Origin: Herbidospora cretacea
GTDB taxonomy: Bacteria > Actinomycetota > Actinomycetes > Streptosporangiales > Streptosporangiaceae
Direction of reading: 5' to 3'
Length of the DNA: 64,000 nucleotides
Assembly: GCF_001570605.1 (NCBI RefSeq)
Contig: NZ_BBXG01000002.1
Span: forward strand, 32,549 to 96,548
Part shown: in pieces, positions 1-64,000 of the stretch
How positions within the stretch are numbered: the stretch's first letter is position 1
Layout of the letters: each line of letters opens with the position of its first letter
Notes under the pieces: model-generated
The model's input: the letters and a program-made list of their open reading frames with translations, nothing else
The model's database searches: none
What the model was told of the DNA's origin: nothing
Position numbers and translations under genes: made by a program

Positions 1-1
1 C

Positions 2-301
2 CCGCCACCACCGCCGCCACCACCCCCGCCGCCGCCTCCCGTGAAGGAGCCGAAGCCGAGGGTGGAGCGTCCGGCTCAGGTCGTTCCGGTACGCCTCCCG
101 AAACCGGCCCCGACCGTCAAGAAGCCGTCGCCGCGTCCCAAGCCGACCCCGTCGGCGACCCCGGAACCGCGTGAACCGCGGGTCGCGGCCGTGGCCAACC
201 CGAAGAAGCGGGACAACCCGCTCAAGTCGGTGCTGTTCATGGTCGTCCTGTCCACCGTGATCGCCTCAGCTGCCGCCGTGGCGTTCACCCGCATCAGATA
301 G
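2..301 (+). CDS. C-terminal part of proline-rich membrane-anchored protein (5' end outside window)
   Basis: The reading frame is open from the window edge, so this is the tail of a longer protein. The first 13 visible codons encode an uninterrupted proline tract, then about 60 residues rich in Pro, Lys, Arg and Ala. The last 24 residues form one hydrophobic helix followed by a short TRIR tail, so the protein is probably tail-anchored or ends in a single membrane span. An internal GTG at 41 could serve as a start, but the proline tract runs straight through it. It converges on the permease gene and overlaps its 3' end by 36 bases. No catalytic domain is visible in this part and the function is unknown. 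Confidence 0.6.
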   Translation, partial: PPPPPPPPPPPPPVKEPKPRVERPAQVVPVRLPKPAPTVKKPSPRPKPTPSATPEPREPRVAAVANPKKRDNPLKSVLFMVVLSTVIASAAAVAFTRIR

Positions 302-1630
302 CCGCGGCCGAGCGCCGCGCGAGGCCCCGATCGCCAGCGTGACCAGCGCGGCGACCAGGAACGAGCCGAGCGCGGCGCTCATCCACGGCGCGGGGGTGAA
401 CCCGAGGGCCTCCCGCGCCGCCACCCAGAGGTCCCGCCACCAGGGGACCTCGGGCAGCGCGCCGAGCATCCACCACGTGGCGAACCCGAGGATCCACGGC
501 ACCGTCATCGACCACCGCGACGGCGCCCGCTCCGAGGTGTCCCACCGGCGCGAACCGCCGAGCAGGAAGTAGTCGACCACCAGCACGGCGAACATCGGCA
601 CGAACACCGCCCCGATGATCCCCAGGAACGCCGAGTAGGTGTCCGCGCTCACGAAGATCGCCAGCAGCGTGACCAGCGTCCCGATGCCGACCGAGAGAAT
701 CCGCCGGTCGACCCTCGGCACCAGGTTCTGCAGTGACATCGTCACCGAATAGACGTTCACGAACGACTGGTCGGTCTCCCGCAGCACCAGGATCCCGAAG
801 AAGACCGCCCCCAGCGACGCCGTGACGAACGGGTCCCAGACCTTGCCGACGTCGTTCCCGACCAGCGCCAGCGCGGCGATCCCCAGCGCCAGACAGGCGA
901 CCTGGGCGATCGTGTAACCCCCGACCACCCCGCCGAACGCCGCCCTGCTCGACTTCGAGAAGCGCGAGAAGTCGGCCGCCAGGGGAACCCACGAGACGCT
1001 CAGCGCGATGACGTAGTCGACCGAGGGCGCGAACGCCTCCCACGTCCCGGCCCCCAGTGAGGGCCCGCGCGAGATCAGCTCGTACGCGAAATAGATCATC
1101 GCCAGCACGACCCCGACGGTGACGTAGCGCCGCAGGATCCGCACCGCCCCCAGCGGCTTGATCGTCAGCGCCGTCGTGATCACTCCGGCGATCACCACCC
1201 ACACCGCGTAGGGCACGGTCACCCCGAACTGCCCCGCGATGGCCTGCGCCCCCTGGGCGATCACCCACAGCTCGAAGGCCCCCCAGCCGAGCATCTGGAC
1301 GATGTTGAGCACGCTCGGGAGATAGGAGAGTCTCGCCCCGAAAAGCCCTCTGAGCAGCATCATCGCCGGAGCCCCCGTCTGGGTGCCCGGGATGGCGGCC
1401 AGGCCGACCATGGCCGTACCGATGAGACTGCCCACCACAGCGGCCGTCAGCGCCGCGACGAAGCTGAGCGGACGGTCCCCGAGGGGATTGACGAGCGCGA
1501 TCGCTCCTGAGAACCCGAGCAGTGACACCCCGAGGTTGGCCCAGAGGGCACCCTGGTCGAGCAGGCCGAGAGTTTTCGGCGGAGCCTCGTCGAGGGTGAG
1601 AGGGGCCTCGGAATCGATGACAGCGGCCAT
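266..1630 (-). CDS. cytX: NCS1-family permease, probable hydroxymethylpyrimidine transporter (CytX type)
   Basis: A 454-residue integral membrane protein with about 12 hydrophobic segments and the layout of the nucleobase:cation symporter-1 family. A TPP riboswitch sits directly upstream, which is how thiamine-precursor transporters of the CytX branch are recognised, so uptake of hydroxymethylpyrimidine for thiamine synthesis is the likely role. The start is the ATG at 1630, with a GTG one codon upstream. The ribosome binding site GGGAG lies in the 3' strand of the riboswitch, which suggests translational control by masking. Substrate specificity is inferred from the riboswitch; a cytosine or allantoin permease is the alternative on sequence alone. 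Confidence 0.85.
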   Translation of the reverse strand: MAAVIDSEAPLTLDEAPPKTLGLLDQGALWANLGVSLLGFSGAIALVNPLGDRPLSFVAALTAAVVGSLIGTAMVGLAAIPGTQTGAPAMMLLRGLFGARLSYLPSVLNIVQMLGWGAFELWVIAQGAQAIAGQFGVTVPYAVWVVIAGVITTALTIKPLGAVRILRRYVTVGVVLAMIYFAYELISRGPSLGAGTWEAFAPSVDYVIALSVSWVPLAADFSRFSKSSRAAFGGVVGGYTIAQVACLALGIAALALVGNDVGKVWDPFVTASLGAVFFGILVLRETDQSFVNVYSVTMSLQNLVPRVDRRILSVGIGTLVTLLAIFVSADTYSAFLGIIGAVFVPMFAVLVVDYFLLGGSRRWDTSERAPSRWSMTVPWILGFATWWMLGALPEVPWWRDLWVAAREALGFTPAPWMSAALGSFLVAALVTLAIGASRGARPRLSDAGERHGGS

Positions 1631-1637
1631 CACACAC

Positions 1638-1728
1638 GCTCCCTACGCCGGCATTACCCGGACAGGTTCATGCGGTCGGCGACGCTGGTCGCCCTCTCAG
1701 CCCGGTTACGCCCGAGCTCCCGCGGTTC
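1638..1728 (-). promoter_or_regulatory. TPP riboswitch (THI element)
   Basis: Read on the minus strand, the conserved cores appear in order: GGGCTGAGAGGGC, then ATGAACCTGTCCGGGTAAT, then GCCGGCGTAGGGAG. These are the two sensor arms and closing strand of the thiamine pyrophosphate aptamer. The last block contains the ribosome binding site of the permease gene 8-9 bases before its start, so ligand binding should block translation initiation. Confidence 0.93.
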
Positions 1729-1750
1729 TGAGGTTGTGAACGAACCGGGA

Positions 1751-1783
1751 TCAGCCCGGTTCGCCCCCACATGATGCATCATG
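1751..1783. repeat. 33-bp direct repeat, left copy, containing a perfect 14-bp palindrome
   Basis: This 33-base segment matches 8084-8116 in the same orientation with one mismatch. It ends in CATGATGCATCATG, a perfect 14-base palindrome; the right copy has one base changed. The first 11 bases, TCAGCCCGGTT, also occur inside the TPP riboswitch at 1697-1707. The two copies bracket the segment that holds the HerA cassette. Confidence 0.8.
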
Positions 1784-2099
1784 AGCCCCCGTCCGACTAC
1801 CCCCAGGTCCCTGCTCGGCAGGACGGCAACAGTCCGCCAGCGTCCGTAGGAGTAGAGCTACATCCGTGACGGTAGCTGTACTTTCAAGCCGCATGAGGGG
1901 CTCAGAGCTGCAGCTTGACAAGGTGGTACTGCCCCAGGGCCGTCTGTGCTCCAATCGGGCTCCGGCGACAAATGTCCTTCTGGACCACAGCCCGACCAAG
2001 CCGACGGATTCACGGTCTCACGGCAAATTATCCCTGACCTGCACCGAATCTCTTCTCCGTTTCCGGAGCGCTGTCCGCCTCTCGCCCATTCCACGCAGG

Positions 2100-2175
2100 T
2101 CGACAGAGGTGTGTCGTAGCGGGTGGTCACGGCCTGGAACTGTCCGGGCCGGTTGACCGCCCGCTCGACCCCCGT
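2100..2175 (-). pseudogene. Relic of an IS5-type transposase C-terminus
   Basis: Minus-strand translation of 2112-2170 gives VERAVNRPGQFQAVTTRYDT, which matches the VERxxNRxxQFRxVATRYDK signature near the C-terminus of IS5-family DDE transposases. The similarity fades on both sides and no complete transposase frame exists, so this is a decayed insertion. The rest of 1784-2282 shows nothing recognisable. Confidence 0.55.
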
Positions 2176-2282
2176 TGGGCGGCATATCGTGCGGGGCCGT
2201 GGCCGGTCGGCCTTGATCCGCGCCATTGCGTGGCCGAGGCGCCGGTCAAGCTCGCCTGCGTGATCGTCGTGGTCTTCACCTT

Positions 2283-3428
2283 CTAACGAGTGGTCGTCGT
2301 CTTGGTGGTGACGGTCTCCTGGATCTTTCCGTCCTTGACGACCTCTTGGCGATCTTCGGTACGGGTCGAATTGTTGTTCTTGTCGGACTGTTCGATGTGC
2401 GTGGACTTGAGGCCGTCCGGGGAGCGCGAGACATCCGTCTTGGTGGTTCCGTTTCGGTCCCAGTGCTCCGAATGGACAGTGGTCGTGCCGTCTGGCTTCG
2501 TGTCCTTCCACTTCATGTCGGTCGAGGTCAACTTGTTGTCCTTGTCGTAGTGTTTGGTGAACTCGGCCGGCCCTTCCTTGGTGGACCAGCCATGGGTGAA
2601 CGTCGTTTCCCCGTTCGCGCCCTTGTGCTCGGAGAAGGTGTCGGTCTTTCCGCCGGCCCCCTGCTCCTGCCACCTTTCCGTACTCCCGGCGAACTTCCCC
2701 TTGTCGTCGTAGTTGTCGATGCGGCTGTGTTCGTTTCCGTTCTCGTCCCGCCACCGGTCGTTTCCATAGAGCTTGTTGTCGTGGGCGTCGCGCGTGATCG
2801 AACGGTCGTGCTGCGCTCCGTCGGCTCCCTTCTCCTTCCAGCTCTCCGTCGAACGATCCTTGGCCCCGTTCTCGAAGTGGTCCGTTTTCACGTGCGTGTT
2901 GCCGTTCCGGTCCTGCCAGGTCTCCGAATGCGCGACGGTCTTGTTTCCGACCGTTTCCTTCGTGTGCTCGTGCATGGTTCCGTCACGCGCCTTCTCCTTC
3001 CAGGTGTCGGTGCTTCCCGTCTTCTCGCCCTTGGAGTTGTGGTGGTCGGTGATGGTGTGCTGGTTTCCGTTCTTGTCCACGCTGTTTCGTACGGTGTCGC
3101 CGACATCCTTGTGCTTGGCGGCGTGGTGATCGGAGGTGGACGCCGAATCCTTCGACGGAGCGTGGTCCCGGTGCACGGTGTCGATGTCGCTCCGGGTCTT
3201 CTCGGATCCGCTGCCGGTGCGGTGGTCCTGCGCGCTCGGCAGCGAGGGCCGATCCTGACCGTCACGGGTGGAACCGCTCGCCCGGTCGTTCTGCTGGTTA
3301 CGCTCCTGGCGGTCGTCCGAAGTCAGGCTTGGGCGTTCTGAGCTCTTGGCGTTGTCGGTCTCTCCGGACTTCTCCGTCGGTTGTTTCGTCTGCTCCACGT
3401 CACGCTCGCCCATGGCGCTCCGTCCCAT
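2283..3428 (-). CDS. Hydrophilic tandem-repeat protein of unknown function
   Basis: A 381-residue, very polar protein with no signal peptide and no membrane helix. The first 110 residues are low-complexity, rich in Ser, Asp, Lys, Gln and His. From about residue 110 onward it is built from degenerate repeats of roughly 20-30 residues with a Trp-Lys/Gln/Arg-Asp core, an Asn-Gly or Asp-Gly turn and a His-x-x-x-Asp block (WQDRNGNTH, WRDENGNEH, HWDRNGTTK). The pattern resembles beta-strand and turn repeats such as YD or MORN-like units, but I cannot assign a family. It is the last gene of the HerA cassette, 14 bases after the previous stop. An alternative start at 3413 (MGERDV) has a comparable ribosome binding site. 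Confidence 0.75.
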   Translation of the reverse strand: MGRSAMGERDVEQTKQPTEKSGETDNAKSSERPSLTSDDRQERNQQNDRASGSTRDGQDRPSLPSAQDHRTGSGSEKTRSDIDTVHRDHAPSKDSASTSDHHAAKHKDVGDTVRNSVDKNGNQHTITDHHNSKGEKTGSTDTWKEKARDGTMHEHTKETVGNKTVAHSETWQDRNGNTHVKTDHFENGAKDRSTESWKEKGADGAQHDRSITRDAHDNKLYGNDRWRDENGNEHSRIDNYDDKGKFAGSTERWQEQGAGGKTDTFSEHKGANGETTFTHGWSTKEGPAEFTKHYDKDNKLTSTDMKWKDTKPDGTTTVHSEHWDRNGTTKTDVSRSPDGLKSTHIEQSDKNNNSTRTEDRQEVVKDGKIQETVTTKTTTTR

Positions 3429-3442
3429 CGGTTGCCTGGTTC

Positions 3443-3949
3443 CTATGAAGGAAGACGGGTTCCGCTTTTCAGCCAGTCGGCGGGCACGGAAGTGGAGGCG
3501 CCGGTGCCGCCGCGGAGAGTGGTCTGCACTTCGAGTGGCGAGCCCGAAATCTCCTTCTGGTCGCCGGAGGACTCGCGCTTGCCTCCTGAGTCCTTCTGCT
3601 CGGGGAAGCCGCCTCCGAGGCTGATGCCCGAACCGAATTTGGTCTGCTCCGTTCCCTTGTTCAGCATGTCGTTGCCCAGGGACTTGGTCGCGGAGAGGTC
3701 GGCCCGGCCCCCCGTCCCGATGCCGACCTTAAGAGCCTGGGAGCCACGCGAGGAGGACGACTGCGCCTCGGCCAGTTGTGCGCCGGCCGAATCGTAAGCG
3801 CGCCTCAACGCGGCGGCGCATTGGGAGGCCCCGGTGATGTTGGACCTCTCCATGTTGTCCGCAGCCAGCAGTGCCATCTTGCGACTGGATTCCTCGAATC
3901 GGTCCAGGGCGTCGCGCCAATCCGTGCCGCCGCCCAGGAGCTTCGCCAT
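3443..3949 (-). CDS. Small helical protein with Ser/Gly-rich tail, HerA-cassette partner
   Basis: A 168-residue protein. Residues 1-75 are predicted helical and start MAKLLGGGTDWRDALDRFEES; the remainder is Ser/Gly/Lys-rich and probably disordered. Its ATG overlaps the stop codon of the HerA ATPase gene by one base (TGATG), so the two are very likely translationally coupled and made in fixed ratio. No signal peptide, transmembrane helix or known catalytic motif is visible. The short N-terminal helical module faintly recalls small secreted WXG-type proteins but has no WxG motif, so I do not assign it there. Function unknown; an adaptor or substrate of the neighbouring ATPase is the obvious inference. 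Confidence 0.75.
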   Translation of the reverse strand: MAKLLGGGTDWRDALDRFEESSRKMALLAADNMERSNITGASQCAAALRRAYDSAGAQLAEAQSSSSRGSQALKVGIGTGGRADLSATKSLGNDMLNKGTEQTKFGSGISLGGGFPEQKDSGGKRESSGDQKEISGSPLEVQTTLRGGTGASTSVPADWLKSGTRLPS

Positions 3950-6900
3950 CACAGACCCGCCTCGCCCATCACCCGGGCCAGGATGCGCCGGATCGTGCGG
4001 GGCGCCTTGCGGTCGTCGTCGGCGAGCATCTGCTGTTGGAAGCACAGGCACACCCGCCGCGCCGCGATGTCGAGAGCGGCCCGGCTCTCCTCCGGCATGT
4101 CCTCCGCGGGGAATTCGATCATCTCGTACGCGGCGTCCTGGCACACCTCCCAGGTCTGGCGCCGCCGTTTGTCCTCGGAGGAGGCGTCCGCGTGGTCGGC
4201 TTCCAGCCATCCCGTCCGGTATCGACGTCCAGCCACCAGATCGGCCACCGCCGAGCGGTAGAGGCACAGAGGCGGATCCTGCGCACATACCAGATGGCAC
4301 GCCGGATACGGCTCGAACCGGCGGGCGGACAGGCGATGGACCGTCTGGCGGAACACGTCGATCAGGGCCGCCGTGTTCCGGCCGGCGGCGTCGAGCCTGT
4401 CGAGGAGCAAGGCGCGGAGCCGGTCGCGAAACTCGGCGGTGTCGGCGTAGGTCCAGGCGCCCTGGATCCCTCGCCGGGTGGCCAGCCAGTCGGCGCCGTG
4501 TCCCGCGAAGGCGCGCAGCAGCTCCTCGTCGGGGACGGCGGACGGACGGCGGGCACGCACGGCGGCCGTCAGGTCGTCCCACAGCCGGTCGAACGCCCCG
4601 GGATCGTCGATGGCGGAGGTCACCAGCCGCGACAGGACACGCTGCGCGTACGTGTCGGCGGCCAGGGCCCTGGCCGCGTCGCAGATGGGCGGCGCGGCGC
4701 ACGTCTCGCCACAGAAGGGACGGCTCAGGAAGAGCGGCGCGAACGAGCCCTCCTCGCGCCAGCGTGCCATGTGCTCCCGCACCTGGGCGTCGGGCGGCGG
4801 CTGCGGCGCGAGGGCGTCCTTGACCGGCGGGACCCGGACCATCAGGGGCGCGTCCTCGCCGCCGCTGAAGACGACGGCCTGGCCGGTCCGCAGGGTGGTC
4901 AGCGCCTTGGCCTGCGGTTCGTCCATGGCCATCGCTCCGGCCAGCGCGACGCGGTCGTCGGCGGAGATGATCCGGTGCGCGATCTTCAGGTTGGTGTTCT
5001 TGATGACGTCGGGCGCGAGCCGTACCGGGATCTGGTCGGCGATGATCACACCTTGGCCGTACGCGCGGATCTCGGACAGCAGATTGGAGAAGGTCTCCAC
5101 GGCCTGGCCGCGTGGATTCGCCGACTCCTCGGACGACTGGGCGGGCACGTTCGCCAGCAGGCGGTGCGCCTCCTCGACGACCAGCAGATGCGTCAGGTCC
5201 TGCGACTGCCCTCGCGCGCGGCGGTGCTCGACCAGGCGGATCAGCAGCAACCCGGCGAAGAACGCCTTGTCGCCCTCGTCGCCGAGAGCGTCGAGTTCGA
5301 CCACGGTCGGCCGTTCGAACAGCACCTGCGGCGGCAAGGACCCGGCCACGTCCAGCATCGCTCCCTTCGCGCCGCGGCGCAGGGACTCCAGCCGGGTGAG
5401 CAGGGACGCCCGCATGTCGCCCGCGATGCGGTCGTCGTAGCCGAGCGCGGGGATGACCTCGCCGACCTTGGCCACCAGGTCGGACAGGGTGGGGAACACG
5501 TCGGACGTCGCGTCGGGCCCGGATTCGCCCAGCCGGGTGTTTTCGTTCGTGCGCAGATCCCAGCCGCGGTCGAGGTAGATCTCGTGCAGGCAGCGCTCGA
5601 GGATCTGGGGCAGGGGCGTCCACATGCCGAACGAGGCCATGAAAACGGCCCGCAACAGGTCGAGGTGCTCCCCGACGGTCGTGCCGGGCGGCACCTCGAA
5701 CGGGTTGAGCACGAACGGCGCCACCATGGCCTTGCCAGCGGTGAAGATCTGCATCCCGCGGCCCAGGGCGGGATGGCCGATCAGCGCACGGTACTCGGTC
5801 TTGGCCGGCTCGATCACCATGAAGGGCACGTCGTGCGAGGCGGCCTCCAGCAGCAGCCCCATGATGGTGTTCGTCTTGCCCGCGCCGGTGGTGCCCGGAA
5901 CGAAGACATGACGGGTGAGCGAGCGCAGCGGGACCCGGTAGGCGCCGCCCGTGGTCCGCAGGTGCTGCATCACCTCCCCGACGACCAGGTGCGGCGACCG
6001 GTCGTCGACAGAGGGGACGACCGTGTCGAACCGCGGCGCCGGGCTGATCGCGAAGCCCGGTGTCTCCACGTTGGGCAGGTGCACGTAAGCCGCGAGTTGG
6101 GCCGAGCTCAGCAGGGTCTGCGCGCCGAAGGGATGCCGGTAGAGGTTCGGCCCCGGCTGCTCGCCGGCGTCGGGCAGCGCCCAGCCCGTGCCCAGTTCGG
6201 CGGCGAGCGGGTGCGCGACCGTGCGCACCGGTTCCGGAAGGGACTTCACACCGGAGTGCACCGCCCGCCATGCGGCGCTCAACGCCGCCAGGTCGCCGGC
6301 CCGCTCCCCGAACAGGTAGACGGCCGTACGCCAGCCGCCTCGGGCCTGCGCGTCGGCGAGCGCCTCCAGCCTGGCCCGCAGCATGTCGAGATAGTGCTCG
6401 GCCAGCGGGCTGGCGACGCCGGTGGCCTCCACGGCCGAGGCCACCGACCGCATCTCGTTGAGCACCAGGTTCCGGTCGGCGCCGAGCGTGTCGCCGTCGG
6501 CGGGCGTCGCGAGGACGAGCGCGGCCCAGCGCAGGCCGTTCATCGAGCGCACCAGCCGGTCGACCGGCAACGCGCCGTCCCGGGGATCGATCGCCGGAGG
6601 GCTGGGCACGCCCAGGCCGAGCGCCCCGTACGGCAGCCGCGACGCCGCCACCCCCGCCGCGGCCAGGTCCAGGGCGGGGTAACACCCGTCGAGCACGGCG
6701 AGCAACGTCGCCTGCCGCGCGTCGAGTCCGGCCTCGTCCACACCGTCCTGCGCCCACGTGCCCAGCCGTACCGACACGTTCTGGTCCTGGCCGTCCAGGA
6801 GGAAGGCCACCGGCGCACGCGCTCCGGCCAGGCCGACCAGCAGCGGCAGAATCGGGAGTTCGGGGCTTGAGCCTGCCCGTCCGCCATCCTCCGAGGCGGT

Positions 6901-7065
6901 GGACGAGACCGCCGGCGCGCGCAGGGGTTCCCCGGCCCCCGCGACCCGGACGACCCGTCGGGCGTCGAACGGCGTCGTGCCACCCGGGACTCCGGACAGG
7001 GGCGGCACGAGCCGGGCGCGCTGGAGGTAGTCGACGGCGGCGGTGCTCACGGGATCGGCGGTCAT
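3949..7065 (-). CDS. HerA/VirB4-like ATPase with C-terminal cysteine clusters
   Basis: A 1038-residue ATPase. Walker A (GTTGAGKTN) lies near residues 389-397 and Walker B (HLLVVEEAHRLL) near 625-636, followed by the RxxGxG-type region around RAYGQGVIIADQIP, which is typical of DUF87/HerA hexameric motors. Residues 1-330 are a family-specific region. The C-terminal third carries two cysteine clusters, FCGETCAAPPIC near 780 and CHLVCAQDPPLC near 920, that look able to bind a metal. The start at 7065 overlaps the upstream zinc-ribbon gene by four bases (ATGA). HerA-class motors pump DNA or drive conjugation, secretion or phage-defence complexes. Here no NurA nuclease, Sir2 or relaxase is adjacent, so the substrate is unknown. 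Confidence 0.85.
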   Translation of the reverse strand: MTADPVSTAAVDYLQRARLVPPLSGVPGGTTPFDARRVVRVAGAGEPLRAPAVSSTASEDGGRAGSSPELPILPLLVGLAGARAPVAFLLDGQDQNVSVRLGTWAQDGVDEAGLDARQATLLAVLDGCYPALDLAAAGVAASRLPYGALGLGVPSPPAIDPRDGALPVDRLVRSMNGLRWAALVLATPADGDTLGADRNLVLNEMRSVASAVEATGVASPLAEHYLDMLRARLEALADAQARGGWRTAVYLFGERAGDLAALSAAWRAVHSGVKSLPEPVRTVAHPLAAELGTGWALPDAGEQPGPNLYRHPFGAQTLLSSAQLAAYVHLPNVETPGFAISPAPRFDTVVPSVDDRSPHLVVGEVMQHLRTTGGAYRVPLRSLTRHVFVPGTTGAGKTNTIMGLLLEAASHDVPFMVIEPAKTEYRALIGHPALGRGMQIFTAGKAMVAPFVLNPFEVPPGTTVGEHLDLLRAVFMASFGMWTPLPQILERCLHEIYLDRGWDLRTNENTRLGESGPDATSDVFPTLSDLVAKVGEVIPALGYDDRIAGDMRASLLTRLESLRRGAKGAMLDVAGSLPPQVLFERPTVVELDALGDEGDKAFFAGLLLIRLVEHRRARGQSQDLTHLLVVEEAHRLLANVPAQSSEESANPRGQAVETFSNLLSEIRAYGQGVIIADQIPVRLAPDVIKNTNLKIAHRIISADDRVALAGAMAMDEPQAKALTTLRTGQAVVFSGGEDAPLMVRVPPVKDALAPQPPPDAQVREHMARWREEGSFAPLFLSRPFCGETCAAPPICDAARALAADTYAQRVLSRLVTSAIDDPGAFDRLWDDLTAAVRARRPSAVPDEELLRAFAGHGADWLATRRGIQGAWTYADTAEFRDRLRALLLDRLDAAGRNTAALIDVFRQTVHRLSARRFEPYPACHLVCAQDPPLCLYRSAVADLVAGRRYRTGWLEADHADASSEDKRRRQTWEVCQDAAYEMIEFPAEDMPEESRAALDIAARRVCLCFQQQMLADDDRKAPRTIRRILARVMGEAGL

Positions 7066-7730
7066 GGCATCTCCGGTGGCCAGGGGGCCGAGCACATGGA
7101 GACGGCGACGCTGAGGATGATGGTGACGACGACCACGAAACCGACGAGGACGGCGATCATCAAGGCCGTGCGCGCGACACGGTAGTCCTTCGCCCGGACA
7201 TACGCGTTGGTCGTGAGGTTGGTGAGCTCCTGGACGCGGAGCGTGCCGTCACGCCAGACGCCCCGCACGCTGACCTCGTCGCCGTTGCTCAACGCCCCGA
7301 CGAAGGTCAGGCCCTTCATCTCCACCGGCACGGGGGCCAGCCGGTTGCCGCTCGCGTCATGGCGTTCGATCCGGAAGTGCCACGACTCCATCTCCATGTC
7401 GCCGCTTGTCATCGAACGCTCACGGCGTGGCTGGAAATCACGCACGACCCCGCTGAAACACGAGTCCTGCCCGGCCCGCTGCACGTACGCCGTCTGCATG
7501 GGTGGTGGAGGAGGCGTCCACACCGGCGGTTGCGGCGCCGTTCCGACAGACCGCGCGACAGGCGGTGGACGTCCGGCGGCATCCGCCGGTACGCCGCAAG
7601 CCGGACAGCGGCCCGACCCCGACGGGACCGGTTCCCCGCAGCCGGGGCAGGGCCGGGTGAGCCCCGCCCGGCACTGTTCGCAGTAGCCGTAGCCTGCCGA
7701 ATTCACATATCCACAGGATTGGCAGCGCAT
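7062..7730 (-). CDS. Double zinc-ribbon, OB-like, membrane-anchored protein
   Basis: A 222-residue protein. Four CxxC knuckles at residues 3-6, 17-20, 28-31 and 42-45 make a double zinc ribbon. A proline-rich linker leads to a beta-rich domain (about 95-175) of OB-like character that includes NGDEVSVRGVW. One transmembrane helix at about 187-212 anchors the protein, with a short tail. It is the first gene of the HerA cassette and overlaps the ATPase start by four bases. The arrangement suggests it recruits the ATPase to the membrane, but that is inference. Confidence 0.8.
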   Translation of the reverse strand: MRCQSCGYVNSAGYGYCEQCRAGLTRPCPGCGEPVPSGSGRCPACGVPADAAGRPPPVARSVGTAPQPPVWTPPPPPMQTAYVQRAGQDSCFSGVVRDFQPRRERSMTSGDMEMESWHFRIERHDASGNRLAPVPVEMKGLTFVGALSNGDEVSVRGVWRDGTLRVQELTNLTTNAYVRAKDYRVARTALMIAVLVGFVVVVTIILSVAVSMCSAPWPPEMP

Positions 7731-8029
7731 AGTTCCCCCAGGTCACCAGGCTAGCCGCTGCCCAATCGCCGAGGTCGGCCCTCGAATCGCCGCCCCGCCC
7801 GACGCGCTGAGCCGCGTATCCGCCGACGTCTTCGGCCGATGACATCACCCGCCCCGAAGCGCCCGGCACCCCGCTTCGGTAAAGGCGCCGGGGAGCACCC
7901 CGGCGGGCGATCTGGGGTTCCTTGCCGGTCTGATGACGACGGACACGATCCTGGACTCTGATCGCACCGGCGATCTAGCCGTTCGTGAACAAGTCTCCGC
8001 GTCGAACGGCCGAAGCACGCCTACGAGCT

Positions 8030-8116
8030 CAAGAAGGAGCACGACCGCTGGCGTACGGACAGGTCTAAACGCTGGTCGCCCTCTCAGCCCGGTTCGCCCC
8101 CACATGGTGCATCATG
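8030..8116 (-). pseudogene. Decayed TPP riboswitch and right copy of the cassette-flanking repeat
   Basis: Bases 8069-8094 are identical to 1682-1707 of the functional TPP riboswitch (26 of 26), and 8084-8116 match 1751-1783 (32 of 33). On the minus strand this gives GGGCTGAGAGGGCGACCAGC followed by GACCTGTCCGTACGCCAGCGG, which still resembles the second arm of the aptamer but lacks the GGGTAATGCC block. It therefore looks like a broken second riboswitch with no thiamine gene downstream. The rest of 7731-8139 holds no gene I can support. Confidence 0.55.
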
Positions 8117-8139
8117 TGCCTGGTTCGGCCACCCCCGCG

Positions 8140-8871
8140 TCAGCTCGCGGACGGGAAGCGGACTCTGCCGTTCGGTGGGGCGGGCAGGTGCTTCTTCGCA
8201 CCCCACCAGTCGAACTTGACGCAGGTGTCGCGGCCGGGGCTGTCCTGGCCGTCGTCCACTTTCGCGCAGAACTGGCTCGGCAGGCCCTTCGCACTGGTGT
8301 ACATGTGCCACTTGACGTCCACCGCCGCCTGGACCGCGTCGGGCTTCGGGGCGTCGGCCCGCAGGGACGGCGAGACCGCGTAGAGGTCGCCGTAGGCGAT
8401 GACCCCCTCGTACATGGTCGCGTTGCGGCGCTTCCCCGCCGTGAGCAGCGCCTTGAGCGTCGTCGGTTCGACGACGAAGACGGGGTTCCAGAAGGGGTTG
8501 TGCTCCCTGGGCTCGGCCCGCCAGACCTTCCCCTTGGGCAGGGTGCGCAGGATCGCCGGGCTGGTGCGGTAGGTGTACTTCCCGACGCCGAGCGATCTGA
8601 TCGGGTCCTTGACGGGAGCGCGCTTCACCCGCGTCTCGTAGGCCACCACTTGCTTGCGCCCGAACTCCAGCCACCCCTCCTGCCAGAAGACCAGCTTCGC
8701 CGGCACGCTGGCGAACGAATGCCCCCACTCACGGATCATGACCCCGTGGCCCGGCACGTACTGCGCCTTCACAGCCGTCAGGGGATCGGCAGCCGCCTCT
8801 GCGGGACTCGGAACGCCGAGCCCAGCGGCTACAAGGGTCACGACCATCATTCGCCGTATCACGGGGTGCAT
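8140..8871 (-). CDS. Secreted protein of unknown function
   Basis: A 243-residue protein with a clear Sec signal peptide: a short basic start, the hydrophobic stretch MMVVTLVAAGLGVPS, and a likely cleavage after PAEAA near residue 28. The mature part is rich in aromatic residues, including many Trp, and contains a few cysteines (SQFCAKV, DTCVKFDWW) that could form a disulfide. I recognise no catalytic motif. The start at 8871 is chosen because the signal peptide begins there; the frame stays open upstream without coding character. The next gene upstream on the same strand is a lipoprotein 20 bases away, so the two may be co-transcribed. Confidence 0.7.
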   Translation of the reverse strand: MHPVIRRMMVVTLVAAGLGVPSPAEAAADPLTAVKAQYVPGHGVMIREWGHSFASVPAKLVFWQEGWLEFGRKQVVAYETRVKRAPVKDPIRSLGVGKYTYRTSPAILRTLPKGKVWRAEPREHNPFWNPVFVVEPTTLKALLTAGKRRNATMYEGVIAYGDLYAVSPSLRADAPKPDAVQAAVDVKWHMYTSAKGLPSQFCAKVDDGQDSPGRDTCVKFDWWGAKKHLPAPPNGRVRFPSAS

Positions 8872-8891
8872 TCTGCACCAGCTTCGGCGAT

Positions 8892-9341
8892 TTACGAGTG
8901 TTCGGTGCCCTGGCCGGGCCTGCGGGAGCGGGCCAGGTCGGTGAGCTGGTCGGTGTCCAGGCCGTCGCAGGTGAGCTGGGTCGAGTTGATCATCGCGCGG
9001 ACCACGGGATCGGCAGGGCCCGGGACCGCCACGGTCGCGGTCTGCATGGCCGCCCACTCGCGGAGCGCGTCGATCGACGGCTGCGGCAGTTCCGGGGAGT
9101 ACTGCACGATCAGCGCGTTGTCGCCGACGAGCAGATGTTCCAGGCTGCCGCCGTTGGGCGCCTCGTCGCCCGGGGCGTAGAAGGAGCGGTCGGGGTGGCG
9201 CCACTCGGTGTCGCCGGACGCCGCGAGGGACGTGCGCGGGCCTGATTCGCAGGTGACCGCCCCGGACGCGGTGTCGGCCGAGGCGCCGCAAGCGGCGCAC
9301 AGGACGAGCGCGGCGACGGCCGGGAGGAGGGAGCGGCGCAT
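8892..9341 (-). CDS. Putative lipoprotein, DUF3105-like
   Basis: A 149-residue protein starting with a lipoprotein signal peptide; the lipobox LCAAC places the lipidated cysteine near residue 18. The mature part contains SLEHLLVGDNALIVQYSP, which resembles the EHG-x-V-x-I-x-Y-x-P core of DUF3105 proteins, and a C-terminal alpha/beta segment ending near TCDGLDTDQLTDL. It should sit on the outer face of the cytoplasmic membrane. Its biochemical role is unknown. It lies between the secreted unknown protein and the ThuA-domain gene, all on the same strand. Confidence 0.65.
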   Translation of the reverse strand: MRRSLLPAVAALVLCAACGASADTASGAVTCESGPRTSLAASGDTEWRHPDRSFYAPGDEAPNGGSLEHLLVGDNALIVQYSPELPQPSIDALREWAAMQTATVAVPGPADPVVRAMINSTQLTCDGLDTDQLTDLARSRRPGQGTEHS

Positions 9342-9415
9342 GGAGTCCACTTCTGATCGAATCGCCGAGGCCGGTGGCCCGAGGTGCTCGGGCCACCGGC
9401 GGTGAGACGGGCGGG

Positions 9416-11797
9416 TCAGCCGACCTGCAGGACCGCCGAGCGCGAGACGATCACGCCGGTCGGGTCCGTCGCGCGGACGCGGTACTCGGAGCCGGACAGT
9501 TCCGGCGCCGCGGTGACCGCGATCGCGAAGGTGGTCTGGCCGGGCACGTCGGCCCAGTCGGCCGAGCCCGGAGCCTTGACCTGCCACTGGTAGGTGACGT
9601 TCTGGCCGTCGGCGGGAGCCGCGAAGACCGCGGTGTCACCGGACTGGTGGGTGGCCGAGACCGGCTCGGACTGGAAGCGCAGGATGACGGCGTCCTCGGC
9701 GAGGAGCTTCATCCACTCCGCCAGTTCCTTCGCGCGCTCCCGGATCGGGGTGTTCTCGGGGCCGGGCAGGGCGGCCTTGACCTCGCGGCGGACCACCTTG
9801 GCCTCGTCCATGGCCTTGATGTAGTCCTTGACCACGTAGGCGTTGTACGAGGCGTCGATCGCGCCGTTCAGCGTGGCGGCCAGACCGGCGTCGACCGACC
9901 CGTCGGCCACACCGGCGGCGACCAGGCCGCGCATCTCGACGTGGGTGGAGCAGTTGCCGGACGACTCGCCGGCGGCCCACTTGATGCCTTCCAGGATGTT
10001 CTTCTGGAAGATCGGGTCGGCGGTGTTCTGCCAATTGTGCAGGAGCGCCTGGGTGAAGGAACGCCCGCCGTCGTAGTTGGCGCACCACGAGATGGGGTGG
10101 TCGGCGCCCTCGATGCGGCCCGCGCTGTTGCCGATGCCGGACACGTAGGTCGACTCGGTCAGCGTCTGCAGGACGTGCACCTTCTCGCGGGGGAGGAAGC
10201 CCCGCCAGTTGTAGAGCTCGTCCGAGACCGTCATCTTCTTGGCGAAGTGGCGGGTGGCCGGGTGGGTGCCGTCCTCGGTGACCAGTTCGGCGACGAGGCA
10301 GCCGCCGCAGGTGTTCTGGATGCCGCCCGCGTTGGAACCGTGGTTGTCGAACTCGCCGCCGACCAGGTTCTTGTACCAGTCCCAGTTGTGCATCGAGTCG
10401 GTGGCGCCGTGGATGGCCACGAAGCCGCCGCCGTTGCGGATGTAGGTCTGGAGCGCGGCCTGCTCGTTGACGGTGGCGCCGGGGGTGGTCGTCGAGGGCC
10501 GGTTGGTGACGAACACGTCGTTGCCGACGCTGGAGACGCCGACCAGGGCGTCGTACTGGGCCAGGCGCTCGGCGCTCTCGAACGGGTTGCCCGCGACCGA
10601 CACCTCGGGGCTGAGGTAGTCGTAGACGTCCACGTCGAAGGAGTTGGCCCGGCCGAGGTCCTGGATCATCGCCATCGTCAGCGGGATGTGCTCGTGCCGG
10701 AACGCGCCCGGACGGTTGCCGAACAGCAGGATCTTGAACTTGGGCCGGTCGTTCCGCACGGCCTCGCCCGGAGCCCGGAACGGGTAACGGTCCATGCCCT
10801 TGCCCGCGCTCACCGCGACGCCGGTGACGACGTCGGGGTGGTCGACGCCCTGGAGCTCCTCGACGAGGTAGGCGGCGTCCTTGACCAGCGAGTCGCGCAT
10901 GTAGCCGGCGGGGGTCACCTTCGCGGCCAGCGCGCCGAACTTGACCAGCGCCGCCTCGGCGGCGCCGCCCTCGGCCTCGGTCAGCAGCGCCAGCAGCCGG
11001 TCGCCGTTGGCCGCGGAGACCTTGCCGGCGGTCACGTAGCGCTGGACGAGGGCCCGCAGGTCGGCGATCGAGGTGGTGATCTCGAAGGTCAGCGTGTACT
11101 TGGCGCCGTTGCCGGCGGAGTCGCCGAGGTTGACCGCCCAGGTGTGCTTGCCCACGGAGAGGGTGGCCAGGTCGAGCGGCATCGGGTAGGTCCAGACGTC
11201 GTCGATCCACATGTCCCGCACCGCCGCGCCGCCCGCGCCGGGGGTGGCGTCGGTACGGGTCGGGGTGATGGAGGCGGCGGACGCGCTGTGCCCGACCTTG
11301 CCGTTGGCGATGCCGGGCCAGGCCGCGACCGGCGGCTTGGTGTCGATGCGCACGGTGATCGTCCGGGCGGCCGAGGCGTTGCCGGCCGCGTCGACGGCGA
11401 CGTAGCTCACGCTGCTGTTGCGGTCGCCGCTGATCACGTGGGCGGCCGTGCCGCGGGTTCCGTTCTGCACGGCCGGGACCTCGACCGTGACGCCCGCGAT
11501 GGTGACCCGGAACTTGGCGACGGCGTCGTCGTCGGTCGCCGACAGGTTCAGCGTGACGTCGTTGCCGGTGAACCAGCCGCCGGGGCCGGTGGTGGTGGAA
11601 GTCACGTAGGCGTTGTTCGCCACGCCGTTGTAGTTCGGGACCGGGTCGACCGGGGAGAGCGTGGCCACGTCGAGGACGGGCGGCGCTCCGGTCTCGGCGG
11701 CGAGGGCCACCCCGGGTGTGCCGATAAGGAGAGCAGGCACTGCCAGCAGGGCAGTGGCTAATGATCGCTTGGCGGAACGTGGGCGAGAGGACGGCAT
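9416..11797 (-). CDS. Large secreted ThuA-domain protein with Ig-like modules
   Basis: A 793-residue exported protein. A Sec signal peptide ends near ALAAE (about residue 35). Residues 50-160 form an Ig-like or OmpL47-like beta domain (VSYVAVDAAGNAS). The ThuA fold spans about 350-590, with the FGNRPGAFRHEHIP start, the GGGFVAIHGATD motif and the DELYNWRG segment. An Ig-like domain occupies the last 90 residues (VTYQWQVKAPGSADW). ThuA folds are associated with trehalose or glycan utilisation and often fused to carbohydrate-binding parts, so an extracellular polysaccharide-related role is likely. Two copies of a CGAAAGTTTC-type box lie about 150 bases upstream. Confidence 0.8.
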   Translation of the reverse strand: MPSSRPRSAKRSLATALLAVPALLIGTPGVALAAETGAPPVLDVATLSPVDPVPNYNGVANNAYVTSTTTGPGGWFTGNDVTLNLSATDDDAVAKFRVTIAGVTVEVPAVQNGTRGTAAHVISGDRNSSVSYVAVDAAGNASAARTITVRIDTKPPVAAWPGIANGKVGHSASAASITPTRTDATPGAGGAAVRDMWIDDVWTYPMPLDLATLSVGKHTWAVNLGDSAGNGAKYTLTFEITTSIADLRALVQRYVTAGKVSAANGDRLLALLTEAEGGAAEAALVKFGALAAKVTPAGYMRDSLVKDAAYLVEELQGVDHPDVVTGVAVSAGKGMDRYPFRAPGEAVRNDRPKFKILLFGNRPGAFRHEHIPLTMAMIQDLGRANSFDVDVYDYLSPEVSVAGNPFESAERLAQYDALVGVSSVGNDVFVTNRPSTTTPGATVNEQAALQTYIRNGGGFVAIHGATDSMHNWDWYKNLVGGEFDNHGSNAGGIQNTCGGCLVAELVTEDGTHPATRHFAKKMTVSDELYNWRGFLPREKVHVLQTLTESTYVSGIGNSAGRIEGADHPISWCANYDGGRSFTQALLHNWQNTADPIFQKNILEGIKWAAGESSGNCSTHVEMRGLVAAGVADGSVDAGLAATLNGAIDASYNAYVVKDYIKAMDEAKVVRREVKAALPGPENTPIRERAKELAEWMKLLAEDAVILRFQSEPVSATHQSGDTAVFAAPADGQNVTYQWQVKAPGSADWADVPGQTTFAIAVTAAPELSGSEYRVRATDPTGVIVSRSAVLQVG

Positions 11798-11936
11798 CGT
11801 CGCTCCTCTTATCGTCGTACAGGAACTCCACCGCGCGGCTAGGCCCCGACCCCATCTCTAACGCGATGAATGTCGGAAGTGTGAGCTTCGTCCCACACAT
11901 TTGTCAACGATCACCCAGACTTTCGATTTTCGTCGG

Positions 11937-11961
11937 CGAAAGTTTCCGCCTAAAAGTTTCG
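11937..11961. promoter_or_regulatory. Paired CGAAAGTTTC-type operator upstream of the ThuA gene
   Basis: CGAAAGTTTC at 11937-11946 is followed by AAAAGTTTCG at 11952-11961. The first 10-mer recurs exactly at 42307-42316, upstream of the secreted CBM2 esterase. GAAA/TTTC palindromes of this kind are used by LacI-type repressors of polysaccharide-degrading genes in actinomycetes. That they act as operators here is inference. Confidence 0.4.
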
Positions 11962-12007
11962 CCCGAAGACGTCTGACAGAATTCAGGGCCAGCAGGTCAG
12001 CGGCCCT

Positions 12008-12862
12008 TCATGTGAGGGACGAGGTCCGCCGCGACCCACGGATAGCCCGCAGCCCGTATCCGCGCGGCGCGACCGGAAGACCACCGGGCCCGTCATCCTG
12101 TACGTCCACCTCGACGCCCCCGTCGTCATAGGCGATCCGCGCGGTGGCGCTCGCGCCGGAGGCGTGTTGACGGGTGTCGGTCAGCGCCTCCTGGACCAGC
12201 CGGTAGACCGCGTGGTCGGCGGCCGGGGAGAGCTCGGCCGTCCCGTAGCTGGGGACGGGGTCGTCGGCGGCGTGCAGGACGTACAGGAGTTGCCGCATTT
12301 CGGTCATCGCCTGACGCCCGGTTTCTTCCGCGTTCTGGAGCAGCGACTCCGACTTCTCCGGCTTCAGCCGGGCTGCTCCCACCAGGACGTTCATGGTCGT
12401 GATGTGGTGGGCGACCACGTCGTGCAGTTCGCGGGCGATGCGGCGCCGCTCCTCCCGGAGCAGTTCCGCCCGGTCCCGCTCGGCCATCTCCTTCCGCAGC
12501 CGCACCAGGTGACCGGCGCCGACCAGGATGACCGGGCCCAGGTTGACGGCCGGGCCGTAGTAGACCACCAGCCCGACCAGGGCGGCCGGCCAGGCGTACC
12601 GGGCGGGCGCGTGCCGTCCGCAGGCGTAGAGGGCGCACGCCGACGCCGGTCCGAGCCACCACAACGGTTCAGCAGGCAGGGTGACCAGATGCGCGATGAC
12701 CGTTACCGCGAATACGGGCAGCGGAAATCGGCGTCGCCACAGCAGGGCGGCGGCCGTGACGAGGGCCAGCGCGATGATCGCGGCCGGGTGCATCGGCACT
12801 TTCGTCCCGAAGGCGATCGCCAGCTGGGAGACCGCGACGACCACGGCGAGCGCGATGTCCAT
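12008..12862 (-). pseudogene. Truncated NarL-type sensor histidine kinase
   Basis: A 284-residue product. The N-terminal half has four to five hydrophobic segments. The dimerisation helix is normal (RIARELHDVVAHHITTMNVL, phospho-acceptor His present). The region between the DHp helices and the ATPase domain is about 20 residues shorter than usual. The N-box reads EALTDTRQHA where EALTNxxxHA is expected, so the metal-binding Asn is replaced by Asp. The protein stops at GYGLRAIRGSRRTSSLT, before the second glycine box and the end of the ATPase domain. No response regulator is adjacent. I treat it as a decayed or non-catalytic kinase; a sensor lacking kinase activity is the alternative. Confidence 0.65.
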
Positions 12863-12886
12863 GGCGTCGCCTCTACCCTCGTACCG

Positions 12887-13384
12887 ATGAAGATTCCCGT
12901 GATCGTGGCGCTCGTCCTGGCCTGTGCCGTCGCGTCCGTTCCCCGGCCCGACCCACGGGACCAGATCCTCGCCTCCGCGCACGCCCTGATCGGCCGATAT
13001 CCCTATTCGTGGGGCGGCGGCCACGCCGGGAGCGCGGGCCCGTCATTCGGCATCTGCCAGGGCTACCGAGGCGACATCCGGCCCTGCCCGGCCACCACGA
13101 CCCACGGCCTCGACTGCTCCGGCCTGACCCGCTGGGTCTACGAGATCGGCTACGACCACGACGTGCTCGGCCCCGGCACCACCGACGACCACCTGCGCCG
13201 CATGCGCCCGGTGAACGACCCGGCCCCCGGCGACCTCGTCTTCTTCGGGACGAAGAAGCGCACCCACCACGTCGGCGTCTACATCGGCGGCGGCCGGATG
13301 ATCAACGCCTTCAAGACCGGGACCAGGGTCCGCGTCGACCCGGTGAACGCCCTCGACGACCTGCTCGGCTACTACCGCCTGTGA
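12887..13384 (+). CDS. NlpC/P60 family secreted peptidoglycan hydrolase
   Basis: A 165-residue protein with a signal peptide (MKIPVIVALVLACAVASVP) and one NlpC/P60 domain. The catalytic Cys is in GLDCSGLT (about residue 77) and the His in THHVGVYIG (about 128). The fold hydrolyses gamma-D-glutamyl-diaminopimelate or related peptide bonds in peptidoglycan. There is no extra SH3 or LysM binding domain, so it is at the small end of the family. It is divergent from the decayed kinase gene with only 24 bases between their start codons. Confidence 0.85.
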   Translation: MKIPVIVALVLACAVASVPRPDPRDQILASAHALIGRYPYSWGGGHAGSAGPSFGICQGYRGDIRPCPATTTHGLDCSGLTRWVYEIGYDHDVLGPGTTDDHLRRMRPVNDPAPGDLVFFGTKKRTHHVGVYIGGGRMINAFKTGTRVRVDPVNALDDLLGYYRL

Positions 13385-13461
13385 ACCCTATCCCCGGGGC
13401 CATTAACACTCCGGCACGGTCTCTTTACCCTCGGTAATCGTCGTCCACCGAGAGGAAGTTC

Positions 13462-14004
13462 ATGGACCACTACAGCCGCAAGATGCACAAGTTCTTCACC
13501 CTGCTCGACGCCGACGGCGACAGTGTCCTCACGTTCGCCGACTTCACCGCGGCGGCCGGGCGGGCGGCGCAGGCCTTCGGCTGGAGCCCCTCCTCAGACC
13601 AGAGCGTCGCCATCCGCCAGAGCTACGCCGCCCTGTGGACGGAGGTCTACGCGCCGATGGACCTCGACGGCGACGCGGGCCTCGACTTCGGCGAATATCT
13701 CGCGGCCCACCAGAAGACGATCCTCGGCCTGCCCGACGGCTACCAGCGGGTCCAGCCGGTCTCGCAGGCGTTCCTGCAACTGGCCGACACCGACGGCGAC
13801 GGCGTCATCTCCCGCGAGGAGTACGTCGCCACCATGAACAGCGCCTTCGGCCTCTCCCATGAAGACGGCCACCACGCCTTCGACCAGCTCGACACCGAGG
13901 GCAAGGGGGCCCTCTCCTTCGGCGAGGTCCACCGCGCCGTCGAGGGCTACTTCTGCAGCGACAACCCCGAGACGTACGGCTCGGCCCTGCTCGGGCGGGT
14001 CTGA
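13462..14004 (+). CDS. Calerythrin-like EF-hand calcium-binding protein
   Basis: A 180-residue cytoplasmic protein with four EF-hand loops in order: DADGDSVLTFADF, DLDGDAGLDFGEY, DTDGDGVISREEY and DTEGKGALSFGEV. The first three keep the acidic positions for calcium; the fourth has Lys in place of an acidic ligand and may be weak. This layout matches actinobacterial calerythrin-type calcium buffers or sensors. An AGAGGAAG ribosome binding site precedes the ATG. The next gene starts 2 bases after the stop, so the CqsA-like synthase is probably co-expressed with it. Confidence 0.88.
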   Translation: MDHYSRKMHKFFTLLDADGDSVLTFADFTAAAGRAAQAFGWSPSSDQSVAIRQSYAALWTEVYAPMDLDGDAGLDFGEYLAAHQKTILGLPDGYQRVQPVSQAFLQLADTDGDGVISREEYVATMNSAFGLSHEDGHHAFDQLDTEGKGALSFGEVHRAVEGYFCSDNPETYGSALLGRV

Positions 14005-14005
14005 C

Positions 14006-15211
14006 GTGGGCGGGGCGCGCGGCCTCCTCCAGCGCCGGATCGACTCCTTCCATCGAGACCGGGTGACCGCGACGTGGGCGGGCCGCCGAGCGCTCCAGGG
14101 CCGCGCGCCCGGCCCGTCCTCGATCATCCTGACCAGGAACGACTACCTGGCCATCAGCGGCCACCCGCACATCGTCGAGGCGATCGAACGCTCGCTGGGC
14201 CGCGAGACGGCCCCCCTGATGGCCGCGCCGTTCCTGCGCGACGACCACCCGCAGACGCTGCTGGAAGGCGCGTTCGCCCGCCACCTGAAGGCGGCGGCCG
14301 GGGTGCTGTGCCAGTCGGGCTGGATGGCCAACGCCGGCCTGATCCAGGTGATCGCCGGCCCCGACGTGCCCGTCTACCTCGACCAGCGGGCCCACGCCTC
14401 GCTGCGGACCGGCGTCCAGCTCGCGGGCGCGCCCCTGAAGATCTTCCGCCACAACGACCCGGCCCACCTGGCCGCCCGACTCGAACGCCACGGCCCCGGC
14501 GTCGTGGTCGTCGACTCCGTCTACAGCTCCCACGGCTCGCGCTGCCCGCTCCGCGCGTTCGTCGAGGTCGCCGAGGAGCACGACTCGCTGCTGGTCGTCG
14601 ACGAGTCCCACTCCGTCGGGACCCACGGCCTCAGAGGTGAGGGCCTGGTGGCCGCCGAGGGCCTGCAAGAGCGGGTGGCGTTCCGGACGGTCAGCCTGTC
14701 GAAGGCGGTCCCCGGCCGGGCGGGCCTGGTCGTCTGCGACGACCCCGGCTTCGTCGACTACTTCAAATACGAGGCCGGTCCGGCGGTCTTCAGCAGCGCC
14801 CTGCTCCCCCACGACACGGCCCTGCTGGCCGCCGCCCTCGACCTGGTCAGGCGCGAGGAGGGCCGCCGCACGAGACTGCGGGAGCTGACGGCGTGGCTGC
14901 GGCCCGAGCTGACCGCCCTCGGCTACGAGCTCGGCGGCGGGACCGAGCAGATCATCGCACTGGAGGTCGGCCGCGAGGCCGACGTGATGCTGCTGCGCGA
15001 CCTGCTGGAGCGCCACGACGTGTTCGGCGCGGTGTTCGTCCCGCCCGCGACCTCGGTCACCCGGACCCTGCTGCGCCTGTCGCTCCACGCGGGCCTGACC
15101 GACGCCCAGGCCGAACAGATCCTGCACGCCTGCGCGGTGGTCAGAGACGAGGCGGGGATGGCGGGGTGGCTCTCCACCCGCCGCCCGGCCGCGTCGGGTC
15201 AGGCCACGTAG
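14006..15211 (+). CDS. CqsA-like alpha-oxoamine synthase (alpha-hydroxyketone autoinducer synthase family)
   Basis: A 401-residue PLP enzyme of the alpha-oxoamine synthase fold. The motifs follow the CqsA branch closely: NDYLAISGHPHIVEAI, VLCQSGWMANAGL, PVYLDQRAHASL, VVDSVYSSHGSRCPL, VVDESHSVGTHG and the PLP lysine in VSLSKAVPGRAGL (about Lys233). CqsA joins an acyl-CoA to an amino acid or S-adenosylmethionine to make alpha-aminoketone precursors of diffusible signals. The GTG at 14006, 2 bases after the EF-hand gene, is chosen because the upstream extension is the EF-hand frame out of phase. No CqsS receptor is in the window, so a signalling role is inference; a biotin-type AONS or KBL enzyme is the alternative. 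Confidence 0.75.
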   Translation: MGGARGLLQRRIDSFHRDRVTATWAGRRALQGRAPGPSSIILTRNDYLAISGHPHIVEAIERSLGRETAPLMAAPFLRDDHPQTLLEGAFARHLKAAAGVLCQSGWMANAGLIQVIAGPDVPVYLDQRAHASLRTGVQLAGAPLKIFRHNDPAHLAARLERHGPGVVVVDSVYSSHGSRCPLRAFVEVAEEHDSLLVVDESHSVGTHGLRGEGLVAAEGLQERVAFRTVSLSKAVPGRAGLVVCDDPGFVDYFKYEAGPAVFSSALLPHDTALLAAALDLVRREEGRRTRLRELTAWLRPELTALGYELGGGTEQIIALEVGREADVMLLRDLLERHDVFGAVFVPPATSVTRTLLRLSLHAGLTDAQAEQILHACAVVRDEAGMAGWLSTRRPAASGQAT

Positions 15212-15522
15212 GGCGGCTGGCCGCTCTCGCTCTGCATCGGCAGGCCGGAAGCCGCCCACGACTGCATGCCGCCGCCGACGTTGACCGCGTCCCACCCGAC
15301 GTGGTTCAGCCAGGTCGCCGCCTGCGCCGACCGCCCGCCGACCCGGCAGATGACGTAGACAGGCTGGCCCTGGGGCACCTCGCCCACCCGGTTCTGCAGC
15401 TGCCCGAGGGGAATGTGCGTCGCAGACGGCGCGTGGCCGGCCCGCCACTCGTCGACCTCACGCACGTCAAGCAGGTAAGCGCCCTCAGGCACACCGGTCG
15501 GCTGCACGTCCCGCAGAGTCAT
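15199..15522 (-). CDS. Single-domain rhodanese-like sulfurtransferase
   Basis: A 107-residue rhodanese domain with the LLDVREVDEWRAGH start, the active-site loop VICRVGGRSA (catalytic Cys about residue 59) and the GGGMQSWAASGLP end. It probably carries persulfide sulfur in thiamine, molybdopterin, tRNA or detoxification reactions; the specific partner cannot be told. It converges on the CqsA-like gene and overlaps its last 13 bases. Confidence 0.88.
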   Translation of the reverse strand: MTLRDVQPTGVPEGAYLLDVREVDEWRAGHAPSATHIPLGQLQNRVGEVPQGQPVYVICRVGGRSAQAATWLNHVGWDAVNVGGGMQSWAASGLPMQSESGQPPYVA

Positions 15523-15549
15523 GCGCCCCAGTGTAGGGACAGCTGCTCC

Positions 15550-16428
15550 CTACTTGAGCAGTTTGCTCAGCCGCCGGTCGGCCAGCGGTTTCCCGCCGGT
15601 CTGGCAGGTCGGGCAGTACTGGAGAGAGGAGTCGGCGAAGGACACCTCGCGGATGGTGTCCCCGCACACGTCGCACTTCTCGCCGGTACGCCCGTGCACC
15701 CGCAGGCCCGACTTCTTCTCGGCCTTGAGGTCCTTGGCGGCGATCCCCCGGGCCCGCTCGATGGCCTCCCGCAGGGTGACGACGATGGCCTCGTACAGGG
15801 AACCGATCTGTTCGGGCGTCAGCGTGGAGGCGACCTTGAAGGGCGACATCCTGGCGGCGTGCAGGACCTCGTCGGAGTAGGCGTTGCCGATCCCCGCGAT
15901 GACCTTCTGGTCGCGCAGCAGCCCCTTGATCTGGGTCCGCTTGCCCTGGAGGATCGAGGTCAGGGCCTCGGCGGTGAACTCCGGCACGAGCGGGTCGGGC
16001 CCGAGGGCGGCGATGCCCGGCACGTCGCCGGGGGAGGTCACCACGTAGACGGCCAGACGTTTCTGCGTCCCCGCCTCGGTCAGTTCGAAGCCGGGGGCGA
16101 CCCCGAGGTCGTCGGGAGCGAAACGTACCCGAAGAGCGAGTGGCCCTTTCCCCGGCCTGACCGGCTTGGCCCCGGAGAGGTCGTCGCGCCACCGCAGCCA
16201 GCCGCCACGGGCGAGGTGAAAGACCAGGTGGATGCCGTCGCAGTCGAGGTCGAGGAACTTCCCGTGCCGCGCGACCGTCGTCACGGTGAGGCCGCCGAGC
16301 GAGGTGACCGGCGGCGACACGGTCTTCAGCGCCGAGAACGCCGCCACGTCGACGGCGTCCACCACCTGACCGACCGCACGCTCCCGCAAGAACTCGGCCA
16401 GCGACTCCACCTCGGGCAATTCAGGCAT
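15550..16428 (-). CDS. Fpg/Nei family DNA glycosylase
   Basis: A 292-residue base-excision repair enzyme. It begins MPELPEVE, where Pro2 is the catalytic nucleophile and Glu3 the acid of the family. The helix-two-turn-helix is in QKVIAGIGNAYSDEVL, and a C-terminal zinc finger has CDVCGD and CPTCQ. It excises oxidised bases and cleaves abasic sites. Whether it prefers 8-oxoguanine (Fpg) or oxidised pyrimidines (Nei) cannot be settled by eye. It is divergent from the GPP34 gene with 26 bases between starts. Confidence 0.9.
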   Translation of the reverse strand: MPELPEVESLAEFLRERAVGQVVDAVDVAAFSALKTVSPPVTSLGGLTVTTVARHGKFLDLDCDGIHLVFHLARGGWLRWRDDLSGAKPVRPGKGPLALRVRFAPDDLGVAPGFELTEAGTQKRLAVYVVTSPGDVPGIAALGPDPLVPEFTAEALTSILQGKRTQIKGLLRDQKVIAGIGNAYSDEVLHAARMSPFKVASTLTPEQIGSLYEAIVVTLREAIERARGIAAKDLKAEKKSGLRVHGRTGEKCDVCGDTIREVSFADSSLQYCPTCQTGGKPLADRRLSKLLK

Positions 16429-16454
16429 ACTTCAGACTACGTAGGGACGGGCAC

Positions 16455-17102
16455 ATGACCAGCATCATCGCCGAAGATGTCCTGCTTCTCGGCTACGACG
16501 AGAAGACCGGCCGGCCGACCATGAGCGCCATCGGGCTGAAGGCGGGGCTCGCCGGGGCCGTGCTGGCCGAACTCGCGATCAGGGGCCGGGTCAGCCTGTC
16601 CGGCGAAGGGGTCGTGGTGGCCGACCCGACTCCCGTCGGCGAACCGGAACTCGACGCCGCGTTAGAGCGCATCGCGGCGGAGGCGAAGGTCCGCAAGCCG
16701 GAGTGGTGGATCGACAAGCTCGACGGCGACGCGCTGCGGCAGCGGCTGCTGGTCCGGCTCGTCGAGCGCGGCGTGCTCTCCGAGGCCAAGAGCAAGATCC
16801 TCGGGCTGTTCAAGACCGTCAAGTACCCGGAGCTCGACGGCAGCGTCGAGCGCGCGGTCCGTCAGAAGGTGGAGAGCGTGCTGGCGGGCGCCGAGCCCGA
16901 CCCCCGGACGGCCGTGGTCATCGGCGTCCTGCACGCCGCCAAGGCGCTGGACAAGCAGTTCCCCGGCGCCGACGACGCCCGGGTGAAGGAGATCACCGAG
17001 GGCGACTGGGCCGGGGAAGGCGTCAAGCAGGCCATCGCCGCCGTCGAAGCCGCCATGATGATGATCCTCACCACGGTCGTCATCGTCACGGCCGTGAGTT
17101 AG
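16455..17102 (+). CDS. GPP34 (GOLPH3/Vps74-like) family protein
   Basis: A 215-residue protein with the GPP34 layout: IIAEDVLLLGYDEKTGRP at the start, the helical LKAGLAGAVLAELAIRGRVSL segment, and PEWWIDKL in the middle. The eukaryotic relatives bind phosphatidylinositol-4-phosphate at the Golgi. Bacterial GPP34 proteins are common in actinomycetes and of unsettled function, possibly membrane-lipid binding. The last 25 residues are hydrophobic (AAMMMILTTVVIVTAVS) and may contact the membrane. Its 3' end overlaps the convergent LCP gene by four bases. Confidence 0.85.
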   Translation: MTSIIAEDVLLLGYDEKTGRPTMSAIGLKAGLAGAVLAELAIRGRVSLSGEGVVVADPTPVGEPELDAALERIAAEAKVRKPEWWIDKLDGDALRQRLLVRLVERGVLSEAKSKILGLFKTVKYPELDGSVERAVRQKVESVLAGAEPDPRTAVVIGVLHAAKALDKQFPGADDARVKEITEGDWAGEGVKQAIAAVEAAMMMILTTVVIVTAVS

Positions 17103-18307
17103 CCCTTCTCGATCGCGCTCTTCGGCACGGGCTTGTCGGCCTCCAGGGCCTCGAACAACTGGTTGGCCCGCGTGGTGTCCCACTTGACGACCGACTGGCC
17201 GTCGATGGTCGGCAGCGACCCGATCGGGACGGCGGTCGTCACCGGGTTGTTCTTCATGGCCAGGCCCAGCGACAGCAGGTCGAACGGCCCGGTGCCGGGC
17301 GCGACCGCGACCGACTCGGCGGCGCTGTTGGCCAGCGGGACGGCGGTGAACGGGTTGATCAGGGTGCCGGGGCTGGCCGCCTTCTTGACCACGGCCGAGA
17401 AGAACTCGCGCTGACGCTGGGTGCGGTCGAAGTCGGGGATGGCGCCGGTCTTGCGGGTGCGGACGTAGCCCAGGGCGGTCGCGCCGTCCATGGTCTGGCA
17501 GCCCTTCTTGATGTTGAGGGCCGCCTTCGGGTCCTTGATCGCCTGCTTGGGGCAGATCTCGACGCCGCCGACGGCGTCGACGATGCCGACGAACCCGCCG
17601 AAGCCGATCTCCATGTAATGGTCGAGCCGGATGCCGGTGACCTGCTCGACGGTCTGGGCCAGCAGCTTGGGGCCGCCGAAGGCGTAAGCCGCGTTGAGCT
17701 TGCCGTTGCCGTTGCCCGGGATCGGCACATAGGAGTCGCGCGGAAGGCTGACCAGAGTGGGCCGCCCGTCGCCCTCGGGGATGTGCAGCAGCATCATCGT
17801 GTCGGTGCGGCGGCCGACGGCCGAGCCGGTGCGGAGCTTCTTCTTCTGCGCGGCGCTCAGGCCCTCGCGGCTGTCGGAGCCCACCAGCAGCCAGTCCTGC
17901 CCGGGGGTCTCGGCCGGGCGGCCGTCGTAGTCGGTGAGGGCCTCGACGTTGTTCATCTTGCCCTGCACGCTGAAGAACAGCGCGACGACCCCGATGAGCA
18001 CGAGCACGAGGAACACCGCCACGCCGATCGCGATCTTCCGCCCGAGACGGCGCGGCTTGCGCGGCCCGTCGCCCCCGCCGAAGCCGCCCACGCCGAAGGA
18101 GCCGCGGTCGCCCCCGCCACCGGCGTCGGCCCTTGGCTCGTTCCCGCCGTTGAACATCCTGACCGGTGAGGTGCCCTTGCGCGGCTTGCCGTAGACCTTG
18201 GAACGGCCTTTGGGCTCGGGTCCCTTGACTTCCGGCTCGCGAACCGGGTAGGCCGGAGGCTCCAGCGGCCGCCGCACCATTCGCGTCGGCTCGTTGTCCT
18301 CAACCAC
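17099..18307 (-). CDS. LytR-CpsA-Psr (LCP) family cell-wall ligase
   Basis: A 402-residue membrane protein. About 95 residues of basic, Gly/Pro-rich cytoplasmic tail precede one transmembrane helix (KIAIGVAVFLVLVLIGVVALFF). The extracellular LCP domain follows, with WLLVGSDSREG, the Arg/Asp-rich RRTDTMMLLHIP block and LPRDSYVPIPG, motifs that bind polyprenyl-pyrophosphate lipids. LCP enzymes attach wall polymers such as teichoic acids or arabinogalactan to peptidoglycan. The start codon is GTG at 18307. It sits alone, convergent with the GPP34 gene. Confidence 0.9.
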   Translation of the reverse strand: MVEDNEPTRMVRRPLEPPAYPVREPEVKGPEPKGRSKVYGKPRKGTSPVRMFNGGNEPRADAGGGGDRGSFGVGGFGGGDGPRKPRRLGRKIAIGVAVFLVLVLIGVVALFFSVQGKMNNVEALTDYDGRPAETPGQDWLLVGSDSREGLSAAQKKKLRTGSAVGRRTDTMMLLHIPEGDGRPTLVSLPRDSYVPIPGNGNGKLNAAYAFGGPKLLAQTVEQVTGIRLDHYMEIGFGGFVGIVDAVGGVEICPKQAIKDPKAALNIKKGCQTMDGATALGYVRTRKTGAIPDFDRTQRQREFFSAVVKKAASPGTLINPFTAVPLANSAAESVAVAPGTGPFDLLSLGLAMKNNPVTTAVPIGSLPTIDGQSVVKWDTTRANQLFEALEADKPVPKSAIEKG

Positions 18308-18550
18308 GTTCCTCTACCCCCCGCTTGCCGAGACATGACACTGCCTTGACGGTACGCCGTTCCAACCGCCCGGGGCGGGCCCGTTATCAAGGTTTTCCTA
18401 TGGAAAAGTACACAGACCCGATCCGGGAAACATCATCGGCCGGTCGCCCGTTACGGTTGAAGCACCCCTAGTTGAAAGGACCGTCGTGTCCGTTTCGGAC
18501 CCCTGGAGTACCAGCCCGTGCCTTGGCACGGGTCCACGTGAGGCGATGAG

Positions 18551-19972
18551 ATGACCATCGTCCTCGGCCTCCTCGCCGTCCTGCTCCTCACCTTGGCCAC
18601 CGGATTCTTCGTGGCCCAGGAGTTCGCATACGTCGCCGCCGACCGAGCGCTGCTGCGCCAGCAGGCCGACACCAACCCCGCCGCCCAGAGGGCCCTCGAC
18701 GTCACGGGCCGGCTCTCCTTCATGCTGTCGGGCGCCCAGCTCGGCATCACCGTGACCACCCTGCTCGTCGGCTTCCTCGCGGAACCGGCCATCTCGGTCT
18801 CCCTGCGCGGACCGCTCGAGGGCCTCGGGCTCCCGGCGGGGGCCGTTCCCGGGGTGAGCGTCGCGATCGGCGTCGCGATCGCCACCATCATTCAGATGAT
18901 CTTCGGTGAGCTGGCGCCCAAGAACCTCGGCATCGCCCGGCCCGAGCCGGTGGCGATGTGGCTGTCCCGCCCCACCCTCGTCTACCTGAAGATCGCCGGT
19001 CCGCTGATCCGGCTGTTCGACGGCGCGGCCACCCGGCTCGTCCGGCTGTTCGGCATCGAGCCCATCGAGGAGCTCGAACACGGCGCCACGCCCGAGGAGC
19101 TGCAGCGCATCGTCGACGACTCCCGTGAGGCCGGCGACCTGCCGCCCCGGCTGGCCGACCTGCTCGAACGCGCCCTGGAGTTCGGCGACCGCACCGCGGA
19201 GGACGTCATGATCCCCCGTCCCCGCGTGGTCTCTCTGCACGCCGACTCGCCGGTCTCGGCCCTGGTCGACGCGGTACGCGACCACGGCCACTCCCGCTAC
19301 CCCGTGCTCGGCAGCGACACCGACGACGTCGTGGGCGTCGTCGGCCTGCTCGACTACCTGGGCCGCGAGGGCGAGCCGACCATCGGCGGCATCATGCGCA
19401 CCCCGCTGCTCGTCCCGGCCACCCTGCCGGTGCCCGTCCTGCTGTCGCGCATGTCCGGCGGCACCTTCGCCTGCGTCATCGACGAATACGGCGGCCTCGC
19501 GGGCGTCGTCACCATCGAGGACCTGGCCGAGGAGCTCGTCGGCGAACTCATCGACGAGAACGACCCCGAACCGCTCGGCGTCACCGTCAACCCCGACGGC
19601 ACCTGGGACGTGCCCGGCACGCTCCGCATCGACGAGGTCGAGCGGGCGACCGGCGTGGTCCTGCCGGAGGACGACGGCTACGAGACCGTCGGCGGCCTCG
19701 TGCTGGCCGAGCTGGGCCGCATGGCCGAGCCCGGCGACGCCGTCACCGTCGCGACCGCCGAGGAGCACGACCTGCTCGACGAGGACGAGGGCCCCCGGCA
19801 CGCCCTGCTGACCGTGCTCGACGTGCACCGCCGGGTGCCCCAGATGATCCGCCTCTCGATCGCGGCCACGGCCGCCGAGGAGATCGTCCAGGAGTCCGCT
19901 CACGAGAACACCGGGCCGCAGGACTACGCGCCCGAGCTCTTCTCGGCCCTGTTCCAAGGGAGGCCGGTGTGA
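18551..19972 (+). CDS. CNNM/CorC-type transporter with CBS pair
   Basis: A 473-residue membrane protein. The N-terminal DUF21/CNNM domain has three to four helices (about residues 1-190), then a CBS pair (about 200-330, including EDVMIPRPRV and ACVIDEYGGLAGVVTIEDL), then a CorC_HlyC domain (about 345-430). The older name is haemolysin-like; the family is now linked to magnesium or cobalt export. A downstream paralogue overlaps it by four bases, so the pair is an operon. Confidence 0.88.
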   Translation: MTIVLGLLAVLLLTLATGFFVAQEFAYVAADRALLRQQADTNPAAQRALDVTGRLSFMLSGAQLGITVTTLLVGFLAEPAISVSLRGPLEGLGLPAGAVPGVSVAIGVAIATIIQMIFGELAPKNLGIARPEPVAMWLSRPTLVYLKIAGPLIRLFDGAATRLVRLFGIEPIEELEHGATPEELQRIVDDSREAGDLPPRLADLLERALEFGDRTAEDVMIPRPRVVSLHADSPVSALVDAVRDHGHSRYPVLGSDTDDVVGVVGLLDYLGREGEPTIGGIMRTPLLVPATLPVPVLLSRMSGGTFACVIDEYGGLAGVVTIEDLAEELVGELIDENDPEPLGVTVNPDGTWDVPGTLRIDEVERATGVVLPEDDGYETVGGLVLAELGRMAEPGDAVTVATAEEHDLLDEDEGPRHALLTVLDVHRRVPQMIRLSIAATAAEEIVQESAHENTGPQDYAPELFSALFQGRPV

Positions 19973-20967
19973 GCTCCACGATGGCGCTCCTGCTCGGCGT
20001 CGTGCTGCTGGCGCTGAACGGATTCTTCGTCGCCGCGGAATTCGCGGTCATTTCGGCCAGGCGTCACCGGCTGGAGGAGGCCGCCGGCGGCCCCTTCGCC
20101 CGGATCGCCGCCAAGGCCGCCCTGCGCGGCAGCCGCAACCTCTCGCTCATGCTGGCCGGCGCCCAGCTCGGCATCACGCTCTGCTCGCTGGGCCTGGGCA
20201 TGGTGACCGAACCGGCGCTGCACCACCTGCTCGAACCGGTGCTGTCCGGCCTGCCCGAGAGCGTCGGAACCGCGGTCTCGTACGTGCTGGCGCTCGCGAT
20301 CGTCACCTTCCTGCACATGGTGGTCGGGGAGATGGCGCCCAAGTCGCTGGCCCTGACCCACCCGGAGCCGGCCGCCCTGGCCCTGGCGCTGCCGTTCCGC
20401 GGCTTCGTCTGGCTGGTCCGCCCGCTGCTGGCCGGGCTCAACGGGCTGACCAACGGCCTGCTGCGCCTGTGCGGGGTGCGCCCCCGCGACGAGCTGGCCA
20501 CCGCCCGCACGCCCCACCAGCTCGCCGTGCTGGTCGCCGAGTCGGGCCGCATGGGCATGCTCGACCGCGACGAGCACGACCTGCTCACGCGGGCGCTGCG
20601 GGTGCAGAACCAGTCGGTCGAGCGGCTGATGACGCCGCTCGCCGACGCGGTGACGATCGCCGCCGACGCGCCCGCCGAACACGTCCGCAAGACGGCGGTG
20701 GCGGCCAACCGGCTGCGCATGCTGGTCACCTCGCCCGAGGGCGTCAGGGGCGTGCTGCACGTCCGGGACAGCCTGGTCCATCCCGAGATGACCCCGGGGC
20801 AACTGGCGACACCCGTGCCGACCCTCAAGGTCTCCACGCCGATCCCCGACGCGGTGACCGCGCTCCAGGACGCCCGGGCCCAGCTCGGCCTGGTGGTCGA
20901 CGAGCGCGGTGAGGTCGTCGGCGAGATCAGCGTGACGTCCCTGATCGGCGAACTGCTGACGGTGTAG
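19969..20967 (+). CDS. CNNM-type transporter, short paralogue lacking the CorC domain
   Basis: A 332-residue membrane protein with the DUF21/CNNM domain in the first 190 residues and a CBS pair near 200-330, ending DERGEVVGEISVTSLIGELL. It lacks the CorC_HlyC domain of its upstream neighbour. The GTGA overlap with that gene implies coupled translation, and the two may form a heteromeric transporter. Ion specificity is not visible. Confidence 0.87.
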   Translation: MSSTMALLLGVVLLALNGFFVAAEFAVISARRHRLEEAAGGPFARIAAKAALRGSRNLSLMLAGAQLGITLCSLGLGMVTEPALHHLLEPVLSGLPESVGTAVSYVLALAIVTFLHMVVGEMAPKSLALTHPEPAALALALPFRGFVWLVRPLLAGLNGLTNGLLRLCGVRPRDELATARTPHQLAVLVAESGRMGMLDRDEHDLLTRALRVQNQSVERLMTPLADAVTIAADAPAEHVRKTAVAANRLRMLVTSPEGVRGVLHVRDSLVHPEMTPGQLATPVPTLKVSTPIPDAVTALQDARAQLGLVVDERGEVVGEISVTSLIGELLTV

Positions 20968-20970
20968 ATT

Positions 20971-21006
20971 GCCCGAGCCTCCGGCGCGGGGGCTCGGGCG
21001 CTTTCA
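20971..21006 (+). terminator. Rho-independent terminator after the CNNM operon
   Basis: GCCCGAGCC (20971-20979) pairs with GGCTCGGGC (20991-20999) around an 11-base loop and is followed by GCTTTC. It starts 3 bases after the stop codon. The remaining bases to the tRNA terminator, about 21007-21285, hold nothing I can assign. Confidence 0.8.
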
Positions 21007-21285
21007 GCCCCCGTCTTCCCTCGTCGCTCCGGTTCGCTTCGCTCTCCTGCACTCCTCAGTCCAGACGGGGGCGCGCCCTCGCAGCAACCTCAGGGGTCGC
21101 TCCTGTCACAGGGAGTGGCCCGCATTTCGGGACAATGGGTCTCGCATGACGAGACTTCGGGCAAACTTTTTTCATCCGATCCCGGGTGCAAGCGGTTTGA
21201 AAGCCGCGGTTCGGAGAATATGGATCAGCGCCGTTCAGATTACGGAGGATCCGCTGTGCCATCAGGGACGTTACGCCCCACAACG

Positions 21286-21304
21286 AAAAAACCCCGCTGC
21301 GGGA
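21286..21304 (-). terminator. Terminator downstream of tRNA-Leu
   Basis: On the minus strand a short CCCG-CAG-CGGG hairpin is followed by six T residues, about 36 bases past the tRNA 3' end. Confidence 0.7.
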
Positions 21305-21339
21305 AGGTGATCCTTCCGACCAGCGAGGTCTATTCTCTG

Positions 21340-21422
21340 TGGGCAAGGGGGGAGTTGAACCCCCACGTCCTTTCGGACACACGGACCTGAACCGTGCGCG
21401 TCTGCCATTCCGCCACTTGCCC
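21340..21422 (-). tRNA. tRNA-Leu(CAG)
   Basis: An 83-nt class II tRNA. The acceptor GGGCAAG pairs with CTTGCCC. The anticodon stem CACGG/CCGTG encloses TTCAGGT with anticodon CAG. The variable arm is TGTCCGAAAGGACG, and the T arm GGGGG-TTCAACT-CCCCC is intact. The 3' CCA is not encoded. Confidence 0.96.
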
Positions 21423-21530
21423 CTTACGGGTGCGCCTCTTTTCGGCTGCCTGGAAAGGTTAGCACGGATCCGCCAGTGCCACTGAACCCGGATACGATCC
21501 GTGTAGACGATGGAGGAAGGGAGGTAGCCG

Positions 21531-22274
21531 GTGGGAGTCCTTCAGCGCTTCGAGCGCAGGCTCGAAGGTTTGGTTGAGGGCGCCTTCGCACGTGCGTTCA
21601 AGTCCGACCTTCAGCCCGTAGAGGTCGCAAGCGCGGTGCAGAGGGAGATGGACGACCGTGCCGCGATCGTCGCTCAGGGCAGAACGCTTGTCCCCAACGA
21701 CTTCGTGGTCGAGCTGTCCACGACCGACAACGAGCGCCTCGAGGTGTACGCCGACAGCATCAGCCACGAGCTGGCCAATCTCGCGCGGGAATACGCCAAG
21801 GAGCAGGGCTACTCGTTCGTCGGGCCCGTCCGCGTGCGCTTCGAGACCGCCGACGACCTCGCGGTCGGGCTGTTCCGGATCCGGTCCGGGGTGATCCGGG
21901 GCGCGACGGTCGAGCAAGACGAGATCAGGCAGCCGGTCAGCGACGTCCCCGCCGCTCGCAAGAGCAGCGCTTTCGGGGGCCGGCCGCGCCTGCTGGTGTC
22001 CACTCAGGACGATCCGCAGGGCCAGCGGTCCTACGAGCTGACCACTCCGGTCACTCTGCTGGGCCGGGGGACCGATTGTGATCTACGGCTGGTGGATCCG
22101 GGCGTATCGCGGCATCATGCCGAGCTACGGGTCGAGGGTCAGCAGGTGGTTCTGGTTGATCTCGGTTCAACGAACGGCACCTTCGTCAACGGGCAGCCGG
22201 TCCGCAGGATCGAGATGCAGGACGGGACGAGGGTGACACTGGGGCGTACCACCCTGGTGTTCAAACGCGATTAA
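21531..22274 (+). CDS. fhaA: FHA-domain protein FhaA (DUF3662-FHA)
   Basis: A 247-residue protein. The N-terminal DUF3662 domain covers about residues 1-120 and starts with VLQRFERRLEGLVEGAFAR. A linker and a C-terminal forkhead-associated domain follow, with LLGRGTDCDLRL, SRHHAEL and DLGSTNGTFVNG, the residues that bind phosphothreonine. In mycobacteria FhaA reads kinase phosphorylation and tunes peptidoglycan precursor export. It is the first gene of the kinase/cell-wall operon. The GTG start follows GGGAGG at a good distance. It is shorter than mycobacterial FhaA because the central linker is small. Confidence 0.93.
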   Translation: MGVLQRFERRLEGLVEGAFARAFKSDLQPVEVASAVQREMDDRAAIVAQGRTLVPNDFVVELSTTDNERLEVYADSISHELANLAREYAKEQGYSFVGPVRVRFETADDLAVGLFRIRSGVIRGATVEQDEIRQPVSDVPAARKSSAFGGRPRLLVSTQDDPQGQRSYELTTPVTLLGRGTDCDLRLVDPGVSRHHAELRVEGQQVVLVDLGSTNGTFVNGQPVRRIEMQDGTRVTLGRTTLVFKRD

Positions 22275-22291
22275 AGGTAGACAAACGGTCC

Positions 22292-22765
22292 ATGTCCGAG
22301 CTCGCGCTGCTGCTGATCAGGCTCGCCTTCCTGGCGGTGCTCTGGTTCTTCGTCATTGCCGCGGTCGGCGTGATCCGGACAGACTTGTTCGGTCCGCGAA
22401 CGGCACCTTCCGCGAATCCGCGTAAGTTGCCCACCAAACCGGCGAAGAATATTCCTGCCAAGCCCAAGAGGGGGGAGCCACGTCAGATGGTCGTCACAGG
22501 TGGCCCCCTGCAAGGGACCATCATCAACCTCACCGAACAGCCGATCACCATTGGCCGGGCCACTGACTCGACGCTCGTCCTGAGCGACGACTACGCGTCC
22601 AGCCGCCATGCCCAGCTCTTCCCCCAGGACGGTCAGTGGATCGTGGAAGACCTCGGCTCGACCAACGGAACCTATCTCGACCGTTCCAAAGTGACCCGCC
22701 CGACGCCGGTGCCTCTCGGGACTCCCGTCCGCATCGGCAAGACCGTCATCGAATTGCGCAAATGA
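22292..22765 (+). CDS. fhaB: FHA-domain membrane protein FhaB (FipA)
   Basis: A 157-residue protein with one N-terminal transmembrane helix (ALLLIRLAFLAVLWFFVIAAVG) and a C-terminal FHA domain (ITIGRATDSTLVLSDD, SSRHAQL, DLGSTNGTYLD). In mycobacteria the equivalent FipA recruits FtsZ and FtsQ in response to PknA phosphorylation. It ends in an ATGA overlap with pstP. Confidence 0.92.
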   Translation: MSELALLLIRLAFLAVLWFFVIAAVGVIRTDLFGPRTAPSANPRKLPTKPAKNIPAKPKRGEPRQMVVTGGPLQGTIINLTEQPITIGRATDSTLVLSDDYASSRHAQLFPQDGQWIVEDLGSTNGTYLDRSKVTRPTPVPLGTPVRIGKTVIELRK

Positions 22766-24057
22766 CAACAGCACTCCGATACGCCGCCCGCTCGGACGTC
22801 GGCCTCCTCCGTGAAGGTAACGAGGACTCGGCCTACGCCAGCGGCCGCCTGCTTGCCGTCGCCGACGGCATGGGCGGGCACGCTCACGGTGAGGTGGCCT
22901 CCTCGGTCGCCATCGCCGCACTGTCGTCCCTTGACCGGGACGCCTACGGGAGTGACCTGGTCGGCACGATCGAGGCCGCGGTCCGCGACGCCAACCACCA
23001 GCTCCACACGATGGTGGCCCGCGATCCCAGCCTCAAGGGCATGGGGACCACGCTCACCGCCATGTTGTGGAACGGCACCCGGTTCGCGCTCGTCCATGTG
23101 GGCGACTCGCGGGCCTACCTGCTGCGCAACGGTGAGCTCTACCAGATCACCCACGACCACACACTCGTGCAGTCGCTGGTGGACGACGGCCGCATCACCC
23201 AAGAAGAGGCCGCCAACCACCCGCAACGCTCGATCCTCCTGCGCGCCCTCGACGGCAGCGGCGAGGTCGACCCCGACCTGCAGGACCGGGAAGCCCAGAT
23301 CGGCGACCGCTACCTGCTGTGCTCGGACGGCCTGTCCACCGTCGTCAGCGCGGAGACACTCCACCACACGCTCTCCACCATCGACGATCCCGACGACGTG
23401 GTACGCCAGCTCATCGACCTGGCCAACCGCGGCGGCGGACCTGACAACATCACGTGCGTGGTGGCCGACGTCATCGAGACCGACGACGTGCAGCCGCCCA
23501 GCCACGTGGCGGCGGTGGTCGGGGCGGCCGGTTCCGGGCGCGCCCGTTCGGCGCCACCCGACAACCCGGCGGGCCGGGCCATGACGGTGACGGCGCCTCA
23601 GCCGGTCATCGTCGACCTGGAGCTCGACGACAACCCCGCGCCGGAGGCCCTCGCGGCCTCCGGCCGCCGGGCCGCCCCGCGCAAGAGGCGCACCTGGCCG
23701 GTGGTCACGACGTTACTGGTCGTCGTGGTGGGAGTCCTGGGCGCCGGAGGCTACTTCGGCTACCAGTGGACCCAGAACCAGTTCTACGTCGGCGCCGACA
23801 ACGGCCGGCTGGTGGTCTTCCAGGGAGTCGACGCCGACCTCGGGTTCGTCTCCTTCAAGCACGTCGTCCACACCTCCGACCTGTCGGTCTCGGCTCTCCC
23901 ACAGGTGGAACAGGACAAGGTGCAGAGCGGGATCATGGTCAACGACGTCGACGCCGGCAAGGCGAAGATCGCCTCCCTCACCGGCGGCACCGAGAGCCCC
24001 ACGACGCCTGAGGCGTCCCCCAGCACTTCCGGCGAGCCCTCGGAATCGCCGTCGTGA
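22762..24057 (+). CDS. pstP: PP2C-type Ser/Thr protein phosphatase PstP
   Basis: A 431-residue membrane phosphatase. The catalytic PP2C domain (about residues 5-238) contains REGNEDSAYA, ADGMGGHAHGEVAS, GDSRAYLLRNG and the GGPDNITCVV end, all metal-binding signatures of the PPM family. A linker leads to one transmembrane helix (about 312-334) and an extracellular segment of about 95 residues with a Ser/Pro/Thr-rich tail. It reverses PknA/PknB phosphorylation. The ATG at 22762 overlaps the fhaB stop by four bases; the frame open upstream is the antisense-free shadow of fhaB. Confidence 0.94.
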   Translation: MTTALRYAARSDVGLLREGNEDSAYASGRLLAVADGMGGHAHGEVASSVAIAALSSLDRDAYGSDLVGTIEAAVRDANHQLHTMVARDPSLKGMGTTLTAMLWNGTRFALVHVGDSRAYLLRNGELYQITHDHTLVQSLVDDGRITQEEAANHPQRSILLRALDGSGEVDPDLQDREAQIGDRYLLCSDGLSTVVSAETLHHTLSTIDDPDDVVRQLIDLANRGGGPDNITCVVADVIETDDVQPPSHVAAVVGAAGSGRARSAPPDNPAGRAMTVTAPQPVIVDLELDDNPAPEALAASGRRAAPRKRRTWPVVTTLLVVVVGVLGAGGYFGYQWTQNQFYVGADNGRLVVFQGVDADLGFVSFKHVVHTSDLSVSALPQVEQDKVQSGIMVNDVDAGKAKIASLTGGTESPTTPEASPSTSGEPSESPS

Positions 24058-25442
24058 CGACCGCACCCGTAGCGGAGGCGCCGGCCGTCCCGATGACCGC
24101 GAAGCGACGCGGCGCGCAGCTCGTCATGCTCGCGTTCGCGATCGTCGTCGTGATGGGCGCCTACGCGAGCGTCGGCCTCGGCATCAACGGCCAGATCCCC
24201 TCCGGAACCTTCACCTACGGCCTCGGCCTGGCCGCGCTGATGTTCGCCGCCTACGGCGTGCTGGCGAAATGGGCCCCCTGGGCAGATCCCCTGCTGCTTC
24301 CCCTGGTGACCCTGGTCAACGGGCTCGGACTGGTGATCATCTACCGGATCGAGCAGACCGGGCAGGGCGGCGCCTCGGCCACCAACCAGCTCATGTGGAC
24401 CGCGCTCGGCGTGGTGATGTTCTCCGCGACCCTGATCGTGTTGAAGGACCACCGGGCCTTGCAGCGCCTCACGTACACGATGGGCTTCATCGGCCTGGGC
24501 CTGCTGGTCATGCCGCTGCTGCCGTTCGTCGGCCGCGAGATCAACGGCGCCCGCATCTGGATCGGCGTCGGCCCCTTCACCATCCAGCCGGCCGAGTTCT
24601 CGAAGCTGGCGCTGGTCATCTTCTTCGCCGGTTACCTCGTGGCGAAGCGCGACGTGCTGGCGCTGGCCGGGCGGCGGCTGCTCTTCATCGACCTGCCCCG
24701 CGCCCGCGACCTCGGGCCGGTCCTGGCCACGTGGGGGCTCAGCCTCGGCGTGCTCATCCTCCAGAAGGACCTGGGCAGCTCGCTGCTGGTGTTCGGCACG
24801 TTCATCGTGATGCTCTACGTCGCGACCCAGCGCACCTCCTGGGTGCTCATCGGCGTCCTGCTGTTCATCGGCGGGGCCGTGCTGGCGGGGCAACTCTTCG
24901 GCCACGTGCAGGCGCGGTTCGAGGTCTGGCTCCACCCCGAGGCGCCCGAGTTCTACGACCGCGAGCTCGGCGGCAGCTTCCAGCTCATGCAGGGCCTGTT
25001 CGCGTTCGGCTCCGGCGGCATCCTGGGCACCGGCCTCGGCGAGGGCTTCCCCAACCTGATCCCGCTGTCGTTCTCCGACTTCATCATGGCCGTCGTCGGC
25101 GAGGAACTCGGCCTGACCGGGCTGATGGCGCTGCTGATGGTGTACGCCCTCATCGTGCAGCGCGGGCTGCGCACCGCCCTGGCCGCCCGCGACCCGTTCT
25201 CCAAGCTCCTGGCGGGTGGTCTGTCGTTCATCCTCGCCTGGCAGGTGTTCATCATCGTCGGCGGTGTGACCAGGCTGATCCCGCTCACGGGACTGGTGAC
25301 GCCGTTCATGTCGGCCGGCGGTTCGGCCCTGCTGGCTAACTGGATCCTTATCGCCCTGCTGGTACGCATGTCGGACGCGGCTCGACGCCCGCCGCCCCAG
25401 GCCATCCAGAACGAAGGACTCACCCAGGTGTTCACGCGATGA
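24054..25442 (+). CDS. rodA: SEDS-family peptidoglycan glycosyltransferase RodA/FtsW
   Basis: A 462-residue polytopic protein of the SEDS family with about ten transmembrane segments. It carries the family blocks GARIWIGVGPFTIQPAEFSK, QKDLGSSLLVFGTF, GTGLGEGFPNLIP and SDFIMAVVGEELG. It polymerises lipid II glycan strands, working with the transpeptidase encoded next. It begins at GTG in a GTGA overlap with pstP and ends in an ATGA overlap with pbpA. Confidence 0.94.
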   Translation: MTTAPVAEAPAVPMTAKRRGAQLVMLAFAIVVVMGAYASVGLGINGQIPSGTFTYGLGLAALMFAAYGVLAKWAPWADPLLLPLVTLVNGLGLVIIYRIEQTGQGGASATNQLMWTALGVVMFSATLIVLKDHRALQRLTYTMGFIGLGLLVMPLLPFVGREINGARIWIGVGPFTIQPAEFSKLALVIFFAGYLVAKRDVLALAGRRLLFIDLPRARDLGPVLATWGLSLGVLILQKDLGSSLLVFGTFIVMLYVATQRTSWVLIGVLLFIGGAVLAGQLFGHVQARFEVWLHPEAPEFYDRELGGSFQLMQGLFAFGSGGILGTGLGEGFPNLIPLSFSDFIMAVVGEELGLTGLMALLMVYALIVQRGLRTALAARDPFSKLLAGGLSFILAWQVFIIVGGVTRLIPLTGLVTPFMSAGGSALLANWILIALLVRMSDAARRPPPQAIQNEGLTQVFTR

Positions 25443-26902
25443 ACGGAACCCTCAAACGCGCGGCCGTCGCGTGCATGGTCATGTTCGGCCTGCTCATGAT
25501 CAACGTGAACTACCTGGGCGCGGTGAAGGCCGGCGACTACAGCACCGACAACCGCAACACCCGCTCGTTCTACAAGCGCTACGCGGTCGACCGGGGCTGG
25601 ATCACCGCCAACAACGGCAAGACCACCCTGGCCAAGACGGTCGACACCAAGGACGCCGAGTTCCGCTACGAGCGCGAATACCCCAACGGCCGGATGTACG
25701 CCCACGTCCTGGGCTTCTTCGCGCCCGAGAGCGCGCGCGGCATCGAGCTCAACGAGAACAAGCTCCTCGACGGCAGCGACCCCGACCTGGTGGTCGGCCG
25801 CCTGATCGACTTCGTCAGCAAGAAGCCGCCGAAGGGCGCCAGCGTCGACCTGACCCTCATTCCGGCCGCCCAGAAGGTCGCCTACGACAAACTGCGCGCC
25901 AGCGGCAAGCGCGGCGCCGTGGTCGCCCTCGACCCGAAGACGGGCGCCGTCCAGGTCATGGTCTCGCTGCCGACCTACGACCCCAACGAGCTGGCGATCC
26001 CCGACCGGGGCAAGGTGGCCGCCGCCTACAACAAGCTGGCCGACGACGACACCGACCCGCTGCTCAACCGGGTGACCGAGAAGACCTACCCGCCGGGCTC
26101 GACGTTCAAGGTGGTCACCGCGGCGGCGTTCCTGGAGGCCGACCGCAGCCGCGACCCCGAGACGACCGTCCCGGCCCCGCAGGTGCTCGACCTGCCCGGC
26201 ACCACTGCGGGCCTGCCCAACTACGGCGGCGCGGCCTGCGGCAGCGGCGAGGTGACGCTGCGGTTCGCGCTGGAGCGCTCGTGCAACACCCCGTTCGGCC
26301 AGATCGGCATGGACCTCGGGTGGGACACCATGCGTGAGGAGTCGGCCAAGTTCGGCATCGGCGAGCCGATCGACTTCGACCTGCCGACGGCGGGCACGAC
26401 GATCGGCCCGGAGATCGAGACGGCGGCGCTCGCCCAGCTCGCCATCGGCCAGCGCGACAACCAGCAGACCCCGCTCCAGATGGCGCAGATCGCCTCGGCG
26501 ATCGCCAACAGCGGCGTGCTGATGAAGCCGACGCTGATCAACAAGATCACCGACCCCGGTGGCAGCGTCATCGAGGAGCTGAAGCCGAGCCAGCTCGACG
26601 AGGCCATGAGCGGCGAGGTCGCCGACGAGCTCAAGCAGATGATGGTCTCGGTCATCACCAACGGCACCGGCACCGGCGCCCAGATCCCGGGTGTGACGGT
26701 GGCCGGCAAGACCGGCACCGCCGAGGCGGGCGACGCCCCGGCGCCGCACGCCTGGTTCATCGGCTTCGCCCCGGCCGAAGACCCGAAGACGGCGATCTGC
26801 GTCTTCATCGAGGCGGGCAGTGCCGGCAACGACGCCACCGGCGGCGGCACGGCCGCGCCGCTGGCGCGTGACGTGATGCAGGCGGTGCTCGAAGCCAAAT
26901 GA
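25439..26902 (+). CDS. pbpA: Class B penicillin-binding protein PbpA
   Basis: A 487-residue transpeptidase with an uncleaved N-terminal membrane helix. The active-site motifs are the SxxK serine in PGSTFKVVTAA (about Ser221), the SxN-type SCN in ERSCNTPFGQ (about 281) and KTG in VAGKTGTAEA (Lys about 424). It cross-links peptidoglycan and is the partner of RodA. The gene overlaps both neighbours by four bases, so the two proteins should be made together. Confidence 0.94.
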   Translation: MNGTLKRAAVACMVMFGLLMINVNYLGAVKAGDYSTDNRNTRSFYKRYAVDRGWITANNGKTTLAKTVDTKDAEFRYEREYPNGRMYAHVLGFFAPESARGIELNENKLLDGSDPDLVVGRLIDFVSKKPPKGASVDLTLIPAAQKVAYDKLRASGKRGAVVALDPKTGAVQVMVSLPTYDPNELAIPDRGKVAAAYNKLADDDTDPLLNRVTEKTYPPGSTFKVVTAAAFLEADRSRDPETTVPAPQVLDLPGTTAGLPNYGGAACGSGEVTLRFALERSCNTPFGQIGMDLGWDTMREESAKFGIGEPIDFDLPTAGTTIGPEIETAALAQLAIGQRDNQQTPLQMAQIASAIANSGVLMKPTLINKITDPGGSVIEELKPSQLDEAMSGEVADELKQMMVSVITNGTGTGAQIPGVTVAGKTGTAEAGDAPAPHAWFIGFAPAEDPKTAICVFIEAGSAGNDATGGGTAAPLARDVMQAVLEAK

Positions 26903-28257
26903 GCCACGGGCTGCTCGGCAACCGATACCGGCTGACCTCCCGGATCGCCATCGGCGGGATGGGCGAGGTCTGGCGTGCGACCGACGGCCTCCTCCACCGG
27001 GAGGTCGCGGTCAAACTGCTGCGTGCTCACGTGGCCGCCGATCCGGCCTTCCGCGACCGGTTCCGGACCGAGGCCCGCATCACCGCCGGGCTGGCCGACC
27101 CTGGCATCGCCCAGGTCTTCGACTACGGCGAGGAGAACGACCTCGCCTATCTGGTGATGGAGCTGGTGCCGGGCGAGCCGCTGTCGGCGGTCCTGGCCCG
27201 CAACGGGCGGCTGAGCGCCGAGGTGACCCTCGACGTGATCTCGCAGGCCTCGCGCGGCCTGCAGGCCGCCCACCAGGCCGGCGTCATCCACCGCGACATC
27301 AAGCCGGGAAACCTGCTGGTCACCCGCACCGGCCTGATCAAGATCACCGACTTCGGCATCGCGCGAGCCCTCGAGTCGGCCTCGGTCACGCAGACGGGAA
27401 CGGTCCTGGGCACCGCCCAGTACGTCAGCCCCGAGCAGGCCTCCGGCCACACCCTGACCCCCTCCACCGACCTCTACTCGCTGGGCGTGGTGGCCTACGA
27501 GTGCCTGACCGGCCGGCCGCCGTTCCTGGCCGAGACCCAGGTCGCCGTCGCGCTGCGTCACCTCAACGACCAGCCGGCGCCGCTGCCCGACCACGTGCCG
27601 GCCGCCGTGCGGGCGCTGGTGATGGCGCTGCTGGCCAAGAACCCCGCTCAACGTCCCGGCAGCGCGCGGGAGCTGGGCGACCGGGCGATGGTCCTGCGCG
27701 ACGCCCTCGCCGGGCCGCAGGAGACCCCGCTGAGCACGCTCACCGGCCCCAACGTCGTCATCACCAACCGGGTGGGCACCCCGCCGTCGGGCGGGCCGCT
27801 GTCGACCAGGCGGATCGAGCAGCCCGCGCCGTCCAGCGGGCGGCGGACGACCGCCCTCGTCGTCGCAACCGTCGGCGCGGTGGCGGCGGCCGGATTCGGG
27901 GCGATTCAATTCATACCGACTTCGAACGAGCCCGAGACGGTCACCGGCACATCGTCGGAAGATGGTGGTCAGGTGACCATCGAGCCCGTCGACCAGCCGA
28001 AGCGGACAACACTCACACCCCTGGTTCCGGCCACGCGCCGCCCGCCCTCGGTGCCGTCGGCCCGGCCTATTCCCACGCCGTCGGCTACGGTTGTCAAGAC
28101 GGCGATCCCGATCCAGAGCCCCACGCCGTCGCCGACGACCACGACGACTCCCACCCCGACCCCGACGCCGAGTGAGACTCCGACGCCAAGTGAGACTCCA
28201 ACATCGCCCACACCTTCCCCGAGCGCCACGACCCTCCCGAACGAGGAGACGCCATGA
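26899..28257 (+). CDS. pknA: Membrane Ser/Thr protein kinase PknA
   Basis: A 452-residue transmembrane kinase. The kinase domain (about residues 10-275) has the glycine loop IGGMGEV, the VAVKLL lysine, HRDIKPGNLL (near 131) and DFGIARA (near 152). One transmembrane helix lies near 317-339. The extracellular part, about 110 residues, is Pro/Thr/Ser-rich with repeated PTP and SETPTP units and no PASTA domain. It phosphorylates FHA proteins and division factors. It starts at the ATGA overlap with pbpA. Confidence 0.92.
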   Translation: MSHGLLGNRYRLTSRIAIGGMGEVWRATDGLLHREVAVKLLRAHVAADPAFRDRFRTEARITAGLADPGIAQVFDYGEENDLAYLVMELVPGEPLSAVLARNGRLSAEVTLDVISQASRGLQAAHQAGVIHRDIKPGNLLVTRTGLIKITDFGIARALESASVTQTGTVLGTAQYVSPEQASGHTLTPSTDLYSLGVVAYECLTGRPPFLAETQVAVALRHLNDQPAPLPDHVPAAVRALVMALLAKNPAQRPGSARELGDRAMVLRDALAGPQETPLSTLTGPNVVITNRVGTPPSGGPLSTRRIEQPAPSSGRRTTALVVATVGAVAAAGFGAIQFIPTSNEPETVTGTSSEDGGQVTIEPVDQPKRTTLTPLVPATRRPPSVPSARPIPTPSATVVKTAIPIQSPTPSPTTTTTPTPTPTPSETPTPSETPTSPTPSPSATTLPNEETP

Positions 28258-28321
28258 CGCATGGGGTTGATTATGGACAACGGCGGCACCCCACGATGAA
28301 CGGCAAGGGACAGTGCAGGAA

Positions 28322-30223
<1,902 letters not shown>

Positions 30224-30230
30224 AACGAGA

Positions 30231-30267
30231 AGGGTTTCCGCCACTCGGGGGCAATGGCGGAAACCCT
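30231..30267 (+). terminator. Strong hairpin terminator after pknB
   Basis: AGGGTTTCCGCCA (30231-30243) pairs perfectly with TGGCGGAAACCCT (30255-30267). It lies 8 bases after the pknB stop and between convergent pknB and pabA, so it may work in both directions. It lacks a clear T run. Confidence 0.75.
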
Positions 30268-30298
30268 CACTGTGATGTCGGTTACAGCCCCCGCCGTG

Positions 30299-30865
30299 TT
30301 ACAGGTTTCTGAGCCAATTTCCGAGCAATTGTGAGCCATGCTCGGACAGGACCGACTCTGGGTGGAATTGCACCCCTTCCAGGGGCGCTGACCTGTGCCG
30401 AAGCCCCATGACCACCCCGTCCGGGGTGGTCGCGGTGACGGTCAGCTCCTCGGGGACGGTCTTCGGCACGACCGCCAGCGAGTGGTAGCGCGTCATGGTC
30501 ACCGGGCTCGGCAGCCCCTCGAACACCCCCCGGCCGTCGTGGACGATCGGGCTGGTGCGCCCGTGGAGCAGTTCGGGCGCCCGGGTCACCTCGGCGCCGT
30601 AGGCGATGGCCAGGGCCTGGTGCCCGAGGCAGACGCCCAGGTAGGGCAGCCCCCGCTCGGCGCACCGGCGGACCAGCGGCACGCTGACCCCGGCGTCTTC
30701 CGGCGCTCCGGGCCCCGGGGAGACCAGCACCCCGTCGAACCCGTCGGCGTCGCCGACGGTCACCTCGTCGCGGGGCCACACCTCGCAGCCGGCGCCGAGA
30801 ACGCGCAGGTACTGGACGATCGTGTGCACGAAACTGTCATGGTTGTCGACGACCAGGATGCGCAC
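30299..30865 (-). CDS. pabA: Glutamine amidotransferase subunit of aminodeoxychorismate or anthranilate synthase
   Basis: A 188-residue class I glutamine amidotransferase: VDNHDSFVHTIVQYL start, LVSPGPGAPEDAG oxyanion region, nucleophile Cys79 in LGVCLGHQALA, and the His-Glu pair in VQFHPES. It supplies ammonia to the synthase subunit for folate (PabA) or tryptophan (TrpG). This position next to pknB is conserved in actinobacteria, where the gene is called pabA or trpG. The start is GTG at 30865, 4 bases after the small membrane-protein gene stops. Confidence 0.9.
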   Translation of the reverse strand: MRILVVDNHDSFVHTIVQYLRVLGAGCEVWPRDEVTVGDADGFDGVLVSPGPGAPEDAGVSVPLVRRCAERGLPYLGVCLGHQALAIAYGAEVTRAPELLHGRTSPIVHDGRGVFEGLPSPVTMTRYHSLAVVPKTVPEELTVTATTPDGVVMGLRHRSAPLEGVQFHPESVLSEHGSQLLGNWLRNL

Positions 30866-30869
30866 CCAC

Positions 30870-31025
30870 TCACCCTACGGTCACCTCGTCAAGGGCGACA
30901 CGCGGCTCCAGCCAGGGGAAGACGCCGTACCAGAGGAAGAGGGCGGCCAGGCCGAGCAGCAGGAGCATGCCGACGAGCTTGGCGGCGGTGTTGCCGGGCA
31001 GGTGACGCCAGACGAAGCCGTACAC
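30870..31025 (-). CDS. Small single-pass membrane protein (about 51 residues)
   Basis: A short gene between the sortase and pabA. It reads VYGFVWRHLPGNTAAKLVG, then a hydrophobic helix MLLLLGLAALFLWYGVFPW, then an acidic end EPRVALDEVTVG. An AGGGGG ribosome binding site lies 6 bases before the GTG at 31025, which favours that start over an ATG two codons upstream. Genes of this type occupy the same slot in other actinomycetes, as far as I recall. Function unknown; the location suggests an accessory of the sortase or of division. Confidence 0.7.
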   Translation of the reverse strand: MYGFVWRHLPGNTAAKLVGMLLLLGLAALFLWYGVFPWLEPRVALDEVTVG

Positions 31026-31035
31026 AGACATCCCC

Positions 31036-31653
31036 CTAGAAAACGTCGCGTTCCTCGGTCTTGGTCAGGGTGCCGAAGACGATGAGGCGCTGGCGGGCCG
31101 AGTATTCGGGGTGGCAGGTGGAGAGGGTGATCACGGCTTTGTCGGCCTTCTTCCCCGGGTGGCCCGGCACCGGTTCGATCACGTCGACCGCCGTCGGCTC
31201 GACGATCTTCGTCGCGGTGACCTGGTAGGTGTACCGCGCCTCCCGCGAGTCGATCAGGATGTCGTCGCCCTTCTCGAGCTCGTCGATGCGGTTGAACGGC
31301 GCGGCGTAGGTGGTGCGGTGGCCCGAGACGACGAAGTTGCCGACCTCGCCGGGCTGGGCCGAGCCGGGATAGTGGCCGGGCCCCTGGCGCAGGTGCTCGT
31401 CCTCGACGCCCTCGACGATGGCGTACTTGTAGGCCGGGCCGAGGCGGGGGATCTTGATGAGCGCCACGGCGCCGCCGAGCTGAATCTTTCCAAGGATCTT
31501 GGTGGCCGGCTCGGTCACGAGCTGCCGCTGGAGGATGCGCTGGTGGCGTTCGGTGTACGCACTGGTCCCCCACAGCAGATAGGCGCAGAAGAGCAGCAAC
31601 ACCACACCCAGGGTGATGCTCAGCTCACCGATGGTCCGCAGGATCACCCTCAC
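31036..31653 (-). CDS. srtE: Class E sortase
   Basis: A 205-residue sortase with an N-terminal membrane anchor (LSITLGVVLLLFCAYLLW). The active site has His in VSGHRTTYAAPF, Cys about 180 in STCHPEYSARQRL and Arg about 187, and the TCHPxxSARxR form is typical of class E. It attaches proteins with LAxTG-like signals to the wall. The start codon is GTG. Sortase E genes are commonly found beside crgA and pknB in actinomycetes. Confidence 0.9.
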   Translation of the reverse strand: MRVILRTIGELSITLGVVLLLFCAYLLWGTSAYTERHQRILQRQLVTEPATKILGKIQLGGAVALIKIPRLGPAYKYAIVEGVEDEHLRQGPGHYPGSAQPGEVGNFVVSGHRTTYAAPFNRIDELEKGDDILIDSREARYTYQVTATKIVEPTAVDVIEPVPGHPGKKADKAVITLSTCHPEYSARQRLIVFGTLTKTEERDVF

Positions 31654-31820
31654 CGGACCACCGTAGAAGCGGGCGCACCCCGGGCTCCGGACGTTGGTGG
31701 ATTGTTTGCAGACGTCCGATGGAAAGGGGAATCGCCCTTCGGGGACGTCGGCGTCTATTCTTAGCGACTACGCTTACTGCCAAACCCGCATCGAGCGCGG
31801 GTGACCATCAGGAGACTCCC

Positions 31821-32069
31821 GTGCCCAACTCGAAGGTTCGCAAGAAGGCCGTCTACACCCCGCCGCAGAAGACCACGACGGTCAAGGTCAGCCCCCGCTG
31901 GCTGGCGCCGGTGATGGTCGCGTCGTGGATCCTCGGCATCGGCTGGATCGCGGCCTACTACATCGTCGGCCGCACCGGCCCCGTGTTCGAGCCGCTCGGC
32001 AACTGGAACCTGGCGATCGGCTTCGCCCTGATCATCTTCGGTGTGGTTCTCTCCACGAAGTGGCGTTAG
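31821..32069 (+). CDS. crgA: Cell division protein CrgA
   Basis: An 82-residue membrane protein: a basic N-terminus (MPNSKVRKKAVYTPP), then two transmembrane helices (WLAPVMVASWILGIGWIAAYY and WNLAIGFALIIFGVVLS) and a short KWR tail. CrgA recruits septal peptidoglycan enzymes and in Streptomyces restrains FtsZ-ring formation. The GTG start follows CAGGAG. Confidence 0.93.
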   Translation: MPNSKVRKKAVYTPPQKTTTVKVSPRWLAPVMVASWILGIGWIAAYYIVGRTGPVFEPLGNWNLAIGFALIIFGVVLSTKWR

Positions 32070-32083
32070 CCGGGACCGCGGCG

Positions 32084-32136
32084 ACGGGCTGACTTTCCAC
32101 AGGCTTTTCCACAGCCTGGGGAAGCATCAGCCCGTG
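32084..32136. terminator. Nested hairpin between convergent crgA and the rhomboid gene
   Basis: ACGGGCTGA pairs with TCAGCCCGT, and the region between contains a second hairpin (CAGGCT with AGCCTG). It sits in the only gap between the two convergent genes and probably terminates both. Confidence 0.55.
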
Positions 32137-32141
32137 CCCGA

Positions 32142-33032
32142 TCAGCCAGGTGTGCCGTAGCGCCGCTCAAGCTCCGCGATGAGCGCGTAGGGCTCGCCGA
32201 AGTAGACGGTCAGCGCCAGGACCAGCACCACCGCCGCCACCCCGCCCCACTGGATGATGTTCCGGTTGCGCTCGGGGGCGTAGGCGAAGACGGCCGCCAC
32301 CAGCGCGCCGACCACCAGGCCGCCCAGGTGGCCCTGCCAGCTGATCCCGGGGATCACGAAGGTCAGCACCACGTTGATCCCGATCAGCCAGACCACGCCG
32401 CGGGCGTCGTAGCCGAGGCGGCGGGCCATCACGAACAGCGCCCCGAACAGGCCGTAGATCGCGCCCGAGGCGCCGACCGACGGGTAGATGCTGAACAGGT
32501 AGACGGCGACCGAACCGCCGAGCGCCGCGACCAGGTAGAGCGTCGCGAACCGCAGATGGCCCAGGCGGCGTTCGAGCTCCGGCCCGATGGCGTAGAGCGC
32601 CCACATGTTGAACAGGATGTGGGTGATCGAGAAGGCCGAGGTGGGCTGCAGGTGCAGGAACGCGCCCGAGATCAGCCGCCAGTATTCCCCGTCGTAGATG
32701 TGGCCCGGCGAGGTGTCGAGCAGGTTGACGAACTCGTCTTTGAAGACGAACTCGGCGAAGTAGGCCAGCACGTTGATGACCAGCAGGGTCCAGGTGACCC
32801 GGGGGACGGTGACGTGGCCGCCGCCGAACTGGGCGCGGGCCTGACGCACCCCCTTGTTGCCCTCGCGGACGCACTCGACGCACTGGAAGCCGACCGAGGC
32901 GTTCTGCATGCAGTCGGGGCAGATGGGCTTGTCGCACCGCTGGCAGCGGACGTAGGTCTCGCGCTCGGGGTGTCGGTAGCACGTGGGCACCGCCGCCGAG
33001 CCCGGTTCTATCGGGGGAGGCTGGGTGGTCAA
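32142..33032 (-). CDS. Rhomboid-family intramembrane serine protease with N-terminal B-box zinc finger
   Basis: A 296-residue protein. Residues 18-54 hold a B-box type zinc-binding cluster (CYRHPERETYVRCQRC, CPDCM, CVEC). The six-helix rhomboid core follows, with catalytic Ser189 in GASGAIYGLFG and His235 in WQGHLGG. It cleaves membrane proteins within the bilayer; substrates are unknown. The start is a rare TTG at 33032 preceded by GGAAGGA. Zinc-finger rhomboids in this neighbourhood are usual in actinobacteria. Confidence 0.9.
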   Translation of the reverse strand: MTTQPPPIEPGSAAVPTCYRHPERETYVRCQRCDKPICPDCMQNASVGFQCVECVREGNKGVRQARAQFGGGHVTVPRVTWTLLVINVLAYFAEFVFKDEFVNLLDTSPGHIYDGEYWRLISGAFLHLQPTSAFSITHILFNMWALYAIGPELERRLGHLRFATLYLVAALGGSVAVYLFSIYPSVGASGAIYGLFGALFVMARRLGYDARGVVWLIGINVVLTFVIPGISWQGHLGGLVVGALVAAVFAYAPERNRNIIQWGGVAAVVLVLALTVYFGEPYALIAELERRYGTPG

Positions 33033-33082
33033 TGGGGTCCTTCCGGAGGGGCCTCACCCCAGCCTGCCATACGGGAACGGGA

Positions 33083-33106
33083 GAGGCGCCCACGGTGGGG
33101 CGCCTC
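33083..33106 (-). terminator. Hairpin after the cyclophilin gene
   Basis: GAGGCGCCC (33083-33091) pairs with GGGCGCCTC (33098-33106) between the ppiA stop and the rhomboid start, both on the minus strand. Confidence 0.6.
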
Positions 33107-33119
33107 CGCCGTTCGCCCG

Positions 33120-33650
33120 TTACGAACGCTCGATGGTGACCGACTCGAGCACCACTTCCTTGATCGGCCGGTCGCGGCCGTCGGTCTCGGTGGTGGCGAT
33201 GGCGTCGACGACGTCGGTGCCCTCGATGACCTCGCCGAAGATCGTGTGCCCCTGGTTCAGGTGGGGCGTCTTGGCGACGGTGATGAAGAACTGCGACCCG
33301 TTGGTCCCCTTGCCGAACCGCTTGCCCGCGTTGGCCATGGCCAGCAGGTAGGGGCGGTTGAACTGGTTGTCGACGTGGATCTCGTCGTCGAAGTCGTAGC
33401 CGGGGCCGCCGATGCCCTGGCCGAGCGGGTCGCCGCCCTGGAGCATGAACCCGGCGATCACACGGTGGAAGACGGTGCCGTCGTAGAGCTTGGCGTTGGT
33501 CTTCTGGCCCGTCTCGGGATGGGTCCACTCCCGGGTGCCCTCAGCCAGCTCGACGAAGTTGCGTACGGTCTTCGGCGCCTGGTTCGGCCAGAGCTTGATT
33601 TTGATCGTGCCCCGGTTGGTGTTCAGGGTCGCGATGAGGTTCTCAGCCAT
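33120..33650 (-). CDS. ppiA: Cyclophilin-type peptidyl-prolyl cis-trans isomerase
   Basis: A 176-residue cytoplasmic cyclophilin. Motifs are FHRVIAGFMLQGGDP, NGSQFFITVAKTPHLNQGHTIFGEV and the catalytic Arg in FHRVI. It speeds proline isomerisation during folding. There is no signal peptide, matching actinobacterial PpiA. It lies upstream of the rhomboid gene on the same strand, separated by a hairpin. Confidence 0.93.
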   Translation of the reverse strand: MAENLIATLNTNRGTIKIKLWPNQAPKTVRNFVELAEGTREWTHPETGQKTNAKLYDGTVFHRVIAGFMLQGGDPLGQGIGGPGYDFDDEIHVDNQFNRPYLLAMANAGKRFGKGTNGSQFFITVAKTPHLNQGHTIFGEVIEGTDVVDAIATTETDGRDRPIKEVVLESVTIERS

Positions 33651-33794
33651 GCGTGGCCGCCCCCTTCAGGTCACGGACTCAATGTTTTCCAAGGGCAAGG
33701 GTAGCGATCGTCCGGAGCGCCCCTGGTGATGATTGAGGGGCATTCGTACGGGAAGGGGACGACTCGGGGCCCCATTTCGACAGGGGAGGTTGTC

Positions 33795-34361
33795 GTGTCC
33801 CGGACAATGAAGAAGAAGGCGCGCGCCGCACTGGACTACCCAGAGACGTGGGCGGGCCGGGCGAAACATACGGCCTACCGCACCGCTGACAGGGTCGGGC
33901 CGATGGCCAGCCAGGCGCGTGAGAGCGCGATCGGCATGGCCGGAAACGCCCGTGACTACGCGGGCACCGCCCGTGAGGTCGCGTCCGGCCGGTTCGAGGA
34001 CGCCCGCTACTGGGCGGCCCCTCGGATCGACCACGCGGCGGTGGCGCTGGAGGAGCAGGTCGCTCCGAGGATCGCCGCGATGCTGGCGGAGATGGCCCGC
34101 AGGATCGATCCGGCTCCGCCGATCGTCAGGCGGCGTGGCCGCATGCCGATGATGGTGCTGCTGGGCGGACTGGCGATGGGCGCGGTGGGTTTCGCGCTCT
34201 ACAAGCGGAACGCGCGCCAGTGGGCCGACACGATGTCCGACACCAAGGACGCCGTCCGCGGCAAGGTCGAGCACGTCAGGCACCGTGCCCAGCAGACCGC
34301 CCAGCAGGCGGGCGAGACGGTGGAGCAGAAGGCCGACGAACTGCACAACAGGATGTCCTGA
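33795..34361 (+). CDS. DUF5324-like single-pass membrane protein
   Basis: A 188-residue protein. The N-terminal half is basic and amphipathic, with repeats around AxxxARxxAxxxxG. One hydrophobic helix lies in the middle (MPMMVLLGGLAMGAVGFALY), and a charged helical tail, probably coiled coil, follows (RQWADTMSDTKDAV and beyond). The GTG at 33795 with GGGGAGG nearby is preferred to an earlier in-frame start. Such proteins sit near ppiA in many actinomycetes; function unknown. Confidence 0.75.
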   Translation: MSRTMKKKARAALDYPETWAGRAKHTAYRTADRVGPMASQARESAIGMAGNARDYAGTAREVASGRFEDARYWAAPRIDHAAVALEEQVAPRIAAMLAEMARRIDPAPPIVRRRGRMPMMVLLGGLAMGAVGFALYKRNARQWADTMSDTKDAVRGKVEHVRHRAQQTAQQAGETVEQKADELHNRMS

Positions 34362-34377
34362 GAGCTGAGACTCAGAG

Positions 34378-34410
34378 GCCGGCGCCCTTGATCGGGCGCC
34401 GGCTTCTTTG
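34378..34410 (+). terminator. Rho-independent terminator
   Basis: GCCGGCGCCC (34378-34387) pairs perfectly with GGGCGCCGGC (34394-34403), followed by TTCTTTG. Confidence 0.88.
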
Positions 34411-34445
34411 TGTATCGGGCCAGGTTTGGGGCAGTCTTGGCTGCT

Positions 34446-35618
34446 GTGACGGACAAATCCGTTTCTTCGGGGCCCTCGCCCGTCGAGGCGCCCATCGCAC
34501 ACGCCCCCATCGGCGCCGTGGCCGAATCGGCTCCCCCGCCGGCTCCTGAGCCGTCCGGCGAGCACAAGCTGCCCTTCGGCCGGCCCGGCAAGCCCATGAG
34601 CAACAGCCCGTTCATGTTCGGGATGGTGGCCGCCTTCGGCGTGCTCACCGCCTGGTGGCTGGTGCAGATGGTGGCCGCCGCCGGGTCGGTCCTGGTGCTG
34701 ATCGTGGTGTCGCTGTTCCTGGCGATCGGGCTCAATCCGGCCGTGGAGTGGCTGCACGGCAGGGGCATGTCGCGCCTGTGGGCGATCACCATCGTGTTCA
34801 TCGGGGTGATCGCGTTCTTCGCGATCTTCGCCATCTCGATCGTGCCCGCGCTCACCGAGCAGACCACCGGGTTCGTCCAGGACGTGCCGACTCTCGTACA
34901 GCAACTCCAGAACCATCCGCTGATCCGGTCGCTGGATCAGGAGTACCAGGTCCTGGACAAGCTCACCCAGTACGTCACCAGCGGCGACCTGGCCAGCCAG
35001 CTCTTCGGCGGGATACTCGGCGTGGCCGGGGTGGTGATCAGCGCTGTGTTCAGCTTCCTGACGGTGCTGGTGCTGACGCTCTACTTCCTCGGGTCGCTGA
35101 ACTCGATCAAGGAGTCGGGCTACCGGCTGGTGCCGAGGTCACGGCGCGACCGGGTGAGGCTGCTGGTCGACGAGGTGATCCGGCAGATCGGCGGATACGT
35201 CGCGGGCAACCTGATCATCTCGCTGATCGCCGGTGTGGTGACGTTCATCTTCCTGACCATCGCCGGGGTCCCCTACGCCCTGCCGCTGGCGATCTTCGTG
35301 GCGGTCACCGACCTGATCCCGATGGTCGGCGCGGTCATCGGGGCCGTGGTGGCCTCGCTGGTGGGGCTGGTGACCTCGCTGCCGGTCGGCATCGCCTGCG
35401 TGGTCTTCTTCGTGATCTACCAGCAGATCGAGAACTACGTGATCTCACCGAGGGTGTTCAAGTCGTCGGTGGACGTGCCGCCGATCGCGACCATCATCGG
35501 GGCGCTGCTCGGCGGCGCGCTGCTCGGCGTGGTCGGCGCGCTGCTGGGCATCCCGCTGGCCGCCGCGCTGCTGCTGGTGATCCGGGAGGTGGTCCTGCCC
35601 CGGCAGGAGAAGGTCTAG
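34446..35618 (+). CDS. AI-2E family transporter
   Basis: A 390-residue protein of the AI-2 exporter (TqsA/PerM) family with about eight hydrophobic segments. It has the LFLAIGLNPAVEWL, GNLIISLIAGVV and LPLAIFVAVTDLIPMVGAVIG blocks and the conserved QIENYVISPRVFKSSVDVPP loop. An extra proline-rich N-terminus of about 55 residues is unusual. Substrate is unknown; family members move small signals, ions or metabolites. The GTG at 34446 is chosen, with a weak ribosome binding site. Confidence 0.82.
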   Translation: MTDKSVSSGPSPVEAPIAHAPIGAVAESAPPPAPEPSGEHKLPFGRPGKPMSNSPFMFGMVAAFGVLTAWWLVQMVAAAGSVLVLIVVSLFLAIGLNPAVEWLHGRGMSRLWAITIVFIGVIAFFAIFAISIVPALTEQTTGFVQDVPTLVQQLQNHPLIRSLDQEYQVLDKLTQYVTSGDLASQLFGGILGVAGVVISAVFSFLTVLVLTLYFLGSLNSIKESGYRLVPRSRRDRVRLLVDEVIRQIGGYVAGNLIISLIAGVVTFIFLTIAGVPYALPLAIFVAVTDLIPMVGAVIGAVVASLVGLVTSLPVGIACVVFFVIYQQIENYVISPRVFKSSVDVPPIATIIGALLGGALLGVVGALLGIPLAAALLLVIREVVLPRQEKV

Positions 35619-35974
35619 TGGGCGTGGGCGTACTCCTGGCGGCGCCACAGCATCACGGCCAGCATCAACGGGAACATGATCACGTGGGTGACCATCATGA
35701 GCCCGTGCTCGCCGATCACCCCGGCCCAGAACAGCGGGAACGCCACGACGGCCGGAACGTACATGGCCGCGCACATCTCCAGGGTGCGTGGCCAGGAGTG
35801 CCCGCGCAGCAGCATCACGACGGCCATGCCGATCGACATGTTGGTGGCCATGACCAGGTAGCCGGCCTCCGGCCCGAGGTCCCAGCCGCCGGTGACCAGG
35901 CCGAGCAGGAACATCCCGGCCAGCATCGCGACGACCATTTCGAGGTAGTGCAGGGCGAATCGGGTCCAGTTCAT
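35615..35974 (-). CDS. Four-helix membrane protein of unknown function
   Basis: A 119-residue hydrophobic protein with four predicted helices. Met-rich segments (MVVAMLAGMFLLG, MATNMSIGMAVVMLL, HGLMMVTHVIMFPLMLAVML) and several His could suggest metal contact, but no known motif is present. It is divergent from the GlxA-type regulator, 85 bases apart, so it may be that regulator's target. It converges with the AI-2E gene and overlaps it by four bases. Confidence 0.7.
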   Translation of the reverse strand: MNWTRFALHYLEMVVAMLAGMFLLGLVTGGWDLGPEAGYLVMATNMSIGMAVVMLLRGHSWPRTLEMCAAMYVPAVVAFPLFWAGVIGEHGLMMVTHVIMFPLMLAVMLWRRQEYAHAH

Positions 35975-36059
35975 GGGGTCGACAATGGTCCACGAGGAGG
36001 AGCCCGACCTACCTCCCAAGACCAATGTGTCCGGAAATCTGGGCTCTTAGTCTGCTGTC

Positions 36060-37007
36060 ATGCGGAGAGTCGTGGTCGTCGGATATCCGGCCGCCGAGTT
36101 ACTGGACATCGCCAGCGTGACCACCAGCCTGATCATGGCGAACGTCTTCGGCGCCGCGCCGCCCTATGACGTCGTGTTCGCCACCCCCGGCGGCAGCCCG
36201 GTCGTCTGCGCCAGCGGCCTGACCCTGGCCGCGCAGGCCTCCCTCGAACAGGAGACCGGCCCGCTCGACACGCTCATCGTCGTGGGCGGCATCGGCTGCG
36301 ACGACGCCGCGGGCAACGCCGTCCTGGTCGCCCACCTCCGGCGGCTCGCCAAGGTCAGCCGCCGGGTCGCCTCCGTCTGCACGGGCGCCACCGTGCTGGC
36401 CGAGACCGGCCTGCTCGACGGCCGCCGGGCCACCACCCACTGGCAGGACGCCCCCCGCCTGGCCGCCCGCCACCCGCAGATCACGGTCGACCCCGATCCG
36501 ATCTTCATCCGCGACGGCGCGGTCTCGACCTCGGCCGGGGTGACCGCCGCGCTCGACCTCACGCTGGCCTTCATCGAAGAGGACCACGGCAGCGAGGTGG
36601 CCCGGATGACCTCGCGGCACCTGGTGACCTATCTCCAGCGCCCCGGCAACCAGGCCCAGATGAGCATGTTCGTCAAGCCGCCCGCCCCCGACGGCCCGCT
36701 GAGCTCGCTGGCCGGCTTCATCGGCGCCAACCTGTGTGAGGACCTGTCGACGGCCGCCCTGGCCCGCCGGGCCGGCACCAGCGAACGCCACCTGACCCGG
36801 CTGTTCGTGAAGCACCTGAACGTGTCACCGGCGCGGTACGTCCGCGAGGCCCGGCTGGAGGCGGCGGCCCGGCTGCTGGAGGCGACCGACCTGACGATGG
36901 CGGTGATCGCCCAGCGGACCGGCTTCGGCCGGGCGGAGTCGCTGCGGCAGGCGTTCACCGGCCGCTACGGGATCGCGCCGTCGCGGTTCAGGAGGGGCCG
37001 CTCCTAG
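36060..37007 (+). CDS. GlxA-family transcriptional regulator (DJ-1/PfpI domain plus AraC HTH)
   Basis: A 315-residue regulator. Residues 1-170 form a class I amidotransferase-like DJ-1/PfpI domain, with the nucleophile-elbow Cys in VCTGATVLAETGLLDG. Residues 215-315 form an AraC-type double helix-turn-helix (TAALARRAGTSERHLTRLF and FGRAESLRQAFTGRYG). Family members activate choline, carnitine or arginine catabolism. The divergent four-helix membrane protein is the only nearby target candidate. Confidence 0.88.
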   Translation: MRRVVVVGYPAAELLDIASVTTSLIMANVFGAAPPYDVVFATPGGSPVVCASGLTLAAQASLEQETGPLDTLIVVGGIGCDDAAGNAVLVAHLRRLAKVSRRVASVCTGATVLAETGLLDGRRATTHWQDAPRLAARHPQITVDPDPIFIRDGAVSTSAGVTAALDLTLAFIEEDHGSEVARMTSRHLVTYLQRPGNQAQMSMFVKPPAPDGPLSSLAGFIGANLCEDLSTAALARRAGTSERHLTRLFVKHLNVSPARYVREARLEAAARLLEATDLTMAVIAQRTGFGRAESLRQAFTGRYGIAPSRFRRGRS

Positions 37008-37852
37008 AAGAGGGTCAGCGGTTCGACTTCCGGGGGGTCGGGGAGCGGTTCGAGGTCCGGGAGCTTGGCGCGGACCTCCTGGTGGAAGCGGTGGGCCAGG
37101 GTCAGGGCCTGGGTGTTGTCGGGGGTGTGGACGAACATCGTCGGGGAGCGGCCCTCCTTCAGCCACTCGACGGTCTTCTCGATCCAGAAGGCCCAGCCCT
37201 CTACCGTCCGGTCGGCGTCGTCGCGGCCGATGTAGCGGATCAGGGGGTGGCTCGTCAGGGCGCGGTCGCGGCGGGGCATCCTCGGTTTTCTCGTCCAGGC
37301 GTCGCGTTCGGCGTCGGAGGTCGGCGGGCGCTCGAACAGGACGGTGGTGTCGAAGGGGACCCACTCGGCCTGCCTGGTGGCCAGGACCTTCTCCAACCCC
37401 GCGACGGCCCTCGCGTCGTCGAAGAAGGCGCGGTGGCGGACCTCGACGGCGTAGCGGTGGCCCGTCGGCAGGGTGCGGAGGAAGGCCGCGAGGGTGCCGA
37501 GGTCGGCGGGGCCGAAGCCGGCGGGGAGCTGGATCCACAGGGCGTGCAGGCGGGGGCCGAGCGGTTCCATCGTGTGGAGGAACTGCCGCAGCTCCTCGGG
37601 CGGGCCCTGCAGGTGGCGCAGGTGGGTGATGCTCTTCGGCAGTTTGGCCAGGAGGCGGAAGCCGGGGTCGGTCTGGCGGGCCCACGACTCGACCGTCTCC
37701 CGGGCCGGCACGGCGTAGAAGGTCGTGTTGCCCTCGACGGCGTTGCACCAGGTCGCGTACGCCTCCAGGCGCTCCCCGGGCGGGAGCTGGGGCTGCCACG
37801 ACTTGTGGTTCCACTGGGCGCAGCCCACATGCAGTTCATAGCATGGGTTCAT
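37004..37852 (-). CDS. DUF72 family protein
   Basis: A 282-residue TIM-barrel-like DUF72 protein: GCAQWNHKSW and VEGNTTFYAVP near the start, RYAVEVRHRAFF in the middle and VHTPDNTQALTLAHRF near the end. Its molecular function is unknown. The N-terminus MNPCYELHVGCAQW is normal only from about residue 6. The start codon ATG (37852-37850) overlaps, on the opposite strand, the ATG of the serine recombinase (37851-37853). The recombinase-bearing island therefore begins at or within the 5' end of this gene. Confidence 0.85.
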   Translation of the reverse strand: MNPCYELHVGCAQWNHKSWQPQLPPGERLEAYATWCNAVEGNTTFYAVPARETVESWARQTDPGFRLLAKLPKSITHLRHLQGPPEELRQFLHTMEPLGPRLHALWIQLPAGFGPADLGTLAAFLRTLPTGHRYAVEVRHRAFFDDARAVAGLEKVLATRQAEWVPFDTTVLFERPPTSDAERDAWTRKPRMPRRDRALTSHPLIRYIGRDDADRTVEGWAFWIEKTVEWLKEGRSPTMFVHTPDNTQALTLAHRFHQEVRAKLPDLEPLPDPPEVEPLTLF

Positions 37853-39362
37853 GAATAGTCCAGACGAACAAGAAGAGGCAAGAAGACATCGAAGTGTTTC
37901 CAGAATAGCCGATCCGGCTACCCGCAAAAACAATCGCGACGCATGGCGCGGACAACAGGCCGCGATTTACTGCCGCATATCGCAGGCCCGCGACGAAGAC
38001 CAAACAGGCGTGGACCGGCAAGAGCGAATCTGCATCGGCATTGCTGAACGCCTCGGGCTCATTGTCAATCCCGCGAACATCTTCATCGACAACAACCGTT
38101 CCGCATGGCGGCGAAATCGGAAGCGCCCTGGGTGGGATGCTCTTCTCACTGCGATGAACAACGGAATCACACATGTCATCGCCTATCACCCAGACCGGCT
38201 CATGCGACAGCCGCGAGACTTAGAAGAGTTACTGACGATATCCGACGATCACGGAATCACCCTGCACGGGGAAGCCAACCGGCGAGATCTCTCTGACCCG
38301 GATGACAGATTCTTTCTCCGGATCGAAGTAGCTCACGCTTGCCGCTCTTCGGACGACACCTCCCGTCGCCTGAAATCCATGATGGCGGACAGGGCCAGGG
38401 ACGGAAAGCCGAGAACTGGCGGCAGACGACGCTATGGATACGCACCCAATGCCGTCGACATCATCCCAGAAGAAGCCGAAATAGTTCGCTGGATATTTGA
38501 GAGCTTCCTCGACGGGATGACGCCGTTCAAGATGACGGCAGACCTGAACCGGCGTGGGGTCAAAAGCGCACAAGGCAAGCTTTGGCGCGTCAACGCGCTT
38601 CTGAACATCATCGACTCTCCGCACGTCGCCGGGATCGTGAGATTCAGGGGACATGAAATCGGCAGGGGATCGTGGCCTGCGATCATCGATGTAGGCATGT
38701 GGAAGGAGGCACAAGAACGCCGTACCTTCCGGTCCGTCGCCTTCAAGGAGAATCTTGTGCAGGGCAGGTTCTACCTGCTTCGAGGCGTCGTCTACTGCAC
38801 CGCCTGCGGACGGGTGATGGTCGGCAGGCCAATGGGCGGAAACCGGCCTATCTATATATGCGGTTCCCATACTAACCCAGACAAGAGCACCAGATGCTTC
38901 CGCAGCGTCGGCGCAATCACTCTCGAGTCCTTTGTCGAAGACGCAACGATAGATCTCCTCGAACGCCTAGATATCACCGGAAAAGAACGAGCAACGATCC
39001 TTTCAGAAGGGGATGAAGCGTCCATAGAGTCCGATCGGGCTGAACTCGCCGAACTCAAGGAGATGTGGGATGCACGAGAAATCAACACAGCCGAATATCG
39101 CGAAATGAGGAAGACGATAGAAAAGCGAATCAAGAAGGTTCAGGACAAGACCATTGTCCGTCCCGTCGCGGAAGTCCTCCACGGAATGGTCGGCTCGCAA
39201 GCACGCGCGACCTGGAATGCACATAAAGAAGCCGGTAATTACGAGAGACTCAATGCGATCATCAGATTCCTCTTTGCGGCAGTCAGAATCAAAGCAGCCG
39301 AATCGCCCGCAAGAGGCGCGTTTGACTACGGCCGTGTTGAAATCGATCAGAACGATCTGTAG
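37851..39362 (+). CDS. Large serine recombinase (site-specific integrase)
   Basis: A 503-residue large serine recombinase. The resolvase domain has the nucleophile Ser44 in AAIYCRISQARDEDQTGVDRQ and the RLMRQPRDLEELL block. The recombinase domain (about 170-290) includes GGRRRYGYAPN and NIIDSPHVAGIVRF. A zinc ribbon has YCTACGRV and a downstream CGSH/CFR pair, and a coiled-coil region ends the protein. It integrates and excises an element at short att sites. The first in-frame start after a stop at 37839 is ATG 37851, which gives an unusual 38-residue extension before the catalytic domain and no ribosome binding site. Confidence 0.9.
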   Translation: MNSPDEQEEARRHRSVSRIADPATRKNNRDAWRGQQAAIYCRISQARDEDQTGVDRQERICIGIAERLGLIVNPANIFIDNNRSAWRRNRKRPGWDALLTAMNNGITHVIAYHPDRLMRQPRDLEELLTISDDHGITLHGEANRRDLSDPDDRFFLRIEVAHACRSSDDTSRRLKSMMADRARDGKPRTGGRRRYGYAPNAVDIIPEEAEIVRWIFESFLDGMTPFKMTADLNRRGVKSAQGKLWRVNALLNIIDSPHVAGIVRFRGHEIGRGSWPAIIDVGMWKEAQERRTFRSVAFKENLVQGRFYLLRGVVYCTACGRVMVGRPMGGNRPIYICGSHTNPDKSTRCFRSVGAITLESFVEDATIDLLERLDITGKERATILSEGDEASIESDRAELAELKEMWDAREINTAEYREMRKTIEKRIKKVQDKTIVRPVAEVLHGMVGSQARATWNAHKEAGNYERLNAIIRFLFAAVRIKAAESPARGAFDYGRVEIDQNDL

Positions 39363-39379
39363 CACGGCAGCCCAACCGA

Positions 39380-39416
39380 AGATGGACCCCGCCAAGGTGG
39401 CGGGGTCCATCTTTTT
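39380..39416. terminator. Bidirectional-looking terminator after the recombinase
   Basis: GATGGACCCCGCC pairs perfectly with GGCGGGGTCCATC around a 5-base loop, followed by TTTTT on the plus strand. It lies between the recombinase and the convergent CTG-start gene. Confidence 0.9.
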
Positions 39417-39606
39417 AGTCTTTCAGGTAATCGTCGAGCGCGAGCAGTCGCGCCAGGCGGCGTGCGCCTTCCTCACTGATGGAAGTCTTGAACTTGCTTG
39501 TCACTCTCTTTAAGTGATATGCGCGCTGCGCATCTTGTGTTTTGCCAGTCCGCCGATGGGCGGTTGCCTCCTCGAATCCATCGTTGCTGTTCGGCGTAAT
39601 CGTCAG
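39415..39606 (-). CDS. 63-residue basic helical protein with apparent CTG start
   Basis: This gene is missed if only ATG, GTG or TTG starts are allowed. The frame between an upstream TGA and the TAA at 39415 encodes NDGFEEATAHRR, AQRAYHLKRVTSKFKT and ISEEGARRLARLLALDDYL, clearly protein-like with two amphipathic helices and a basic centre. The only well-placed start is CTG at 39606, six bases after GGAGG in GGGGAGGTGAT, a near-perfect ribosome binding site. It converges on the recombinase. Its size, charge and position fit a recombination directionality factor or small DNA-binding protein, but no family is recognised. Confidence 0.6.
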   Translation of the reverse strand: MTITPNSNDGFEEATAHRRTGKTQDAQRAYHLKRVTSKFKTSISEEGARRLARLLALDDYLKD

Positions 39607-39619
39607 ATATCACCTCCCC

Positions 39620-39691
39620 TCAAAGACAGGTGACGGGTATCCCTCCTCTTCGGATGCTGAGCGATTGTCCACGGAGCTTGTCCACGGACAT
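39620..39691 (-). other. Possible 23-codon leader ORF with its own ribosome binding site
   Basis: Immediately upstream of the CTG-start gene, GGGAGGTGATG precedes a short frame MSVDKLRGQSLSIRRGGIPV ending at TGA (39622-39620), right before the second GGGGAGGTGAT. A GTG two codons in has better spacing. It contains two copies of an 11-base repeat. It may be a regulatory leader or chance. Confidence 0.3.
39665..39688. repeat. Two direct repeats TTGTCCACGGA, 13-bp period
   Basis: TTGTCCACGGA occurs at 39665-39675 and 39678-39688, separated by two bases, just upstream of the CTG-start gene inside the possible leader. Tandem sites of this spacing suit a DNA-binding protein. Between 39692 and 40000 I see only a perfect palindrome GGCCATGGCC at 39913-39922 and no gene. 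Confidence 0.6.
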
Positions 39692-40000
39692 CACCTCCCA
39701 AATTGCGTGACGCAGGTACACGCCACTTTGAACAACGATCCAGGCATACCCGAAAACGTCAAGGGGCCAGTGCGCATCCGCATCGATTCGTACGGTCCTC
39801 AAGCGGACAGGTCGCTTGCCGAACCGTGCACACGGAAGCTGGTGAGCCGACGCGAGTAGAGCCGCGCCGGGCGACCAAGGGAGTCGGCTCAGAGAGCGCT
39901 CAGGGTCACCTGGGCCATGGCCTGACCGGGACGGGACCCCTGGGATGGCATGCGCGCTCCAGCGTGATTGAGAGAATCTCCGGCCGGAGCGCGGATTCGA

Positions 40001-41173
40001 TTACTGCGCGCTGGGCGTGCGGACGGATGCCATGATCTCATCCCGCGCTTCACTAGCTAGAGGGGAATCAAAACGTCCGAGCATTGCGTAAATCCTGTCC
40101 AGCCTCCGCACAATCCAGGAAATCTGCCTTTCCTGGGGCAGGTTCAAGACTTCCCTGTAGGACTCGATCGCGCCGTCTAATTCACTCTGCTGAAGTCGCG
40201 CGGTCGCACGATAAATACGTGCCAGCGCCTCGTCACTGTGTGACCGTTCCTTTTCTGGGCTCGCCTCGAATAAGGCGATTGCTTCGGTCGATTCTTTGTC
40301 GGCGCGCACAGAATCGTGTTCTCCATCAAGCCAAATCAGACTAGAACCGGCATAGTAATGCTGCTTGGCTATGGGAAAACCGAAAATTCCCGGTTCGTCG
40401 TCAGCACTCGGACGCATGGTATCGCGCAGATCTAACGCCTTATTCAGTGCTTCATGAGCGGAGCGTGAATCCCCCTGATGCGCCAGGCATTGAGCAGTGC
40501 CACACAGAAGGCGCACCGAAGAGGTTCCCTCAGTCGCGTAGGGAAAGCCTGAATCCAAAAAGTCACGGGCCGACTTGAAGTCGCCTAAGAACCGAGCGAT
40601 AAGGCTTTGGGTGCCACGAGCCCATGCACGTAGGCCGTTGTGTCCCGCTAGTTCACCAAAATGAAAGACGCTTTTGGCATGGATGCTCGCTTCCTTGCCG
40701 TAGCCAAGGTCTAATGTCGCGTAAGCGAGAACTCCAGAAGCGAGCCCAGCACTCAAATAGAGGTTAGGCGTCGGCTTTACCGCCAGAGATGCAAAGATCC
40801 TGTTTCTGACGTCCCTGGCATCACGTAACGCGTCCAGCGGTGAGGCATCGAGGTAGTTGACGGCGAGGCCCCTGGACAGGGCATCGAACGCGTCATCTCC
40901 GTCTAAGACGGATTGGGACTCGGAGACCGCCTGGAGAATAAAGGACGGACTCAGGCGCTCTGGTTGCCCCAAAAATGATTCGGGCACGTCAAGGATCATG
41001 GCCAGATGATTAATCCAGAACCTTGATGGCGTTCGTTTGCCGTTCTCCCACCGGGAGACCTCAGCACGAGTGATCGTGGAGCGCCCGGAAGCGGCGCAGA
41101 GTTGGGCGGCAAGCTCGGACTGGGAGAGTCCGGCCGCTTCACGAAGTTCCCTGAGCACGTGCCCTATGGACAT
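40001..41173 (-). CDS. XRE-family regulator with TPR-like C-terminal domain
   Basis: A 390-residue protein. The N-terminal helix-turn-helix covers about residues 5-70 (LRELREAAGLSQSELAAQL and TRAEVSRWENGKRTPS). About 300 residues of helical TPR-like repeats follow. Such fusions in actinomycetes respond to small ligands or peptides and often regulate an adjacent small gene. Here two small genes lie on the other strand across an intergenic region with a matching palindrome. The lower GC content matches the rest of the island. Confidence 0.85.
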   Translation of the reverse strand: MSIGHVLRELREAAGLSQSELAAQLCAASGRSTITRAEVSRWENGKRTPSRFWINHLAMILDVPESFLGQPERLSPSFILQAVSESQSVLDGDDAFDALSRGLAVNYLDASPLDALRDARDVRNRIFASLAVKPTPNLYLSAGLASGVLAYATLDLGYGKEASIHAKSVFHFGELAGHNGLRAWARGTQSLIARFLGDFKSARDFLDSGFPYATEGTSSVRLLCGTAQCLAHQGDSRSAHEALNKALDLRDTMRPSADDEPGIFGFPIAKQHYYAGSSLIWLDGEHDSVRADKESTEAIALFEASPEKERSHSDEALARIYRATARLQQSELDGAIESYREVLNLPQERQISWIVRRLDRIYAMLGRFDSPLASEARDEIMASVRTPSAQ

Positions 41174-41222
41174 GAGATCGATTGTACGCTCACGGACATT
41201 TCCGGTAATGCGAACTGGACTA

Positions 41223-41237
41223 TCTCACATAGTGAGA
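41223..41237. promoter_or_regulatory. Palindrome TCTCAC-ATA-GTGAGA between the XRE gene and 41329 gene
   Basis: A perfect 6+3+6 inverted repeat 50 bases upstream of the XRE start and about 90 before the divergent gene. It is the natural operator candidate for the XRE regulator. The downstream TGAGACAAT is repeated at 42136-42144. Confidence 0.5.
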
Positions 41238-41328
41238 CAATGGCCACTAGCTCCGGCCACTCCCAAAAGCCTGGCGATCGAGTTCCCTAATTACAGGCGG
41301 GGTTCTTGATCACAGCGAGGGAGTGCCG

Positions 41329-41754
41329 ATGCAGGAGGATCCAGGAGCCACAGCTCTAACAGATATTGAGCCTGATCCACCGTCTCAGCGCCCGCCGGGG
41401 ATGAGTGCATCCCTTGGCCCATTCAAGCTCGCGACAGACGTCCGTCTAGCCGCTCTTCTGCTTCTCGGAAACACGCTTGAGGAATCGGGTGTACGCACTT
41501 ACGTCGTGCGCACACTCAACCTGAGGATGCCGCCTGGCGGCGCGCAGTGGTTTCCTCTCACCGAGAAGGATCCGGAACTCATCGTGCTCATGGCCGGGGA
41601 GGTGCTCGCCACGATCACCATGGGGGAACACTCCGGGAAATTCGTCATTGAGCCAGGGGCACGGGTGGAACCCTCCGACGCGGCAGAGGTGGCGACGGCG
41701 GATGAAGCACTTGAGACGGTGATGGGCCTCCGGGTTCCGCCGCCCAAGGAGTAG
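41329..41754 (+). CDS. Small protein of unknown function in the island
   Basis: A 141-residue acidic protein with a proline-rich start, a helical segment (DVRLAALLLLGNTLEESGV) and a C-terminal beta-rich part (TYVVRTLNLRMPPGGAQW and GEVLATITMGEHSGKFVIEPG). No known family is apparent. The ATG at 41329 is preferred because AGCGAGGGA lies at a suitable distance; an upstream GTG at 41323 is possible. It is transcribed away from the XRE regulator and followed by another small gene 4 bases downstream. Confidence 0.65.
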   Translation: MQEDPGATALTDIEPDPPSQRPPGMSASLGPFKLATDVRLAALLLLGNTLEESGVRTYVVRTLNLRMPPGGAQWFPLTEKDPELIVLMAGEVLATITMGEHSGKFVIEPGARVEPSDAAEVATADEALETVMGLRVPPPKE

Positions 41755-41758
41755 CGAG

Positions 41759-42037
41759 ATGCGAGCAGTGCCCACCCCCGATAGGGGCAATACGGGTGAA
41801 TCTGGCCTAAGGGAATTTGCCGCCTACTGGACCTTCTTCCCCGCAAGCGGTGGCCATATAGCGGTTCGGAAGATCACCCTTCCGGAGGAATGGCTTCAAA
41901 AGGGACTCTCCAACGCAAGGGCAGGCGCGACACTGACCGCTCTGCGGACGGCACTCGTCGAAGAATCGATCCTCGACGGCAAGCTTCGCCGGGCAGGACC
42001 GTACGCCCATGACTGGCAGCACCGAACAGTCTCCTAG
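41759..42037 (+). CDS. Small protein of unknown function, second gene of the pair
   Basis: A 92-residue protein with central beta-strand and helix (HIAVRKITLPEEWLQKGL) and a C-terminal helix (ARAGATLTALRTALVEESIL). It follows the previous stop by 4 bases with AAGGAG in front of the ATG, so the two genes form an operon. No recognised domain. Confidence 0.6.
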   Translation: MRAVPTPDRGNTGESGLREFAAYWTFFPASGGHIAVRKITLPEEWLQKGLSNARAGATLTALRTALVEESILDGKLRRAGPYAHDWQHRTVS

Positions 42038-42073
42038 CTCCGGCACGCTCCGTGATCGTGTCAGGTTTGTCTT

Positions 42074-42144
42074 CGTCTCACGTCTCGCGCGCGCCTGCAC
42101 GCGTAGGGCGTGAGACGTCTCTGAGACAAAGACGTTGAGACAAT
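42074..42144. promoter_or_regulatory. Cluster of GAGAC/GTCTC half-sites and inverted repeats
   Basis: CGTCTCACG (42074-42082) pairs with CGTGAGACG (42109-42117). GAGACGTCTC (42112-42121) is a perfect palindrome that leads into GTCTCTGAGAC (42117-42127). A further TGAGACAAT lies at 42136-42144, matching 41233-41241. The half-site equals that of the palindrome upstream of the XRE gene. The rest of 42038-42416 has no gene I can support. Confidence 0.45.
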
Positions 42145-42306
42145 CACACAGAGTAGCGATGTGCCCGAGGGGCACGCTCTCCTGCTCGATCACCTCCGTG
42201 CCAGCGCCGACAACGCCTGTACACGTCCGCGCAGCTCGCCACCCATGCTACGAGGATCGCTTGACCCATCCCACGTGTAGTCGCATGGCTCAGCCCGTTA
42301 CCCCAC

Positions 42307-42316
42307 CGAAAGTTTC
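42307..42316. promoter_or_regulatory. CGAAAGTTTC box upstream of the CBM2 esterase
   Basis: Identical to the box at 11937-11946 upstream of the ThuA-domain gene. It lies about 100 bases before the esterase start; a related GAAACATTTC occurs at 42367-42376. A shared sugar-responsive repressor is the inference. Confidence 0.4.
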
Positions 42317-42416
42317 ATTAACTATCCCAGGTGGGCTGTTACCGATCCACGAGGACGTTGCTTCCAGAAACATTTCGGGTCAGTCTCCTAAATATTTCGA
42401 TCGTTCGGAGGAGAGC

Positions 42417-43766
42417 ATGAAACGACTCCTGGTCGCCATCTTGATCCTCGCAGCGGGGTTCGTACCCCTGCGGCCGGCTCAGGCGGCCTCGCTCGTCGAG
42501 GTGACCGGTTTCGGTACCAACCCCACCAACCTTCGCATGCACCTGTACGTCCCCGACAACGTCGCGCCCCGCCCGGGGATCCTGGTGGCGGTCCATTACT
42601 GCACCGGGACGGGCCCCGCCTTCTACTCGGGGACCGAGTTCGCCTCCCTCGCCGACCGTTACGGGTTCATCGTGATCTACCCGTCGGCCACCCGCAGCGG
42701 GCAGTGCTTCGACGTCTACACCTCCGGCGCGCTCACCCACAACGGCAACAGCGACCCCGTCGGGATCGTCTCGATGGTGAACTACGTCAAGTCGCGCTAC
42801 AACGTCGACAGCAACCGGGTCTTCGCGACCGGCGCCTCCTCCGGCGGCATGATGACCAACGTCCTGCTCGGCGACTATCCCGACGTGTTCAAGGCGGGGG
42901 CGGCGTTCATGGGCGTGCCGTTCGCCTGCTTCGCCACCACCGGCGGGTCGACGTGGAACAGCCAGTGTGCCAACGGGCAGCTCATCAGGACCCCGCAGGC
43001 ATGGGGTGACCTGGTGCGCGGCGCCTACCCGGGCTACACCGGGGCCCGGCCGCGGATGCAGATCTGGCACGGCACCGAGGACGCCACCCTGCGCTACCCG
43101 AACTTCCAGGAGCAGATCAAGCAGTGGACCAACGTCCACGGCCTGTCGCAGACGCCGACCTCGACCGACACGCCGCGCTCCGGCTGGACGCGGACCCGCT
43201 ACGGCACCCAGGTCGAGGCGATCAGCCTCCAGGGCGTGGGGCACAACCTGCCGCTGGGTGGCCAGGCCGCGATGGCGATCAGCTTCTTCGGCCTCGACGG
43301 AACCCAGCCGTCGCCGTCGCCCTCTCCGTCGCCTTCTCCGTCGCCCTCTCCCTCCCCGTCGCCCTCTCCCTCGCCCTCTCCCTCGCCGTCGCCCTCCCCG
43401 TCGCCCTCCCCGTCGCCGTCGCCGTCCCCCACGCCTACTCCGAACAACGGGGCCTGCCGGGTGGCGTACACGGTGAACCCCTGGAATACCGGGCTGACCG
43501 CGTCGGTGACGATCACCAACACCGGGACCAGCCCGATCAACACGTGGGGGCTGGCGTTCACGCTGCCCTCCGGGCAGACGATCACCTCGGCGTGGAACGC
43601 CACCGTCTCGCCGGCCAGCGGGAGCGTCACGGCGCGGAACCTGGCGTACAACGCGTCGATCCCGGTGAACGGCACCCAGTCGTTCGGGTTCAACGCCAAC
43701 CACACCGGTGACTCCGGGCGTCCGGCCGCGTTCTCGCTCAACGGCAGCGCCTGCACCATCGCGTGA
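42417..43766 (+). CDS. Secreted CE1-type esterase with (Ser-Pro)n linker and CBM2
   Basis: A 449-residue exported enzyme. The signal peptide ends near AQAAS (about 25). The alpha/beta-hydrolase domain (about 26-300) belongs to the PHB-depolymerase/feruloyl or acetylxylan esterase group, with the nucleophile in ATGASSGGMMTN, acid in WHGTEDATL and His in GVGHNLP. A linker of about 24 Pro-Ser units follows, then a CBM2 cellulose-binding domain (CRVAYTVNPWNTGLTASVTI to the C-terminal Cys). It most likely removes acyl side chains from xylan at the cellulose surface. GGAGGAG precedes the ATG. Confidence 0.9.
   Translation: MKRLLVAILILAAGFVPLRPAQAASLVEVTGFGTNPTNLRMHLYVPDNVAPRPGILVAVHYCTGTGPAFYSGTEFASLADRYGFIVIYPSATRSGQCFDVYTSGALTHNGNSDPVGIVSMVNYVKSRYNVDSNRVFATGASSGGMMTNVLLGDYPDVFKAGAAFMGVPFACFATTGGSTWNSQCANGQLIRTPQAWGDLVRGAYPGYTGARPRMQIWHGTEDATLRYPNFQEQIKQWTNVHGLSQTPTSTDTPRSGWTRTRYGTQVEAISLQGVGHNLPLGGQAAMAISFFGLDGTQPSPSPSPSPSPSPSPSPSPSPSPSPSPSPSPSPSPSPSPSPTPTPNNGACRVAYTVNPWNTGLTASVTITNTGTSPINTWGLAFTLPSGQTITSAWNATVSPASGSVTARNLAYNASIPVNGTQSFGFNANHTGDSGRPAAFSLNGSACTIA
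43306..43437 (+). repeat. Hexanucleotide-type repeat encoding the Pro-Ser linker
   Basis: Imperfect tandem copies of CCGTCG and CCCTCT/CCCTCC code for about 22 Pro-Ser pairs. Such a tract can change length by slippage without shifting the frame. Confidence 0.9.
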
Positions 43767-43768
43767 AA

Positions 43769-43804
43769 CGTGCGGCGGCCTGGCTGCGGCCAGGCCGCCG
43801 CACG
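43769..43804 (+). terminator. Strong hairpin after the esterase gene
   Basis: CGTGCGGCGGCCTGG (43769-43783) pairs perfectly with CCAGGCCGCCGCACG (43790-43804). There is no T run after it. Confidence 0.8.
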
Positions 43805-43831
43805 GGCGGGGGTGCGGATACGGTGGTCACT

Positions 43832-44317
43832 ATGAGTGAACCCCCGCGCACCCATTGGCTCCGGCGGTGGCCGGGGCTGATGCTGGCGCTGATCGCCGTA
43901 CTGGCTGTGGCGATCAACAACCGGCAGATCGCGACCACCGCGCGGCCGGCGATGGCGGAGTTCCAGCGGCCCCCCTTCGAGCTGCCGATCTGGCTCCACG
44001 GGCCCGCGTTCGCCTTCCTGTCGATCACGATGGCGCTGATCGCGGGGCTGCTCTGGTACGAGGCGGCCCGGCCGGTCGCTCTGTGGTGGTGGGTGGCCCA
44101 GCTCGTCGCCTACGCCCTGTGGGCGCCGCTCTCCCTCGGGCTGCGCCTCCACTTCCTGGCCGCGCTCGACATGGCGATCTTCCTGGTCCTGCTCGTGTTC
44201 GGCATGTTCGTCTTCTGGCGCGACAGCAAGATGGCGGCCCTGCTGCTGATCCCCTTCCTGGCCTGGACGTCGTATCTCGCCGCCCTCAGCGTCGAGTTCG
44301 GCCGGCTCAATCCCTAG
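43832..44317 (+). CDS. TspO/MBR family membrane protein
   Basis: A 161-residue protein with five predicted helices and TspO features: a Pro-rich first loop (FQRPPFELPIWLHGPAF), WWWVAQLVAYALWAPLSLGL in the middle and LLIPFLAWTSYLAALSVEFGRLNP at the end, which matches the family ending. TspO proteins bind porphyrins and take part in tetrapyrrole and redox stress responses. It opens the group with DevR, a PPOX-fold protein and DevS. I place it in the family from these motifs alone, so moderate confidence. Confidence 0.7.
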   Translation: MSEPPRTHWLRRWPGLMLALIAVLAVAINNRQIATTARPAMAEFQRPPFELPIWLHGPAFAFLSITMALIAGLLWYEAARPVALWWWVAQLVAYALWAPLSLGLRLHFLAALDMAIFLVLLVFGMFVFWRDSKMAALLLIPFLAWTSYLAALSVEFGRLNP

Positions 44318-44319
44318 GC

Positions 44320-44334
44320 GGGGCCGAAGGTCCC
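44320..44334. promoter_or_regulatory. Weak DevR-like box upstream of devR
   Basis: GGGGCCGAAGGTCCC is an imperfect palindrome 36 bases before the devR start. It keeps only part of the DevR consensus GGGACTTTAGTCCC. Confidence 0.35.
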
Positions 44335-44369
44335 TTCCCTTGGAGACCACCGGTACCTAGATTCGTCCC

Positions 44370-45011
44370 ATGATTCGTGTCTTCCTGCTCGACGATCACG
44401 AGGTCGTGCGGCGCGGGGTGGCCGCGCTGCTGGAGTCGGAAGACGACATCGAGGTCGTCGGCGAGGCCGGCACCGCCGCCGCCGGGTGTGCGCGCATCCC
44501 GGCCCTGCGGCCCGACGTGGCGATCCTCGACGTGCGCCTGCCGGACGGCGACGGCGTTAAGGTCTGCCGTGAGGTCCGCAGCCAGCTGCCCGGCCTGGCC
44601 TGCCTGATGCTCACCTCCTACGCCGACGACGACGCCCTCTTCGAGGCGGTGATGGCCGGGGCGGCCGGATACGTGCTGAAGCAGATCCACGGCTCCGACC
44701 TGGTGGGGGCGGTCCGCACGGTCGCCGCCGGGCAGTCGCTGCTCGACCCGCAGACCACGGCGGCGATGCTCAACCGGCTGCGCGACCAGGCCGGGCGCTC
44801 CGACCCGCTGGCCATGCTGTCCGACCAGGAACGGACGATCCTGGAGCTGATCGGCGAGGGGCTGACGAACCGGCAGATCGGCGAGCGCATGTTCCTGGCG
44901 GAGAAGACCGTCAAGAACTACGTCTCCAACCTGCTGGCCAAGCTCAACATGCAGCGCCGGACGCAGGCGGCGGCGCTGGCGGCGCGGATGAGGGCAGATC
45001 GGCGTGATTGA
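44370..45011 (+). CDS. devR: NarL/DevR-type response regulator
   Basis: A 213-residue response regulator. The receiver domain has Asp8-Asp9 and the phospho-acceptor Asp54 in AILDVRLPDGDG. The C-terminal LuxR-type helix-turn-helix (about 145-205) reads ERTILELIGEGLTNRQIGE and EKTVKNYVSNLLAKL, close to mycobacterial DevR/DosR. The DevS-type kinase is 450 bases further on the opposite strand. DevR boxes near three promoters in this cluster support autoregulation. Confidence 0.88.
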   Translation: MIRVFLLDDHEVVRRGVAALLESEDDIEVVGEAGTAAAGCARIPALRPDVAILDVRLPDGDGVKVCREVRSQLPGLACLMLTSYADDDALFEAVMAGAAGYVLKQIHGSDLVGAVRTVAAGQSLLDPQTTAAMLNRLRDQAGRSDPLAMLSDQERTILELIGEGLTNRQIGERMFLAEKTVKNYVSNLLAKLNMQRRTQAAALAARMRADRRD

Positions 45012-45012
45012 T

Positions 45013-45026
45013 GGGACTTTGGTCCC
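45013..45026. promoter_or_regulatory. DevR/DosR-type box
   Basis: GGGACTTTGGTCCC differs from the DosR consensus GGGACTTTAGTCCC at one position and is followed by TAA as in the consensus. It lies 36 bases upstream of the PPOX-fold gene. Confidence 0.7.
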
Positions 45027-45062
45027 TAATTCCTAGATGTGGCCCCAGGCCAGACTCTCTTC

Positions 45063-45467
45063 ATGAGAACTGACTCGGCCGGACTCTCGGTGCTGTCCCG
45101 GGAGGAGTGCCTGCGCCTGCTGGCCGTCACTCCCATCGGGCGGCTCGTGTTCACGCACCGGGCGCTGCCCGCCGTCCAGCCGGTCAACTTCGTGCTCGAC
45201 GGGGAGAGCGTGGTCGTCAGGACCGCCATCGGTTCCCGCCTGGCCGCCGCGACGCGCGACGCCGTGGTGGCCTTCGAGATCGACGACATCGACAGCCGGA
45301 CCGGGAGCGGCTGGTCGGTGACCGTGCTCGGGCGCGCCCGGGGGGTGACCGACCCGGCGGAGGTCGCCCGGCTGGCCACGCTCCCGCTGCTGCCCTGGAC
45401 GCCGTCGGCGTTCGACCACTTCGTGACCCTGCCGGCCGAGGAGGTGTCGGGGCGGCGGTTCAATTGA
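45063..45467 (+). CDS. Pyridoxamine 5'-phosphate oxidase-fold (FMN-binding) protein
   Basis: A 134-residue split-barrel protein: LSREECLRLLAVTPIGRLVF start, LPAVQPVNFVLDGESVVVRT core and VAFEIDDID, then GWSVTVLGRAR. Proteins of this type bind FMN or F420 and reduce small molecules. A DevR-type box sits just upstream and the devS gene ends 7 bases inside its 3' end, so it is probably a DevR target. Confidence 0.85.
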   Translation: MRTDSAGLSVLSREECLRLLAVTPIGRLVFTHRALPAVQPVNFVLDGESVVVRTAIGSRLAAATRDAVVAFEIDDIDSRTGSGWSVTVLGRARGVTDPAEVARLATLPLLPWTPSAFDHFVTLPAEEVSGRRFN

Positions 45468-47016
45468 CAGGCACGCGCCAGCTCAGGCGGGTGTTCCATC
45501 CGTCGGCCGGGCCGATCGAGAAGGACCCGCCGAGCAGCACCGCGCGCTCCTCCAGGTTGCGCAGGCCGCTGCGGCGTCCGTCGGAGGGGACGCCGACACC
45601 GTCGTCCTGGACGGTCAGGGTCAGCGTGCCACCCGACACCTCGGCCACCACTTCGGCGCGGGTGGCCTTCGCATGGCGTACGAGATTGGAGAGGGCCTCG
45701 CGCAGGACGGCGAGCAACTGCTCGGCGACCGCGTCGCTCACGACGTTGTCGAGCCAGCCCTCCATCCGCAGGCCGGGCATGAAGCCCAGGTGGCCGCGGG
45801 CGCCCTCGACCAGCTCGACGATGTGGGCGCGCAGGCTCTGCCCGCCCACGGTGGCCGGGGACTGGAGGGCGAAGATGGTCGAGCGGATCTGCCGGATCGT
45901 CTCGTCGAGTTCGTCGATCGTGTGCCGGACCCTGGTCGCCGCCTCGGGGTGGTCGACGAGGCGGACCGTGCTCATCAGCGTCATGGCGGTGGCGAACAGG
46001 CGCTGGATGACGACGTCGTGGAGGTCCTTGGCGATGCGGTGGCGGTCTTCCAGCAGGCCCAGTCGCTCGGCGTCCTCGCGGGCCTCGGCCAGCTCCAGCG
46101 CGATCGACGCCTGGTCGGCGAACGCGCTCAGCATGCGCAGCAGCGACGGGGCGAACGGTAACCGGCCCGGCCGTTTGCCGATCTCCAGCACCGCGCGCAC
46201 CGAACCCACCCGGCCGAGCGGGATCGACGCCGACTGTCCCGACTCGTCGTCGGTGAAAGCCGCCGGGTCGCCGTCGGAGATCTCGGTGCCGTTGCCGAAC
46301 CGCAGCACCGCCACGTCGGCGTCGGTCATCTCGCGGGCCCGGCTCACCACGTGGGTGAGCACCTCCTGCGGCCCCGCGCCGGACAGCAGGCTCGTGGTCA
46401 CCTCGGACGACGCCTGGAGCCACATCTCGCGGCGGCGGGTCTCCTCGAACAGGCGGGCGTTCTCGATCGCGACGCCGGCCGCCGTGGCCAGCGCGGTGAC
46501 GACCGCCTGGTCCTCCTCGTCGAACTCGGCCCCGCCGCGCTTCTCGGTCAGATAGAGGTTGCCGAAGACCTCGTCGCGCACCCGCAGCGGCACCCCGAGG
46601 AAGCTGCCCATCGGCGGGTGGCCGGGCGGGAAGCCGTAGGAGTCGGGGTGGTCGGAGATCCGCGCCATCCGCAGCGGCTTCGGCTCCTTGATGAGCAGCC
46701 CGAGCAGGCCGAGGCCGTGGGGCCAGTGCTCGATCCGGGCGATCTCTGCCTCGCTTAGCCCGACCGGGATGAACTCCAGGAGCGTGGACTCCTCGCCCAC
46801 CACGCCGAGCGCGCCGTAGGTCGCGTCGACCAGCCGGGCGGCGGTCTCCACGATCCGGCCGAGCACGATCTCCAGCTGGAGGTCGCTGCCGACGAGGACC
46901 ACGGCTTCGAGCAGCGCATGGACCCGGTCGCGGGTGGCCAGCACCGCCTCAAGGCGGGTCTGCAGCTCGGCGAGCAGCTCGTCCAGGCGCATGCTGGGCA
47001 CGAGGGGGTGGGCCAT
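45460..47016 (-). CDS. devS: GAF-domain sensor histidine kinase, DevS/DosT type
   Basis: A 518-residue kinase. Two GAF domains occupy about residues 30-310 (GALGVVGEESTLLEFIPVGL, FLGVPLRVRDEVFGNLYLTEK). The HisKA_3 dimerisation helix has RIAKDLHDVVIQRLFATAM with His about 333, and the HATPase domain ends with GLRNLEERAVLLGG. In mycobacteria the first GAF binds haem and senses O2, NO or CO. Its start is 25 bases from a DevR-like box. Whether it binds haem is not visible with certainty. Confidence 0.88.
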   Translation of the reverse strand: MAHPLVPSMRLDELLAELQTRLEAVLATRDRVHALLEAVVLVGSDLQLEIVLGRIVETAARLVDATYGALGVVGEESTLLEFIPVGLSEAEIARIEHWPHGLGLLGLLIKEPKPLRMARISDHPDSYGFPPGHPPMGSFLGVPLRVRDEVFGNLYLTEKRGGAEFDEEDQAVVTALATAAGVAIENARLFEETRRREMWLQASSEVTTSLLSGAGPQEVLTHVVSRAREMTDADVAVLRFGNGTEISDGDPAAFTDDESGQSASIPLGRVGSVRAVLEIGKRPGRLPFAPSLLRMLSAFADQASIALELAEAREDAERLGLLEDRHRIAKDLHDVVIQRLFATAMTLMSTVRLVDHPEAATRVRHTIDELDETIRQIRSTIFALQSPATVGGQSLRAHIVELVEGARGHLGFMPGLRMEGWLDNVVSDAVAEQLLAVLREALSNLVRHAKATRAEVVAEVSGGTLTLTVQDDGVGVPSDGRRSGLRNLEERAVLLGGSFSIGPADGWNTRLSWRVPVN

Positions 47017-47040
47017 GGCGACATTCTGCTACCAACCGGT

Positions 47041-47054
47041 GTGACTTTGGTCCT
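47041..47054. promoter_or_regulatory. DevR-like box between devS and the CoA-ligase-like gene
   Basis: GTGACTTTGGTCCT matches the DosR consensus at 11 of 14 positions. It can serve the divergent devS and the gene starting at 47112. Confidence 0.5.
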
Positions 47055-47111
47055 ATCGGGGTGAGTCGTCCGGCCCTACTTCGCAGCTCCTGGCGCGGGC
47101 AGCCTGGTGGC

Positions 47112-47585
47112 GTGGATTCCCTACCTGGTGAGGTGGCCGTGCTGGCACGGTCGGAAGCGGTCCTGGCGGCGCTCGTCGACGTGCTGCCGGTCTGTTCGTA
47201 CGTCCGGGCCGACGACGCCGAGATGCTGGCCCACTGGGGAGACGATCCGGCCACGACGGTCATCGTCGTCGACTCGCTGGGCGACCCGCGCGAGTTCTCG
47301 CAGGTCGCGGCGCAGGTCAGCCGCCGCAAGCCCATCGTGGTGTTCTCGCCCACCGGGGTCACGCCCGCCATGGCCGCGCTCACGCGGGTCACGGGGGTGA
47401 TCGTGGTCGACGGGCTGCGGGACCTGGTCGACACGGTCCGGCTGCTGGCCTGCCAGCCGCTCCCGCTCGGCCAGGACGGGCTATTCGGCGGCCGGGTGCC
47501 CTGTTCCGCCAATCCGGAGCAGGCGGTCCGGGCGCTGGCCCGGGTGGCGGCGTATGTCGAGTGGCGGCGTGCCGCGCCCGCATGA
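47112..47585 (+). CDS. Stand-alone succinyl-CoA-ligase-like flavodoxin domain
   Basis: A 157-residue protein resembling the second Rossmann domain of NDP-forming acyl-CoA synthetases: REFSQVAAQVSRRKPIVVFSPTG, then GVIVVDGLRDLVDTVRLLACQPLPLG. The nucleotide-grasp and CoA-binding parts are absent, so it cannot be a full ligase; it may be a regulatory or acyl-binding relic. An in-frame GTG at 47061 exists, but the DevR-like box is only 7 bases before it, so the GTG at 47112 is preferred. Confidence 0.6.
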   Translation: MDSLPGEVAVLARSEAVLAALVDVLPVCSYVRADDAEMLAHWGDDPATTVIVVDSLGDPREFSQVAAQVSRRKPIVVFSPTGVTPAMAALTRVTGVIVVDGLRDLVDTVRLLACQPLPLGQDGLFGGRVPCSANPEQAVRALARVAAYVEWRRAAPA

Positions 47586-47645
47586 CTCTGCGTCCCGAGG
47601 ATGCCGCCGTCGCGGTGGTCCGCGACCGACGGCATTCTTCACCCC

Positions 47646-47867
47646 TCAGTGGTGGTGATGGTGGTGCTTGTTGTGGTGGTGATGGTTGTTGTGATGGTGC
47701 TTCTTGTGGTGGTGAGGCGGGTCGTGACGCGACGTCGACACCATGGGCGCCGTCTCGACCGGCAAGGCTGCCGCATCGGCCGGCGCTGACGTGGCCACCG
47801 GCCCGGCCACCAGAGCCGCCGCTCCGGCGAACCCCGCACCGATCGCCGCCAATCTCCTCCTGTCCAT
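47646..47867 (-). CDS. Small secreted His-rich (metal-binding) protein
   Basis: A 73-residue protein. A basic start and hydrophobic core (RRRLAAIGAGFAGAAALVAG) end in a signal-peptidase site near APADAA. The C-terminal 26 residues are almost all His with some Lys and Asn (HHHKKHHHNNHHHHNKHHHH), a clear metal-binding tail. The ribosome binding site GAAGGAG is excellent. It lies 115 bases downstream of nrdB on the same strand. It probably binds zinc, nickel, cobalt or copper outside the cell; which metal is unknown. Confidence 0.75.
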   Translation of the reverse strand: MDRRRLAAIGAGFAGAAALVAGPVATSAPADAAALPVETAPMVSTSRHDPPHHHKKHHHNNHHHHNKHHHHHH

Positions 47868-47981
47868 GAGGATCTCCTTCGGATAGCCGTACTTCCACCG
47901 TGAACACGTCCGTGAAAGCGAGTCCAGGGCTCCCGGCCCGGATTGGAGGCGGGTGGTGCGGGTCTTTACCCGCGGCTTGTG

Positions 47982-48980
47982 TCAGAAATCGGCGTCGAAG
48001 GTGACGGTGCCGGTGACGCCCACCTGGTAGGCGGAGACCTTGCGTTCGAAGAAGTTGGACAGTTCCTGGACGTCCTGGAGTTCCATGAAGGCGAAGGGGT
48101 TCTTGGCGCCGTACAGGGGCGGGATGCCGAGCTGGGCCAGCCTGCGGTCGGCGACGTGTTCCAGGTAATGGCGCATGTCGGTGATCGACATGCCGGAGAC
48201 GCCGCCGCCCAGGAGGTCCTCGGCGAACTGGGCCTCGCAGTCGACGGCCTCGGCGAGCATGGCCTTGACCTGGGCGATCAGGTCGTCGTCGAACAGGTCG
48301 GGCTCCTCGGCGCGGGCCACTTCGACCACGTCGAAGGCGAAGGCCATGTGCATCGACTCGTCGCGGAAGACCCAGTTCGTGCCTGAGGCCAGGCCGTTGA
48401 GCAGGCCTCGGGACCGCAGGAAGTAGACGTACGCGAAGGCTCCGTAGAAGAAGAGGCCCTCGATGCACGCCGCGAAGCAGATGAGGTTGAGCAGGAAGGC
48501 CCGCCGGTCCTCCCGGGTGCGCAGCTCCTTGAGGTCGCCGAGGGAGTCGATCCAGCGGAAGCAGAAGTCCGCCTTCCGGCTGATCGACGGGATGTTCTCC
48601 ACAGCGGCGAAGGCCTCGAAGCGCTCCTGCTCGTCGGGCACGTAGGTGTCGAGCAGGTTCAGGTAGAACTGCACGTGCACGGCCTCCTCGAAGAGCTGCC
48701 GCGACAGGTAGAGGCGCGCTTCGGGGGCGTTGACGTGCTGATAGAGGTTGAGCACCAGGTTGTTGGCGACGATCGTGTCACCCGTGGCGAAGAAGGCCAC
48801 CAGCCGGGAGACGAGGTGGCGCTCCGCGTCGGAGAGCTTCCCGAGGTCGGCGAGGTCGGAGTGGAGGTCGACCTCCTCGACGGTCCAGGTGTTCTTGATG
48901 GCGTCGCGGTAGCGCTCGAAGAACGCCGGATAGCGCATCGGGCGCAGGGTCAGGCTCATGCCGGGGTCGAGCAGCATCAC
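47982..48980 (-). CDS. nrdB: Class Ia ribonucleotide reductase beta subunit
   Basis: A 332-residue diiron protein. Metal ligands appear in order: Asp68 (ATGDTIVANN), Glu99 and His102 (FEEAVHVQFY), Glu in CIEGLFFYGAFAY and Glu/His in RDESMHMAFAFDVV. The radical tyrosine is present as Tyr106, in the E-x-x-H-x-x-x-Y spacing, so the subunit should be a tyrosyl-radical type. It supplies the radical to NrdA for deoxynucleotide synthesis. The ATG overlaps the nrdA stop (ATGA), giving coupled translation. Confidence 0.94.
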   Translation of the reverse strand: MMLLDPGMSLTLRPMRYPAFFERYRDAIKNTWTVEEVDLHSDLADLGKLSDAERHLVSRLVAFFATGDTIVANNLVLNLYQHVNAPEARLYLSRQLFEEAVHVQFYLNLLDTYVPDEQERFEAFAAVENIPSISRKADFCFRWIDSLGDLKELRTREDRRAFLLNLICFAACIEGLFFYGAFAYVYFLRSRGLLNGLASGTNWVFRDESMHMAFAFDVVEVARAEEPDLFDDDLIAQVKAMLAEAVDCEAQFAEDLLGGGVSGMSITDMRHYLEHVADRRLAQLGIPPLYGAKNPFAFMELQDVQELSNFFERKVSAYQVGVTGTVTFDADF

Positions 48981-51268
48981 TGGCAGGCCTCACAGGACTC
49001 GGGGTTCTCCAGGGAGCAGGCGATCGCCTCTTCCGACGCGGCGGTCAGGACCGGGACGGTCGCCTGCTGGATGCGCGTCGCGGGGCGCGAGCGCAGGTAG
49101 TAGGTGGTCTTCAGGCCCGACTTCCAGGCGTGGAGGTACATCGACGACAGCTTGTCGATCGTCGGGCTGGCCATGAACAGGTTGAGCGACTGGCTCTGGT
49201 CGATGTAGGGGCTCCGGGCGGCGGCCATGTCGATCAAGGCGCGCTGCGGGAGCTCCCAGGCGGTGCGGAACAGCGCCCTTGTCTCGGCCGGCAGCTCGGC
49301 GATGCCCTGGACCGAGCCCTCCGCCTGGCGGATGGCGGTGCGGACCGGTTCCGTCCACAGGCCCCGGGCCTTGAGTTCGGCCACCAGGGCGTTGTTGATC
49401 TGGAGGAACTCCCCGCTCAGGGTCTCGCGCTTGAAGAGGTTCGACACCTGCGGCTCGACGCACTCGTAGCAGCCGGCGATCGAGGCGATGGTCGCCGTGG
49501 GGGCGATGGCGATCAGCAGCGAGTTCCGCAGGCCGTGTTCGGCGATCTTGGCGCGGACCTCGGTCCATTCGGGGCGCAGGCCGTGCAGGTCCGGCTGGAG
49601 TCGGCCGCGCGCGGCCCAGGTCTCCTCGTACGCCGGATGCGGCCCGTGCACCGCCGCGAGATCGGCCGAGGTGTCGAGGGCGGCCAGGTAGATCTCCTCG
49701 GAGATCCGGGTGGAGAGCTCTTTGGCCTCGGGAGAGTCGAAGGGCAGCTTGAGCGCGAAGAAGACGTCCTGGAGGCCCATCAGTCCCAGGCCGACCGGGC
49801 GCCAGCGCGGGTTGCTCGCCGCGGCCTGCTTGGTCGGGTAGTAGTTGATGTCGATCACGCGGTCGAGGAAGACGACGGCGGTCCTGACCGTCGCGCGGAG
49901 CCTGGCCCAGTCGATGCCGTCGTCGCAGAGGTGGGCGGCCAGGTTGACGGAGCCCAGGTTGCAGACCGCGGTCTCCTCGTCGCTGGACACCTCGATGATC
50001 TCGGTGCACAGGTTCGACAGGTGCACGACGTTGCCGGGCTCGGCGGCCTGGTTGCAGGTGCGGTTGGCGATGTCCTTGAAGGTCATCCAGCCGTTGCCGG
50101 TCTGGGCCAGGGTGCGCATCATCTTGGCGTAGAGGTCGCGGGCGCGGATCTGCCGGACGTAGCGGCCTTCGGCCTCCGCCCTGCGGTAGACCTCGTCGAA
50201 GGCGTCGCCCCACAGGTCGGGGAGTTCGGGCAGGTCGTTGGGGTCGAACAGCGACCACGTCTCGTCGGCCTGGACGCGGCGCATGAACTCGTCGGGGATC
50301 CAGTTGGCCAGGTTGAGGTTGTGGGTGCGGCGGGCGTCCTCGCCCGTGTTGTCGCGCAGCTCCAGGAACTCCTCGACGTCGGGGTGCCAGGGCTCCAGGT
50401 AGACGCAGGCCGCGCCCTTGCGGCGGCCGCCCTGGTTGACGGCGGCGACGCTGGCGTCGAGGGTGCGCAGGAACGGGACGATCCCGTTGGAGTGGCCGTT
50501 GGTGCCCTTGATCAGGGCGCCCCTCGACCGCACGCGGGACCAGGAGATGCCGATGCCGCCGGCGAACTTCGACAGGTGGGCGACCTGGGCGTACCGCTCG
50601 TAGATCGAGCCGAGCTCGTCGCGCGGGGAGTCGACCAGGTAGCACGACGACATCTGGGTGTGCCCGGTGCCGGAGTTGAACAGCGTCGGCGAGCTGGGCA
50701 GATAGGCCAGCGACGACATCAGCCGGTAGAGCTCGACGGCCTCGCCCGGGGTCTGGGCCAGGCCGCAGGCGACCCGCAGGAGCCAGAACTGCGGGGTCTC
50801 CACCGGGACGCGCGTCCGGGGGTGGCGGAGCAGGTAGCGGTCGTACACGGTGCGGAGGCCGAAGTACTCGAAGCGGTGATCATTGAGCGGGTCGATCACG
50901 GCGTCGAGCAGGTCGGCGTGGTCGGCCACGAAGACGGCCGTGGGGTCGCCGATCAGGCCCAGGGCGTGGCCTTCCTTGATCGACCGGCTGAACGTGTCGG
51001 CGTCGACCTCCTTCTGGATGTACGCCGCCAGCAGCCGTGCGGCCAGCCGGGAGTACTGCGGCTCCTCGCCGATCATCTCGGCGGCGGTCTGGATCGACAG
51101 ACGGTCGAGTTCGGCGGTGGTGGCGCCGTCGTACAGGCCGCTGATGGTCCTGGTGGCGACCCGGAGCGGCTCGACGTCGGCCAGCCCGTCGGAACAGCTC
51201 TCGACGGCGCGCACGATCCTGGTCACGTCGACCGGTTCGAGCGATCCGTCACGCTTCTTGATGCGCAT
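48977..51268 (-). CDS. nrdA: Class Ia ribonucleotide reductase alpha subunit
   Basis: A 763-residue catalytic subunit. An ATP-cone covers about the first 90 residues (MRIKKRDGSLEPVDVTRIVR). The redox cysteines are in MSSCYLVDSP and TAVCNLGSVNLA, the thiyl-radical cysteine in LSNLCTEIIEVSS, and the shuttle pair ends the protein (ESCEACQ). It reduces ribonucleoside diphosphates. The gene is preceded by a coenzyme B12 riboswitch and apparent NrdR boxes, so it is probably shut down when the B12-dependent class II enzyme can work. Confidence 0.95.
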   Translation of the reverse strand: MRIKKRDGSLEPVDVTRIVRAVESCSDGLADVEPLRVATRTISGLYDGATTAELDRLSIQTAAEMIGEEPQYSRLAARLLAAYIQKEVDADTFSRSIKEGHALGLIGDPTAVFVADHADLLDAVIDPLNDHRFEYFGLRTVYDRYLLRHPRTRVPVETPQFWLLRVACGLAQTPGEAVELYRLMSSLAYLPSSPTLFNSGTGHTQMSSCYLVDSPRDELGSIYERYAQVAHLSKFAGGIGISWSRVRSRGALIKGTNGHSNGIVPFLRTLDASVAAVNQGGRRKGAACVYLEPWHPDVEEFLELRDNTGEDARRTHNLNLANWIPDEFMRRVQADETWSLFDPNDLPELPDLWGDAFDEVYRRAEAEGRYVRQIRARDLYAKMMRTLAQTGNGWMTFKDIANRTCNQAAEPGNVVHLSNLCTEIIEVSSDEETAVCNLGSVNLAAHLCDDGIDWARLRATVRTAVVFLDRVIDINYYPTKQAAASNPRWRPVGLGLMGLQDVFFALKLPFDSPEAKELSTRISEEIYLAALDTSADLAAVHGPHPAYEETWAARGRLQPDLHGLRPEWTEVRAKIAEHGLRNSLLIAIAPTATIASIAGCYECVEPQVSNLFKRETLSGEFLQINNALVAELKARGLWTEPVRTAIRQAEGSVQGIAELPAETRALFRTAWELPQRALIDMAAARSPYIDQSQSLNLFMASPTIDKLSSMYLHAWKSGLKTTYYLRSRPATRIQQATVPVLTAASEEAIACSLENPESCEACQ

Positions 51269-51352
51269 CCTCGTCCTCTCCTCGCGAACTCACCGAGGCG
51301 CGCGGGCACGAGGGCACCGGGCGGGGCCGTCCCACGCGGCCTCGGTCCACAC

Positions 51353-51535
51353 GCGATTGGCAGGTCTTCGGACTCGTGGGCGCGCTCTTGCGAGCTCCTA
51401 CCGGCCGTCGCTTCCCAGGCCCTCGAAAGGCCCAGTGCTCGTTGACGGCTTCCGTTCCCACTCACCGCTGCGGGGCAGTCCCGGATTCCCACCGGGTTCC
51501 CTCTTACGACGTCCCGGCTGGCGGTCGGGGCGAAC
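51353..51535 (-). promoter_or_regulatory. Cobalamin (coenzyme B12) riboswitch
   Basis: On the minus strand the aptamer landmarks occur in order: AGAGGGAACCCGGTGGGAAT, GACTGCCCCGC, CTGGGAAGCGACGG and the B12 box AGTCCGAAGACCTGCC (complement of 51359-51374). It ends about 85 bases before the nrdA start. In Streptomyces a B12 riboswitch represses the class Ia nrdABS operon, and the same logic applies here. Confidence 0.93.
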
Positions 51536-51546
51536 CAATGCGTGGG

Positions 51547-51593
51547 ACACCATATCTGGGATCGTTCTCGGCTGTCACATCAACATGTGGTGT
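51547..51593. promoter_or_regulatory. Twin NrdR-box-like sites
   Basis: ACACCATATCTGGGAT (51547-51562) and CATCAACATGTGGTGT (51578-51593) match the palindromic NrdR consensus ACACWATATATWGTGT at 11 and 10 of 16 positions. They start 31 bases apart, the three-helical-turn spacing seen for NrdR box pairs. They lie upstream of the riboswitch, at the expected nrdA promoter. Individually each match is only moderate. Confidence 0.5.
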
Positions 51594-51644
51594 GCCGCAC
51601 CCCCGGAGGAATCCCCCTTACCAAGGTGCGCGCAGGATGGAGTG

Positions 51645-52424
51645 ATGGAGTCCGAACGGAAAACCTGCACCGTACGGCTGGTCGGCGGGCCCACCGCGCT
51701 GCTGGAGATCGGCGGTCTCCGCCTGCTCACCGACCCGGCCTTCGACGGCCCCGGCCCCATCGCCAGCGGCACCCGCACCCTCATCAAGACCACCGGCCCG
51801 GCCATCCCGCTCACGGAGCTGGGCGATCTCGACATCGTCCTGCTCTCCCATGATCAACATGCCGACAACCTCGACCGTTCGGGTCGCGCCCTGCTCGACG
51901 AGGTGCCGGAGGTCCTCACCACCCCCGAGGCCGCCGCCCGGCTGGGTGAGGACGTCACCGGCCTGCCACCCTGGGAGCACCAGACCTTCGAGAGGCCCGA
52001 CGGCGGCTCGCTCCGCATCACCTGGGTGCCGGGCCGGCACGGTCCCCCGGGCACCGAAGATCTCACCGGGACCGTCACGGGTTTCGTGCTGACCGCCTTC
52101 GACCTACCGGCGATCTACGTGAGCGGGGACAACGCCGACCTCGACTCGACCCGCGAGATCACCGAACGCCTCGGCCCGATGGACGTGGCCATCTTCTTCG
52201 CCGGGGCCGCCCGGACCCCGCTGCTCGACGGCTTCCTGACCTTCACGGCCGAGGAGATCGTCGAGGCGACCTTGATCACCGGGGCGGAGGTGGTCATCCC
52301 CGTCCACATGGAGGGCTGGCAGCACTTCACCGAGGGACCGGCCGACCTGTGGGACGCCTTCGAGAAGTACGAACTCGACGACCGGCTGGTGCTGCTGTCA
52401 CCCGGCGACTCGGTCAGTTTCTAG
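51645..52424 (+). CDS. MBL-fold metallohydrolase, UlaG-like
   Basis: A 259-residue metallo-beta-lactamase-fold protein: LLTDPAFDGPGP strand, LSHDQHADNLD at the place of the zinc-binding HxHxD motif, GRHGPPGTEDLTG, VSGDNADL and HMEGWQHFTEG near the end. The Gln in the HDQH motif stands where many relatives have His. Members hydrolyse lactones or phosphodiesters; the substrate here is unknown. The ATG at 51645 follows GGATGGAG. Confidence 0.8.
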   Translation: MESERKTCTVRLVGGPTALLEIGGLRLLTDPAFDGPGPIASGTRTLIKTTGPAIPLTELGDLDIVLLSHDQHADNLDRSGRALLDEVPEVLTTPEAAARLGEDVTGLPPWEHQTFERPDGGSLRITWVPGRHGPPGTEDLTGTVTGFVLTAFDLPAIYVSGDNADLDSTREITERLGPMDVAIFFAGAARTPLLDGFLTFTAEEIVEATLITGAEVVIPVHMEGWQHFTEGPADLWDAFEKYELDDRLVLLSPGDSVSF

Positions 52425-53260
52425 TCACCGGTGACGGGGTTGCGGTCGAGCGCCTCCTCGGTGACCAGGAGGACGAGGGTGCCGGGATCGTCGTGGAACC
52501 GGACGGCCCCCCAGACGTGCCAGTCAGGGCCGGCCTCCTTCCGGATCGGCCCCGTCCCCCAGCCCCCGGGGTTGCCCGGCGGAATGCCGATGACCATGAA
52601 CTCGACGGCCTCCTCCCGCAGCCCGGACAGCACCTCGCCGACGGTCCGACCCTCGATGCCGGGCACGTCCGCGAACCGGAACGGCTCCTCGATCATCCTT
52701 CCGTCGAAGGGCGGTTCCGGCACGAGTTCGCACGCCGCCACCGGCCCCCGGTAGACCAGGGTGCTCACGCTCCCGCCCGCGCCGACGGTGAAGACGATCG
52801 TCTGGTCGGGCTTGAGCAGCTTGCCGTCGATGCGCATCGTGAAGACCGGGCCGTCCTGGGGGAGCGAGTAGAGGCCCGGCGCGGGGTCGAGGACGGTCTC
52901 GCCCCTCGGCTCCCGGCACCAGTGACCGGCCGGCACGCCGTCGACCATGGCCGACACCCCCAGACTGGCCAGATCGGCCCGCAGGCCGCTGACGTCGCCG
53001 AAGTCATGGATCTTGATCCAGACGACGCCGTCGGCGTCCTTGGTGACGGCGTAGGAGGGCGAGCCGGCCTGGAGGAGCGCGACTCCGGCCACCGCGGTCG
53101 CTCCGGCGAGAGCCAGCCCGAGCTGCCTGATCCTGCCGGTCGGCTTCCGCGCGGTGACCTGGGCCAGCAGCGTCCGCGCCCCCGCGCCGGACGCATCGGC
53201 CCCAAGACGGCCGGGTTCGACCCTGGCCAGGGAAGCGATGAGGTGGTCGGTGTCGTTCAC
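52421..53260 (-). CDS. Putative anti-sigma factor, single-pass membrane protein
   Basis: A 279-residue protein: a short cytoplasmic N-terminus, one transmembrane helix (LGLALAGATAVAGVALLQAG, about 47-66) and a long extracytoplasmic domain with no recognised fold. It overlaps the ECF sigma factor gene by four bases (ATGA), the usual layout for a sigma/anti-sigma pair. No classic zinc-binding anti-sigma motif is present, so the assignment rests on context. Confidence 0.65.
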   Translation of the reverse strand: MNDTDHLIASLARVEPGRLGADASGAGARTLLAQVTARKPTGRIRQLGLALAGATAVAGVALLQAGSPSYAVTKDADGVVWIKIHDFGDVSGLRADLASLGVSAMVDGVPAGHWCREPRGETVLDPAPGLYSLPQDGPVFTMRIDGKLLKPDQTIVFTVGAGGSVSTLVYRGPVAACELVPEPPFDGRMIEEPFRFADVPGIEGRTVGEVLSGLREEAVEFMVIGIPPGNPGGWGTGPIRKEAGPDWHVWGAVRFHDDPGTLVLLVTEEALDRNPVTGD

Positions 53261-53763
53261 GGGGACCTTTCCGCCTGGAGGGCTGCCTTGTCGAGGAGGT
53301 CGGAGAAGCGGCGCCGGGCCCGGTGGAGCCGGATGCGGACCGCGTTACGGGAGATGCCGAGGACTGCGGCGATCTCCTCGTGCGACAGGCCCTCCCAGGC
53401 GACCAGGCCCAGGAGCTCCCGGTCATCGGCCCTGAGGGTCGCGAAGATCTCGTGGAGGGCGGTCAGTTCGACCGGGTCGGCGTAGAGGGCGGCCAGGTCG
53501 GCGTCGAGTTCGGCCAGGCGGGACCGCCGCCTCGCCTCGCCCCTGCGATGACCCGCCACGACGCGGCGGGCGATGCCGTACAACCAGAGCAGGGCCTCGT
53601 GGCCGAACGGTAATCGGGCGATCTTCCGCCAGGCGATCTCATAGGTCTCGGCGACCACGTCGGCGGCGTCGTGGGGGTTGGCACAGCGACGGGCGGCGTA
53701 CGCGCTGAGGTGGCCGTATGTCTCGTGGTAGACCTGCTCGAACCGGGCCTGGCGTTCATCCAC
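53257..53763 (-). CDS. ECF-type RNA polymerase sigma factor
   Basis: A 168-residue sigma-70 family factor with region 2 (VYHETYGHLSAYAARRCANPHDAADVVAET) and region 4 (DRELLGLVAWEGLSHEEIAAVLGISRNAVRIRLHRARRRF). It lacks a C-terminal extension. Its partner membrane protein is translationally coupled. Target promoters cannot be read from this window. Confidence 0.9.
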   Translation of the reverse strand: MDERQARFEQVYHETYGHLSAYAARRCANPHDAADVVAETYEIAWRKIARLPFGHEALLWLYGIARRVVAGHRRGEARRRSRLAELDADLAALYADPVELTALHEIFATLRADDRELLGLVAWEGLSHEEIAAVLGISRNAVRIRLHRARRRFSDLLDKAALQAERSP

Positions 53764-54006
53764 GTGCGTCCTTCGTCGGCGGGGCTGGGTACACCCTCTT
53801 CATGCGGGAAAGCGATCCGCCATTTCACTGAGACTGTCGTCGATCCGTACATGCGACGTCAGAGGGCCATATGGCCTGGCTGTCGTAGTAAACGTCACGG
53901 AAAGAGACGGAGAACACCTCGTAAGTAGCAGAATGTGCCATTTCCAAGGGATATGCGGTGGCACCATGCTCTGTGGAGACCATCTCCCCCAAGGAGCAGA
54001 ACACCT

Positions 54007-56457
54007 GTGGCTAATCCCAGAGCACGCCGCCTGATCGCCGCGGCAGGTCTGTCGTTAGCGGTCGTGGCCACCCTCATGACCGCCCCGGCACCCGCGAACG
54101 CCCTTTCGAGCGACGTCGTCATCTCCGGCGTCTACGGTGGTGGCGGTAACTCGGGCGCGATCATCAAGAACGACTACATCGAGCTGGCCAACCTCACCGG
54201 CAGCCCGATCAACGTGTCCGGTTGGAGCGTTCAATACGCCTCTGCCGCAGGTGCCGTCTTCCAGATGACGAACCTGAGTGGAACGATCCCCGCCAACGGG
54301 AGGTACCTGGTCCAGCAGGCGGCGGGCGCCGGCGGCACCCTGAGCCTGCCGACCCCCGACGCCACCGGCTCGATCCCGATGTCCGGCACCTCCGGCGTCG
54401 TCGCGCTGGTCACCGCGCAGATCCCGCTGGTCGGCTGCGGCATCTCCTGCGCGACCGCCCCGAACGTCAAGGACCTCGTCGGCTACGGCGCCACCGCCAA
54501 CGTCGAGACCCTCGCCGCCCCCGGCCTCAGCAACACGACGGCCGCCGCGCGGACCGGCTCGATGATCGACACGGACAACAACTCCGTCGACTTCACCTCC
54601 GGCGTGCCGAAGGCCACCAACTCCGCGGGCACCACGGTCACCGCGGGCGAAGATCCGGGCGGCCCGACCGACCCGACCCCCGGCGCGGTCCGGATCCACG
54701 ACATCCAGGGCTCCGGCCGGATCTCCCCGATCGTCGGCCAGAACGTCACCAACGTGCCCGGCATCGTCACGGCCGTCCGCATCACCGGCAGCTCGCGCGG
54801 CTACTGGTTCCAGGACCCGTCGGCCGACGCCGACCCGCTGACCAGCGAGGGCCTGTTCGTCTTCACCGGCACGACCACTCCGGCGGTCGTCCCCGGCGAC
54901 TCGGTGCTGGCCACCGGCCGCGTCACCGAATACCGTCCCGCGACCGGCTCGCAGTCGCTGACCGAGCTGGGCGGCACCGTCAACACCATCAAGCTGACCA
55001 GCGGCAACGCGCTCCCCGCGCCGGTGCCGGTCAGCCTGCCCGCCGTCTACACCAAGACGGGCTCCCTGGAGGCGCAGCCGCTCGAACCGTCCTCCTACGT
55101 CCTCGACTACCTCGAGGTCCACGAGGGCATGCGGATGACCGTCAACCAGAGCACCAAGCTGGTCAGCCCGGTCAACACCGAGTTCGGCGAGCTCTGGGTG
55201 ACCTTCACCCCGAACCACAACGCCACCCCGCGCGGCGGCCACATCTACCTCGACTACGCCGACAACAACGCCGGCCGCTTCTTCATCCAGTCGCTGCTCG
55301 GCGCCCCCGCCGCCAACGTCGGCTCGACGCTGGCCGCCGGCACCACCGGCGTCATCGACTACCAGAGCTTCGGCGGCTACGTCCTGCAGGCCACCCAGCT
55401 CGGCGCCATCACCGAGGGCGGCCTCAAGCGCCAGAAGGTGACCGCCGCCAAGAAGGCCGGCGACCTGTCGATCGCGACGTACAACGTCGAGAACCTGACC
55501 GTCGGCGACCCGGCCGCCAAGTACGCGCGCCTCGCCGAGGCCGTCGTCACCAACCTCGGCACGCCCGACATCCTGGCCCTCGAAGAGATCCAGGACAACA
55601 ACGGCACCGCCACCGGCGTCGTCGCGGCCGACCAGACCATGGCCAAGTTCATCGCCGCCATCGTCGCGGCCGGCGGCCCGACCTACGACTGGCGCTCGAT
55701 CGACCCCAACGAGGGCACCGACGGCGGCGCCCCCGGCGGCAACATCCGCCAGGTCTTCCTGTTCAACCCGGCCCGCACCACCTTCGTGGACCGTCCGGGC
55801 GGCGACGCCAACACCGCCGTGACCGTGCTGCGCGAGCGTCCGACCAGCAACCAGGTCTACCTGTCGGCCTCGCCCGGCCGCATCAACCCTTCCAGCTCCG
55901 CCTGGGCGTCCAGCCGCAAGCCGCTCGTCGGTGAGTTCCTGTACGACGGCAACAAGCAGCTGTTCGTCATCGCCAACCACTTCAACAGCAAGGGCGGCGA
56001 CCACCCGCACTCGGCGGCCGTCCAGCCGCCGGTCCGCACGAGCGAGGTGCAGCGCGTCGCCCAGGCGACCGAGGTCCGCAACTTCGTCGCCGACCTGGCG
56101 GCCAAGTCGGGCAACCAGGCCCGCGTCGTGGTCCTCGGCGACATCAACGACTACCAGTTCTCGCCCACCCTGGCGACGCTGACCGACAACGGGTCACTGC
56201 TCAAGGCCCTGATCAACGACCTGCCCGCGAACGAGCGGTACAGCTACATCTTCGACGGCAACTCGCAGACGCTGGACCACATCCTGGTGAGCCCGAACAT
56301 CAAGGGCTACGCCTACGGCGTGGTGCACATCAACGCCGAGTTCGCCGACCAGGCCTCCGACCACGACCCGCAGATCCTGCGGATCCTGACGGGGTGCAAC
56401 ACGGAACCGCTGCCCGAGCGGTGCCGTCCCGGCAGCCCGGTCGTGGACGTCGAGTAA
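54007..56457 (+). CDS. Secreted ExeM/NucH-type endonuclease with lamin-tail domain
   Basis: An 816-residue exported enzyme. The signal peptide (LIAAAGLSLAVVATLMTAPAPANA) is followed by a lamin-tail domain (about 35-180; VISGVYGGGGNSGAIIKNDYIELANL), an OB-like middle region, and an endonuclease/exonuclease/phosphatase domain (about 495-800). Catalytic motifs are ATYNVENLT, ALEEIQDNNG, ANHFNSKGGD, VVLGDINDYQFSP, LDHILVS and ASDHDP. It degrades extracellular DNA, for nutrition or biofilm turnover. The GTG at 54007 follows AAGGAG. Confidence 0.9.
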   Translation: MANPRARRLIAAAGLSLAVVATLMTAPAPANALSSDVVISGVYGGGGNSGAIIKNDYIELANLTGSPINVSGWSVQYASAAGAVFQMTNLSGTIPANGRYLVQQAAGAGGTLSLPTPDATGSIPMSGTSGVVALVTAQIPLVGCGISCATAPNVKDLVGYGATANVETLAAPGLSNTTAAARTGSMIDTDNNSVDFTSGVPKATNSAGTTVTAGEDPGGPTDPTPGAVRIHDIQGSGRISPIVGQNVTNVPGIVTAVRITGSSRGYWFQDPSADADPLTSEGLFVFTGTTTPAVVPGDSVLATGRVTEYRPATGSQSLTELGGTVNTIKLTSGNALPAPVPVSLPAVYTKTGSLEAQPLEPSSYVLDYLEVHEGMRMTVNQSTKLVSPVNTEFGELWVTFTPNHNATPRGGHIYLDYADNNAGRFFIQSLLGAPAANVGSTLAAGTTGVIDYQSFGGYVLQATQLGAITEGGLKRQKVTAAKKAGDLSIATYNVENLTVGDPAAKYARLAEAVVTNLGTPDILALEEIQDNNGTATGVVAADQTMAKFIAAIVAAGGPTYDWRSIDPNEGTDGGAPGGNIRQVFLFNPARTTFVDRPGGDANTAVTVLRERPTSNQVYLSASPGRINPSSSAWASSRKPLVGEFLYDGNKQLFVIANHFNSKGGDHPHSAAVQPPVRTSEVQRVAQATEVRNFVADLAAKSGNQARVVVLGDINDYQFSPTLATLTDNGSLLKALINDLPANERYSYIFDGNSQTLDHILVSPNIKGYAYGVVHINAEFADQASDHDPQILRILTGCNTEPLPERCRPGSPVVDVE

Positions 56458-56473
56458 CACCTTGAAGTAAGAA

Positions 56474-56514
56474 GCGCCCGTCCTCTCTGCAGGGGGACGG
56501 GCGTTTCGGTGTTT
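56474..56514 (+). terminator. Rho-independent terminator after the nuclease gene
   Basis: CGCCCGTCC (56475-56483) pairs with GGACGGGCG (56495-56503), followed by TTTCGGTGTTTT. Confidence 0.85.
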
Positions 56515-57010
56515 TACGGGAGGTCTTCGCGGAGGCGACGATAAGGGATATCGGGGCCCATATAGCGGAGCCACTCTTCATCTGTCAGGTTCTTGGTTAA
56601 GCGCGCTATGGACTGTGCAATAAGTGTGCGTGGATTTGCCGCCCATAGACGTACCGATCCGTCCGCACTGGCGTAGCCAAGCGACTTCCATCAGGGCTGA
56701 ACACAACCGACCGCACCACACGATCGTGAGCTAGCTGGGCCAATTGTGATCTCGAGTCGGCATCCCATAACCATGCCGACCTGTCGCTGTCGGCAGTCGC
56801 CAGTCGACGCCCATCAGGGCTGAATGACACCGCTCGCACCTCACCCGAGTGAGGCAACTGGATCAGCTCTGTTCCGGCGTGCGCATCCCATACCCGCTTA
56901 TGTGGCCAAAGCGCTCGTCCTGTCCCTCGGAGGATGAGCACTTTCATCCACGGTTTGGGCCAGCCCATGGCGCCAGAGCTCACTCCGAGAAAGCGCCACC
57001 GTAGCGGTGA
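56514..57010 (-). pseudogene. Frameshifted C-terminal remnant of a WD40-repeat protein
   Basis: The minus strand encodes WD40 units RVWDAHAG, VRAVSFSPDGRRLATADSD and VRSVVFSPDGSRLAT. A one-base deletion near 56675 shifts the frame; in the other frame the repeat continues as ASADGSVRLWAANPRTLIAQ and ends RYMGPDIPYRRLREDLP, the usual tail of WD40 NTPase or kinase fusion proteins. The N-terminal two thirds are missing. It is a decayed fragment of a large conflict- or signalling-type WD40 protein. The stretch 57011-57165 is empty. Confidence 0.7.
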
Positions 57011-57165
57011 GGACCTCGGTGACGATGAGGGAGACTCGGACCAGAGCACGACTTGGCTTCACCTGTTATCCCGCTTGTCTAGCGGAAACATCGGCGGAAG
57101 CGCGTGGTCACACAGGTCGGCTAAGCTCGCCGTCGCCGCATGGAGGCCGGCGAGGTCAGGCAATC

Positions 57166-58248
57166 TCAGTAGCGCACGGAACTCTGGAGCAGGGGCGGGT
57201 AGACGATCGAGGGTTCGCCGTCGACGGTCGTCCCGGCGAACTGGAGCATCGCGCGGGTCTCGCCGTTGACCGCCGCCGGATAGCCCAGCGTGGGGGCCGA
57301 GACCTCGTCCAGGATCTTGATCTGCTCCGGTGCCAAGGTCACGTCGAGCCCGGCGAGGTTGCTCTCCAGGTGGCCGACCCGGCGCGCCCCCACGATCGGC
57401 ACCACCGTCCCGGGGCGGGCGCGGAGCCAGGCCAGCGCGACCGCCGCCGAGGGCGCGCCGACCGAGTCGGCGACCTCGGCCAGGGTGTCGATGACGCGGT
57501 AGTCCTCCTCCGAAGGGCCGCCCACGTAGCTCGTCCGGGCCGAGTCGGTGACCTCCGCGCCGCGCCGGTACTTGCCCGACAGGAAGCCGTTCTTCAAAGG
57601 GCTCCACGGTGTCAGGGCCAGGCCCTGGTCCAGGGCCAGCGGGGCGATCTCGCCCTCCACCGTTCGGGCCAGCAGCGAGTATTCGACCTGGAGGGCGATC
57701 AGGGGAGTCCAGCCCCGGAGCAGCGCCATGGTCTGGGCCTGGGCGATCACCCACGCGGGGGTGTTGGAGAAGCCGATGTAGCGGATCTTCCCGGCGCGCA
57801 CCAGGTCGTCGAGAGTGCGCATCGTCTCGTCGACCGGGGTGTTGCGGTCCCAGTTGTGGAGCCAGTAGAGGTCCAGGTAGTCGGTCTGGAGGCGGCGGAG
57901 GCTCTCGTGGAGCTGGGCGATGATGGCGCCCCGGCCCGCGCCGCCGCCGTTCGGGTCGCCCGGGTGCATGTTGCCGAAGAACTTCGAGGCCACGACCGTG
58001 TGGGACCGCAGGCCCGGTCGCGCCGCGAAGTAGTCGCCGAGGATCTTCTCCGAGTGGCCGTTGCTGTAGAAGTTGGCCGTGTCGACGAAGTTGCCGCCTC
58101 GGTCGAGGTAGGCCGCCAGGATCTTCTCCGACTCCTCGACGTCGCAGCCGGCGGAGCCGGGGTCGTCGCCGAAGGTCATCGCTCCCAGGGCGAAGGGGCT
58201 GACGCGGAGGCCGGAGCGGCCGAGGGTGACGTAGTGGTCGAGCGGCAT
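57166..58248 (-). CDS. Aldo/keto reductase
   Basis: A 360-residue NADPH-dependent oxidoreductase of the AKR superfamily: GLRVSPFALGAMTFG start, catalytic Asp/Tyr in NFVDTANFYSNGHSE, Lys in VVASKFFG, His in LYWLHNWD, and the NADP-binding VPIVGARRVGHLESNL. Length and motifs match the large AKR11/12-type group. The substrate is unknown. Confidence 0.88.
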   Translation of the reverse strand: MPLDHYVTLGRSGLRVSPFALGAMTFGDDPGSAGCDVEESEKILAAYLDRGGNFVDTANFYSNGHSEKILGDYFAARPGLRSHTVVASKFFGNMHPGDPNGGGAGRGAIIAQLHESLRRLQTDYLDLYWLHNWDRNTPVDETMRTLDDLVRAGKIRYIGFSNTPAWVIAQAQTMALLRGWTPLIALQVEYSLLARTVEGEIAPLALDQGLALTPWSPLKNGFLSGKYRRGAEVTDSARTSYVGGPSEEDYRVIDTLAEVADSVGAPSAAVALAWLRARPGTVVPIVGARRVGHLESNLAGLDVTLAPEQIKILDEVSAPTLGYPAAVNGETRAMLQFAGTTVDGEPSIVYPPLLQSSVRY

Positions 58249-58335
58249 GATCGTGCTCCTTTCGGTTCCTCTCCATCGAAGCGCTGAGCTGGGCGTTCAG
58301 ATAGAAGGATCCGATCGACCTCTTGCACGATCCTG

Positions 58336-58794
58336 CTACGGACGGGACCTCAGGCGGATGACCGGCAGTTCCCGGTCGGTCTTCTCCTGGTATTCGGCGA
58401 ACCTGGGCGACCTGGCGACGATCTCCTTCCAGGCCTGCTCGCGTTCGGCTCCGTGGAGCTGGTCGGCGGTGACGTCGTGGGTCTTGCCCGCCAGTTCGAT
58501 TCTGACCTGGTCGGGGTGGGCGGCCAGGTTGTAGTACCACGCCGGGTTGCCCGGAGCGCCCGCCGCCGAGGCGACGATCAACCAGGTTCCGTCGGGGCCG
58601 GGGAACCACCCGACGGGGGTGGAGCGCGGCTGGCCGGTCTTGCGGCCGACGGTCGTGAGGACCAGGGCGTCGAAGCCGCCGAAGGCAGCGCCTCTTCTGC
58701 GGATGCGGCGGGCCATCAGGCGGTTGATCCAGATGAGGAACCGGCCGGTGGGCTGGCGGCTGCCGCGGGTTCCGGCCGGGGTGTCGAAGGCCAT
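58336..58794 (-). CDS. Deazaflavin (F420)-dependent nitroreductase family protein
   Basis: A 152-residue Ddn-like split-barrel protein (DUF385): LVLTTVGRKTGQPRSTPVGWF, LIVASAAGAPGNPAWYYNLAAHPD and the HDVTADQLHGAERE end. The family uses F420 to reduce quinones or nitro compounds. It is divergent from a MarR gene with a palindromic site in between, and probably its target. Confidence 0.85.
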   Translation of the reverse strand: MAFDTPAGTRGSRQPTGRFLIWINRLMARRIRRRGAAFGGFDALVLTTVGRKTGQPRSTPVGWFPGPDGTWLIVASAAGAPGNPAWYYNLAAHPDQVRIELAGKTHDVTADQLHGAEREQAWKEIVARSPRFAEYQEKTDRELPVIRLRSRP

Positions 58795-58805
58795 GTCACA
58801 CCTCA

Positions 58806-58842
58806 ATAGTTAATGGCACGTACTGTACGCAATGTTAACTAT
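58806..58842. promoter_or_regulatory. Probable MarR operator
   Basis: ATAGTTAA (58806-58813) pairs with TTAACTAT (58835-58842), and CGTACTGTACG (58819-58829) sits in the centre as a second near-palindrome. It occupies the gap between the nitroreductase and MarR genes. Confidence 0.6.
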
Positions 58843-58865
58843 ATGCAGCATGTACCGTTGTGTCC

Positions 58866-59285
58866 ATGAACGACGTCGCCATCGGGCTGGTCCAGCTCTC
58901 CGGGCTGGTGCAGGGCCTGTACGCGCGTGTCTCGCAGCGTCACGATCTGACCCCCGTACAGGCGAAACTGCTCTGTGTGCTGCTGGAGGGGCCGCGCGGG
59001 ATGGCCGAGCTGGCCGGATACTTCGGGGTCGAGAAGGCCGCGCTGACCGGGCTGATGGACCGGGCCGAGAAGCGGGGGCTGGCTCAGCGGGAGCCGGTGC
59101 CGGGAAACCGGCGGGCGCTGACGGTGACGCTGACCGAGGAAGGGCGCCGGGCGGCGACGGACTTCTCCACCGACGTCCACGCCGAGCTTGAGGCGCTCGT
59201 GGCCTCGCTGACGCCTGAGGGGCGACGGCATTTCGAGCTGGCCATGGCCGAGATCATCGAACGGTGCGGGGGCAGGGGCTGCTGA
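58866..59285 (+). CDS. MarR-family transcriptional regulator
   Basis: A 139-residue winged-helix repressor with LTPVQAKLLCVLLEG, the recognition part MAELAGYFGVEKAALTGLMDRAEKRGL and the wing NRRALTVTLTEEGRR. It most likely represses the divergent F420 nitroreductase and itself through the intergenic palindrome. An upstream GTG at 58860 is an alternative start; no good ribosome binding site is seen for either. Confidence 0.88.
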   Translation: MNDVAIGLVQLSGLVQGLYARVSQRHDLTPVQAKLLCVLLEGPRGMAELAGYFGVEKAALTGLMDRAEKRGLAQREPVPGNRRALTVTLTEEGRRAATDFSTDVHAELEALVASLTPEGRRHFELAMAEIIERCGGRGC

Positions 59286-59289
59286 GCCC

Positions 59290-59775
59290 TCACTCGTCGC
59301 GGATCTGGGCCAGGCCGGTCGTCAGGTAGTCGACGAAGAACGGGTTGTGCAGGGCGAAGCTCGATCTCCGGGAGCGGATGAGGTCGATCGCGTCGTCGAG
59401 GGCGTACCCGAGGAGGAGCAGGGTCTGGGCCACGACGAGGCCCGAGCGGTTGTAGCCCGCCCTGCACCTGACGAGCACCCGCCGCTCGGCGCGGATCGCG
59501 TCGGCGGCGACGTCGGCCATGGTCAGGACGGTGGCGATCTCGGCCGCGGTGAGCGGGCCGTCGGGGACGTGGCACACCCGGTGGAAGACCGACTCGGGCG
59601 GGCCGTGGCCCTCCAGGGAGATCATGCTGACGACCACGTCGAATTCGTCGGCCACGACCACGGGTGACAGCACCCCGGAGCCGTCATTGCGGAAATGGCC
59701 GCCCATGAACAGGCCGGGGATGATTTCGTGCCACGGTTCTTCGGCGTACGGTGCGCCGTGAATTCTGGGCTCCAT
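59290..59775 (-). CDS. Dual-specificity (tyrosine) protein phosphatase
   Basis: A 161-residue protein with the Cys-x5-Arg phosphatase loop VRCRAGYNRSG (Cys104, Arg110) and a probable general acid Asp72 in CHVPDGPLT. It is smaller than receptor-type PTPs and resembles bacterial DSP-like phosphatases. Targets unknown. It converges on the MarR gene. Confidence 0.8.
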   Translation of the reverse strand: MEPRIHGAPYAEEPWHEIIPGLFMGGHFRNDGSGVLSPVVVADEFDVVVSMISLEGHGPPESVFHRVCHVPDGPLTAAEIATVLTMADVAADAIRAERRVLVRCRAGYNRSGLVVAQTLLLLGYALDDAIDLIRSRRSSFALHNPFFVDYLTTGLAQIRDE

Positions 59776-59805
59776 TCCGCCATTCTGCCGCCAAGGGCCA
59801 CAAAA

Positions 59806-60327
59806 TCAGCGGGGGAACTCCGAGCAGCGGAAAGAGCCGAAATTCTCCCGCTCCCTGCGCACCTCCACCGTGACCGCGTCGGAGTCGATGTTCGAGCGGG
59901 CGGCCAGGGCGGCGGCGGCCGTGCAGGTGAGCTGGCCGAGCCACAGCGTGCGGTCACGCTGGCCGGGCACGGCCTCCCTCGGCGCGGGGACCGGGACGGC
60001 GACCGACGTGGGCAGGTCGACGGTGATGCGGACCTTGGCGTCGTCGGAGGTGACGCGGCCGACGGCGCCGATCCAGGTGTCGAGTTCGGTGCCGAGGCCG
60101 AGGCGGCGTTCCTGCTCGCTCGGGCCGTCGACGAGGAGGTTCAGGGTCTCCTTCAGCGACGGCCACGCCATCGGGCGGGTGACCGCGCGCAGCCGCTGGC
60201 CCGACACGAAGTAGAGCCGCATGCTGGGCTGGAAGCCGCTGGCGGGTTCGCCGCCGTCGTGGACGCCGGTCGGGCTGATGCCGCAGCCGGCCACCAGCAG
60301 GGAGAGCACCAGGAGCACGCGTTTCAT
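59806..60327 (-). CDS. GerMN-domain lipoprotein
   Basis: A 173-residue lipoprotein (lipobox LVAGC, Cys about 15) with one GerMN domain (SMRLYFVSGQRLRAVTR, VDGPSEQERRLGLGTEL, ITVDLPTSVAVP). It overlaps the kinase stop by four bases (ATGA), so it belongs to the same operon. The order regulator-kinase-GerMN lipoprotein resembles MtrAB-LpqB but without the LpqB propeller, and also CseABC. A modulator of the kinase is the likely role. Confidence 0.8.
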   Translation of the reverse strand: MKRVLLVLSLLVAGCGISPTGVHDGGEPASGFQPSMRLYFVSGQRLRAVTRPMAWPSLKETLNLLVDGPSEQERRLGLGTELDTWIGAVGRVTSDDAKVRITVDLPTSVAVPVPAPREAVPGQRDRTLWLGQLTCTAAAALAARSNIDSDAVTVEVRRERENFGSFRCSEFPR

Positions 60328-61691
60328 GAAAGGTTCCTCGGCAGCGTCAGGCGGAACACCGCGCCGCTCCCGGGGCGGTTGCCGGCCTCGATGTCGCCGC
60401 CGTGCAGGCGGGCGTTCTCCAGGGCGATGGCCAGGCCGAGGCCGCTGCCGTCGGATCTCGTGCGGGCGGCGTCGGCCTTGGAGAAGCGGTCGAAGACGTG
60501 GGGGAGCAGGTCGGGGGCGATGCCGGGGCCCGAGTCGGCGACCTCGATGACGACGTCTCCCGTCAGCGCGACCGTCACGGGCTTGGCGCCGTGTTTCAGC
60601 GCGTTGCCGACCAGGTTGGCCATGATGACGTCGAAGCGGCGCGGGTCGAGGCCGATCCGGACGCCCGGGTCGATGTCCACGGTGACGTCGGAGGTCCAGC
60701 CCCGGGTACGCAGGCTCGCCGCCACCGCCTCCGCGACGTCCACGTCGTCGACGACGAGCCCGACCGCGCCCGCGTCGAAGCGGGAGATCTCCATCAGGTC
60801 CTCCACGAGTTTCACCAGGCGGCCGACCTCCAGGTTCAGCAGGCGGGCCGCCTCCGGGAGGTCGCCGTCGAGGCGGCCGGCCTCCTCCTCGATGACGTCG
60901 GCCATGGCGAGGATCGAGGCCAGCGGGGTGCGCAGTTCGTGGGAGACGTCGGCGACGAACCGGCGGGCGTTGCCCACGCTGGTCTCCAGGGCGGCGGCGG
61001 TGGCGTTGAAGGTCTGGACGAGCCGGGCCAGTTCGTCCCGCCCGGTGGCCTTGAGCCGGGTGTCGAGTTCCCCGGCGCCCAATCGGCGGGCGGCGCGGTC
61101 GAGGTCGCGTACCGGCCTGAGCACTCCACCGGCGGCGACCAGCGCGAACAGCACGGCCAGCAGCAGCACGGGCAGGACGCCGTTGCGCGCGGCGGCGACC
61201 AGCGCCTCCTGGTCGGCGGCCTCGGCGTGGAGCGAGGAGATCAGGTAGACCTCGACGCCCGACGGTGTCCCCTCACGGCGGAGCAGCACGGGCGTGCCCA
61301 CCACCAGGTAGGGATCGCCGTCGTGGACGACCCGCTGGTAGACCAGCCGCTGTTCGGCGGTGACGCGACGGCGCAGGTCGGGGCCGAGGGGCGCGGTTCC
61401 GTCGCCGGACGCGATCAGGCCCGAGTCGCCGTAGACGGCCACCCCGGTCGCGTCGAGGAACGCGGGGGCGACGCCGTTGGCCAGCTGCTGGAGCGCGGCC
61501 CGCGACGGCGGGTGCTGCATGTTCTCGGTCAGGGTCGACACGCGGAGCCGGAACTCGTTGACGACCGACCATTCGGTCCGGGTCAGCATGAGGTCGCGGG
61601 CCTGCTTGTAGACCAGCCCGGCCGCCGTCAGCGCGCTCAACCCGGCGAGCACCGCGAACACCACGACCAGCCGGGCGCGCAGACCCCTCAC
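60324..61691 (-). CDS. Membrane sensor histidine kinase (EnvZ/PhoR type)
   Basis: A 455-residue kinase: transmembrane helix near 7-30, an extracellular sensor of about 150 residues, a second helix, then HAMP, HisKA with His about 251 in VADVSHELRTPLASI, and HATPase (VGNALKHGAKPV, DSGPGIAPDLLPHVFDRF, GSGLGLAIALENARLHGG). The GTG start at 61691 is 10 bases after the response regulator stop. Confidence 0.9.
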   Translation of the reverse strand: MRGLRARLVVVFAVLAGLSALTAAGLVYKQARDLMLTRTEWSVVNEFRLRVSTLTENMQHPPSRAALQQLANGVAPAFLDATGVAVYGDSGLIASGDGTAPLGPDLRRRVTAEQRLVYQRVVHDGDPYLVVGTPVLLRREGTPSGVEVYLISSLHAEAADQEALVAAARNGVLPVLLLAVLFALVAAGGVLRPVRDLDRAARRLGAGELDTRLKATGRDELARLVQTFNATAAALETSVGNARRFVADVSHELRTPLASILAMADVIEEEAGRLDGDLPEAARLLNLEVGRLVKLVEDLMEISRFDAGAVGLVVDDVDVAEAVAASLRTRGWTSDVTVDIDPGVRIGLDPRRFDVIMANLVGNALKHGAKPVTVALTGDVVIEVADSGPGIAPDLLPHVFDRFSKADAARTRSDGSGLGLAIALENARLHGGDIEAGNRPGSGAVFRLTLPRNLS

Positions 61692-61701
61692 AGTGACTCG
61701 A

Positions 61702-62379
61702 TCACAGGGGCCCGAACCGGTATCCGAACCCTCGCACGGTCTGCACGAACCTCGGCTGCGCCGGGACAACCTCGATCTTGGTGCGCAACCGCTGCACACA
61801 GGCGTCCACCAGCCGCGAGTCGCCGAGGAAGTCCAGGTCCCATACCGATTCGAGCAACTGCTGGCGGCTGAACACCTGCCCGGGAGAGGCCGACAGCTCC
61901 AGCAGCAGCCGCAGCTCCAGCGGGGGCAGCACGAGGGACACCCCGTTCTTCACGACCGTCAGCGAGGCCCGGTCGATCACCAGGTCGCCGTAGGTCTCCT
62001 GCCCGGCCTCCAGGGGCGCGGCCCACCGCCGCAGCACCGCGCGGATGCGGGCCTCCAGCACGCGCGGGCGCACCGGCTTGACCACGTAGTCGTCGGCGCC
62101 CGCCTCCAGGCCGCTGACCACGTCGAGGTCGTCGCCCCGGGCGGTGAGCATGACGATCGGCAGATGGCCACCGGCTCTGATCCGGCGGCACACCTCGAAA
62201 CCGTCCAGGCCGGGCAGCATCAGGTCGAGCACCACGATGTCCATCGTCGTCTCGCGGAGCCGCCGCAGGCCCTCCTCGCCGGTCCCGGCGGTGGCCACCT
62301 CGTGGCCGTGGCGGCTGAGGGACAGGCGCAGTCCTTCGCGGACGGACTGGTCGTCCTCGATGAGCATCACTCTGGCCAC
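61702..62379 (-). CDS. OmpR-family response regulator
   Basis: A 225-residue regulator with Asp52 in VVLDLMLPGLDG, the switch Lys in DDYVVKPV and a winged-helix C-terminal domain ending FVQTVRGFGYRFGPL. It is the first gene of the three-gene operon with the kinase and GerMN lipoprotein. The divergent sortase operon starts about 130 bases away and is a plausible target. Confidence 0.92.
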   Translation of the reverse strand: MARVMLIEDDQSVREGLRLSLSRHGHEVATAGTGEEGLRRLRETTMDIVVLDLMLPGLDGFEVCRRIRAGGHLPIVMLTARGDDLDVVSGLEAGADDYVVKPVRPRVLEARIRAVLRRWAAPLEAGQETYGDLVIDRASLTVVKNGVSLVLPPLELRLLLELSASPGQVFSRQQLLESVWDLDFLGDSRLVDACVQRLRTKIEVVPAQPRFVQTVRGFGYRFGPL

Positions 62380-62509
62380 GTGACCCAGTATCCGGCTTGA
62401 TCAGCGCAAACACTGACTAAAGCGACGTTCATTACACGCTCATGACATTCCGCTCATGGTCCGCGCACATGCCGCTGCCAGGCTCCCGGGTCGAGACCTA
62501 GGAGGATGT

Positions 62510-62788
62510 ATGCGCTTCACTCTGGCCGCCATCGGCCTGGCCGTGGCCACGCTGAGCTTCGCCGCCCCGGCCGCCGCCGCGCCGTCGCCCGCGCCTGCCG
62601 AGCGGGCCCGGACCGCCGCGTCACCCGCTCCCGCGCCGGTGCCGTCGCGCGGGGTCAGCCGTCCCGTGCCCGACGGCGCTCCGGAGACCGGCGGCGGTCT
62701 GCCGGTCGGCGTTCCGCTGGGCGGGGCCCTTCTCGTGGCGGGGGCCGCGACGGGCCTGATCGCCGTGCGGCGTCGCAGCGCGGCGTGA
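62510..62788 (+). CDS. Small sortase substrate with APETG-type sorting signal
   Basis: A 92-residue protein. The signal peptide ends near PAAAAPS. A Pro/Ala-rich middle of about 40 residues leads to APETGGG, a hydrophobic helix (GVPLGGALLVAGAATGLIAV) and a basic RRRSAA tail, a cell-wall sorting signal in form, with Ala in the first position of the usual LPxTG. The ATG follows GGAGG at 62501. It overlaps the sortase F gene by four bases. Confidence 0.75.
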   Translation: MRFTLAAIGLAVATLSFAAPAAAAPSPAPAERARTAASPAPAPVPSRGVSRPVPDGAPETGGGLPVGVPLGGALLVAGAATGLIAVRRRSAA

Positions 62789-63387
62789 GCCGCAGGGTCC
62801 TCGGGCTGGCGGCCGCCACCCTCACCGCGACCGGGGCCCTGCTCGCGGGCGGCGCCTTCCTGCCCAGGGAGACGCCGCCCGTCCCACCCGTCGTGGAGTC
62901 GGTCGCCCTGCCGTCGAAGCCTTCGAAAACCGATCTCCCCAGGTCACGGCCGGTCCGGCTGGACGTCGGGAGCATCGGCGTCCACACCGCTCTGATCATG
63001 CTCGGGCTCCGGGCCGACGGCACCGTGCAGGTCCCGGAAGCGCCGCAGGACGCCGGTTGGTACGAACCCGGCTACGCCCCCGGCGAGCCCGGTGCGGCGG
63101 TGATCCTCGGGCACGTCGACGGCGGCGGAAAGCGCGGGGTCTTCTACGACCTCGGCCGGATGCGACGCGGCGACGCCATCGCCGTCACCCGCGCCGATGG
63201 GAAGGTCGCCCGGTTCGAGGTCACGTCGGTGGAGCGGGTGGCCAAGAAGAAGTTCCCCTCGAACAGGGTGTACGGCCCCACCGGCCACCCCGAGCTGAGA
63301 CTGGTCACCTGCGGCGGCACCTTCGACGCCGCCACGGGCCACTACCGCGACAACGTCATCGTCTACGCGTCCCTCATCGGCGCGTAG
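62785..63387 (+). CDS. Class F sortase
   Basis: A 200-residue sortase with a membrane anchor at the N-terminus (VLGLAAATLTATGALLAGGAF), catalytic His in ILGHVDGG, Cys about 176 in LVTCGGTFD and Arg about 188 in HYRDNVIV. The TCGGxF form is typical of class F. The upstream gene, which overlaps it by four bases (GTGA), encodes a small protein with an APETG signal, its likely substrate. Confidence 0.88.
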   Translation: MSRRVLGLAAATLTATGALLAGGAFLPRETPPVPPVVESVALPSKPSKTDLPRSRPVRLDVGSIGVHTALIMLGLRADGTVQVPEAPQDAGWYEPGYAPGEPGAAVILGHVDGGGKRGVFYDLGRMRRGDAIAVTRADGKVARFEVTSVERVAKKKFPSNRVYGPTGHPELRLVTCGGTFDAATGHYRDNVIVYASLIGA

Positions 63388-64000
63388 TACACCGCGTAGA
63401 CGACGAAGGCCACGAGCACCGCGATCGACACGACCGTGGCCCCGGCGAACACGGCCCGCACGCCCCAGATCTCGGCCGCCCCTCCGGCCAGGGCGGCGGT
63501 GACCGGGATCACCCCCCAGCTGATCATGCGGGACGCGGCGTAGATGCGTCCGAGCAGGTCGGGCGGGGAGAGGTTCTGCCGGATCGTCGCGACGAGGATG
63601 CGCCAGACGCTCGACCCGGCCCCCGCCGTGATCGCCCCGGCCGCCACCGCCCAGACCGGCGCGTCGACCGCGACCGGCAGGACGAGCAGCACCGTGCCGA
63701 CGGCGTCGGCGATGAGCAGGCGGGTCGTCCCGAACCGCAGCCGCAGGCGTTCGACCACGGCCGACGCGATCAGCCCGCCGACCGCCATGCCGGTCAGGAT
63801 CAGGCCGTAGTGGGCGGGGGTGAGGCCGAGCGGGCCGGGAGCGACGGCGTACACGACGAACAGCGCCGTCGAGACGGCCCACGGGATGTTCATCGCCGCC
63901 GTGAACAGGGTCAGCGTGCGCACGACCGGCTGCCGCCACAGATGCCGGAACCCGGCGACGACCTGGGTGTTCCCGCTGCTCACCGGCCCTTTGCGCAGGG
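63363..64000 (-). CDS. MFS transporter, C-terminal half (5' end outside window)
   Basis: About 210 residues covering the last six transmembrane helices of a major facilitator protein (NIPWAVSTALFVVYAVAPG, ADAVGTVLLVLPVAVD, ISWGVIPVTAALAGG, VSIAVLVAFVVYAVYY). The signature LLGRIYAASRMISWG resembles the enterobactin/macrolide-exporter (MefA/EntS) group. The frame is open to the window end. It overlaps the convergent sortase gene by 25 bases. Confidence 0.82.
   Translation of the reverse strand, partial: LRKGPVSSGNTQVVAGFRHLWRQPVVRTLTLFTAAMNIPWAVSTALFVVYAVAPGPLGLTPAHYGLILTGMAVGGLIASAVVERLRLRFGTTRLLIADAVGTVLLVLPVAVDAPVWAVAAGAITAGAGSSVWRILVATIRQNLSPPDLLGRIYAASRMISWGVIPVTAALAGGAAEIWGVRAVFAGATVVSIAVLVAFVVYAVYYAPMRDA

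Follow-up and report, generated by a model that had tools for sequence, protein, structure and literature searches.

The integrated island

The DNA analysed here (the window, 64,000 nt) comes from the 8.28 Mb genome of Herbidospora cretacea and contains an integrated island of about 4.5 kb. Its approximate extent was delimited by comparison with six other genomes of the genus, in which both flanks are present and the stretch at about 37815-42306 is missing. The spacing of the flanks is 66 bp in G006, 155-294 bp in G002, G001 and G005, and about 1.1 kb (to 1,160 bp) in G003 and G004 (G and L numbers are our handles for genomes and loci). The genes of the island and its target are the following.

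37815..42306 (approximate extent), no strand: integrated island of 4.5 kb
37004..37933, minus strand: DUF72 gene, with the insertion site at its 5' end
37851..39362, plus strand: large serine integrase with Resolvase, Recombinase and zinc beta ribbon domains
39378..39414, no strand: 17-bp stem separating the 3' ends of X and the integrase gene, scored as a terminator on the plus strand only
39415..39606, minus strand: gene X, 63 codons from CTG plus TAA, putative small accessory protein of the serine integrase
40001..41173, minus strand: HTH-TPR regulator of an NsdA-like family (family scan), variable cargo
41323..41754, plus strand: small ORF with no significant Pfam family

In the nearest relative, the genome G161 of another genus, the integrase starts at the same place in the DUF72 gene of that genome. 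At 37815-37853 the 5' end of the DUF72 target gene and the integrase start codon overlap, as they do in G161, so that integration sets the integrase gene directly against the DUF72 gene. With regard to the cargo, the HTH-TPR protein has no tblastn match in the G161 element. Neither a replication initiator nor an FtsK-type transfer domain, the features used here to recognise an AICE, was detected in X, the integrase, the HTH-TPR gene or the ORF at 41323-41754. This result speaks against X having a part in replication or transfer. Among the related elements, the plasmid record L083 is AICE-like by annotation and L055 by reading of its ORFs.

A small conserved gene beside the integrase

The frame at 39606-39415 on the minus strand translates as LTITPNSNDGFEEATAHRRTGKTQDAQRAYHLKRVTSKFKTSISEEGARRLARLLALDDYLKD, followed by a stop codon. 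The sequence elements at its 5' side are listed below.

39600..39618, minus strand: 19-nt block GGGAGGTGATATCTGACGA, composed of a Shine-Dalgarno sequence, spacer, CTG, the next codon ACG and an A, identical in G161
39620..39691, minus strand: 23-codon leader ORF MSVDKLRGQSLSIRRGGIPVTCL, not conserved
39665..39688, minus strand: two copies of TCCGTGGACAA with a period of 13, possible operator repeats (GTGGAC motif)
39690..39699, minus strand: first copy of GGGAGGTGAT, from the motif count in the window

The initial annotation described a frame devoid of ATG, GTG or TTG near its 5' end, and this is the case: the earliest in-frame canonical start is a GTG at codon 35, within the conserved core of the protein, and an in-frame TGA lies two codons upstream of the CTG. 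The CTG itself, at 39606-39604, was correctly placed 6 nt past GGAGG (39617-39613). The ribosome binding site GGGAGGTGAT, present in three copies in the window against 0.14 expected, is duplicated as claimed (39618-39609 and 39699-39690), but the two copies are 81 nt apart from start to start and not 73. The 64-kb window contains a single instance of a layout with GGAGG, 4-9 nt, CTG and at least 60 codons, preceded by a close stop and free of canonical starts over the first 30 codons. By itself this layout is not significant; since 12 of 60 simulated 64-kb sequences contain at least one, it needs comparative support, which comes from its conservation in another genus.

By tblastn, X was found in four of 341 genomes of the family, its own included, the others being G161 (63%), G008 (61%) and G019 (59%); this count leaves out three matches at E 0.06-0.09. 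In codons 25-58, referred to as the core, dN/dS is 0.10 between the window and G161, 0.08 between the window and G008 and 0.20-0.22 in three other pairs, while the synonymous sites of the sixth pair (window-G019) are saturated. The differences between the window and G161 in these codons number 6, 4 and 18 at codon positions 1, 2 and 3. Judged from these substitution patterns, the X core is a protein under purifying selection, and the earlier claim of a real protein-coding gene is borne out; the conservation of codons in homologous islands, on which that claim had been made to depend, is present in the core. The first 24 alignment columns of the same pair differ at 7, 8 and 6 sites by codon position, with a dN/dS of 0.99 (0.29-0.87 for codons 1-24 in the five other pairs), indicating little or no codon-level constraint there between the window and G161. 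Such weak constraint suggests that the N-terminus is an unconstrained tail or is only partly translated.

The more distant members follow the same division, with an N-terminal part that varies in length and sequence and a core in which RAYHLxRVxxxFxTxISxxxAxRLAxLL is kept. On this comparison, the X protein combines a conserved core of about 34 residues with an N-terminal tail that varies. The core probably forms two helices; the structure model, inspected for a winged-helix HTH domain of the kind found in Xis-type excisionases, has three predicted helices and no strands, at low confidence (mean pLDDT 61.6). No family was matched in NCBIfam or PHROGs by four X proteins at E <= 1, or in Pfam by the X of the window, and none of the described directionality-factor or excisionase families in Pfam, NCBIfam and PHROGs corresponds to X. 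Comparison with PDB sequences gave no significant match either (best E 0.36).

The start codon of X

The window and G161 are identical at 19 of 19 nucleotides over the block from the Shine-Dalgarno sequence to CTG-ACGA, whereas the flanks of this block agree at only 6 of 18 positions upstream (33%) and 13 of 26 downstream (50%). After the in-frame stop, the codons read TAT CTG ACG ATT in the window and TAT CTG ACG AAT in G161, as compared with CGC CCG ACG ACC in G008 and CCG ACG CCC in G019. A canonical start near the Shine-Dalgarno sequence is lacking in all four, and before the core the window and G161 share no near-cognate codons other than CTG and the ACG next to it. The identical block lends good support to the reading that translation in these two genomes likely starts at the CTG or at the adjacent ACG, with CTG ranked first and ACG as the likely runner-up. 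The CTG start put forward in the initial annotation thus gains from a relative of another genus, but it is not general, as G008 and G019 have CCG and three distant genes have GTG or TTG. Shortly past a GAGGTG, these distant genes have GTG in G458 and in one of the two copies of G427, and TTG in the other copy of G427. The member found on a plasmid (NZ_CP130632.1) reads GAGGTGTCCCG-GTG-ACG, comparable to the CTG-ACG of the window. An ATG was taken for the X of G380, with no Shine-Dalgarno sequence identified, and the genes of G602 and of the second G019 element are without an assignable start.

A possible, though not favoured, alternative is that the CTG is incidental and that X starts elsewhere, at the adjacent ACG, at a GTG further in or by frameshift joining to an upstream ORF, any of which would be compatible with X as a directionality factor. 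The ACG stands at a fixed distance from the Shine-Dalgarno sequence in all four close relatives (window included), CCG takes the place of CTG in two of them, and the 24 N-terminal codons are weakly constrained, all of which speaks for such a start. Furthermore, codon 15 of the frame is GTG in G008 and G019 and might be their start. Nonetheless, codon 15 is GCA in the window and GCG in G161, and the CTG itself lies within the block of 19 identical nucleotides. As for frameshift joining, the frame of the upstream ORFs relative to X varies among the relatives, and the leader of the window stops upstream of the X-frame stop, so that one frameshift cannot link the two.

It appears improbable that the start has decayed, the CTG being the remnant of a GTG or TTG and X being silenced in the window genome. 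The GTG or TTG found here in three distant genes and the GTG-ACG of the plasmid member would agree with such a decay, as would the CCG of two close relatives and the small size of the island. Against it, the CTG and its perfect Shine-Dalgarno block are common to the window and G161 although 26% of the core positions differ between their X genes, and the strong purifying selection on this core implies that X stayed functional during most of the period after their split.

Three further candidates were rejected. A programmed frameshift or stop readthrough from the leader is contradicted by the varying frame of the upstream ORF among the four close relatives and by the TGA TAA that precedes X in G019. 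The frame that begins at the GTG inside the Shine-Dalgarno sequence, 46 aa long in the window and with first codons alike in the four sequences, ends after 8 codons in G008 and 6 in G019.

The preferred reading remains that translation of X in the window and G161 would start at CUG, 6 nt past a near-perfect Shine-Dalgarno sequence. According to figures cited in the accessible text of PMC11497404, CUG accounts for 0.024% of bacterial starts and yields 0.86% of the AUG output; PMC4648390 was set aside since its accessible part concerns eukaryotic reinitiation. Because a CUG start is so inefficient, X production would be low, and its combination with a strong Shine-Dalgarno sequence may give a low, steady output of X, under which the element would mostly stay integrated.

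The upstream region

The initial annotation had also proposed translational control of X by the 23-codon ORF. The description of this ORF (39691-39620) was accurate: it stops 1 nt short of the second GGGAGGTGAT, and it contains the 11-mer TCCGTGGACAA twice, at 39688-39678 and 39675-39665, where 0.03 would be expected. The proposed control nevertheless finds no support in the relatives, since the ORF, the first GGGAGGTGAT and the 11-mer are all unconserved. The 420 nt preceding X in the three closest relatives contain neither the first GGGAGGTGAT copy nor the 11-mer in its exact form, and tblastn of the leader peptide against their loci gave nothing significant (best E 1.4). Every close relative has some mini-ORF ending near X, but such mini-ORFs are frequent by chance: with the Shine-Dalgarno block fixed and the rest shuffled, the probability is 0.53-0.84 per sequence, giving a product of 0.19 with any start codon. 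The product falls to 0.007 with ATG only, a restriction chosen after seeing the data. A conserved leader peptide was rejected on these grounds.

The repeats seem to call for a different reading. Counted over 220 nt upstream of X, the GTGGAC motifs of the four close relatives, among them the window, number 2, 3, 3 and 4; of seven other X genes, six have none upstream and one has two. Because these motifs also cluster upstream of X in the relatives, the 11-mer looks more like a DNA site, and the repeat and its GTGGAC motifs look like protein-binding sites or an RNA hairpin rather than codons. In G161, G008 and G019 the GTCCAC/GTGGAC sequences form part of long inverted repeats upstream of X (L053, about 13500-13600; L056; L054), while the window has just two direct GTGGAC copies. 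In the four close relatives, a separate motif like GGAGGGGAT(A/G)CCC precedes the start region of X by some 30-40 nt (about 39645-39630 on the minus strand of the window; upstream of X in L003, L004 and L008), and the differences in its distance among relatives are not divisible by three.

Association with one integrase clade

Integrases 46-78% identical to that of the window, which were also found independently of X, define the clade considered here. They occur in G161, G019 (two), G008, G427, G380, G602, G458 (split over two contigs) and the plasmid NZ_CP130632.1; in G008, only the C-terminal part of the integrase lies beside X (L056, about 7934-8484). An X profile was built from nine genes of eight elements (E 1e-31 to 1e-21), begun at an arbitrary codon for G602 and at the chosen ATG for G380, and was run against 7769 stop-to-stop frames. 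X was found in ten of ten elements with the C-terminal part of a clade integrase, namely those of the window, G161, G008, G019 (two), G427 (with two X copies), G380, G602, G458 and NZ_CP130632.1. Two of the ten had not entered the profile, the plasmid element (E 5.5e-7) and the second G019 element, which is a weak call (E 0.002). The plasmid relative of X surfaced only via its integrase, by eye and with the profile. Two Streptomyces plasmids, NBC_01136 and NBC_01384, were left out of the ten; their recombinase matches only residues 34-313 of the query, and no X match was found in the 6.8 kb taken from them.

At the level of the class, strong X matches (E <= 3e-9) and integrase matches (E <= 1e-80) fall in the same 5 of 394 genomes, a count that omits 7 of 12 matched genomes (E 0.0036-0.0085, open frames of 86-419 aa). 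The profile detected no X at 26 loci of integrases 30-42% identical to that of the window (L027-L052; best E 0.87), loci of 2.9-4.4 kb from which a distant X would escape, nor at 12 viral-contig loci (L086-L097; best E 0.87). By tblastn, X had no match in 50,697 phage records or in plasmid records, and none was found in viral contigs; a phage origin of X was rejected for want of matches in phage records and viral contigs.

The arrangement of the two genes is variable. In the window, G008, both G019 elements, G427, G380 and G458 the two are adjacent and convergent; in G602 (3.3 kb) and in the plasmid (one gene between) they are convergent but apart, and in G161 they lie on the same strand, 3.4 kb from each other. 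Two tandem X genes are found in G427 (L058, 5592-5840 and 6463-6738) beside one integrase. The X relative of the plasmid (L083, 3304-3441) is not annotated as a separate CDS in the PLSDB gene table of NZ_CP130632.1, which is incomplete. It sits between a gene adjoining the integrase and a replication initiator, with which it has a slight overlap. As far as these elements go, X travels with this integrase clade across elements, positions and orientations.

A candidate directionality factor

The initial annotation had placed X in the position of an excision factor, and its presence in all ten elements found with this integrase clade supports and widens this placing. Two properties expected of a directionality factor are seen in the family: a small protein is encoded in the same mobile element as the integrase in ten of ten cases (one weak), and it is specific to one integrase group, occurring in the same 5 of 394 genomes and at none of the more distant or viral loci. 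In a clade of large serine integrases from actinobacteria, X would be part of the recombination module. Its linkage to the integrase without a fixed place or operon suggests that it acts on the integrase in trans, most likely as a recombination directionality factor that enables attL x attR excision, the likeliest trans role on present comparisons. Taken as a whole, the proposal that this integrase clade has in X a small accessory protein, which is most likely the directionality factor and is kept low by a CUG start, is one to which we give an even chance.

A minority possibility, to be taken seriously, is that X is a real accessory gene of the integrase but acts as a transcriptional or post-translational regulator of the integrase or the element. 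X has no family match and no usable fold, hence no structural pointer to a directionality factor, and the GTGGAC repeats that precede X in all four close relatives suggest regulation there. This is difficult to reconcile with the way X follows the integrase while the surrounding regulators change, as with the unmatched HTH-TPR protein, and with a position and orientation relative to the integrase gene that vary, with no one fixed operon.

A broader version of the directionality-factor proposal appears rather doubtful. It holds X to be the unrecognised directionality factor of the whole clade, with a near- or non-cognate start codon selected in one lineage to throttle its synthesis. Following a strong Shine-Dalgarno sequence, this codon, which would be CUG here and either CCG or ACG in two relatives, would then limit excision at translation initiation.

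The directionality factors of phage serine integrases, such as phiC31 gp3, Bxb1 gp47, phiRv1 Xis and SPbeta SprA, are not known to be related to one another in sequence, and each is specific to one integrase group. Like these, X is encoded by the element; unlike their hosts, the X elements are small islands and AICE-like elements, and X has no match in PHROGs or among the phage records. The Xis of pSAM2-type AICEs resembles X in being a small protein encoded beside the integrase; in plasmid NZ_CP130632.1, X has its place between the replication initiator and the gene that adjoins the integrase. The Xis of pSAM2 serves a tyrosine integrase, whereas X goes with a serine integrase and is convergent in most elements.

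A further parallel is the Frankia alni element Faln2929, for which the accessible text of an AICE survey (PMC3218068) describes a serine recombinase gene convergent with tra and rep. According to the same text, Faln2929 excises though no directionality factor was identified, from which its authors infer that none is needed. As presented there, such excision counts against the need for a factor such as X. A testable alternative, by analogy, would be an overlooked X-like gene in Faln2929. The literature searched, which lay mostly outside subscription papers, contained neither a description of the X family nor any mention of such a gene starting at CUG.

Implications

For many serine integrases, enzymes widely used in genome editing, the directionality factor is the half that is missing, and such factors are hard to detect from sequence similarity. 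As a family that goes with a single integrase clade, X is a direct candidate. X also raises the question of whether elements like Faln2929, which excise without an identified factor, carry one too. If true, the CUG start would explain how gene finders limited to ATG, GTG and TTG could miss such genes, and a CUG conserved in two genera would be a naturally occurring example of a poor start codon determining gene dosage.
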